Below, piece after piece: positions 1 to 40,462 of a DNA stretch of 40,462 bases. The notes below the pieces were generated by a model. The model was not told where the DNA came from and ran no database searches. It saw only the letters and a list, made by a program, of their open reading frames with translations. The DNA comes from Okeania sp. SIO2C9. GTDB taxonomy: Bacteria; Cyanobacteriota; Cyanobacteriia; Cyanobacteriales; Microcoleaceae. Position 1 is the stretch's first letter, and each line of letters begins with the position of its first letter. The translations under genes and the position numbers were made by a program. The stretch covers positions 53,268 to 93,729 of the forward strand of contig NZ_JAAHGO010000035.1 in the NCBI RefSeq assembly GCF_010672455.1, given 5' to 3'.

Positions 1-1473
1 TTTCTGTGAATTATTATTTTTTCCCTGAGTGAAATTTCTATTATTTTTTCGATAATATTTTAACTGTTTTGCTACTAGCAATGGTGCTGATAAAAATTCG
101 TTCTCTGCTAAAAGCTTTTTCCAATGAATAACAACTTGGTTCAACAAATTTTCAGTAAGTAATGAAACTCTCCGAGAATCTCCTTGACTCAAAATATCTG
201 CACAATATTGAAGATAATAAGTAAGCTGATTATCGTTAGTTATTTTCGTTAAAATTTTAATTATTTGTTGAGTTGTTTGACCATACTCATCAGCTAAACT
301 CAAATTTTTATTTGCTGCAATATTTTGAATTTGCCAGTCAATCCATAGTGGAGAATTAACTAATAATTCCCGATACTTTTCAGCCGAATAATTTTGCAAA
401 TATTCATCAGCATCTTTCCCATCAGGAATATTCAGTATTCGCAGTTGAACGTCCCCACTATAAGCAAGATTTTCTATTTCTCCAATTGCCCGGTCTGTTG
501 CTTGAATACCTGCTCGGTCGGCATCAAAATTTAAGATAATTTGTTTAGAATCTGTATAACGTAAAAGTTGTTTAATTTGAATAGAACTTAATGCCGTACC
601 TAAAGAAGCAACAACATTATTAATTCCCGCAGCATGAAGAGCAATTGCATCAAAATATCCTTCTACAACCACAGCTTTATCCTGTTTTGAAATAGCAGTT
701 TTTGCCTTATCCAAACAAAATAAAGTTTTACCCTTATCAAATAATTCAGTTTCAGGAGAATTCAAATATTTAGGTTGTTCATCACTCAAAGTTCTCCCAC
801 CAAAACCAATAACTCTACCTTGCACATCATGAATAGGAATCATCAAGCGATCGCGAAATCTATCGTAATAACTATTGCCTGATTTTCTAGGTAAAATTAA
901 TCCTGCTTTTTCCACTAATTCTACAGGAAAACCTTTTTGTTCCACCAAATAACCATAAATAGTTTCCCAACCATTAGGAGCATAACCCAGTTGAAATTTT
1001 TGAATAGTTTCTTCTGTAATTTGACGTGAAGATTTTAAATACTCTAAAGCAATTTTTCCCTGTGATTGTCTCAAAGCGTGTTGATAAAAACTATTAGCCA
1101 TTGCCAAAATTTCATAAAGTTGTTCCCGCAGAGAAATTTGACGTTGAAATTCTTGTCTATTTTCTGGTGATTCAGTTTTAATTTGTATTTGATAACGTCT
1201 GGCTAAATCTAAGACTACATCGCTAAAAGAAGACTTACCAACTTCCATCAGAAATTTCAAAGCATTACCACCTGCACCACAGCCAAAACAGTAGTACATT
1301 TGTTTGCTGGTACTAACAGTAAAGCTAGGAGTTTTTTCTTCATGAAAAGGGCATAATCCTACATAATCTTTACCTCGCTTTTTTAATACAATATGCTCTG
1401 AGATAACATCATAAATGTCAGCTCTTTCTTTTACTTCTGTAATGGTATCTTGATGAAAACGAAAATTATTCAT
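1..1473 (-). CDS. dnaG: DNA primase DnaG (5' part; 3' end outside window)
   Basis: Makes RNA primers for replication with the DnaB helicase. The reverse strand reads as one open frame of 491 codons from ATG at 1473 to the window edge, so the C-terminal part is missing. An N-terminal CHC2 zinc finger is visible (C41, H44, C62, C65), followed by the RNA polymerase/Toprim core with EGYFD at 271-275 and the metal-binding DADRAG at 317-322. These are the hallmark motifs of bacterial primase. The start is the first ATG, and the zinc finger lies at the normal distance from it. No gene precedes it for 2 kb; its upstream region holds a large tandem repeat array, so its promoter should lie within about 1474-1600. 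Confidence 0.97.
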   Translation of the reverse strand, partial: MNNFRFHQDTITEVKERADIYDVISEHIVLKKRGKDYVGLCPFHEEKTPSFTVSTSKQMYYCFGCGAGGNALKFLMEVGKSSFSDVVLDLARRYQIQIKTESPENRQEFQRQISLREQLYEILAMANSFYQHALRQSQGKIALEYLKSSRQITEETIQKFQLGYAPNGWETIYGYLVEQKGFPVELVEKAGLILPRKSGNSYYDRFRDRLMIPIHDVQGRVIGFGGRTLSDEQPKYLNSPETELFDKGKTLFCLDKAKTAISKQDKAVVVEGYFDAIALHAAGINNVVASLGTALSSIQIKQLLRYTDSKQIILNFDADRAGIQATDRAIGEIENLAYSGDVQLRILNIPDGKDADEYLQNYSAEKYRELLVNSPLWIDWQIQNIAANKNLSLADEYGQTTQQIIKILTKITNDNQLTYYLQYCADILSQGDSRRVSLLTENLLNQVVIHWKKLLAENEFLSAPLLVAKQLKYYRKNNRNFTQGKNNNSQK

Positions 1474-1594
1474 AGAATTTATTGCAGCGGTTTTTATTTA
1501 AGTAGACTAGAAAATTATTTGAGGTTAGAAAATAGGGAATAGGAGAATGCTTTGAGCACTGTAGTCTATCTATTTTCAAACTGCTATAAATCGT

Positions 1595-3350
1595 TGTGAA
1601 ATACTATTTTTTGCGTTGAATAAAAAGTCATGTACAGGGGCGAACGCAACCCAATAATTGCATACTATCATAATTTTTTTGGGGAAGCAACGGCTAAAGC
1701 CTTGCCTTTTTTTTGAGCTTCAGGAAATGATGATTTTCCTTGTGAATATAGCGATCGCTTCTACATGAGTAATATTGATGTGTTGATGGGGTGAAAATTT
1801 TCCCTATCATCTGGGAGATGCTTCACAGGATGATGATTTTTCTGGTGTTTTGATGTTGTGAGTATCTCTTCTATATATATTCAGTGGCGAAATGCTGTTT
1901 TTGTGTTGAATAAAAAGTCATGCTCAGGGGCGAGCGCAACCCAATAATTGCATATTATCATAATTTTTTTGGGAAAGCAACGGCTAAAGCCTTGCCGTTT
2001 TTTTTGAGCTTCATAAAATGATGATTTTCCTTGTGAACATAGCGCTGGCACAGCAAGTGCGGTAGCTACATCGCTTCTACGTTAGATACGATGTGTTGGT
2101 GGAGTGAAAAATTTTCCTGTGGTTACTTTTTTTGAGTAGTGCTTCACAGGATGATTTTTCTGGTGTTTTGGTGTTGTGAGTATCTCTTCTATATGTATTC
2201 AGTTGCAAAATACTATTTTTTGTGTTGAACAAAAAGTCATGCGTAGGGACGAACAACACCTAATAACTGCATAGTATCATAATTTTTTTGGGGAAGCAAC
2301 GGCTAAAGCCTTGCCGTTTTTTTTAAGCTTCATAAAATGATAATTTTCTTTGTAAATATAGCGATCGCTTCTACATGAATATTGCTCATGTGTTGATGGA
2401 GTGAAAATTTTCCCTATCATCTGGGAGATGCTTCACAGGATGATTTTTCTGGTGTTTTGATGTTGTGAGTATCTCTTCTATATATATTCAGTGGTGAAAT
2501 GCTGTTTTTGCGTTGAATAAAAAGTCATGTATGGGGGCGAGTGCAACCCAATAGTCGCATACTATCATAATTTTTTTGGGGAAGCAACGGCTAAAGCCTT
2601 GCTATTTTTTTTGAGCTTCATAAAATGATAATTTTCTTTGTAAATATAGCGATCGCTTCTACATGAGTAATATTGATGTCTTGATGGAGTGAAAATTTTC
2701 CCTATCATCACTTTTTTGGTTGGGGAGTGCTTAAGCGGATGATAATTTTTCTGGCGTTTTGATGTTGTGAGTATCTCTTCTATATATATTCAGTGGCGAA
2801 ATGCTGTTTTTGCGTTGAATAAAAAGTCATGTGCAGGGGCGAGTGCAACCCAATAATTGCATACTATCATAATTTTTTTGGGGAAGCAACGGCTAAAGCC
2901 TTGCTGTTTTTTTTGAGCTTCATAAAATGACGATTTTCTTTGTAAATATAGCGATCGCTTCTACATGAATATTGCTCATGTATTGATGGAGTGAAAATTT
3001 TCCCTATCATCATTTTGGGAGGTGCTTTACAGGATGATAATTTTTCTGGTGTTTTGATGTTGTGAGTATCTCTTCTATATATATTCAGTAGTGAAATGCT
3101 GTTTTTGCGTTGAATAAAAAGTCATGTGTAGGGGCGAGCACAACCCAATAATTGCATACTATCATAATTTTTTTGCGGAAGCAACGGCTAAAGCCTTGCT
3201 GTTTTTTTTTGAGCTTCATAAAATGATAATTTTCTTTGTAAATATAGCGATCGCTTCTACATGAGTAATATTGATGTGTTGATGGGGTGAAAAATTTTCC
3301 TGTCGTCACTTTTTTTGAGTGAGTGCTTAAGCGGATGATATTTTTCTCTG
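1595..3350. repeat. Six-unit tandem array of ~300-bp non-coding repeats
   Basis: Six diverged copies of one unit lie head to tail. The shared anchor GAATAAAAAGTCATG, or a near match, starts at 1618, 1908, 2227, 2515, 2817 and 3112 (spacing 290, 319, 288, 302, 295). Each unit has the hairpin GCAACGGCTAAAGCCTTGC (1687, 1977, 2296, 2584, 2886, 3181) followed within two bases by a T-run, which looks like an intrinsic terminator for rightward transcription. A second stem such as TATCATC/GATGATA followed by T's lies further on. Units 2-6 are preceded by a promoter-like block TTGATG-N16/18-TATATA (for example 1850-1879). Five of six units carry an intact HIP1 octamer. No long reading frame is conserved between units; short frames on the reverse strand follow from the repetition. 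Confidence 0.9.
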
Positions 3351-3374
3351 CCCTTACCGCCCCAGCAGTTATAA

Positions 3375-3557
3375 AAGATGAATATTAACTACATATCAAG
3401 ATAAATAACCCTCAGCATAGGGAATAGGAAAATAAGGAACGCCGAAGTAATAAAATTCTCATAAATAATTCCATATTGCTATAGTTGCAAATATATATAG
3501 CTATCCTATACAGAAGATGAATATTAGCTACATATCAAAATAAATAATCCTCAGTAT
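3375..3557. repeat. Direct repeat pair of ~44 bp
   Basis: Positions 3375-3418 and 3514-3557 carry the same ~44-bp sequence with a few substitutions (AAGATGAATATTA...CTCAG..), separated by 95 bp. The pair lies between the 300-bp array and the DUF502 gene. I see no function. Confidence 0.7.
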
Positions 3558-3618
3558 TTAAGTAACTAAAATTTGTTCACAATCTATTTAGGACAGGTAT
3601 AGTATTTTAATTTTAGGC

Positions 3619-3804
3619 GTGAAGAAAGTTAACATTAAATCTTTTTTACTTCCTCCCTTTTCTCTTCTATTGCTTTTGATCCCTGTGACTTATGTGGCGA
3701 AGTCTACAGTTGAGAAAAACAGACAAATTGTTTTACCATATAAACTTATCGAATATCATCTGAAAATCAGCCACGACTCTCAGTCAAATTCTTCCTATGG
3801 ATAA
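3619..3804 (+). CDS. Small hypothetical protein with N-terminal hydrophobic segment
   Basis: A 61-residue frame starting with GTG. Residues 1-8 are basic and about 9-27 are strongly hydrophobic, followed by a polar tail, which is compatible with a signal anchor or secreted peptide. There is no clear Shine-Dalgarno site and I recognise no family. It sits alone in an AT-rich spacer, so it may be a chance frame. Confidence 0.25.
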   Translation: MKKVNIKSFLLPPFSLLLLLIPVTYVAKSTVEKNRQIVLPYKLIEYHLKISHDSQSNSSYG

Positions 3805-4002
3805 GTGGTAGAAAATACCTCTGAATATTTTAGATGATTAAAATCAGTCCAATTTTGATTTGGATTTACAATTGCAACAATTCTTGACAGTTGTTAATAA
3901 TTGTAAGTATTCAGAATAAAAACTATAAATATTAAATTAAAAAAAATTGGTTTCAAGCTAGATCAAAAAATATCTAGCAATTTACGAGGAAATGGATAAA
4001 CA

Positions 4003-4722
4003 GTGTTCCAACGCATAAGGCAGGATTTAAAAAACGACCTAATTGCAGGTCTGCTGGTAGTTATACCATTAGCTACAACAATTTGGTTGACCATAACTAT
4101 TGCTCGGTGGGTAATAGATTTTTTGACCAAGATCCCCAAACAAATCAATCCCTTCGATGGTTTACACCCAGCTTTAGTGGGTCTACTAAATTTCTTAGTA
4201 GGACTAGCAGTACCATTGCTAAGTATTCTAGTGATTGGGTTAATGGCTAGAAATATTGCTGGAAGATGGTTATTAGATGTAGGCGAGCGAATATTACAAG
4301 CTATTCCATTTGCAGGGTCAGTCTACGGTACTCTCAAGCAAATCTTAGAAACTTTGCTCAAGGATTCTAACGAGAAATTTCGCCGTGTGGTACTTGTAGA
4401 ATATCCGCGTCAGGGAGTTTGGACTATAGCTTTTGTCACTGGTACGATTAGCGATCAAATTAAATCTCATCTAGGAGACTCAATGCTAAGTCTTTTTATT
4501 CCAACTACTCCTAACCCTACATCTGGTTGGTATGCCATAGTGCCAGAAAAAGATGTGCTTAACGTTTCAATGTCAGTGGAAGAAGCATTTAAAGTTCTCA
4601 TATCAGGTGGAATAGTAACTCCAAATCAATCAGTACGTCCAGAAAAAAAATCAAATGCTCGACTCAAACCTTTACTTTTAGAAAGCGAGGACTATCAAAA
4701 ATTTTCCACTGAAGAAGATTGA
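4003..4722 (+). CDS. DUF502 family integral membrane protein
   Basis: A 239-residue protein matching the DUF502 family, conserved in cyanobacteria and plants; its biochemical role is not established. Two hydrophobic segments are evident (about 13-35 and 56-82), followed by a soluble part with the typical AIPFAGSVYGTLKQ and FIPTTPNPTSGWY signatures. The start is GTG at 4003: an in-frame stop lies directly upstream at 3997-3999, and GAGGA lies about 12 bases upstream. A nearer ATG at 3992 opens only a nine-codon frame in another register that overlaps the start. It leads the series nusB, ftsY, phosphatase, argH, an order I recall from other cyanobacteria. Confidence 0.9.
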   Translation: MFQRIRQDLKNDLIAGLLVVIPLATTIWLTITIARWVIDFLTKIPKQINPFDGLHPALVGLLNFLVGLAVPLLSILVIGLMARNIAGRWLLDVGERILQAIPFAGSVYGTLKQILETLLKDSNEKFRRVVLVEYPRQGVWTIAFVTGTISDQIKSHLGDSMLSLFIPTTPNPTSGWYAIVPEKDVLNVSMSVEEAFKVLISGGIVTPNQSVRPEKKSNARLKPLLLESEDYQKFSTEED

Positions 4723-5016
4723 ACGACTGATAATGAAAGGCTATCAAAAACTGTCAACGACCCAACAGTAATTCTGAGAATATTTAGAATATAATTTTGC
4801 CTTGGTAAAGCCAGTCTTTATTAAGTCTTAGTTGACCCGCCTAAGTATTAATTTACTACGTTATTTAAGCGAGGGCGACCTTCAGATGTTTCAACAGTAT
4901 GAAGCTCTATCACTAACTATTAAATATTCTATTTGGGTATTGAAAGTGTAGTTAGTCTTAAAAGCTTAAATAACATTTGGTAGTTGGATATTACCCTAGT
5001 AATAGGAGAGTTTTAA
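4723..5016. other. Spacer with no recognisable gene
   Basis: AT-rich sequence between DUF502 and the iscB remnant. I found no reading frame, tRNA or clear hairpin terminator. It may hold decayed 5' sequence of the iscB element, but I could not align any of it. Confidence 0.4.
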
Positions 5017-5080
5017 ATGTTAAATATAAATTCAGTTGCAGCTTGTTTTGGTACTTCTACTCCAGATACTTTGAATATTT

Positions 5081-5209
5081 TTCAACAATGAATAATGAAT
5101 AATGAATAATGAATAATTACCTCTCCTTGAAAAGAAGAGGATTGACTAATTCATGAAATTTTTTTTTATTATCCCCTTAAAAGGGGAGGCTTTAAACCAC
5201 AATTTTTCG
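5081..5209 (-). mobile_element. Family A miniature element, copy 1 (129 bp)
   Basis: Read on the minus strand it follows TTAC (GTAA at 5210-5213 on plus), begins CGAAAAATTG and ends ...CATTGTTGAA. It has a palindromic CCCC/GGGG stem-loop near the TTAC end (within 5172-5187), a second stem (CTCTTCTTTTCAAGGAGAG) near the other end, and AATAATG heptamers. No target duplication is present. Excision restores the iscB codons TGT-AAT-TAT. Confidence 0.8.
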
Positions 5210-5368
5210 GTAATTATCAACCATTAATAATTAAAGCAATGGGTAGAGGTAGTAGACAAATGGTTAAGCCACATAAATATGTTTTTCCTATAACTAAAGC
5301 CAAACTTAGAAAGAAATCATTCTATAGCTTCCAAACCGGAGATACTGTTAAAGCTATAGTAACCAAAG

Positions 5369-5597
5369 TTCAACAATTAATAATTAATAATTAATTATTA
5401 ATTATTACCTCTGCTGGAAAAGAAGAGGATTGACAAAGAGATGAAAATTTTTTCTTTTCTTGGTCGATGGTCGGCCAGCGAGGAGAGCCGTTCTTGCAGA
5501 CCCGCTCCGAATTGCGCCATCCCACCCAACGGGGAAGCTGCGAAGATCGACCGCTTTTTTCTCCTTTAAAGGAGAGACTTTAAACCTTAATTATTCG
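5369..5597 (-). mobile_element. Family A miniature element, copy 2 (229 bp, with internal cargo)
   Basis: It has the same ends as the copy at 5081: CGAATAATTAAGG after TTAC (GTAA at 5598-5601 on plus) and AATTGTTGAA at the other end. Between the two subterminal stems it carries extra GC-richer sequence bounded by GGTCGAT (about 5463) and ATCGACC (about 5546), an inverted pair. Heptamer ATTAATT repeats lie near the left end on plus. Confidence 0.8.
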
Positions 5598-5701
5598 GTA
5601 AAAAATTGGTACTTATGTTAGTCGAGTTGCTGTTATAAAAACTGGAAATTTCAATATTAAAACTCAAACTGAAACAGTCCAAGGAATTAATTATAAGTAT
5701 T

Positions 5702-5870
5702 TTCAACAATTAATAATTAAGAATTAATTATTAACAATTACCTCTGCTTGAAAAGAAGAGGATTGACAAAGAGATGAAAATTTTTTTTCTCTTGGTCGAT
5801 GGTCGGACAGCACAGGTTTCGGAGCCATCCCTCCACCGCTAAAGGAGAGGCTTTAAACTTTAATTATTCG
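5702..5870 (-). mobile_element. Family A miniature element, copy 3 (169 bp, shortened cargo)
   Basis: Ends match the two other copies in the iscB remnant; GTAA at 5871-5874 gives the TTAC flank. The cargo between the subterminal stems keeps the GGTCGATGGTCGG start but not the closing ATCGACC. Excision restores TGT-AAA-CAC in the iscB frame. Confidence 0.8.
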
Positions 5871-6120
5871 GTAAACACTTGCATGAAATAGATGGTTATA
5901 CTTATAATTTCAGTGAATTGGTCAAACAGAAAACTACTGATTTTCTCAAGAAAGTAGTTGAGGTTTTAACTTTACCAGTTCAACTTAGTATATTTGATAC
6001 TTCTGAGCTAACTACTGTTGGTGTTAGTATTACAAAGCAAAGTACAACCAAAAGTTAGAAGGAAAAAGAAAAAGTTTAATGGCACTGAAGGAGAATAATT
6101 AAGTTTGTTTTAAGTTAATA

Positions 6121-6154
6121 GAGGAAAGTAATTTATTTGCTGGTTGCTTTCCTC
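6121..6154. other. Perfect 8-bp stem-loop between iscB remnant and nusB
   Basis: GAGGAAAG (6121-6128) pairs with CTTTCCTC (6147-6154) across an 18-base loop, 62 bases after the iscB remnant's stop. It could be the right-end hairpin of the old IscB insertion sequence. There is no T-run, so a terminator role is unlikely. Confidence 0.45.
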
Positions 6155-6203
6155 GTGGCACTAAATTAAAAATTATAGTGTAGGTCTTCAGCAACTATTT
6201 AAG

Positions 6204-6827
6204 ATGAACAAAGCTCCTCGCTCCACAGCTCGCGAACTAGCTCTGCTTGGTCTGAGTCAATTACCAACAAATTCAGGCAGTCTAGAAAAAAAGCAACTTC
6301 AAGAAGTTATACTCGCAGCAGTTAGGACTCTTAGAACTGAAGTCCAAGATATTTTAGAAACTGCTGCAGCAGAATTACAGAGAGGGAGCGATCGCCTCCT
6401 TAATAGTCAAATTAGTGCTAGTGATGTTCAAAGTGCAAGTTCGATGGTCCACGAAGCAGTGGAGTTAGGCCAAACGGCAATTAATCGTATTGGCACTGCT
6501 GTGGAGTTACCAGAATTAATTCAGTTAACTAATCAATTAGAAGTTCGCAAGTATGCTTTAGAAATTCTGATAAAAGTGAATGATAATAAAGAGGAAATTG
6601 ATAGTTTATTGAGAGAATCAATTGTAGATTGGCAAATAGAACGTTTGCCTAGAATAGATATAGATATTCTCAGAATTTCAGTTACAGAAATGATGTTTAT
6701 TGGCATTCAAGAACAAGTGGCAATTAATGAAGCTGTAAAATTAGCCAAGCGTTACAGTAGTGAAGATGGATATAGATTTATTAATGGGGTATTGCGAAGA
6801 GTGCTAAATAAAATAAATTTAGCTTGA
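6204..6827 (+). CDS. nusB: Transcription antitermination factor NusB
   Basis: NusB binds boxA RNA with NusE (ribosomal protein S10) and supports antitermination of rRNA operons. At 207 residues it has the cyanobacterial layout: an N-terminal extension of about 100 residues (RSTARELALLGLSQLP at 6-21) followed by the conserved helical core, with EVRKYALEIL near 112-121, WQIERLPRIDIDILRISVTE near 142-161 and VAINEAVKLAKRYS near 172-185. ATG at 6204 is the first start; no strong Shine-Dalgarno is visible. Its downstream neighbour ftsY is separated by 1.9 kb of repeats, so an ancestral cotranscription may be lost. Confidence 0.96.
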   Translation: MNKAPRSTARELALLGLSQLPTNSGSLEKKQLQEVILAAVRTLRTEVQDILETAAAELQRGSDRLLNSQISASDVQSASSMVHEAVELGQTAINRIGTAVELPELIQLTNQLEVRKYALEILIKVNDNKEEIDSLLRESIVDWQIERLPRIDIDILRISVTEMMFIGIQEQVAINEAVKLAKRYSSEDGYRFINGVLRRVLNKINLA

Positions 6828-6832
6828 ATAGT

Positions 6833-6979
6833 TATAGCAGAAGGAAGAAGGAAGAAGGAAGAAGGAAGAAGGAAGAAGGAAGAAGGAAGAAGGAAGAAGG
6901 AAGAAGGAAGAAGAAAAAGTATTATGTTGTCTGAGTATTAAGCTTTTGATCTGTTCTAACCTTTGCTTCGATTGCTATA
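6833..6979 (+). mobile_element. Family C miniature element, copy 1, with GGAAGAA heptamer array
   Basis: It runs from TATAGCAG to ATTGCTATA, so it has short inverted ends. Inside is an array of about ten GGAAGAA heptamers (6841-6913) followed by TGTCTGAGTATTAAGC and TTTTGATCTGT. The same arrangement recurs at 14069-14150 and, inverted, at about 25500-25575. It starts six bases after the nusB stop. Confidence 0.65.
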
Positions 6980-7470
6980 TATAGATATAGTTGTCAAAAG
7001 TTAAAATTAAGGTCTTTGCTTTGACAGCAATTATGTAAAAAAACTATAGTGCTACACTCAAATTAATACCAAATTGATAAATGTTGGCTACAAATAGTTA
7101 GGGTATTTCTTGGAATTCACGACTTAGGAAGACCTAGTTAGAATGAATAGCTTCAATACCAGTTTTTAGGTCATAAATTCTCTTTACATAACTGCTAAAA
7201 AAATTCCTACAGCACTTTTGAGGAAGCGAGAAGTACGGCTTAATATTAATCTCTATTCCCTATTTCCTAAAAGTGAAGTGCAGTTTAATACTAATCTCTG
7301 TTTCCTATTTCCTATTCGCTAAACTCATAAAACTTTGTACCTCATCAACTCCAAAACTGCTGTAACTGAACTGTATTGACCTAAGTCCTATCTGACAAAA
7401 AAATTAACTGGATCGAGAGTCAAGGAATTTATTCCTAAATGTTTTAGGTCTTATAGCAATTTAAAATAAA

Positions 7471-7734
<264 letters not shown>

Positions 7735-7937
7735 AATAATGTTACGAATAATAAGTACGAGAAAATGACTTTCTAGGAGATATCCCTTTGAGCAACAAAA
7801 TAATTTATGAACTAAGAAAAGGCATAGAAGCTATTCATTCTGTACGTTTCCCTACCGACGGCTTCCCTGCCTGAGGACTAAGAAATACCCTAGCTTTTTG
7901 TAGCAAATACTTATCAATTTGATATTACAGAAAATGT

Positions 7938-8061
7938 AGTCGGAACAATTTTTCCTACATTTTTCTGCTGTTATCTACTCAAAATGCTCGCATTTACAGC
8001 TTAAGGGAAAAACCTTGCACATCTATATATCAGTACTTTTAGATTTAATCAGCAAGCTTTA
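7938..8061 (+). mobile_element. Family B fragment (right end only)
   Basis: From about 7938 the sequence resembles the right part of family B, ending TTTAATCAGCAAGCTTTA. The left end and heptamer array are missing. Just upstream, near 7837-7865, lies a short GTACG...CGACGG repeat also found near 36193 and 36839. The rest of 6980-8380 shows no gene. Confidence 0.5.
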
Positions 8062-8380
8062 ATTATCTAGTTTTACAAAGTATTTATGCTTAAGTTATTC
8101 AGTTTTTATTGGCTTTTGTCTAAGTTAAATTATGATGATTTATAGACTATAAGTGCTTAGTTCTAGTCTGATTAATTAGTCATAGTAAAAATGTTTTCTT
8201 TGATAAATTTCTCCCTATTCCCAGAACCGGTGTTTCCTATTCCCTAAAATTTTTATTGTGGGTATTTAAAGATCAATGATATTAGCAACCAACTGATGTT
8301 TGTGGTACTTTTTATTTATGTGAGAAATTGACGTGCATAATTTGAGTTACAAGTAGTTGACAGGGTATTTCATATTAGTA

Positions 8381-8443
8381 AGGTACACCAGTCGCGGGCA
8401 AGATGCTCACACTGGAAAAACTTTATCATTCTTATGTGTACCT
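8381..8443. other. Two-stem structured element upstream of ftsY
   Basis: A perfect outer stem AGGTACAC (8381-8388) / GTGTACCT (8436-8443) encloses an inner hairpin CCAGT (8388-8392) / ACTGG (8411-8415) whose loop contains GCGGGCAAGATGCTC. It may be a nested small repeat or a structured leader; it lies about 250 bases before the ftsY start. Its function is unknown. Confidence 0.35.
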
Positions 8444-8689
8444 CATTTACCTGAAATCTGCTGTAATTAATTAATAAGGAAATAATTTATGGTTTCCACA
8501 AAGCAGGTTATTGAGTTTGGATATTCACAAATATCTGACAGTGGTTTTCCAATGGATAAACTATAAGTCTGGAAAATAACCCCAAAATATTTTGTGGTTT
8601 ACTCAAACAAAAAGTTCTGTAATTATGCGATGGTTGAACATAACTCAGTATAAAATAGACTATTTAAAATAGTAATATCTAGAATAAGT

Positions 8690-10351
8690 ATGGTTTTTAA
8701 TTGGTTCCGTCGTCAATATAATGACAGCTCAGACAAAACTTCAAAGGAGATATCTAAACCTGAAGCTGAAAAAGAACAGAAAGAACAGGTAGAAGATCAA
8801 GTTGAATCACAAGCAAAATCAACAGAAGAGTCAGAACAGACAACAGAAGATTATTTAAGTTGGGCTAAAGCAGCTTACAAAAATCTTCAAGAAAAGAAAA
8901 AAAATGATTCACAAGAATCTCAAATCGCAACAGAGACTACTGATGTAGAGGAAAAGCTAGAAACTCAAATACCCTCAACAGAGACAAAAAGCGATCCAAC
9001 CATATCAGATACTCTACCTATAATAGAGCATATTGCAGCAGAAAAACCAGAATCCACAGAAACAGATACCCTGGTTAAACCAGTTCCAATAGTAGAGGAA
9101 ACCCCCTCTAGCCAAGCAAAACCGACCGAAGAAGAAACTCAAGTCAAGCCAGATTCAACTTTTGAAGAAACTCAAACATCAGAACAACTACCTTTCTGGG
9201 CTAAAGCTCAAGCAGAAAGACAAGCAAGAGTAGAACGTCTCAAAGAAACAGCCATAGAAGAACCAGAACCAGAAACTCTTGAGAAAACAACCGTAGAAAT
9301 AGAACTAGAAGAAATAGACCCCCTAATACTTGATGAAGCATTTCTCTGGTCAGCAGAAATTTTAGCAGCTCAAGGACGTCGTCCAGAACAAGTATCTGTA
9401 GAAGAAATTTCTTGGCTGAAGAAATTACGACAAGGCTTAGATAGAACTCGACGCAACTTACTCAATCAATTACGGGCAATTGTTGGCCAAGGACCGCTAA
9501 ATCAAGATGCGGTGATGGAAATAGAGTCAATGTTACTACAAGCTGATGTAGGAGTAGAAGCAACAGACTTAGTGATAGAAACCCTACAAAATAAATTGCG
9601 TGAAGAAGTTTTACCACCAGAAGAAGCGATCGCCTATCTGAAAAGCATTTTACGAGATATTCTAGATAAGCCATTCCAAGATTCTGAAACAATTAGTCCT
9701 GCCTACAACTTAACTTTTGTCCCAGAAAAAGATACTTTGAATATTTGGCTGGTTAATGGTGTAAATGGGGCAGGTAAAACCACAACTATCGGTAAAATTG
9801 CTCATTTAGCTACCAAGTCAAACTATAGATGTTTAATTGCAGCAGCAGATACATTTCGAGCAGCAGCAGTAGAACAGTTGAAAATTTGGGGACAACGCAG
9901 TGAAGTAGAAGTAATTGCTAATGCAGGAAAGAATACCGATCCAGCAGCGGTAGTGTTTGATGCTATAGTAGCTGCTCAAGTCAGAAATACAGAATTATTA
10001 CTGGTGGACACTGCCGGAAGACTACAAAACAAGAAAAATTTGATGGACGAACTTAGTAAAATTCATCGGATAGTGGAGAAAAAAGCACCAGATGCAGTGG
10101 TGGAATCTCTACTAGTGTTAGATGCTACACTTGGTCAAAATGGTTTACGGCAAGCAGAAGTATTTGCAAAAGCTGCTAAACTTAGCGGAGTAGTCTTGAC
10201 AAAACTTGATGGAACTGCTAAGGGTGGTGTTGCACTAGCTGTTGTCAAGCAACTAGGTCTACCGATTCGTTTTATTGGTGTGGGAGAAAGTCTGGAAGAC
10301 CTGCGTCCATTTTCTAGTTATGAGTTCGTTGAAGCTCTTCTAAGTGGTTAG
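8690..10351 (+). CDS. ftsY: Signal recognition particle receptor FtsY
   Basis: SRP-GTPase that docks ribosome-SRP complexes at the membrane for cotranslational insertion. At 553 residues it is long because of a Glu/Thr/Lys-rich acidic N-terminal A domain (about 1-215). The four-helix N domain covers about 240-330 and the G domain 350-553: P-loop GVNGAGKTT 357-365, DTFRAAA 387-393, DTAGR 440-444, TKLD 504-507. The acidic domain contains related aromatic motifs (LSWAKAAYKN at 56-65, LPFWAKAQAE at 167-176), probably membrane or translocon contacts. ATG at 8690 is the first start. It lies between nusB and the phosphatase, both now separated by about 1.8 kb of repeat-rich DNA. Confidence 0.97.
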   Translation: MVFNWFRRQYNDSSDKTSKEISKPEAEKEQKEQVEDQVESQAKSTEESEQTTEDYLSWAKAAYKNLQEKKKNDSQESQIATETTDVEEKLETQIPSTETKSDPTISDTLPIIEHIAAEKPESTETDTLVKPVPIVEETPSSQAKPTEEETQVKPDSTFEETQTSEQLPFWAKAQAERQARVERLKETAIEEPEPETLEKTTVEIELEEIDPLILDEAFLWSAEILAAQGRRPEQVSVEEISWLKKLRQGLDRTRRNLLNQLRAIVGQGPLNQDAVMEIESMLLQADVGVEATDLVIETLQNKLREEVLPPEEAIAYLKSILRDILDKPFQDSETISPAYNLTFVPEKDTLNIWLVNGVNGAGKTTTIGKIAHLATKSNYRCLIAAADTFRAAAVEQLKIWGQRSEVEVIANAGKNTDPAAVVFDAIVAAQVRNTELLLVDTAGRLQNKKNLMDELSKIHRIVEKKAPDAVVESLLVLDATLGQNGLRQAEVFAKAAKLSGVVLTKLDGTAKGGVALAVVKQLGLPIRFIGVGESLEDLRPFSSYEFVEALLSG

Positions 10352-10741
10352 AGATTCATCACTCTTAACTGTTGAAAATGGGTAAGGATATAGCAGTAGT
10401 AGTAGTGAAAAAACGGATGTATTTTTCGGTAGAAGTGTAAAAATAATTAAGGTGGGAGTATCAGACTCTATAATTTTGATTTTCCTATAGAACCTAGTGT
10501 TATTTAGGATATTTTTTAAATTAAGAATCATCCTTGAAATTTACTTGAAACTACAGGAAACAAAAATAAACAAACTAAATGTTGATATTGCTTTCAGTAT
10601 CTAGTAATAATTAGTATGAAAAATAACTACAAATTTAGCTGTAAAAAAAAATGAATTTAACAGCAATATTATTCATACTTTGAAGCTGAAAAGAAGTGAT
10701 GTAGATAAATTTGTTGTTTGGTGACTGAACCTTAATTTTTT
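10352..10741. other. Spacer after ftsY, no gene seen
   Basis: AT-rich sequence without a convincing frame or RNA gene. No clear hairpin plus T-run follows the ftsY stop. The end of the stretch probably holds decayed 5' sequence of the tnpB remnant. Confidence 0.4.
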
Positions 10742-11028
10742 ATAGAAAATATCAATCTAATTTAGCAAGAAAGCAAAAAAAAGTATCTAGAAAAGAAATT
10801 GGGTCTAACAACTGGAGGGGGCACAAAATAGAATAGCTAGACTACATCAAAATATTGCTAGGCAAAGAGAAGATTTCCACTATAAAGACTGCTCATAAAT
10901 TAGTGAAAGGATATGACCTAATTGCCATTGTAGACGCGGAGTGGCGCGCCGAAGGCAGACCTTAACATTAAAGGCTTGGCTAAAAACACTAAACTATCAA
11001 AATCAATTTATGATGTAGGTAAATAATT

Positions 11029-11103
11029 AACAATGAATAATGAATAATGAATAATGAATGATTCTTTAATAATTAATTATTAATTATTAATTATTAATTA
11101 TTT
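11029..11103. repeat. Heptamer-rich family A remnant inside tnpB
   Basis: AATAATG and ATTAATT heptamers typical of the AT-rich end of family A elements, beginning AACAATGAATAATG. The TTAC-proximal end is not recognisable, so this is either a truncated copy or the heptamer tract alone. Confidence 0.5.
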
Positions 11104-11400
11104 AAGGTGTTCATGTAAGTAGGGGCGAATGGCTATTCGCCCGTAAATCCTCACAATACGTCACATGCATTGTAGTAATTGCAGTCAAAAAGTACCTAAA
11201 ACTTTATCAGTTAGAACTCACTTTTGTCCTCAATGTCAAGTAGTTTTAAATAGGGACGAGAATGCTGTAATTAACATATTAAATAAAGAATTAAACGAGG
11301 TGGGTATTATCTTGTCTGCTTGTGGAGACTTAGATGTTAATCAGCCGGTGTTCGCGCAGCGTTGCGTCAGCACTCGCAAGAAACTTCTTTGTTTGAGAAG

Positions 11401-11430
11401 CTCCCGTTATAATCTCCGATTTAACGGGAG
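11401..11430 (+). other. IS200/IS605-type right-end hairpin
   Basis: CTCCCGTTA (11401-11409) pairs with TAACGGGAG (11422-11430), ten bases before the stop of the tnpB remnant. Subterminal hairpins of this type define the right end of IS200/IS605 elements and, in TnpB systems, lie in the region that gives the guide (omega) RNA. Confidence 0.65.
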
Positions 11431-11443
11431 AGAACTTAACTAG

Positions 11444-12095
11444 CAAGAAAAATTCAGCAGAAAATTCACAAAAATAGTAATTCAAGCAAAAATAAATAAT
11501 TTAAAATATCATCTATGAAAAAGATACACATTAGATAAAAAAGTATAAAATTAATAATTTACTTTGAGATAAAAATTTTATAGTTATGGTAAAAAAAATC
11601 AAAGACTGAAACTATAAAATTAAGTTTACTTAGGAATTTATCCTGAAGATATTGTGGATAAATTAATGTAAGCATTCAGCGGTCAGCGGTCAGCTTTATT
11701 ACCTTTAGCGGACAATTTAAGCTCGTTGTTCTTGTGCTTCAATTCTTTGTTCAAAAATGCGGTAGAAGTTAAGCAAATACTTAGTTCATTAATTTTTATT
11801 GCGCTCGAGCTGATTGCTAATAGCTGTTTGCGCAGCATTCCGCAGGAAATGCTTACAAATTAATAGACTAAATCTCCTAAATTGAGGGAATAAAATTTTA
11901 TCTAAAAAAAATCAAACTCAAGAAAGTCATAGCACCAAAACAAATAGCTCAAATCAAAACTCTTAGCAAAACAAGACAGAGACAAGATAACAGCAACTAG
12001 AGAAACCAAAAATTGTCAAAACTTGAGTTAAAAATGTATAACTAACCATCAAACATCAACAGACTTTAAGTAAATCAAATCTATATATCAAACAA
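11444..12095. other. Spacer between tnpB remnant and phosphatase gene
   Basis: AT-rich with no gene recognised. It contains a short CAGCGGT heptamer repeat (about 11678-11695). No terminator or promoter stands out. Confidence 0.4.
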
Positions 12096-13523
12096 ATGAC
12101 TATAGTGCCAGTACATCGAAACTACCCCGAACCAACAGACCAAACTACCAGTGAGACATCTTCACCAATAACATCAGTATATGCTCTCAAACAAATGGTG
12201 GCCCGTTTACACAAAGAACAACAAAATGTTAATGATTTATTAAGTTCTCTTGGCTTTGCCTTACGAAGCTTCAATAATCTAAATCAGTTTCTAGAATTGA
12301 TTCCTCTAATTGGTTGTCGAGTAACCGATGCTGATGGAGGCGCACTGGTATTATTTAAACCCAATGGTCAAGTTAGGTTCCAACAACTACACTGCCAAGA
12401 AGGTCGCCAATGTCAAGATATTCGCCAAGCATTAGAAGTAGCAACTAGTCAATTTATTACAGAAACAACCTTACCCGCAGAACTACAAGAAATCTCAATT
12501 CAAACCGCTAGTTTGGACTATCAAGTTAGCAACTATCTAGGCAATGATGTTCAATTATTTGGAGCATCAATTCTGGTGAATAACTCAGAACGAGGTCGTC
12601 TATATGTATTTAGTCACGACCCAGAATATGTATGGACACCAGCAAGGCAAAAATTAATTCGTCTAGTAACAGACCAGACCGCAGTAGCGATCGCTAATGA
12701 TGAATTAGCTACATCCTTACGAGAAAAGGAACGTTTGGACAGAGAACTAGAAATAGGGGCAGAAATTCAACTGCAACTATTGCCTCCAGAATGTCCAGAA
12801 ATTCCTGGCATTACCCTTGCTGCTCGTTGTCAAACAGCAAACCGAGTAGGAGGAGACTATTATGATTTTATTCCCTCCAACTACGACCAGTTGAATTCCA
12901 AGAATAAGACACAGCAACCCTGTCGCTGGAGTATAGTGATTGGAGATGTAATGGGCAAAGGTGTACCTGCTGGTTTAATTATGACCATGACTAGAGGAAT
13001 GTTGAGAGCTGAGGTATTAAACCGCCACTCACCAGCACGAGTTCTCCAACATTTGAACCAAGTAATGTATGCTGACCTGGAAAGTTCTCATAGATTTGTG
13101 ACTTTGTTTTATTCAGAGTACGATCCAGAAACCCGCATTTTGTCCTATAGCAATGCGGCCCATCATCCTCCAATGTTGTGGCAAGCTGCTAGTAATTCTA
13201 TCGTACAGTTAGATACTGTGGGAATGTTAGTTGGTTTAGAAGTAGACCCTGAATACCATGAAGCACAAGTGAAACTCAATCCAGGAGATACTATTATTTA
13301 TTATACAGATGGGTTTACAGATGCAGCTAATCAAAATGGCGATCGTTACGATGATATTAAATTGAGCGAAGCTTTCAAGTTTGCGTGTCAAAATTATCGA
13401 GAACCACAAGAAATATTAGACTACCTATTTGCTCAAGTAAAACAATTTGTTGGTGAAGGAAACCAAAATCCAGATGATATGACTCTAGTAGTGATGAGAG
13501 TAAAATCTTCTACAGGAGATTAA
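12096..13523 (+). CDS. GAF domain PP2C-type (RsbU/SpoIIE-like) serine phosphatase
   Basis: A 475-residue cytoplasmic regulator. A GAF domain (about 45-203) is followed by a short charged coiled linker (204-225) and a PPM/SpoIIE phosphatase domain (235-470). Metal-ligand motifs are intact: VGGDYYD 251-257, GDVMGKG 283-289, TDGFTDA 404-410 and DDMT 460-463. Family members dephosphorylate anti-sigma-antagonist proteins in partner-switching pathways; no anti-sigma or STAS partner gene is in this window, so the target is unknown. The GAF domain lacks the Cys-His bilin motif seen in the protein at 26100, so light sensing is not suggested. It stands in the nusB-ftsY-phosphatase-argH order. Confidence 0.93.
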   Translation: MTIVPVHRNYPEPTDQTTSETSSPITSVYALKQMVARLHKEQQNVNDLLSSLGFALRSFNNLNQFLELIPLIGCRVTDADGGALVLFKPNGQVRFQQLHCQEGRQCQDIRQALEVATSQFITETTLPAELQEISIQTASLDYQVSNYLGNDVQLFGASILVNNSERGRLYVFSHDPEYVWTPARQKLIRLVTDQTAVAIANDELATSLREKERLDRELEIGAEIQLQLLPPECPEIPGITLAARCQTANRVGGDYYDFIPSNYDQLNSKNKTQQPCRWSIVIGDVMGKGVPAGLIMTMTRGMLRAEVLNRHSPARVLQHLNQVMYADLESSHRFVTLFYSEYDPETRILSYSNAAHHPPMLWQAASNSIVQLDTVGMLVGLEVDPEYHEAQVKLNPGDTIIYYTDGFTDAANQNGDRYDDIKLSEAFKFACQNYREPQEILDYLFAQVKQFVGEGNQNPDDMTLVVMRVKSSTGD

Positions 13524-13635
13524 CGCACGTCAGAAGTCAAAAGTTGTTTTTGTAACGGGGATGCGTGAGCAACCCTCCAAAAACATTTCACTATTTCCCT
13601 GCGGGGTGGCGCGACCCAATTATTTTGATAAATAT

Positions 13636-13878
13636 ATGATTATTAATATAATTTCCACAACTACATCAGATTTTAATCAGATTATTTATGAGACTAATAT
13701 TCTAGATTTGTTAGGACCAAAAATATTGTATAGTTGGCAACTTTTCGCTCAACAAGTTGATGTAAACTTATGGTCTGATGTGCAAAAAGCTTGGAACAAT
13801 TTTATAGAATGTGGTCAAGTATGGGCACTATTAGTTGGTCTAGTTATTGGTTGGATGGTTAAGAGCATTTTGCCTTGA
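13636..13878 (+). CDS. Small membrane-anchored hypothetical protein
   Basis: An 80-residue protein from ATG at 13636; the frame opens further upstream at 13561, but that stretch contains a GC-rich insert (near 13598-13617, GCGGGGTGGCGCGACCC) that looks like a small interspersed repeat, so I prefer the internal ATG. The body is soluble (QQVDVNLWSDVQKAWNNF) and the C-terminus has one hydrophobic helix (VWALLVGLVIGWMV) ending in a basic residue, so it is probably tail-anchored. I do not recognise a characterised family. Its place between phosphatase and argH suggests an ordinary conserved cyanobacterial gene. Confidence 0.6.
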   Translation: MIINIISTTTSDFNQIIYETNILDLLGPKILYSWQLFAQQVDVNLWSDVQKAWNNFIECGQVWALLVGLVIGWMVKSILP

Positions 13879-13884
13879 AGTAGC

Positions 13885-13912
13885 ACTCAGCAATCAGCAA
13901 TCAGCAATCAGC
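13885..13912. repeat. AATCAGC heptamer repeat (x3)
   Basis: Three AATCAGC heptamers and a partial copy just after the small membrane protein gene. One of many 7-bp-unit arrays in this window. Confidence 0.7.
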
Positions 13913-14068
13913 TTCTCAAGGTGTATAATTGTGGTTTTAATCCATCATTAACACGCACCACTAATTTTCAAATATAGTGGAGGACTTAAACCCTTGAATT
14001 TTCAGCGCTCCAGCTAAATTATGGCCAGTGGAGCATGACTTGAGGAAAAGCTGATAACTACTAACTAT

Positions 14069-14150
14069 TATAAAGGAAGAAGGAAGAAGCTGGCAATGTC
14101 TGAATTTTGAGCTTTTGATCTGTCTGCGTCCTTTCCTTCCACTGCTATAA
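14069..14150 (+). mobile_element. Family C miniature element, copy 2 (short heptamer array)
   Basis: Starts TATAAAGGAAGAAGG and ends CCACTGCTATAA. It shares TGTCTGAATTTTGAGCTTTT and GATCTGTC with the copy at 6833, but has only about two heptamers instead of ten. The remaining spacer to argH shows nothing else. Confidence 0.6.
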
Positions 14151-14193
14151 AACCTTACATCTGAATAGAGTTAAATAGAAAAAAATCTGCAAA

Positions 14194-15582
14194 ATGACGC
14201 AAGATAAACAAACTTGGAGCAAAAGATTTGAAAAGGCGTTGCATCCTACTATAGCTAAATTTAATGCCAGTATTAGTTTTGACATTGAATTAATTGAGTA
14301 CGATATTACTGGTTCGGTAGCTCATACAAAAATGTTGGCTAAAACAGGTATTATTTCCGCAGACGAAGGTGAAAAGTTAGTTAAGGGTTTAGAACAAATT
14401 CGTCAAGAGTATCGAGAGGGAAAATTTTGCCCTGATGTAGATGCGGAAGATGTTCACTTTGCTGTGGAAAAAAGACTTACAGAAATTACTGGAGATATTG
14501 GTAAGAAGTTACATACAGCTAGGTCGAGAAATGACCAAGTAGGAACTGATACGAGACTTTATTTACGAGAAGAAATTCAGCAAATTAGGGATTTATTAAG
14601 AAGTTTTCAATCATCTTTATTGGGGTTAGCTGAATCTAATATAGAAACTTTAATTCCTGGTTATACTCATCTACAAAGGGCACAACCTTTGAGTTTAGCT
14701 CATCATTTTTTGGCTTATTTTCACAAATCTGAAAGAGACTGGGAACGACTAGGAGATGTTTATCGCCGAGTGAATATTTCTCCTCTTGGTTGTGGTGCTT
14801 TAGCAGGTACAACTTTTCCTATAGATAGACACTATACTGCTGAATTATTAAAGTTTGAAAAGCCTTATGCTAATAGTTTGGATGGGGTAAGTGACCGAGA
14901 TTTTGCTATTGAATTTCTCTGTGCAGCTAGTATAATTATGGTTCATTTAAGTCGTTTGGCAGAGGAAATAATTTTATGGTCATCTGAAGAGTTTAGGTTT
15001 GTTACTTTAACTGATAGTTGTGCTACTGGTTCTAGTATTATGCCTCAAAAGAAAAATCCTGATGTGCCAGAGTTAGTTAGGGGAAAAACAGGCCGAGTTT
15101 TTGGTCATTTACAAGGTATGTTAGTGGTGATGAAGGGACTGCCACTAGCTTATAATAAAGATTTACAAGAAGATAAAGAAGGTTTATTTGACACTATAAG
15201 AACAGTTAAAGGTTGTCTAGAAGCAATGACAATTTTACTTTCTGAAGGTTTACAGTTTAATAGTCATCGCTTAACAGAGGCAGTTTCAGAAGATTTTTCT
15301 AACGCCACAGATGTGGCAGATTATTTAGCAGCTCGTGGCGTGCCATTTCGAGAAGCTTATAATTTAGTAGGTAAAGTTGTGAAAACTTGTATTTCTACTG
15401 ATAAATTGTTGAAAGATTTAACCCTAGAAGAATGGCAAGAATTACATCCAAAATTTGCAGCAGATATTTATCAAGCGATCGCTCCTGAACAAGTAGTATC
15501 AGCACGGAATAGTTATGGTGGTACAGGTTTTGAACAAGTAAAAAAAGAAATTGCTACAGCTAAACATAAATTGGCAATTTAA
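14194..15582 (+). CDS. argH: Argininosuccinate lyase
   Basis: Last step of arginine synthesis: argininosuccinate to arginine and fumarate, in the cytosol as a homotetramer. At 462 residues it has full family length, with TARSRNDQV at 108-116, the catalytic-histidine motif THLQRAQP at 158-165 (H159) and the fumarase/ASL signature [11 protein letters not shown] at 280-290, which carries the mobile catalytic serine loop. ATG at 14194 is the natural start. Transcription should end at the strong hairpin at 15602-15634, which it shares with the convergent gene. Confidence 0.98.
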
Positions 15583-15601
15583 TTTTATTTAATTGTCAGA
15601 T

Positions 15602-15634
15602 TCTAGATTTGAGTTACTAAGTCTCAAATCTAGA
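15602..15634. terminator. Bidirectional terminator between argH and the convergent small gene
   Basis: A perfect 12-bp stem TCTAGATTTGAG (15602-15613) / CTCAAATCTAGA (15623-15634) with a nine-base loop, 19 bases after the argH stop. T-rich sequence lies on the argH exit side, and the gene at 15690-15875 runs toward it from the other side. Confidence 0.75.
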
Positions 15635-15689
15635 TTTGACATTTTACATATCAAAATTTATCGCTTGGAACCTTAAACAGTCAAATGTA

Positions 15690-15875
15690 CTATTGATCTA
15701 CAGCAGCAGTTTCTTCTGAATTTTGCTCGTTACTACCATTTTCATTATTGTTAGATGAAAACTTAGACGAATATCGCTTAGAAAAAAAACCTGTACCTTT
15801 TTTCTTACGAAACTTACGTGCGTAAGCCAGATTACGTTGTGCTTTCTCTTTTTTTGGATTACGGCGTTTAGCCAT
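15690..15875 (-). CDS. Small basic conserved cyanobacterial protein
   Basis: A 61-residue protein: MAKRRNPKKEKAQRNLAYAR start, basic residues 3-36, then a Ser/Asn/Glu-rich acidic tail. I recall such short basic proteins as widely conserved in cyanobacteria but cannot name a function; RNA or ribosome binding would fit the composition. ATG at 15875 is preceded by GAGG at normal spacing (AATTAGTGAGGTAATAATG). An upstream in-frame extension to 15923 comes from an inserted insertion-sequence fragment and should not be counted. The 11 bp holding the Shine-Dalgarno is duplicated on the far side of that insert. Confidence 0.75.
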   Translation of the reverse strand: MAKRRNPKKEKAQRNLAYARKFRKKKGTGFFSKRYSSKFSSNNNENGSNEQNSEETAAVDQ

Positions 15876-15891
15876 TATTACCTCACTAATT

Positions 15892-16039
15892 GACATCCTC
15901 CCGACTTTGTCGTTCAAGGACAAAGCGGGATTCCTAAACCTCGCAATTTAGGTTTCTGCTTCTATGCACCTACCTCCAAGGCAAAACCTTTTTTTTGGTC
16001 TTACGGTCGCTCCACAGACTGAAACTGCTAGCCCAGCAG
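15892..16039 (-). mobile_element. IS200/IS605 tnpB-end fragment flanked by 11-bp direct repeats
   Basis: 148 bp whose reverse strand resembles the 3' end of a tnpB element (VSVCGATVRP then a short tail) and a terminal hairpin (CTTTGTC/GACAAAG within about 15900-15932) ending GGGAGGATGTC. It is flanked by AATTAGTGAGG on both sides (15881-15891 and 16040-16050, reverse strand). The left repeat contains the ribosome binding site of the small basic protein gene. Confidence 0.65.
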
Positions 16040-17106
16040 CCTCACTAATTATAACACACCGTTGGGAAAACCAATTAATCTTAAGGTTTTCCCGTGCCTC
16101 CTTTTATTTTCCCTTTTCAAATAGGGGCTATAGGGGATGAAGAGCGCGGGTCTTCAACCAACATTGAGATCAAGAACAAAGGTGCTTATTTTTAGACAGT
16201 TTTTTTATTATAGCAAAGACTTGAATATTTGCCTACTAAAAATAAATCTAAAAAGTCAGCAATAAATATTTTATCTGGAATTGCTAATATATGAAAGTAT
16301 ATAGGAATTTTATCTGAATTATGAGATATTGGCAATACAGAAGAAAGAAAAAACGGTATCTATATGAATATGAGAACCACTATCTTCTAGACTTTTAGGG
16401 AATAATAAAATTCTCACATCAGATTCGAGATCGCTACATAATCAAAATCATCAAAGTTCACGATAAATATTATATAAAACTTCAATTAGATGGTCATTTC
16501 AGTTATCAGTTATCAGTTATCAGTTATCAGTACCGACCACTAAAGCTGGAGGTTTAAAAATACTGAATTGAATATTCTCTTGGTCTCATGGATATGGCGC
16601 AGGTTTCCTCGCTATCCCACCCTACTGTTGTGTCAAGTTTAAAATAGGGTGATAGAAAAATGGCAAAATCTAAGCTATATATTGTTTTTGTCCAAAATCC
16701 TAATACAACATTTAAAGCTTGACATGACACTACGGGAAGCTCCGCTTTTCATCCCCTTAAAAGGGGAGGCTTTAAACCAGAATTATTGGGTGCATCTCAA
16801 TGCGTGAATAAAGCCAAAAATTTATCGTTTTTAGGGAACAGGGAATATATAGGAAAAAAGTATTTTTGCAAATATGAGATGCACCAGAATTATTTAATTA
16901 TTAATTATTAATTATTAATTATTAGGCAACAAAAACTTATCAAGTTGGTATTACACATTATTGAGAATTGCCATAGCGTTTCTCAAGTTACTGAGATACA
17001 TTTGTTTTTCTACTCCCTACTTCCTACTCCCTAAAAAAAAGGAATTTTGTACTTCATGCTTCTTGGGAATTACTATAGTAAAAACAAATAAAAGAAATCA
17101 TAAAAA
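16040..17106. other. Repeat-filled spacer upstream of bioF
   Basis: No gene seen. It contains an IS605-end-like scrap (GAGCGCGGGTCTTCAACC near 16143), four AGTTATC heptamers (about 16500-16530), a degenerate family A element (roughly 16530-16790, with the ATCCCCTTAAAAGGGGAGG hairpin near its end) and a short ATTAATT array (16896-16924). The bioF promoter should lie in its last part, but I see no convincing boxes. Confidence 0.5.
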
Positions 17107-18288
17107 ATGCCAAATAATCCCTATAATTGGATAGATAAATCCCTATCAATAATACATAAAGCTAACTGGTATCGTTCAGTTAAAACTATCGAAAGTATTC
17201 CCGGTGCAACCATAAAAATAGAAGGAAAAAAACTCATCAATTTTGCCAGTAATGATTATTTAGGATTAGCAGGAGATCCACGTTTAATTGAGGCAGCTAT
17301 TCAAGCAACAAAAGAATTTGGTACAGGTAGTACTGGTTCTCGTTTATTAACAGGTCATAGAGAAATACATCAAGAATTAGAACTTGAAATAGCAAAATTA
17401 AAACAAACAGAAACAGCCTTAGTTTTTAGTTCAGGATATTTAGCAAATATAGGCGTAATCTCTTCAGTAGTAAGTCAGCGTGACCTGATTTTATCAGACA
17501 AATATAATCATTCTAGTCTAAAAAATGGAGCTATCCTTAGTGGTGCAAAAATTCTTGAATATAGCCACAATAATATTGAAGATTTGACAAATAAACTAGA
17601 ACAAGCTCGAGAAAAATATCGTCGCAGTTTAATAATTACAGATAGTGTTTTTAGTATGGATGGCGATTTATGTAAACTGCCATTATTATTAGATTTAGCA
17701 GAAAAATATAACAGTATGTTATTAGTAGATGAAGCTCATGCCACAGGAGTATTTGGCATTAATGGAGGAGGTTGTGTCGAACATTTTAATTGTACGGGAA
17801 AAGAATTAATTCAAATTGGTACTCTCAGCAAAGCATTAGGAAGTTTAGGAGGCTATGTTGCTGGGTCAAAAAAATTAATTGAATTTCTTAGAAATAGAGC
17901 ACCAAGTTGGATATATACCACAGGTTTAACTCCTGCAGATACTGCTGCTGCTTTAACAGCTATAAAAATTATCAAAAAAGAACCAGAACGTCGTCTCAAA
18001 TTATGGCAAAATCTAGATGATTTAATGAATTTATTAGAAACAGAAAATAAACAGTTAGGTGCAGAGAAAAAAAACTTGAATTATCAATCGCCAATTATTT
18101 GTTTTCCCCTCAAAAATGCAGCCGAAGCATTAATAATAGGAGAAAAATTAAAAGAAGCAGGAATATTTGCTCCGGCCATTCGCCCCCCTACTGTTAATAC
18201 CAGTCGGATTCGTATTTCATTAATGGCCACCCATGAAACAAATCATATTCAGCAATTAGTAACAGCATTAGTAAATTTGGATAAGTAA
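17107..18288 (+). CDS. bioF: 8-amino-7-oxononanoate synthase (BioF)
   Basis: PLP-dependent condensation of pimeloyl-ACP/CoA with L-alanine, the first ring-forming step of biotin synthesis. At 393 residues it has full length for the alpha-oxoamine synthase family. Visible motifs: [10 protein letters not shown] 45-54, TGSRLLTGH 76-84, [11 protein letters not shown] 207-217 (D208 contacts the PLP pyridine ring), and [16 protein letters not shown] 238-253 with the Schiff-base lysine K242. ATG at 17107 is the first start. No other bio gene is adjacent on this strand; an alpha/beta hydrolase follows on the opposite strand. A second, diverged bioF C-terminus lies at 19273. Confidence 0.95.
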
Positions 18289-18345
18289 TACCAATTTGAA
18301 GAATAACTGCAATTAGATTGAACCTATTAATAATAAATTAGATTA

Positions 18346-18759
18346 ATGGATAAACTAAACATTTGTCTGAGTCAACATGGTTCAGCAGCTCAAGATTATA
18401 TTGACCGAGCTATTTTACTAAATGATGAAATTTGTTTATTGCCAAAATTTGGTTTTCCTCCATCCATTTTTGAGGCGATCGAAAAAACTTTAGAAGTGGA
18501 AAAATGGTTTGGTAAAAAAGTATTTGGCAGGTTTGTTGTTAATATTCAGTTATTTGCTAAACCAGCAACATATACCCCAACATCAAAAGATATTGATTCG
18601 GGAGTTGTTCAGTTTTTCTTTGAATTAGGAAAACAATGTCTTAATAGCGATCGCTATTTAAACTGTTTTGAAAGTTCTTGGTATTTCCCTTATGAACATG
18701 AAGAAGGATATATTTTAGACCAGATGAAAGATATTAGTCAATTTGAGTTTATTGAATGA
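18346..18759 (+). CDS. Hypothetical protein, 137 aa
   Basis: A soluble, slightly acidic 137-residue protein rich in aromatic residues (FPPSIFEAIEKTLEVEKWFG; FESSWYFPYEHEEGY near the C-terminus). No signal peptide, membrane helix or known motif. A HIP1 octamer lies inside the frame, as in native genes here. It begins 57 bases after bioF in the same direction and may be cotranscribed. Function unknown. Confidence 0.6.
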   Translation: MDKLNICLSQHGSAAQDYIDRAILLNDEICLLPKFGFPPSIFEAIEKTLEVEKWFGKKVFGRFVVNIQLFAKPATYTPTSKDIDSGVVQFFFELGKQCLNSDRYLNCFESSWYFPYEHEEGYILDQMKDISQFEFIE

Positions 18760-18798
18760 TTTAAAGCTATTTTTTTTACGGATAGATATGACCCTAGA

Positions 18799-19038
18799 TT
18801 GACAAAAAAATCCTCAGCTAAATCTACTAAATCTAAATCTGGTAAATCTAAACATATCAAAGCTTTCTTAAAACACCGTGATTTAATTCTCGCAATAATT
18901 ATTCCCAAACTTTTCGGAAAACAATCTGACAAAGTTCTATTATTTCCACTTAACAATGGTCAATATGATGAACATTATTCTTTTGTTCCTTATGTAATAA
19001 TCGGTCAAACTTGTTTAATGTTTATTATGGTAGAATAA
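18799..19038 (+). CDS. Possible small Lys/Ser-rich protein
   Basis: A 79-residue frame with a TTG start, opening with KKSSAKSTKSKSGKSK, then a hydrophobic patch (LILAIIIPKLFG) and an uncharacterised C-terminus. There is no clear Shine-Dalgarno and no recognised family. It could equally be the remains of a longer gene. Confidence 0.3.
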   Translation: MTKKSSAKSTKSKSGKSKHIKAFLKHRDLILAIIIPKLFGKQSDKVLLFPLNNGQYDEHYSFVPYVIIGQTCLMFIMVE

Positions 19039-19203
19039 ATTCTTTAAATTGATAATTTAGATTTTGTCTACCCTAATTTTTGAGATTAATTGATAATAAG
19101 TAAAGATTTGCCGTCTACCTTTTTCACCTCTAAGTATTAAGTCTTAATATCAAGTTTTATTTTCAGGATTGAATATTTCTACTGAACGTTCCACATATTC
19201 AAT

Positions 19204-19267
19204 GGTGCGTTACGACAGATACTAAAATGGCTCTAGCAACTCAAATTATAGCTGTCAACGCACCCTA
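19204..19267. repeat. Palindromic miniature repeat (GGTGCGTT...AACGCACC)
   Basis: Inverted ends GGTGCGTTACG and CAACGCACCCTAC enclose about 40 bp. A related palindrome lies at 21411-21436. It sits directly before the bioF C-terminal remnant and probably inserted into it. Confidence 0.6.
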
Positions 19268-19272
19268 CTAGA

Positions 19273-19344
19273 CTAATGGCTAGCCATGAAACAACTCATC
19301 TTCAGCAATTAGTAGCAGCCTTAAAAAAGATTGACTCTCATTAA
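19273..19344 (+). pseudogene. C-terminal scrap of a second bioF-like gene
   Basis: 24 codons (LMASHETTHLQQLVAALKKID plus two residues and a stop) closely match the last residues of the intact bioF upstream ([20 protein letters not shown]), with about three quarters of DNA positions alike. Everything upstream of this segment is missing or replaced by a palindromic repeat. It is a remnant of a duplicated or paralogous alpha-oxoamine synthase gene. Confidence 0.75.
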
Positions 19345-19347
19345 CAA

Positions 19348-20169
19348 TTATCTTTCTTCATTACCTAAAAATACGCGAATTTCTTCTACTACTATATCTG
19401 GCATTTGTTCGGGTAAATTATCTCCGCCAGAATTAATTAAATGAAGTTTCGCCATCGGCAATAAATCGGCATAAAATTTACTCATAGATAAAGCAATATT
19501 CGTATCTTTGTAACCTTGTAAAATCAACGTTTTTACTTTCAAAAAAGCCAATTCTTCAGTCAATAACTCAGCTTGAATTTCTGTCCACCTACGTCGAAAT
19601 AAAATTTTAGTTCCGGTTGAAGAAAGTAATAATTTTTGTCGAAATTGTAGAATATTCTTAATTTTTTTGTGAGCGCCTAATAACCTAACAAAAGGATATA
19701 TTAATTGTAAAACCCAACACAAAAAAGAAGGTTTTTGAATTAAGCATCTAAATAATCGCCAACGTGCTTTAACAGCAGCAAGGTTAATTCCTTCAGGAGA
19801 TATTAATATCACACCCAATAATTGTTCAGAATATTTGAGAGCATAACTAGCAGCTATCCAACCTCCTAAAGAGTGGGCAACTAAATATACTTTCTCCAAT
19901 TTCAAAGTAGCTATATATTCAGCCAAAGATTCTACTATTTGATTGATAGAGTAATGAGTAGAAGAAAATTCTGACTCACCAAACCCTGGTAAATCTGGTG
20001 CAAAACAATGGTAATGTAGACTCAACCGCTCCATCACTGGTAACCACTGACTACTGTTATACCAAGACCCATGTAGAAAAACTACATTATTTGAATTACC
20101 ACCAATTTCACGCCAAAACAATAGTCCACCAGACAACTTGATACGAGAATTACGCCATAAAAAGTGCAT
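19348..20169 (-). CDS. Alpha/beta hydrolase fold protein, catalytic histidine apparently missing
   Basis: A 273-residue alpha/beta hydrolase from ATG at 20169; a TTG at 20238 would add 23 residues. Numbered from that longer form: oxyanion-hole FLHGSWYNSSQW 54-65, nucleophile elbow VAHSLGGW 120-127 (S123), acid loop LILQGYKDTN 238-247 (D245). Where the family has its His (usually GxGHxPxxE) this protein reads SGGDNLPEQMPD, so aspartate replaces histidine; a single C-to-G change would explain it. Substrate unknown. Nearness to bioF recalls the carboxylesterases of biotin synthesis (BioH/BioK types), but opposite orientation and the altered triad make that only a possibility. Confidence 0.85.
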   Translation of the reverse strand: MHFLWRNSRIKLSGGLLFWREIGGNSNNVVFLHGSWYNSSQWLPVMERLSLHYHCFAPDLPGFGESEFSSTHYSINQIVESLAEYIATLKLEKVYLVAHSLGGWIAASYALKYSEQLLGVILISPEGINLAAVKARWRLFRCLIQKPSFLCWVLQLIYPFVRLLGAHKKIKNILQFRQKLLLSSTGTKILFRRRWTEIQAELLTEELAFLKVKTLILQGYKDTNIALSMSKFYADLLPMAKLHLINSGGDNLPEQMPDIVVEEIRVFLGNEER

Positions 20170-20276
20170 AACTATGGAATTATAAAATTTAACAGATATC
20201 TCACCCAAATTTATATATTCAAGTGAAAATACCTTCAAATAATCCTTTTCTAATGTGAGATTATAGAATCACGAAA

Positions 20277-20768
20277 TTAAGCTAAAATTGTCAAACCAGT
20301 AAAATAATCCTTTAATTGTCGGTCGTAGTCGTAGCTAAGATTATCCGGCAAAGATGTAACTTCAAAAGCTTGAACATCACTAATTTCCAAAGTATCTTGA
20401 ACATTCATCTCTCCCCGAACATCAGCCTCAACCAAAATATTAATAGAATGTACTCTAGGGTCTCGATCTGGTGCAGAATATACTCCCACTAATCTACGAA
20501 TTTTAACTAACTCTAATCCTGTTTCTTCAAATAATTCCCTTTTCACAGTAGTTGTAACATCTTCACCCCATTCCACCATACCTCCTGGTAGAGCATATTT
20601 ATTATTGTCACGGCGACGAACCAAAACTATCTGGCCATCAGGCAAAATGGGGACTACACTAACACCTGTCAGAGGATGGCGGAAAATTAAGCCAAGTACA
20701 GTTTGTCCAACTTGCCATAATTGACGTATGGGCTGAGGAACCAAAACTAAAATAGAAAGCACTTTCAA
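20277..20768 (-). CDS. Nudix hydrolase
   Basis: 163 residues with a complete Nudix box, GGMVEWGEDVTT...REL.EETGL, matching Gx5Ex7REUxEExGU. Family members hydrolyse nucleoside diphosphates linked to another moiety; the substrate cannot be read from the sequence, though cyanobacterial members include ADP-ribose and NADH types. The start is uncertain: the longest frame opens at TTG 20768 and GTG 20762 is an alternative; no ATG fits. It lies 39 bases upstream of the hydrolase frame on the same strand, so the two may form an operon. Confidence 0.88.
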   Translation of the reverse strand: MKVLSILVLVPQPIRQLWQVGQTVLGLIFRHPLTGVSVVPILPDGQIVLVRRRDNNKYALPGGMVEWGEDVTTTVKRELFEETGLELVKIRRLVGVYSAPDRDPRVHSINILVEADVRGEMNVQDTLEISDVQAFEVTSLPDNLSYDYDRQLKDYFTGLTILA

Positions 20769-20841
20769 TAATTATTTTTGTATTTTTTTTTGATTTAGGA
20801 GCAAATAAAAAGTTAATTTACAAGCTGATATTGCAGATTTT

Positions 20842-20861
20842 TTTTACCTAATAAGGTAAAA
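20842..20861. other. Perfect 8-bp stem-loop upstream of the Nudix gene
   Basis: TTTTACCT (20842-20849) and AGGTAAAA (20854-20861) with a four-base AATA loop, 74 bases upstream of the Nudix start. It could be an operator or a chance palindrome; no T-run follows on the minus strand. Confidence 0.35.
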
Positions 20862-20952
20862 TATTTTGCAATTTTTACTAAACACCTTAACTAGCTATCA
20901 GCATTTTCCGTACCGAAACACTTTTTAACTGGGAATGCAGGATCAAGTATTA

Positions 20953-20998
20953 AGATTGACATCCTCCCGACGTTCCCGACGAGGAGAGCGCGGGTATA
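20953..20998 (-). mobile_element. Solo IS200/IS605 end remnant
   Basis: ATTGACATCCTCCCGACG and GAGAGCGCGGGT form the hairpin-bearing end seen also at 15889 and partly at 16143. No transposase sequence is attached. It is a leftover end or a very small derivative. Confidence 0.5.
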
Positions 20999-21199
20999 AA
21001 TGCCAACATTTAGATAAAAAAATTATTATTACAATTCCTAATTAATATTTCTTGAAAACTATCCTCTCGCTTCCTAACTAAAAGCTTAGTAAAATATAGG
21101 ACATATTGTATCCTATTAAGTAATTTGCACTTAAATCAATTTGTTAGAGACTGTTTGTCAACAAAAGATTAGGCGTTGCTGATTCTGGGTATGATGCAA

Positions 21200-21436
21200 G
21201 CCCCCCTAACCCCCCAATTTTGGGGCGAATAAAACTCTAAAATTCCCCCAATGGGTGGGGGATGCGCGGGGGCGAAGGCGAGAACCAAACAATTGCCCAT
21301 TCATACTTCAATTCAGGAACGCCAAAGATTAAGCAGAGTGTGTGACGGCACGCTTACCATTTCTGGAATAATCGTCGGTTTTACACTTCATGCACCGCAT
21401 GCTGTGGGATGGTGCATTACGTGACACTAACGCACC
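21200..21436. repeat. Palindromic repeats upstream of ndhD
   Basis: About 21200-21262 holds CCCCC/GGGGG-rich inverted segments (CCCCCCAATTTTGGGGCG and AAAATTCCCCCAATGGGTGG). About 21411-21436 holds GGTGCATTA/TAACGCACC, related to the repeat at 19204. These separate the Nudix gene from ndhD and occupy the place where ndhF would be expected. Confidence 0.55.
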
Positions 21437-21501
21437 CTACGTGATTTAATATTCATTTTACAAACACTCTGTCAATTCCCATCAAAGGAAAATATTAATA
21501 A

Positions 21502-23028
21502 ATGCTTAACGGTCTGCTCTTAGTGCCATTAATAGGTGCCGCTATCATTGGTTTTTGGCCAAGCACTCTCTCACCAAAATTAGCCAGGCAAATCGCTCTA
21601 GTTGTGGCCATAATTAGTTTCGTATGGTCTTTAGTACTACTGACTGAATTTAACCCACAAGATCCAAATCTACAATTTGTAGTTTTAGTGCCCTGGATAG
21701 ACTCTCTGGGATTAAATTACTACCTTGGCATAGATGGTTTATCTTTGCCATTAGTAGTATTAAATGGTCTGTTAACTGCCATTGCTATTTATGCCACAGA
21801 CAAATCAATCAAAAGACCCCGTTTTTATTACTCCCTAATATTGTTGCTAGCACTCAGCGTATTTGGAGCTTTTCTCGCTCAAGACTTACTACTATTTTTC
21901 CTATTCTATGAACTAGAGCTCATTCCTCTATACCTATTAATAGCAATTTGGGGAGGAGCAAGACGAGGTTACGCATCCACAAAATTTCTGATTTACACAG
22001 CAATTTCAGGAATTTTAATCCTAGCTGGGTTCCTGGGGGTAGTGTGGTTAAGTGGCTCATCTAATTTTGCTTACGACCAAGCAGTTGCTCATACTCTACC
22101 TTTAGGAACTCAACTATTATTATTAGGAACAATAGTCATCGGGTTTGGCATTAAAATTCCTCTAGTTCCCTTCCATACATGGCTACCCGATGCTCACGTT
22201 GAAGCTTCCACACCTATCTCCGTACTTTTAGCAGGAGTGTTGTTGAAACTAGGAACTTATGGTTTACTGAGATTTGGATTAAATATGTTCTCAGAAGCTT
22301 GGGTATATATTTCTCCATGGTTAGCAATATGGGCAGTAGTCAGCGTACTTTATGGTTCATTTAACGCGATCGTCCAAAAAGACATGAAAAAAATGGTAGC
22401 TTATAGTTCCGTTGGTCACATGGGGTATATTTTGTTAGCAAGTGCAGCAGCAACTCCCCTCAGTATTTTGGGAACAGTTTTTCAAATGATTAGCCATGGT
22501 CTAATTTCAGCCCTACTATTTTTATTAGTGGGAGTAGTTTACAAAAAAGCTGGCACTCGCGATATAGATATATTGCGTGGTTTGTTAAACCCAGAACAAG
22601 GTTTACCATTGATTGGTAGTTTGATGATTTTAGGAGTAATGGCAAGTGCTGGTATTCCAGGAATGGTTGGATTTATTTCCGAATTTTTAGTGTTTAGAGG
22701 CAGTTTCAGCGTGTTTACAGTTCCCACTCTTCTTTGTATGATCGGAACAGGGTTAACATCAGCCTATTTTTTGCTATTAGCGAACCGAGTATTTTTTGGT
22801 AGGTTATCTGAAACAGTTGTGAATTTGCCTCCCGTACAATGGTCAGATAGAATACCATCTATTATTTTAGCACTTCTAATCGTCATTTTAGGAATACAAC
22901 CAAACTGGATGTTACGTTGGACTGAAACTGAAGCAAATACAATGAGCGTAGGTCAACCTACGTTGTCACAGGTAGTTAAAAAGTCAGCGATCGCTCCAAA
23001 TCCTGTACTCGTTAACTATTCTGAATAA
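21502..23028 (+). CDS. ndhD: NAD(P)H-quinone oxidoreductase subunit 4, CO2-uptake type (NdhD3/D4 class)
   Basis: Proton-pumping membrane subunit of NDH-1 (NuoM/Mrp antiporter family) in the thylakoid membrane. 508 residues with about 14 hydrophobic helices. Conserved features: YYLGIDGLSLPLVVLNG 74-90, the glutamate of FLFYELELIPLYLL in helix 5, and IKIPLVPFHTWLPDAHVEAS with the lysines of the proton path. The neighbouring CO2 hydration gene implies the CO2-uptake forms (D3 or D4) rather than the respiratory D1/D2; I cannot separate D3 from D4 by eye. ATG 21502 has AAGGA upstream. The usual partner ndhF is not next to it. Confidence 0.93.
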   Translation: MLNGLLLVPLIGAAIIGFWPSTLSPKLARQIALVVAIISFVWSLVLLTEFNPQDPNLQFVVLVPWIDSLGLNYYLGIDGLSLPLVVLNGLLTAIAIYATDKSIKRPRFYYSLILLLALSVFGAFLAQDLLLFFLFYELELIPLYLLIAIWGGARRGYASTKFLIYTAISGILILAGFLGVVWLSGSSNFAYDQAVAHTLPLGTQLLLLGTIVIGFGIKIPLVPFHTWLPDAHVEASTPISVLLAGVLLKLGTYGLLRFGLNMFSEAWVYISPWLAIWAVVSVLYGSFNAIVQKDMKKMVAYSSVGHMGYILLASAAATPLSILGTVFQMISHGLISALLFLLVGVVYKKAGTRDIDILRGLLNPEQGLPLIGSLMILGVMASAGIPGMVGFISEFLVFRGSFSVFTVPTLLCMIGTGLTSAYFLLLANRVFFGRLSETVVNLPPVQWSDRIPSIILALLIVILGIQPNWMLRWTETEANTMSVGQPTLSQVVKKSAIAPNPVLVNYSE

Positions 23029-23073
23029 GAATAATTCTATAGAACCCCCGATAGTATCTTCATAAATTTAGCA

Positions 23074-23135
<62 letters not shown>

Positions 23136-23432
23136 TAAGAGGGGAGATGTGAGGAGAAATAATACAAAAAATTCAACACTCCTTCAGATGATTTTTCCTC
23201 AAAAGTGATGCGCGAAAAGACTTGACTACCATAATTATATAGCGATCAAATGGGTTCTATACTCATAATTATTTGTCTTTTGCAATTATATCATGTCCGG
23301 ATAATAGTATGGTAAAAAAAAATCTCTGAACTCTTCCCTCATTTTTTATAACTATTCAACCGGACAGAATATTATTAGGTTGTTCATAATTAAAACTATA
23401 TCATTCAATTTTTGTATAGCGCTGTGCGCAGA

Positions 23433-23467
23433 CAACAGGCAACAGGCAATAGGCAACAGGCAATAGG
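23433..23467. repeat. CAACAGG/CAATAGG heptamer array (x5)
   Basis: Five 7-bp units with one variable base. The rest of 23131-23807 shows no gene; short reverse frames there have no supporting features. Confidence 0.8.
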
Positions 23468-23807
23468 GGGAATAGATTGCCGATAATATAAGACTTTTAG
23501 TTATTGGGCACCTCCTGCAATTTGTAAATATAACAGCGCACACTGGTATAAAATGGAATAGGGATACAAATAGCATGAAATATCAATACCTCTTCAGACC
23601 AAATCCTAAAAATAATGCTATATTTATTGAACACTTCAGTTATTAAGCAATAAGTAAAGTTCAGCAATATTTTTAGCAATTGTAGGTATGAAGTAAAGAA
23701 CTATTATTTCTTATATCCCTGCTCTCAATAAAATGTCGCAAAAATGCGAGAGATTTAGTATTAGCAACTCTAGCAAATCAAAAAAATCAAACTTAGGAAA
23801 AATAATT

Positions 23808-24938
23808 ATGACAAACACCATTTTAAAATGTAATACTCATCCACTCTCAGCTTATATTAATCGTTTAAAATCTGGTCAAGCTCTACTAAAAGATACACCA
23901 GAAAACGTCTTAGAAGTTGTCGGAATTTTGAAAAGCTATGGCATTGTATTAGATGCCTATTCCAAGAATCTAATTTATATTGCCGACCATCAATTTTTAG
24001 AATTATTTCCCTTTTTTAAATACTTCAACGGCAAAATTTCATTAGGTAAATTACTCAAGTTTTGGTGGCACGACCGGATTAATTATGAATATGCAGAATA
24101 TTGTATGAGAGGAATGTTATGGCATGGGGGTGGAGGTCTCGATAAATATTTAGATTCACCAGAATTTAAACAACTAGCAAAAGCAGTAATAGATGCCAAA
24201 ATTACAGGAAACTTGATGTTAATGCCACTCAATCAATTATTTCCAGAATTTTTACCAGACATGGTACGTCAACAAGCTTATTACAGTGCTTTAGGTCAAT
24301 TTTGGCGGGTAATGAGCGACATATTTATGACCTTATCTGATAAGTATGACCAGGGGAAAATGACATCTATTCCTCAAGTAGTAGATCATATTTTATCAGG
24401 GTTAGTAACAGCAGCAAATTTACCAATTACCTATGCTGTAAATGTCAAAGGTAAGCGTTATGAAATAATTCCTAAATCAGTAGGTTTAACCTTTTTAACC
24501 GATACAGCAGTGCCCTATGTAGAAGCAATTTTCTTCCGAGGCACCCCATTTTTAGGAACAGTTTCATACAATGCTCAAGCTCAACAAATAGACCACGAAC
24601 AAAGTCGATTTACTTATGGTGCTTTATATGCAGATCCATTACCAATTGGAGGAGCAGGAATTCCACCCACATTACTAATGCAAGATATGCGACATTTTTT
24701 ACCAGATTATCTTCTAGAAGTTTATCAAAAAACTAACCGAGGTACAAATAATTTACGAGTCAAAATTTGTCAGACTTTTCAAAAGTCAATGTTTTGTGTA
24801 ACAACAGCAGCACTTTTAGGATTAGCACCTCATCCTTTAGATACAGAAAATCCAGAGGAACAAGCAGCAAATCAAGCCTATTTAGAAGCTTGGATGGATC
24901 GATTTTTAACATCACAAATACAAGAAGTTAATAGTTAG
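23808..24938 (+). CDS. CO2 hydration protein (CupA/CupB, ChpY/ChpX family)
   Basis: Peripheral subunit of the specialised NDH-1 complex that converts CO2 to bicarbonate on the cytoplasmic side, driven by electron transfer. 376 residues from ATG 23808, chosen because AGGAAA lies upstream and the preceding 25 residues of the open frame (from 23733) are Ser/Lys-rich and unlike the family. Recognisable stretches: WWHDRINYEYAEYCMRGMLW, HGGGGLDKYLDSPEF, LMPLNQLFPEFLPDMVRQQ, FFRGTPFLGTVSYNAQAQQ. It pairs with ndhD upstream, 780 bases away across repeats. Whether it is the high-affinity inducible CupA or the constitutive CupB cannot be settled by eye. Confidence 0.92.
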   Translation: MTNTILKCNTHPLSAYINRLKSGQALLKDTPENVLEVVGILKSYGIVLDAYSKNLIYIADHQFLELFPFFKYFNGKISLGKLLKFWWHDRINYEYAEYCMRGMLWHGGGGLDKYLDSPEFKQLAKAVIDAKITGNLMLMPLNQLFPEFLPDMVRQQAYYSALGQFWRVMSDIFMTLSDKYDQGKMTSIPQVVDHILSGLVTAANLPITYAVNVKGKRYEIIPKSVGLTFLTDTAVPYVEAIFFRGTPFLGTVSYNAQAQQIDHEQSRFTYGALYADPLPIGGAGIPPTLLMQDMRHFLPDYLLEVYQKTNRGTNNLRVKICQTFQKSMFCVTTAALLGLAPHPLDTENPEEQAANQAYLEAWMDRFLTSQIQEVNS

Positions 24939-24972
24939 CTAACGCCTCTACTTTTACTCTAAATTTCATAAT

Positions 24973-25255
24973 TAGGGTTTGCGTATGGAAAGTCTTTTTG
25001 CTCTTTGTAGGAGACAGGAGATAAGAGACAACCCACCCCTCGCCCCTCCCCCTCCCAGGAGGGGAAGACAGGAGAAATGGGAATGAGCGAAGAGGTAGTA
25101 GAAAGAATTGTCCCAAGATTGTTCTGCCTAACTATGCGCCTAAAATACGCTCCATGCATGAGCATGAAGAGCTGAAAACCAGGTACTGCAATTCGACCCC
25201 AAAAAAGCTAAAGTCTTTATATGTCAATGCTTTTAGATTTAATCAGCAAGCCCTA
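24973..25255 (+). mobile_element. Family B miniature element, copy 2 (heptamers nearly lost)
   Basis: Ends TAGGGTTTGCG and TCAGCAAGCCCTA. The position of the heptamer array holds only a few degenerate GGAGACA units mixed with CCTCGCCCCTCCCCCTCCC. The right half (ATTGTCCCAAGATTGTT, CATGCATGAGCATGAAGAGC, CAATTCGACCCCAAAAAAGC) matches the copy at 30951 almost base for base. Confidence 0.75.
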
Positions 25256-25499
25256 ATTAATTGTTCATTGTTTGAGGTGGAAAAACAATGAACAATTCTT
25301 ATTTTATGGCTTTGGTAATTAATATCAATATTAAATACTAAAATGCTGGCTATATCTCCCTTTTTGTGAAGTGCGAACATCGGATTGTGTAGATATTATA
25401 TAGCATTCACCATTAGACATCTCCGATGATTCAACTGAAACACCTGTAAAAAGGCTGTTAAATCTTAATCTCCGGAGAGGTCTATTACTGTGGTATATT

Positions 25500-25575
25500 A
25501 CTGTTAGGATATATCAAAAGCTTAAAACTCAGACAACGCAATATTTTTCCTTATTCCTTATTTATTCTGCTACAT
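25500..25575 (-). mobile_element. Family C miniature element, copy 3 (inverted)
   Basis: The reverse strand reads TAGCAGAATAAATAAGGAATAAGG, then GTTGTCTGAGTTTTAAGC and TTTTGATATATCC, as in the copies at 6833 and 14069. The heptamer zone is short and diverged. Confidence 0.5.
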
Positions 25576-25752
25576 TATACCCAGTGAAATTGAATAATGT
25601 TAAAAATAAGATAGAGTGATTTTTAGATTGAATTTAACTCTCTCTTTAATATCTAGATTAAACCTCAAATTATTCACATTTAAATGTTCAACACCCCCGC
25701 TTTTCAATAAAAAAAATATAAATGATATCAATAGATAATAAAATACGGTTAC

Positions 25753-26043
25753 CGAATAATTAATAATTAAATAATTAAATAATTAAACAATTCGGGTTAA
25801 TACCAATTTTATGTGAGGCTGCATAGAATTAGTTGTTAGGTGTTAGGTGGCACATAATTATGAAATTTATTAACAAGTCTTTCTTTAATGTACAGGCAAC
25901 TTTGATTAAAATATTGTTCTATGCAACTTTATATTAATTTGGTATAAAAGCCTCCCCTTTCAAGGGTAAAAAAATAAATTTTTTCCTTATTTGTTAATCC
26001 TCTCCCTAAAAGGGAGAGGTAATTATCAATTATCCATTAATGA
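25753..26043. mobile_element. Family A remnants (end fragment and degenerate copy)
   Basis: 25753 onward starts CGAATAATTAATAATT directly after TTAC (25749-25752) and consists mainly of AT heptamers. About 25944-26043 is a second, degenerate copy with AAGCCTCCCCTTTCAAGGG and CCTCTCCCTAAAAGGGAGAGG stems, but an unclear TTAC end. They lie just upstream of the GGDEF gene. No other gene is seen in 24939-26099. Confidence 0.6.
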
Positions 26044-26099
26044 AACAGATTTTTTTTTAAATGCTATATTTGGCTTATAATTTTTTATAAAAAACCCTG

Positions 26100-27917
26100 A
26101 TGAATAAAAGAATACCTAAATCTACATTATCTACGATTCGCCGTAAAATTGTTAATCAAATATCTAGGTTATTGAGATTACCTACCATTGATGATTTAGA
26201 GGATCAACTGCATGATAAAACTGAACAACTAGAACAAATATATGCACAACAAAAGGCAATACATCGAGTGATCAGCAAAATTAGAGCATCTCTCGACATA
26301 GAAACAATCTTTCAGACAACCACAAAAGAAACTTGTAGACTTTTAGGTGCTGAACGAGTCTCAGTATATCGTTTTAATGAAGACTGGGGGGGTGAATTTG
26401 TTGGTGATTTTGAATTTGCTGAAGTTGGTTGGGATGAACTCGAGTTTAAATACAAAAACACTGTCTGGAATGATTGTTATCTTAAAAAGTATCAAGGTGG
26501 TCGGTATCGTAACAATGAAACACTCGTAGTAAAAGACATTTATCAAGCAGGGTTGTCGCAATGCCATATTGAAATATTAGAACAATTTCACATCCGAGCA
26601 TATGCCACTGCTCCCATTTTTATTAAACAAAAACTATGGGGTATTCTGGCCGCTTATCAGCATTCCAAACCCCGTGAGTGGGAAACTACAGCAGTAATTT
26701 TTTTGACTCAAATTGCTGTTCAACTGGGCTTTGCAGTGCAGCAAGCAGAACAACTAGCTGAAGTAGAACAAACAGCCAAAGATTTGCGAGCAGCTAGTCA
26801 GCAACAAATGATTTTATTTAACTTAATTTCAGAAATTCGTGAATCTCTTGACCTCGATACTTTATTTAAAACCACTGCTAAAGAAGTTAGAAAAGCTCTA
26901 GAGAGCGATCGCGTAGGCATATTCCGCTTCTACCCAGAGAGTAACTACTGCTATGGAGAATTTGTTTCTGAAAGCGTTTTACCCATTTATGATTCTGCGC
27001 TTTCGATTAAAGTTAACGATTATTGTTTTGGGGAACAGTACGCCATCCATTATCAACAGGGGCGTATGCAAGTGCTGACTGATATTTACAATGCTGGTTT
27101 AAAAGACTGCCATATTCAAGTCTTAGAGGAATTTCAGATTAAAGCACAAATTATTATGCCTTTAATGATGGGTTCAAAACTTTGGGGACTGCTTTGTATT
27201 CATCAGTGTGAAAACAGCCGTGAATGGACTCCCACTGAAATTAGATTTGTCAAACAATTAGCAGCTCAGTTTAGCGTAGCCTTAGAACATTCCCATTTAC
27301 TTGCTCAAACTCGCTCACAAACAGATGAGTTAGCCAAAACCCTAGATGCACTTCAAGAAGCAAATCTCAAGTTAGAACGTCTGGCTCGAATTGATGGTTT
27401 AACTCAAATTCCCAACCGCCGTTACTTCGATGAATTTTTAGACCAAGAATGGCGACGAATGGCAAGAGAAAAGCAATTTTTATCCCTAATTATGCTTGAT
27501 GTGGATTATTTCAAACTATACAATGATGTTTACGGTCATCAAGAAGGAGACAAATGCTTGATTAAAATAGCGAATACAGCTCAAGGGGTTTTGAAACGTC
27601 CGGCAGACTTGCTAGCTCGTTATGGGGGCGAAGAGTTTGCTGTAATTTTATCAAATACTGACCAAAGGGGAGCTTGTGAAATAGCAGCACAGATTCAATC
27701 AGCGATTAAGGCTTTAGGTATTCTTCATCCTAGTGGGAAAGAACAAATAGTTACTATCAGTCTTGGTGTTACGACTCAGATCCCTTCATTGGCTCAAACA
27801 CTCCATACATTTATAGGCCAAGCTGATAAAGCTTTATATAAAGCTAAACAACAGGGACGAGATTGCTGGATACATTTTAGTATGATTTCTGCTTCTCCAG
27901 AGACAAAGGACTTTTAA
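26100..27917 (+). CDS. GAF-GAF-GGDEF protein: probable cyanobacteriochrome diguanylate cyclase
   Basis: 605 residues, cytoplasmic. A coiled N-terminus (about 30-60) leads to GAF1 (about 66-215), GAF2 (about 248-400), a helical linker and a GGDEF domain (430-595). The cyclase site GGEEF (509-513) is intact, and an RxxD product-inhibition site lies five residues before it (R500-D503), so it should make c-di-GMP. Both GAF domains carry the Cys-His of bilin-binding cyanobacteriochromes inside the DIYxAGLxxCH motif (C155-H156; C337-H338). GAF2 also has DYCF at 307-310, the DXCF second-cysteine motif of blue/green or blue/teal sensors; GAF1 has a cysteine at 126. A light-controlled c-di-GMP source is inferred; bilin attachment is not proven. 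Confidence 0.92.
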   Translation: MNKRIPKSTLSTIRRKIVNQISRLLRLPTIDDLEDQLHDKTEQLEQIYAQQKAIHRVISKIRASLDIETIFQTTTKETCRLLGAERVSVYRFNEDWGGEFVGDFEFAEVGWDELEFKYKNTVWNDCYLKKYQGGRYRNNETLVVKDIYQAGLSQCHIEILEQFHIRAYATAPIFIKQKLWGILAAYQHSKPREWETTAVIFLTQIAVQLGFAVQQAEQLAEVEQTAKDLRAASQQQMILFNLISEIRESLDLDTLFKTTAKEVRKALESDRVGIFRFYPESNYCYGEFVSESVLPIYDSALSIKVNDYCFGEQYAIHYQQGRMQVLTDIYNAGLKDCHIQVLEEFQIKAQIIMPLMMGSKLWGLLCIHQCENSREWTPTEIRFVKQLAAQFSVALEHSHLLAQTRSQTDELAKTLDALQEANLKLERLARIDGLTQIPNRRYFDEFLDQEWRRMAREKQFLSLIMLDVDYFKLYNDVYGHQEGDKCLIKIANTAQGVLKRPADLLARYGGEEFAVILSNTDQRGACEIAAQIQSAIKALGILHPSGKEQIVTISLGVTTQIPSLAQTLHTFIGQADKALYKAKQQGRDCWIHFSMISASPETKDF

Positions 27918-28489
27918 GATTACTGCAAATTTTCAAACTATGATGCGATCGCACAAATATATTTCAATAATTTACTCCAGAAAGTTGCTCTTCAGATTGA
28001 ATATATCATTTAAGGAACTATATCTATAATTTTAGATGGAATTAACCTGACCTTAAGATTAATGGGTCTACTTAATTTATCGTTCTTAGAAACCTACAAG
28101 TATCTGTAAAAATCTATAATTTTCCCCATAGCAGTTGCCATTACTGTATTTTACTTATGAAATAGCTCAAACAAGGAAATATCAATCATTAAACCTCTTG
28201 CTTATACTATTCTACTATATGAAAGAAAATCGCTATAATACCCGCAACTATCGACAAGGAATAAAAAATATTGTCCAAATTAATCAATTTATCTGGAATA
28301 ACTGACAACTATGTAGGAAGTTGTATGATAGTATGTTCCTCTAGTTATGCTGAGAGTCGTTATTGAAGTGTGAATTCGATGTATGAGTAAATTTTACAGG
28401 TTAATAATTATTCTATTCAGCAAAAATTATCAGGGGTATATCAATACATCATCTATATCTAGAGGAGTTCATAAAGTATTAAACTTGAT
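27918..28489. other. Spacer between GGDEF and amidase genes, no gene seen
   Basis: AT-rich, with no reading frame, array or clear terminator. It contains one HIP1-like GCGATCGC (27945-27952). A GAGGAG lies at 28462-28467, about 22 bases before the first amidase ATG. Confidence 0.4.
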
Positions 28490-30652
28490 ATGAAAAATAT
28501 ATATCCAGGAAATCGTGTGATATTTCTCAAAAGTACCCAGATGGGAAAAAATCTAATGGTACGCTATTTACTCCCAAGTATACTCAGTGTTTTTGTACTT
28601 GGAAGTCCTACTGAAGCTGCTACCCTAGAATCTTGGCAGTTTCAAGCAAATCAGAATCGACTATCTTTTACTACTGAAGGAGGTGTTCAGCCAAAAGCAC
28701 AATTAATAACTAACCCAACTCGCTTAGTTATAGATCTGCCTGGAACAACTTTAGGAGGCATTAGGACTTCTCAAGTTGTCGGTGGGGCAATAAAAGCAGT
28801 TAGAGTAGGACAATTTAATTCTCAAACAGCTAGGATTGTAGTAGAATTAAATAATGGGTATACTCTTGACCCAAAACAGGTGCAATTTAGGGGCATATCT
28901 CCTAGCGAATGGACTGTGCAAATACCCACACCTCAAAAGATTGCCTCTACTTCAGATATTAACCTTAAACCCCAGTCTCCATCCCCACCACCTCAAAGTT
29001 CTCAGTCTCCACCACCCCTACCTGAAAGTTCTCAGTCTCCACCGCCACTACCTGAAAGTTCTCAGTCTCCGCCACCCCTACCTCAAAGATCGCCTTTAGC
29101 TCCTCGCAGAATAGAGAGACCGAGTAATCAAAACATACTAAGACAAAGAAACCCTGCTTCTGTTAATCAAGTTGCTACCACTGGTACGCCAACTCTGGTA
29201 GAAGATGTCCAAGTAAAGCAAGATGGAGTAGTTCTACAAACGAGCGGTCAACTACCAGAAATAGAACTTAAGAAGAGTGTTGACCGTACTTGGATGACCA
29301 TTGATATTCTGAATGCTACTCTCACAGCAAAAGATGTCAAGTCAAATCAAAGATTTAACGAATCTGGATTAACAATTACTCAACTTACTCAGCTTTCAAT
29401 AACACCTGCAGTAGTTCGTTTGACAGTGAGTCTTCCAGATACCAAAACTCAATGGCAAGCTCGTGCTTATGCAGGTGGAGTAGCAATATGGCCTCAAGGA
29501 GAAACACCACCAACAATTAATCAAGGTACTGGTTTTGCAGTTGTTAAGTCAGTAGAATTGAAAAATGGTACTGACTTAGTAATTACAGGGGATCGACCTC
29601 TGAACTATACCAGTGGTTGGGATTCTGAAGAGGATGCTTATGGAATTACTATATATGGTGCTAAGGTAGATGACCGATTAAAATTGCCTGGCCGACGGGT
29701 TGGCAGTCCTTTAATTTGGTCAAAGATACGTCAAGAAGATCCAGAAACAGTTACGATTCTGGTTAAGCCTGCTACTAATATTAAAATTGCCCAGGTAACT
29801 CAGCTTACACCACAAAAGTTATCTTTACCCATGGGTTGGGGTAATATTGGCACTACTCCTCCTGGTTGGCAGTCAGCTCCTAGACAACAATCTTCTAATT
29901 CCAGACCTTCAATTTTATCACGGGGAAACAGTTCATTACCCCAAAATTCACCTCCTCAGAATAGATTACCTCAGAATTCTCAAGGAAATTTACTTCCGAG
30001 ACGGTGGCCTTTCCCCTGGCCTCGTCGCAACGACCGCCGTTCTAATACTACTAATAATGGTAATAGTCGTTTTCCTTTGCCGAATAGATTACCCCAGCGT
30101 GATGGACGGTTAATGATAGTTATAGACCCTGGGCACGGAGGACCTACAGATTTAGGTGGAGTGGGTTTTGGTCTGCGAGAGAAGGATATTGTGTTGCCCA
30201 TGTCATTGGAGGTAGCTCAAATCCTGGAGCAGAATAATATACAAGTGGTGATGACTCGTAAGACAGACCGGGATTTAGATTTACCACCACGGGCAGAATT
30301 GGCTAATCGGGTAAATGCCGATCTGTTTGTGAGTATTCATGCTAATGCTATTAGTGCGAGTCGTCCTGATGTGAATGGTTTAGAGACTTTTTATTATCAA
30401 AGTGGCCAGGCTTTAGCGCAGTATATTCAGAATAGTATGTTGGAAAGTTTCCCCACAATGAATAATCGTGGCGTGAAGCGGGCTCGTTTTTATGTGCTAA
30501 GAAAGACTAAGATGCCTGCTGTATTGGTAGAGGTAGGTTTTGTTACTGGTAATTATGATTCTAGGATTCTTGCTGACCCTGTTCAACGTAGTCGTATGGC
30601 ACAGGCGATCGCTCGTGGGATACTTAGATATGTTCAAGCTTATTCTCGCTAA
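28490..30652 (+). CDS. amiC: AMIN-domain N-acetylmuramoyl-L-alanine amidase (AmiC type)
   Basis: Periplasmic zinc amidase that cuts the lactyl-amide bond of peptidoglycan, used for septum splitting and, in filamentous cyanobacteria, for forming septal nanopores. 720 residues. The hydrophobic signal (RYLLPSILSVFVLGSP) starts near residue 25, so M18 (28541) or M23 (28556) may be the real start. A first AMIN domain covers about 45-135; a Pro-rich linker with three SSQSPPPLPE-type repeats follows (about 160-195), then a second AMIN-like region (about 230-335), a Ser/Asn/Pro linker, and the Amidase_3 domain 542-720. Zinc and catalytic residues are intact: H549, E564, H617, E681. Confidence 0.95.
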   Translation: MKNIYPGNRVIFLKSTQMGKNLMVRYLLPSILSVFVLGSPTEAATLESWQFQANQNRLSFTTEGGVQPKAQLITNPTRLVIDLPGTTLGGIRTSQVVGGAIKAVRVGQFNSQTARIVVELNNGYTLDPKQVQFRGISPSEWTVQIPTPQKIASTSDINLKPQSPSPPPQSSQSPPPLPESSQSPPPLPESSQSPPPLPQRSPLAPRRIERPSNQNILRQRNPASVNQVATTGTPTLVEDVQVKQDGVVLQTSGQLPEIELKKSVDRTWMTIDILNATLTAKDVKSNQRFNESGLTITQLTQLSITPAVVRLTVSLPDTKTQWQARAYAGGVAIWPQGETPPTINQGTGFAVVKSVELKNGTDLVITGDRPLNYTSGWDSEEDAYGITIYGAKVDDRLKLPGRRVGSPLIWSKIRQEDPETVTILVKPATNIKIAQVTQLTPQKLSLPMGWGNIGTTPPGWQSAPRQQSSNSRPSILSRGNSSLPQNSPPQNRLPQNSQGNLLPRRWPFPWPRRNDRRSNTTNNGNSRFPLPNRLPQRDGRLMIVIDPGHGGPTDLGGVGFGLREKDIVLPMSLEVAQILEQNNIQVVMTRKTDRDLDLPPRAELANRVNADLFVSIHANAISASRPDVNGLETFYYQSGQALAQYIQNSMLESFPTMNNRGVKRARFYVLRKTKMPAVLVEVGFVTGNYDSRILADPVQRSRMAQAIARGILRYVQAYSR

Positions 30653-30950
30653 GAGTAATGAGGTGTTAGGTTTTAGGTTTTAGGTGGTAGGTGTTGGGAA
30701 AAATACTAAGGTATAGCAATACCCGCTGGTATATTTACAAATTGCAGAAATAGCTAATTGCCAAAGGCTTTATCTCGTAAGCTTTTTCCATCCCTACTTC
30801 CTACTCCCTACTCCTAATAATGTAGCGCTATAGTTGTCAAATCAAGCATTAACGCAGGAGCTATGGTATTACTGATTCTCCAACCCACATTCCGCACTTC
30901 AAGAGCGTATCATTAAAAGTAGTATATGAATCTGTAGCTTGGTAGGTATT
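30653..30950. other. Spacer after amiC with TAGGTTT heptamers
   Basis: About four imperfect TAGGTTT/TAGGTGT heptamers (about 30666-30694) follow the amiC stop. Nothing else is recognised. Confidence 0.4.
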
Positions 30951-31375
30951 TAGGGTTTGCGTATGGAAAGTTTTTTTGCTCTTTGTAGGAGACAGGAGAC
31001 AGGAGGAACGGGGAATGTAGAAGAGGTAGTAGAAAGAATTGTCCCAAGATTGTTATGCCTAACTATGCGCCTAAAATACGCTCCATGCATGAGCATGAAG
31101 AGCTGATTCCCAGGTACTGCAATTCGACCCCAAAAAAGCTAAAGTCTTTAATTGAAATATAAAGGTTTTAGCTTTTTTAGGTCAAAAAAAGTGCCTGGTT
31201 TTCAGTTGAGTTCGCTCAAAAAGTTAGCATAAAAGGCAGGGGGGATAGCAGAAGAATCACTCTGATAATTGTTCCGACTATCTTTTCTATAATTCCTCGT
31301 TTCTCCTAACTACTCTCTACTCCCCTACTCCCCCGCTCCCCTACTCCTTAAAAAAGACTTTTTGAGCAAACCCTC
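30951..31375. mobile_element. Family B composite: two left ends facing each other
   Basis: Starts with the family B left end TAGGGTTTGCG and continues like the copy at 24973 through about 31150. It then passes into a second element whose end is GACTTTTTGAGCAAACCCT, the reverse complement of a family B left end. Both outer ends are therefore of the same type, in opposite orientation. The first half carries only two GGAGACA units; the second carries TACTCCC-type repeats. Confidence 0.6.
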
Positions 31376-31491
31376 ATTAGCAATAGAACTTTGTTCCGCG
31401 CTCTGCGTTAACTAACCTGCTTTGTGCGCAAGCAAACAAAAACCTTCTTCTCCTTTTCTTTCTTCTTTCCTCCTAACTCCTGACTCCTTTC

Positions 31492-33726
31492 TTAACTATT
31501 AGTTATGACCCAAGTTTGTAAAATATTTTCAACCTCTGGGGATACAGCAGTAAAATGTATATAAAATCCACTTTTATCTTCTTTTCCACCTGTTACCTTG
31601 GCATAAATATAATCCATTTTTTCTTTTTGAAGATTTCCAGTTAATAAATGAATTTCTAGGTTACTCATTGAATCTACCAAATAATCAGATTTTACTTCAG
31701 CACAATTAGCAGATACTTTGACAAAACTGCCTGACATTAATTGTTCGCTAACTTCCTTTCCTTCAAGAACTGCAAACTGAATAGGAACTGCTTCTGATAA
31801 AGCCACACATTTTTCTGATGTTAGGGGTAAAAATAAATTATATTTTCCGGCGATACCTCCTACTTGATAAATAGTTATAGCTTCAGCAAAGCCTTTGATT
31901 TTTACTGATTTTTGCTCAACTATTTTAACAATAGAACTGACTGCTTCGAGAGTGTTTTCTGAAATCAGAATTTGACCTCCTAATGTATAAGATTCAATCC
32001 GAGAAGCTAAATTAATATTACTACCAACAACTCCATATTTAGACCTCTTATTACCACCAATATTACCAACTACTACTTCTCCAGTATTAATCCCAATTCC
32101 CATCTGAATTTCTGGTAAATTTAATTCTTTTAATTTAGCATTCACATCATATATTCCCATCTGCATTGCTACTGCACAAGCAACAGCTCTTTCTGCATCA
32201 TCCTTTTTCTGAGTAGGAGCACCAAAAATAACTAAAATAGCATCACCAATAAACTCATCAATAGTACCACCATATTCATTAATTATTTCCGTCATTCTTG
32301 CTAGATAAATATTCAACATAGCAAAAATTATTTCTGGTTCTGACCTTTCAGATATAGCCGAAAATCCTCTGATATCAGATATCAAAATCGTCACTTTTCG
32401 TCGTTGACAATCTAAATTTAATCCATCAGGATTTTCTAATAAGTTGGCTACTATTTCATCAGTCAAATAACGACTAAACACCTCACGAATATATCCAGCA
32501 GTTTTAGCAACAAAAGCTGTAATGGCGATCGCCGATAAGCAAATAGCTAATAATGGTGGTATTATGGGAATCCATAAACCCCATAAAAACCCGTAATAAC
32601 TAATACAAATTAATCCAGCATTAGCAGCAAATAAAGCAATAATAGATTCACCAGAAAATCGGGAAAAACCTCCATAATATCGCCATTTCCAACTAACACT
32701 TGTCCCTAATGCTGACCAGGAAAAAATCCATAGCCATTCTAAATATTCCGGCCATATTTTAATAAGATTAATTTCACCAAGAGCAGAACTAATAATCATA
32801 CTAGTAATATTGGCATGAATTTCTACCCCGGACATTTTTTCAGGAATTCCAATAATTTTGCTACTGTAAGGTGTGAGAAATAAATCATTTTTACTCTCTG
32901 CTACTGAGCCAATTAAAATAATCCGGTCGCGTACTAATTCAGGAGAAATTTGATTATTTAAAACATCACTTACTGAAAGCTGTTGAAATGTATTTTCTGG
33001 GTGGCGATAATTAAGAATAGCTTGATACCCTTCAGCATTAGTTTTTACATAAGCACCATGATTTTTTTCAAAAGGAATAAATATAGCTTCTCCCAACTGT
33101 AAATATTCAGAATTAACTACCGCAGGTTGAGGAAAAATATTGAATTTTTCAAGATAAATTTTTGCTAGTTTTAATCCTAAACTTGGTACTATTTTGCCTT
33201 CTTTATCTGTCAAATATAAAAAGAATCTTCTAATCTTACTATCCGCATCCATAGGCACATCATTGGCTGCAACTTGATTCAATTTATCTAAAATTGGTGA
33301 GGGGTTAATGGGAGAATCATTTTGATTACCAACTACCTTTTTAATACCAATTAAATTTGGTGTAGATTCAAATACTTTTACTAATTTTTCATATCCTGGT
33401 TCTTCTGGTAAATCTCGATATATATCTAAACCAATTGCTGCTGGCTGATATTTTTTCAAGTTTTCTATTAATTTAGCAAGTAGTTCATCTGATAAAATTG
33501 TCATCCCCAATGTTTGTATATCTGATTCAGTAAATCCCACAATCAAAAATCTTTGATCGGCAGGTTTTTGGGGACGTAATCTAATTAATTGATCAAATGC
33601 TGCTAACTCAAATATTTGCAAACTACCTGTGCAATTTATCCCGATTAATAAGACAGTAATACTAGGGACTGTAAATAATACAGCGCGCCATTTCCAAGCA
33701 AGATTTTTAATTATTTTTTTCCACAT
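31492..33726 (-). CDS. CHASE2-domain class III nucleotidyl cyclase, probable guanylyl cyclase
   Basis: 744 residues. A membrane anchor near 15-33 is followed by an extracytoplasmic CHASE2 sensor (about 35-320), transmembrane helices (about 330-410) and a class III cyclase domain (440-625). Metal aspartates D451 (ISDIRGF) and D495 (EFIGDAI) and transition-state N572/R576 (NINLASR) are present, so it should be active. The purine-specifying positions hold E491 (Lys in adenylyl cyclases) and G565 (Asp/Thr in adenylyl cyclases); Glu is the guanylyl cyclase choice, and as I recall Synechocystis Cya2 has the same Glu/Gly pair. A C-terminal ~110-residue extension resembles no domain I can name with confidence. 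The DUF928 gene upstream on this strand is a frequent CHASE2 neighbour in cyanobacteria. Confidence 0.93.
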   Translation of the reverse strand: MWKKIIKNLAWKWRAVLFTVPSITVLLIGINCTGSLQIFELAAFDQLIRLRPQKPADQRFLIVGFTESDIQTLGMTILSDELLAKLIENLKKYQPAAIGLDIYRDLPEEPGYEKLVKVFESTPNLIGIKKVVGNQNDSPINPSPILDKLNQVAANDVPMDADSKIRRFFLYLTDKEGKIVPSLGLKLAKIYLEKFNIFPQPAVVNSEYLQLGEAIFIPFEKNHGAYVKTNAEGYQAILNYRHPENTFQQLSVSDVLNNQISPELVRDRIILIGSVAESKNDLFLTPYSSKIIGIPEKMSGVEIHANITSMIISSALGEINLIKIWPEYLEWLWIFSWSALGTSVSWKWRYYGGFSRFSGESIIALFAANAGLICISYYGFLWGLWIPIIPPLLAICLSAIAITAFVAKTAGYIREVFSRYLTDEIVANLLENPDGLNLDCQRRKVTILISDIRGFSAISERSEPEIIFAMLNIYLARMTEIINEYGGTIDEFIGDAILVIFGAPTQKKDDAERAVACAVAMQMGIYDVNAKLKELNLPEIQMGIGINTGEVVVGNIGGNKRSKYGVVGSNINLASRIESYTLGGQILISENTLEAVSSIVKIVEQKSVKIKGFAEAITIYQVGGIAGKYNLFLPLTSEKCVALSEAVPIQFAVLEGKEVSEQLMSGSFVKVSANCAEVKSDYLVDSMSNLEIHLLTGNLQKEKMDYIYAKVTGGKEDKSGFYIHFTAVSPEVENILQTWVITNS

Positions 33727-33819
33727 AAAAAATCTTTTTTTTTTGATTACTTTATTATGGGCTTTGAAAACTTTTTTTTGAAGCTATATATAGCAATCCT
33801 ATTTCTATTATTAAGTAAT

Positions 33820-34153
<334 letters not shown>

Positions 34154-34194
34154 ATTAGTACTTATCTATCAGTCATCAGTTTTTTTGTATTTAC

Positions 34195-34466
34195 CGAATA
34201 ATATGATGTCCGTTGGTATCGTTTGTGTAAAAGTTAGTGTAAATATCTACAGGAAATTTAAGTTTTTTTCTTGCTCTGAAGTCTTCTTCCGTCTTCCTTC
34301 TCTCCTAGATAACTAAAGCCTTCTTCCTGATCCTTACCTGAGAATAGTGATGCTACCGGAATTGATATAATTAAGGTTTAAATCCTCTTTTTTACAGAAT
34401 AAATAAGTAAAAAAAATCCTTTTCCTCAATCCTATCTGTTTTAAGGAGAAGTAATTAATAATTACT
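34195..34466. mobile_element. Family A remnants between DUF928 and cyclase genes
   Basis: CGAATAATATG follows TTAC at 34191-34194 but soon loses similarity. About 34365-34466 is a degenerate copy (ATTAAGGTTTAAATCCTC ... TTTTAAGGAGAAGTAATTAA). Confidence 0.45.
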
Positions 34467-34593
34467 TTTTTCTCTTGAGTTTAATACCCCACCATCAACG
34501 GGGGTGTTTACAAGCTTTTTGGGGTTTGAGTCCCCATCCACTTCTTCCTTCTTCCTTCTTCCTTCTCTCCTAGATAACTAAAGCCTTCTTCCT
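34293..34593. repeat. Exact 36-bp direct repeats
   Basis: 34293-34328 and 34558-34593 are identical over 36 bp (CTTCCTTCTCTCC... to ...CTTCTTCCT), 265 bp apart, with a degenerate family A copy between them. CTTCCTT heptamers adjoin the second copy. This suggests a recent segmental duplication around an older insertion. Confidence 0.75.
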
Positions 34594-34773
34594 TCTCCCT
34601 TACCCTTATTTTTTAAGCCACCAATAATTGGATTTATTGATATTTTTAACATTGGATTTAAGAACCTCACACTTATTTGAAAAATTAGTAGTTGGTGTGA
34701 ATTGCAGCTCTTAATCCTCCATTAGACATATGAATTCAGCAGTTCCTACCCAAGAAGATAAATGATAACTAAT

Positions 34774-35565
34774 TTAATCTTCTCTTTGACAACAATCTAA
34801 TACAGGTGCTTGAATAAATTCTTCCTTCCCCTGAGAATTAGCTGATTCAAATAATTTTTTCCAGTCATCTATTAACTGAGGATTCTCTATATTTAGGCTA
34901 CGAAGTTCTACTATACTTTCTAAAGCATCATACCAAATTCCTTGGGAAGCATAAACAGTTGACAGACTTAGAGGTCTTGCTGTTTTTAACTTTTCAAGCA
35001 AATATCTATCAGCTTGGATACGCTCTATAAAACCTTCACTCAAATAATCTGCTCTTTCTCCTAGAGGGTCATATTCACACCATATTTGTACTCCCCAAAT
35101 GTAGGTTTTTCCAATTTCCAAAGGAGTTGATTTTTCAGCAGGAATCTTAATTTTAATAATTCCTGATTTTTTAGGCAGCTGAAAATCTTCTTCGTATATT
35201 TCTTCCTGTGAAATCCATTCTGTCAGAAAAAACCTTGCTTTTTGAGCTTCTTGATAGGGAGGAATATAGATAAAAAATGTCGGATGTTTAGATAATGTTA
35301 CTCCAATATTATTTCCCGGTATTAGAAGAGGAACAATTTTTTTTTCAGACAAAAGGCATTGCTCACCTCCACGGGTTCCTGAAGGTGTTGTAGTTGGAGG
35401 TGCGCCTCGATCTGGAGGTATATATGTTTGAGAAATTCTCCAGTCATTGCTAATATTTCCGAAGCTAGGTATTGCGAAAGCTGGTCTTTGCACAACTCCA
35501 GCAATACTCAATAACTTCATCACTAAAACAACTGATAAAGTAGTCATTAATAATAGATATTTCAT
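34774..35565 (-). CDS. DUF928 family exported protein
   Basis: 263 residues. A typical signal peptide (MKYLLLMTTLSVVLVMKLL..., probable cleavage after AFA near residue 32) suggests a periplasmic location. The body matches the cyanobacterial DUF928 family: Pro/Thr-rich RGAPPTTTPSGTRGG, PLLIPGNNIGVTLSKHPTFF, ARFFLTEW, YIWGVQIWCEYDPLGERA, and a helical C-terminus (ARPLSLSTVYASQGIWYDAL). Function unknown; in cyanobacteria such genes often neighbour CHASE2 proteins, as here, and the pair may share a sensory or export pathway. The 1-kb repeat-filled gap makes simple cotranscription uncertain. ATG at 35565. Confidence 0.88.
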   Translation of the reverse strand: MKYLLLMTTLSVVLVMKLLSIAGVVQRPAFAIPSFGNISNDWRISQTYIPPDRGAPPTTTPSGTRGGEQCLLSEKKIVPLLIPGNNIGVTLSKHPTFFIYIPPYQEAQKARFFLTEWISQEEIYEEDFQLPKKSGIIKIKIPAEKSTPLEIGKTYIWGVQIWCEYDPLGERADYLSEGFIERIQADRYLLEKLKTARPLSLSTVYASQGIWYDALESIVELRSLNIENPQLIDDWKKLFESANSQGKEEFIQAPVLDCCQRED

Positions 35566-36273
35566 ATAGTATCCAGATAATTAGTTATCGTATAATTATT
35601 CAGTAGTCGGGAGAAAGGAGAAAGAAAAGGTGAGAGTAGGAAAAATCTTGAGATATTCCGGCATTTTATGTATGAATTGAATGGAAGTATAGAGTGTGAA
35701 AACTGTATAACCGGATTTCATATTATATAAATTATGGGCGTTCCTGAATAAATGTATGACATTTTAGGAGTCAGGATTCACGAGGTATAAAAACTCCTTT
35801 CTCATCGCTTATTTAGGAAAAATAGCTATGATTTGCACTCTTATTTTTGGAGAAAAATTTACATTTTAGAAGTTTCATACTTAAAATCACCAAAGCCAAT
35901 TCTGTAGTCATTTATCCAGATATTCAGTTTTTATAAACTTCATAGTTATCGGCGTTTATACATGATTTATTACACTAAATTATATTCTTTGATTTTTCCG
36001 GATAAAAAAATAGCAAAACCTCCCACTATTCTGTAAAGTATTTATTTTTTGTTCATATAGCAATCCTAAATCATTCGTGAAATTTTATCTTTATCAAAAT
36101 AATATGGGTCTGGCAACCCCGTCTTTTAAGGCGAAATATTTTTGGAGCGAAGCTCAAATACCCGTTACAAAAATAAATTCTGTACGTCACCAATCCGACG
36201 GTTCCCTTATTTGACTTCTGACTTCTGACTTCGTTACCCTGATGAGTTTAAGACCCAACCTTACAGCTATCCA
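35566..36273. other. Spacer upstream of DUF928, no gene seen
   Basis: AT-rich. It contains a GTACGTCACCAATCCGACGG palindrome-like repeat (36193-36212) followed by GACTTCT heptamers (36214-36230); a near-identical CGTCGCC..CGACGGC unit lies near 36839-36858. The DUF928 promoter must lie near 35570-35650, but I see no convincing boxes. Confidence 0.45.
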
Positions 36274-36277
36274 TTAC

Positions 36278-36575
36278 CGAATAATTAAGGTTTAAAGGCT
36301 CTCCTTTAAAGGAGAAAAAGCGGTCGTTTGCTTTTGCTTTTGCTTCGCAAAGCTGGCGCAACGCAAAACTGGCGTAACGCAACGCTGACGCGAAACGCGA
36401 CAGCGGAACGGAGTTCTCTCTTCGCAGCTTCCCCGTTGGGTGGGATGGCGAGGTCAAAGGAGCCATATCCAATCGACCAAGAAAAGAAAAAATTTCCTTT
36501 GAGTCAATCCTCTTCTTTTCAAGGAGAGGTAATAATTAATTATTAATTATTAATTATTAATTATTAATTGTTGAA
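36278..36575 (+). mobile_element. Family A miniature element, complete 298-bp copy with cargo
   Basis: Begins CGAATAATTAAGG after TTAC (36274-36277) and ends AATTATTAATTGTTGAA. The subterminal stem CTCTCCTTTAAAGGAGA is near the left end and CCTCTTCTTTTCAAGGAGAGG near the right end. The cargo between them (about 36320-36485) contains GCTTTTGCTTTTGCTTCGC, several AACGC/GCGAC-type motifs, CCCCGTTGGGTGGGATGGCG and ATCGACC. Five ATTAATT heptamers precede the right tip. Confidence 0.8.
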
Positions 36576-36897
36576 CCACATCTTTCTTAATATAAAACTT
36601 TACAAAATAGACAACTTATGTATAAGTCCTTGAGAGGATTTTTCCGGAGAAAAGTGTATTGAAAAATACATTTTTTTGAGCACTGTAGACAAGATTCTGA
36701 CTCCCCACCCTCCCCACAAAGTTTTCAGAGTTCCGTATAAGGGATAGACCTTATAGAGATACAAATAGGTTTGGTAGGGTGAAAATTCCCATCCACCCTA
36801 TTCTCAGTTCTAGCTAACTGCTGACTCCTGGCGGCTGTACGTCGCCAATCCGACGGCTCCCCTACCTGACTCCTAATTCCTGACTACTTCTTAAATT

Positions 36898-37821
36898 CTA
36901 ATCCTCAATTTTTCCTACTTTTTGCAATGCTGCTCTGAGATTACCTTGGTACTCAGATAAAATCCGATCGCCTTCTTTTTTTTCTAGACCACTCCAATGC
37001 ATAAAAAGTGCCAACTTAACTGAATCATCACTTTTATTTAATAACTTTCCGGCTTCATCCCTACTCAACTCAGTTAAATCCTCAATAATGCGTAGAGCGC
37101 GATCGCGTAACTTAGTATTTTTCACTGCTACGTCAACCATACGATTACCATAAACCTTTCCTAGTCCTACCATAACTCCTGTTGATAAAATATTCAAAGC
37201 CATTTTGGTAACAGTTCCCGCCTTTAAACGTGTGGAACCTGCCAATAACTCTGGGCCAACTACCAACCGAATATCCACATCTGCCTCGACACTAAACTGC
37301 TCCACAGGCACACAAGTAATAAAAATTGTTTTTGCCCCCCTTTGTTTTGCTGCTTCCAAAGCACCATGGACATAAGGAGTCGTACCACCAGCAGTAATAC
37401 CAGCTACCACATCCAAATTCGTAATATGGCGCGAAGCGATCGCCTGACTACCATCCTCAAATCGGTCTTCCAAATCTTCCGAACTACGGACTAAAGCACC
37501 CGCACCACCAGCAATAATTCCTTGTACCAAATCCGAAGGCGTACAAAATGTTGGAGGACATTCAGCCGCATCCAATACCCCCAAACGACCACTGGTACCA
37601 GCACCCACATAAAAAAGTTTGCCACCTTGGCGTAGAGCTTCAGTCGTGATGTCCACTGCCTGAGCCAATTGTAAACGGGATGCAGCGATCGCCTCTAAAG
37701 TTCGCCGATCCTCTTGATTAAATAAGTCCACCAACTCTAAAGAGCTGAACCTATCTAAATTCTGACTATTAGGGTTAACCTGTTCCGTCAATAAATGACC
37801 TCGTGCCTGTAAATTGTCCAT
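36898..37821 (-). CDS. murQ: N-acetylmuramic acid 6-phosphate etherase (MurQ)
   Basis: Cleaves the lactyl ether of MurNAc-6-phosphate to GlcNAc-6-phosphate and D-lactate in peptidoglycan recycling; cytosolic SIS-domain enzyme. 307 residues from ATG 37821 (MDNLQARGHLLTEQVNPNS, the usual family start); the frame also opens at a TTG 14 codons earlier, which I reject. Signatures: FYVGAGTSGRLGVLDAAECP with the catalytic-region glutamate, GGAGALVRSSEDLED, and VVAGITAGGTTPYV. The UBA-like helical C-terminal tail ends GNLRAALQKVG. No murP or nagA neighbour is present, so MurNAc-6-P must come from elsewhere (for example a sugar kinase). Confidence 0.96.
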   Translation of the reverse strand: MDNLQARGHLLTEQVNPNSQNLDRFSSLELVDLFNQEDRRTLEAIAASRLQLAQAVDITTEALRQGGKLFYVGAGTSGRLGVLDAAECPPTFCTPSDLVQGIIAGGAGALVRSSEDLEDRFEDGSQAIASRHITNLDVVAGITAGGTTPYVHGALEAAKQRGAKTIFITCVPVEQFSVEADVDIRLVVGPELLAGSTRLKAGTVTKMALNILSTGVMVGLGKVYGNRMVDVAVKNTKLRDRALRIIEDLTELSRDEAGKLLNKSDDSVKLALFMHWSGLEKKEGDRILSEYQGNLRAALQKVGKIED

Positions 37822-38002
37822 CTTTAGCCCATTACTGATTAAAAAATTATAGATTGTGCTCAAACCATAAACGAAGGCGTTTAGTTATCTAGGATAGAAG
37901 GTTGATTATTGATATTCAGTTGTTTTAGATATTCTATAAGTCAAGAGAGTAATGGCAGTTGCTATATTTATCCATAGATAGGAAAAAATGCCTTCAGTCT
38001 TG

Positions 38003-38030
38003 TAAGCTCCTTGATTCATCAAGGGGCTTA
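38003..38030. terminator. Probable terminator after the DUF3110 gene
   Basis: TAAGCTCCTTGA (38003-38014) pairs with TCAAGGGGCTTA (38019-38030), one wobble in 12, with a four-base loop, 44 bases past the stop of the gene at 38074. On the minus strand the T-run is about 20 bases away; on plus TTTTATTTTTT follows directly. Confidence 0.55.
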
Positions 38031-38073
38031 TGCTTTTATTTTTTGATTTTTGATTTAATTTTGTGCCCAATAA

Positions 38074-38445
38074 CTATAAAAGACCCTCCAGTTGACGCCT
38101 AATTTTATCTAAGTCAAACTCTGAGTTTTCAGCCTTTTGAGAAATTTCATCTGCATCTAGTTGCCAATCAGTATTTTCTACATTATTGTCTGGAGGTATC
38201 TCCAAGGAACCTGCTGGTATAACTTCCCACTCATAATCTACACCCCTACAGAATTCCATAATTTCTTCTTGGTCAAGTTCTTCTACTGTAGGAGAAGGAA
38301 AATCTTGAGCTTCTAGCAACACACCAAACCGAGTCGCATCATCCTCTGATTCAAACATCAAGACCTTATTACGATCGCCAATCTGAATAGTATGAATTCC
38401 TTCATTTTCAGTTCTAGCATTAAACAGTAAAACAAATACTCGCAT
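38074..38445 (-). CDS. DUF3110 domain protein
   Basis: 123 residues. The N-terminal ~75 residues match DUF3110, a small domain found in cyanobacteria and plastid-related proteins: MRVFVLLFNARTENEGIHTI, VLMFESEDDATRFGVLLEAQ, DFPSPTVEELDQEEI. The C-terminal tail is acidic (DNNVENTDWQLDADE) and ends in a charged helix. Function unknown. ATG 38445 is the first start. It is monocistronic, with its own hairpin downstream. Confidence 0.88.
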   Translation of the reverse strand: MRVFVLLFNARTENEGIHTIQIGDRNKVLMFESEDDATRFGVLLEAQDFPSPTVEELDQEEIMEFCRGVDYEWEVIPAGSLEIPPDNNVENTDWQLDADEISQKAENSEFDLDKIRRQLEGLL

Positions 38446-38854
38446 AACTTTTCCTCATGTGAATAGACAATTGTTTTGTCTATATTAGTAGAGACAAAGA
38501 AATAATGTGTTTAAATTATCATCAAGGCAGAAAGATTTAATTTTTACTTTTGTAAGAGGTATAGTCTGTATTCATAACAAATTATGGAAAGTTATTTGAC
38601 CAGATATCCAAAAAAAAGGAATGCTATTATTTAGAAGTCTATACCAAACTAAGTCTAAGTCCAGAAATATTCTAGTCAAATACTATCTTAAATACAGCAG
38701 TCTTCAGAAATTATTGAAACTCCTGTTTGATCATAAAGTTTAAAATTCTGAGATCTGTTTGGTGTTTATAGGATATTTTTTATACAACTTTCATAGGTCT
38801 TATATAGTTGAAACACTGAAATAATAATACTTTTGGTTTAATAATTGGAGAAGC
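38446..38854. other. Spacer upstream of DUF3110, no gene seen
   Basis: AT-rich, no frame or array recognised. Immediately upstream of the DUF3110 start the stretch 38465-38500 contains an imperfect GACAATTGTTTTGTCTATA palindrome that could be a promoter or operator site. Confidence 0.35.
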
Positions 38855-39248
38855 TTCAACAATTAAGAATGAATAATGAATAATGAATAATTACCTATCC
38901 TTGAGAATAAATTGAAGAGGATTGACAAATTCATGAAAATTTTTCTTCACAGGAGTCGATGGTCGGACAGCGAAAAGACCTCGCCATCCCATCCTACGGG
39001 AAGCTCCGAAGATCGACCGCTGATTATCCCCTATCCAAGGCAGGGCTAATTCTTTGTCGTCAGAGAATATTCATAAGAAATACAAAAAATTATGCAAATA
39101 TACAAATCTCTCCATCTCCCCACCTCCCCATCTCCCCATCCCCCCATCTCCCCATCTCCCCATTCCCCCATCTCCCCATAAATTTTTCTCTAGTGACAAT
39201 AAATAGACCCTGCCTATCCAAGGGGAGGCGCATACCCACAATGTTTCG
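38855..39248 (-). mobile_element. Family A miniature element hosting a second element
   Basis: On the minus strand it follows TTAC (GTAA at 39249-39252 on plus), begins CGAAACATTGTGG and ends AATTGTTGAA at 38855. The cargo boundary GGTCGAT/ATCGACC is present (about 38957, 39012). A 176-bp foreign insert (39039-39214) splits its TTAC-proximal part. Confidence 0.75.
39039..39214. mobile_element. Nested miniature element with 7-bp target duplication
   Basis: Inverted ends GGCAGGGCTAATTCTTTGTC and GACAATAAATAGACCCTGCC; target duplication TATCCAA at 39032-39038 and 39215-39221. It carries an array of CTCCCCAT octamers (about 39112-39178). A different transposition mechanism from its host is implied by the duplication. 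Confidence 0.75.
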
Positions 39249-39562
39249 GTAAGTAACTTAAATTTACCTAAAATCTTGATACACAGAATACACAGAGAAA
39301 AAAATATAGCATCCATAGCAAGGAACGAGTTGGTGTTTGACATAGACTGATGATGAACCTTAGACAGGGAAATGCTTTTCCCGCTGTTGCCTCTATTGGT
39401 GCCCATTCCCTATCTTGGTCGATTGGATATGGCGTTTGCTAGGGCACAACTAGGTTAACAGGTAGCGTCTCGGAGGGACAGGAGACTCACCATTCCACCC
39501 TACAAAAGCTGAAGACGAAGATGAGAGCCAGGCGGTTTTAACCCCTGGGTGAAAAATGAGCC

Positions 39563-39608
39563 ACGGGATTTATCCCGTAGTACCCTACACAACTGTATAG
39601 GGTTGTGT
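39563..39608 (+). other. Left-end hairpins of a tnpB insertion sequence
   Basis: ACGGGA (39563-39568) / TCCCGT (39573-39578) with a TTTA loop is a typical IS200/IS605 left-end hairpin. A second stem ACACAAC (39587-39593) / GTTGTGT (39602-39608) follows, 15 bases before the tnpB ATG. Upstream 39253-39562 holds cargo-like repeat sequence (GGTCGATTGGATATGGCG) and no gene. Confidence 0.6.
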
Positions 39609-39623
39609 TACGATACTTCTACT

Positions 39624-40462
39624 ATGAGTAAATTAACCTTGACACTAAAATTACCTTTTTATCGCCTTAATGCTTGTAAAGCAGCAGAGTTTGAGCGTCT
39701 TACTTTGCTCAATACTGAAGTAGCTAATACATTGCTAAAGGTCGATAAGTCAGAGCGTCGCAAGTATACGAGCAAAGATTTTCATCATGTTGAAATAGGT
39801 TCAATGTGGATTAATCAAACTATTCGTAATACTTGTGCTCAAACCAAGGTAAAAAAGTTTAAACGCTTACCAATAGAAGTTAATAACCAAGGGTATAGTG
39901 TCAGTCGTGGCTGGTGATTTATTTACAGTTTCTTTGAGTCTATATAGAGGTAAGAAAAAAAGAATACCTCTTTTAGTTCATTCAGCTTCACACCAAGAAA
40001 CTCTAGAAAAAATGATTAGTGGAGAAGCTTTGTTAGGTTCTCTGAAAATATCAAAATCTAGAAAAGGTATTTGGTATGCACTAATCTCGGTATCTATGGA
40101 TGTTCCGGAACCAGGATTAGTTAATGGTTGGATAGGAGTAGATAGAGGTCAAAATAATCTGGGAGTAGCAGCATTACCCAATAGTTTTGGCAAGTTTTGG
40201 AGTGGAAAGCAAGTAAAAAATTTAAGACGTAAATATCAAAAACTGCGTCAAAAACTCCAGTCAGCTGAGAAACTGAGAAAAATTAAAGATATTGAAAGAC
40301 GTGAGCGTAGAATTATGACTCACATTAATCATATTATTTCCAAGCAATTAGTACAATTTGCCAAAGACTACAACATGGGTTTACGGTTTGAAGATTTGTC
40401 AGGTATGAGACAAACTTCACTTCAACGTAAAAAAACCAAGTCAGATGCTAGCCAAAACAGAG
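39624..40462 (+). pseudogene. tnpB: TnpB (IS200/IS605 OrfB), frameshifted, truncated by window edge
   Basis: RNA-guided nuclease of IS200/IS605 elements. From ATG 39624 the first frame codes an N-terminal domain (MSKLTLTLKLPFYRLNACKA...) and stops at 39917 after GYSVSRGW. The adjoining frame continues the same protein without a stop from about 39898 to the window end (DLFTVSLSLYRGKKKR..., IGVDRGQNNLG, LRFEDLSGMR). The RuvC-I aspartate (VDRG) and RuvC-II glutamate (FEDL) are both kept, so the lesion looks like one recent extra base near 39905-39911, unless a shift is used in expression. No tnpA lies upstream. It belongs to a different subfamily from the remnant at 10742. Confidence 0.82.

Follow-up and report, generated by a model that had tools for sequence, protein, structure and literature searches.

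A decayed IscB element in a cyanobacterial genome, interrupted three times beside TTAC by short elements of probable IS200/IS605 type

How does the remnant of one nuclease gene come to carry three short insertions beside the same tetranucleotide? In a 40,462-nt stretch of the genome of the cyanobacterium Okeania sp. SIO2C9 (contig NZ_JAAHGO010000035.1, positions 53,268 to 93,729; hereafter the window), the answer is very probably a decayed ISC/HEARO element that lost most of its iscB gene and was entered three times, independently, by single-strand insertions of the IS200/IS605 type. The element, composed of IscB and its omega RNA, would have been shortened by an internal deletion before the non-autonomous inserts arrived. 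At each arrival the guide AAAG at the left end of the insert would pair with TTAC on the minus strand, and a single-strand circle would be joined 3' of that TTAC, so that no target is duplicated; a Y1 (HUH) TnpA presumably catalyses the movement in trans. The anatomy, the empty sites, the TTAC flank, the lack of duplication and the size of the family are shown directly by the data below; the circle, the catalysis in trans, the TnpA responsible for it and the order of deletion and insertions are what we infer from them.

A sequence-only reading of the window had placed an iscB remnant at 5017-6058. The remnant is real but forms only part of the element, which extends from 4753 to 6203. The features are listed here in window positions; C157 denotes the intact paralog in the same genome (locus L031).

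4753 to 6203, plus strand: whole ISC/HEARO (IscB) remnant, 1451 bp including 527 bp of inserts; both ends common to the C157 copy, and four of four congeners without the element
4753 to 4994, plus strand: HEARO (omega) RNA, full model length (RF02033, 96.4 bits, gathering threshold 83, model positions 1-211 of 211)
5017 to 5080, plus strand: iscB start codon and first seven codons joined to about codon 313, up to insert 1 (by eye against L031 4253-5704; match starts at residue 313)
5081 to 5209, minus strand: insert 1, 129 bp, left end at 5209 and right end at 5081; empty site in C157
5081 to 5146, minus strand: insert 1 right end, with CAAT guide, hairpin, seven-base repeats and terminal TTGAA
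5190 to 5213, minus strand: insert 1 left end, with TTAC target, element start and AAAG guide ahead of the hairpin
5210 to 5368, plus strand: iscB 3' piece a, starting at the target GTAA; 86% DNA identity to C157
5369 to 5597, minus strand: insert 2, 229 bp; empty site in C157
5598 to 5701, plus strand: iscB 3' piece b, starting at the target GTAA; 90% DNA identity to C157
5702 to 5870, minus strand: insert 3, 169 bp, left-end hairpin not stably predicted by folding; empty site in C157
5871 to 6058, plus strand: iscB 3' piece c to the stop codon, starting at the target GTAA; 83% DNA identity to C157 over 5886-6200
6059 to 6203, plus strand: ISC element right end, abutting ATGAA, the nusB start codon; common to C157 up to ATGAA

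The C157 copy supplies the standard of comparison. Its HEARO RNA scores 130.3 bits, and its iscB is open over 483 aa; the protein has RRXRR and HNH domains and reaches 417.9 bits against NCBIfam guided_IscB (cut-off 175). Searched against the window locus, this protein matched over residues 313-379, 382-414 and 414-471 with E values of 3e-24, 9e-14 and 6e-20, which apply to a search of that one locus only; the first match runs through insert 1. With three such matches to a paralog that fits guided_IscB, the similarity of the spliced frame to IscB that had been proposed is real. Because about codon 313 now directly follows the start and first seven codons, some 305 codons of iscB have been lost, and it is this internal deletion that makes the automatic alignment of the window with C157 poor in the middle and good at both ends of the element. 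The window gene keeps its start and C-terminal third only, without the RuvC plus HNH make-up expected of iscB, and the window copy is a remnant of an ISC/HEARO element, not a complete one. Like ISC/HEARO elements with IscB it carries the HEARO RNA upstream of iscB and sits directly before ATGA, and it differs from them by the missing codons and by its three inserts.

The genomic site of the element can be seen without it. In all four congeners the DUF502 and nusB genes lie together with no ISC element: in two (G001, G003) about 180 and 230 bp separate the matched blocks at the place of the element, and in the other two (L092, G002:C195; L095, G004:C99) a different insertion lies between the genes. 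That of G002 contains a 204-aa frame resembling tnpB by eye. The congener sequence at the site reads CAAAA(A)TT|ATGAAC, and the ISC element was therefore inserted directly before ATGA. Nine HEARO matches were found in the genome, six of them above threshold: C157 and C265 have long iscB matches, the iscB of C245 is interrupted, C283 and C307 have no iscB match, and the sixth is the window remnant. Four of the six (window, C157, C283 and C307) stop right before ATGA by eye. Start codons directly follow two ISC ends, those of nusB (window 6204) and of a cytochrome oxidase subunit II gene (L031 5829), as expected from an ATGA insertion motif. The C245 gene is broken at about 3880-4160 of L225 (G000:C245) by a stretch that encodes, by eye, a tnpB-like C-terminal part. 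In Okeania sp. SIO2B3, a relative of the C157 iscB (L170 3001-3882 and L101) is missing residues 114-300 with both parts in-frame, and would therefore lack the HNH domain.

On the plus strand every insert runs TTCAACAAT...TTCG and is followed directly by GTAA. An own-genome search showed that C157 matches the window on both sides of each insert and so provides an empty site for all three. Compared by eye, its junctions read AATATTA|GTAAC, ACTAAAG|GTAAA and AGTATT|GTAAA, with nothing duplicated at any of them. A single A/T difference separates window and paralog at junction 1, and at junction 2 the window is one base short (GGTAAAAAATTGG versus GGTAAAAAGATTGG). Excision restores the codons TGT-AAT-TAT at junction 1 and TGT-AAA-CAC at junction 3. 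Lengths of 129, 229 and 169 bp, placement before GTAA without duplication, and restored codons with a one-base deficit at junction 2 had all been read from the window letters, and each agrees with C157. The supposed single miniature element is indeed one family, here represented by three members of two sub-types. A match of insert 1 to the Rfam family SNORA32 (25.2 bits, gathering threshold 60) was rejected as chance.

Could a single insertion have been copied locally inside the remnant? All three inserts point the same way, and an internal stretch is common to inserts 2 and 3. Against such copying, each insert has a GTAA and flanks of its own, for each the paralog offers an exact empty site, their lengths and internal sequences differ, and insert 1 is closer to copies elsewhere in the genome (up to 98% identity) than to insert 2 (85% over 85 nt). 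We consider local copying very unlikely and retain three separate insertions.

The inserts belong to a large family. A 28-base left-end pattern plus GTAA, with up to two mismatches, gave 432 matches (220 + 212) in the 10.88-Mb genome, and a reversed-pattern control gave none. The flank was counted with a second pattern, matched exactly, that leaves it nearly free (one base, nine positions out, must not be G) and escapes the bias of fetching copies by GTAA. Among the 100 listed of its 159 matches, 89 have the GTAA (TTAC) flank, 10 have a flank that differs by one base, and in 1 an extra stretch precedes GTAA; GTAA occupies 0.44% of window positions. With 89 of 100 listed copies abutting TTAC, the suspicion of a non-autonomous family with this flank was justified. 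A two-ended set was assembled from 62 left ends in fetched own-genome loci, of which 9 without a recognisable right end were dropped; TTAC adjoins 48 of the remaining 53, a count biased because about half of the loci were fetched with a GTAA-containing pattern. A related pattern that includes TTAC, with at most one mismatch, occurs in 11 of 39 genomes, the present one included and with a single match in 3 of the 11; all five genomes of the genus have it.

Outside iscB, too, duplications stay near the chance rate. No 4-nt duplication occurs in the 53 two-ended copies, a 5-nt match occurs once against 0.19 expected, and apart from that one case duplications of 2-10 bases do not exceed the rate in mismatched pairs. 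Joining the flanks after excision yields frames of at least 90 aa across the joint in 5 of the 53 (95, 440, 328, 287 and 143 aa). We rely on two of these: the 440-aa frame, tnpB-like by eye, and the 328-aa frame, which alone is backed by empty counterparts. The latter belongs to a gene named sulfotransferase-like by eye, which carries a 130-bp insert and whose counterparts in two congeners and one paralog are uninterrupted. Once the insert is removed the site lines up with these counterparts, with no duplication; a point against the single-strand reading is that all three read TTAT where the interrupted copy reads TTAC. One further copy is nested in another at an internal GTAA of the host copy, again without duplication. 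The lack of duplication that the sequence-only reading had noted thus extends from the three window sites to the sulfotransferase-like site and the nested copy.

The window itself contains another copy at 36278-36560 and a decayed one at 34364-34460. The other family copies across the window lie in intergenic regions too rearranged in the congeners for presence or absence to be scored. None of seven loci examined held a longer copy with coding content; they were copies whose right ends are unusual, or truncated copies that run on into other sequence. We found no literature on transposable elements of Okeania, and the family may nonetheless be already described.

Is iscB a preferred target? It had been proposed that the family repeatedly targeted this gene. 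The motif is TTAC, and the remnant without its inserts (639 bp) offers seven sites on both strands, five GTAA and two TTAC. Spreading 329-432 copies evenly over the genome predicts 0.06-0.14 triples; under the assumption that 25-40% of the genome tolerates insertion, the expectation becomes 0.4-2.1, near what is seen. Hits also cluster elsewhere: two clear copies and one divergent copy lie within about 670 bp on C201, which as a second triple is weaker than it appears, since its third member is divergent and has TAAT as its flank. According to the text available of PMC2246112, recently active IS elements cluster in cyanobacterial genomes, including that of Trichodesmium. The triple hit in iscB is therefore not remarkable, a preference for iscB as a target is not supported, and the data do not show a link of the inserts to IscB function. 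That iscB elements attract inserts, perhaps because the nuclease and its omega RNA produce nicks or R-loops, is an idea to which we give little credence. It would account for three inserts in one remnant, and a related TTAC-type element adjoins the left boundary of another HEARO RNA, on C265. Yet the family lies inside the element in only one of the six above-threshold HEARO copies (the C307 copy has two left ends at a distance of about 2.7 kb), a scan of L101 and of 12 among 38 iscB loci from other genomes showed no convincing copy within iscB, and the triple itself is near chance under the assumed insertable fraction. We therefore keep to independent insertions at TTAC. The C265 element, at about 2240-2476 of L226 (G000:C265, about 35240-35476), is short, has tnpB-type ends and abuts the first base of the HEARO RNA beside the long iscB frame. 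It sits at TGAC, not TTAC, and its own left end displaces the original 5' flank of the HEARO RNA. In IscB systems that flank would be the guide.

What do the ends of the inserts suggest about their movement? Read on the minus strand, each insert has TTAC followed by CGAA.AATT..GTTTAAAG; next comes a hairpin, which folding does not predict in insert 3. Past the variable middle stand CAAT and another hairpin, and the seven-base repeats then lead to TTGAA. AAAG precedes the left hairpin in 56 of 56 copies, a count that the search pattern favours, and in at least 38 of 53 the right stem is immediately preceded by CAAT. Because palindromic repeats often won in a blind hairpin search, the best right-end hairpin followed CAAT there in just 23 of 56 copies. 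The right ends fold as DNA better than shuffled sequences in all three inserts (z of -3.2, -6.0 and -5.4, for inserts 2 and 3 partly owing to the seven-base repeats), and the left ends do not clearly do so (z of -1.28, -0.54 and +0.39 for inserts 1, 2 and 3); insert 3 has no stable left-end hairpin. The reading of these inserts as ordinary MITEs with terminal inverted repeats, moved by a DDE transposase and carrying TTAC as part of the element, has in its favour that they are short, abundant, AT-rich and hairpin-bearing and that Anabaena sp. 90 offers a precedent in its 147 complete or partial MITEs with no evident partner IS in the account consulted (PMC3542288), but it is most improbable, since GTAA stands at all three empty sites of the paralog and, where one copy is nested in another, within the host, and therefore belongs to the target, duplications in the 53 two-ended copies stay near the chance rate, and the two ends are by eye not inverted repeats of each other.

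The single-strand reading, with its hairpins and guides, has a well-studied counterpart in IS608 of Helicobacter pylori, a member of the IS200/IS605 family. IS608 inserts without target duplication, as the inserts here do. Going by the IS608 description available in PMC5934647, both insert 3' of TTAC and have subterminal hairpins, and in both the left hairpin has AAAG on its 5' side and the right one a four-base guide. The resemblance to IS608 that had been suspected from the TTAC flank thus reaches to the guide and, apart from the left end of insert 3, to the hairpins. The same source gives the IS608 code as left site TTAC with guide AAAG and right site TCAA with guide GAAT. In the inserts the right pair is TGAA with CAAT, apparently a compensatory one-pair variant; the position-by-position scheme behind this is a predicted pairing, based on our reading of the available part of that paper. 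The inserts further differ from IS608 in having neither tnpA nor tnpB and in a right end stretched by seven-base repeats. Their identity as IS608-like non-autonomous IS200/IS605 elements is well supported: anatomy and empty sites point to the mechanism, and the catalysis would follow from it. Three hairpin-ended insertions beside one tetranucleotide in a cyanobacterial IscB element are basically a familiar kind of event, and these inserts leave the known mechanism of single-strand transposition unchanged.

A full-length IS with the same ends and a tnpA gene, which the sequence-only reading had named as a thing to look for, was not seen in the 50 tnpA loci inspected (20 of 20 own-genome Y1_Tnp matches and 30 of 102 in seven other genomes): no tnpA lay between matching ends. 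One of the scans behind this result was imperfect: for the tnpA loci it listed left-end hits only, in the tnpB control L180 it overlooked the right end, and in the control L006 it gave chance hits. Family copies do occur near tnpA in L035, L116 and L121, each with both ends on one side of the gene. Three further loci were rejected as candidate partners: in L036 a broken tnpA lies about 1 kb from a left end of tnpB type, L125 has just a lone stretch that resembles a right end, and L110 has a chance-like TTAC...AAAG hairpin in other sequence. Also rejected were four tnpA-bearing groups whose boundaries, by eye, differ from those of the inserts and have no TTAC/AAAG left ends.

A close known system is that of the palindrome-associated transposable elements (PATEs), ends-only derivatives of IS605 in the part of the PATE paper available to us. 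There one PATE-like sequence is described, against hundreds of copies here, and for the inserts no parent element was seen in the loci inspected.

Another is formed by the tnpB-only, IS1341-like elements of the same genome. Their left end (TTACCGAAAAATTGGGTTTAAAGCCTCGCCC) is almost that of the inserts and they share the TTAC target, but they differ from the inserts in the tnpB frame that some carry and in a right end of the form GAAT-hairpin-TCAA. Their left end plus TTAC gave 95 matches in the genome with up to two mismatches. Of 30 such loci taken from several genomes, 5 have a tnpB frame of 405-461 aa (OrfB_IS605 and TNB domains were matched in the 3 checked), and a pattern search found the GAAT-hairpin-TCAA right end in 12. 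Elements directed to TTAC by an IS608-type code are therefore common here. No tnpA was seen between tnpB-type ends in the loci inspected.

Why might these inserts matter? They are a natural collection, and a very large one, of IS608-like ends for which exact empty sites exist, and in it the evolution of the DNA guide code of single-strand transposition could be tested, and they give a view of an RNA-guided-nuclease element that decays through deletion and through the insertion of its apparent distant relatives. A bolder reading, which we regard as rather unlikely, takes the inserts as guide-coded parasites: site and guide at the right end would have changed jointly from TCAA/GAAT to TGAA/CAAT, the left end would be nearly interchangeable with that of the tnpB elements, and one TnpA could serve several end types. 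On the same reading, the wrecked element may still act through its omega RNA, an orphan that the intact IscB of C157 would serve in trans.

Five elements of about 250 bp (L182, L193, L199, L200 and L205) have tnpB-type left and right ends and no tnpB frame. They retain a conserved stretch similar to the 3' end of tnpB elements, the expected place of a guide-RNA scaffold.
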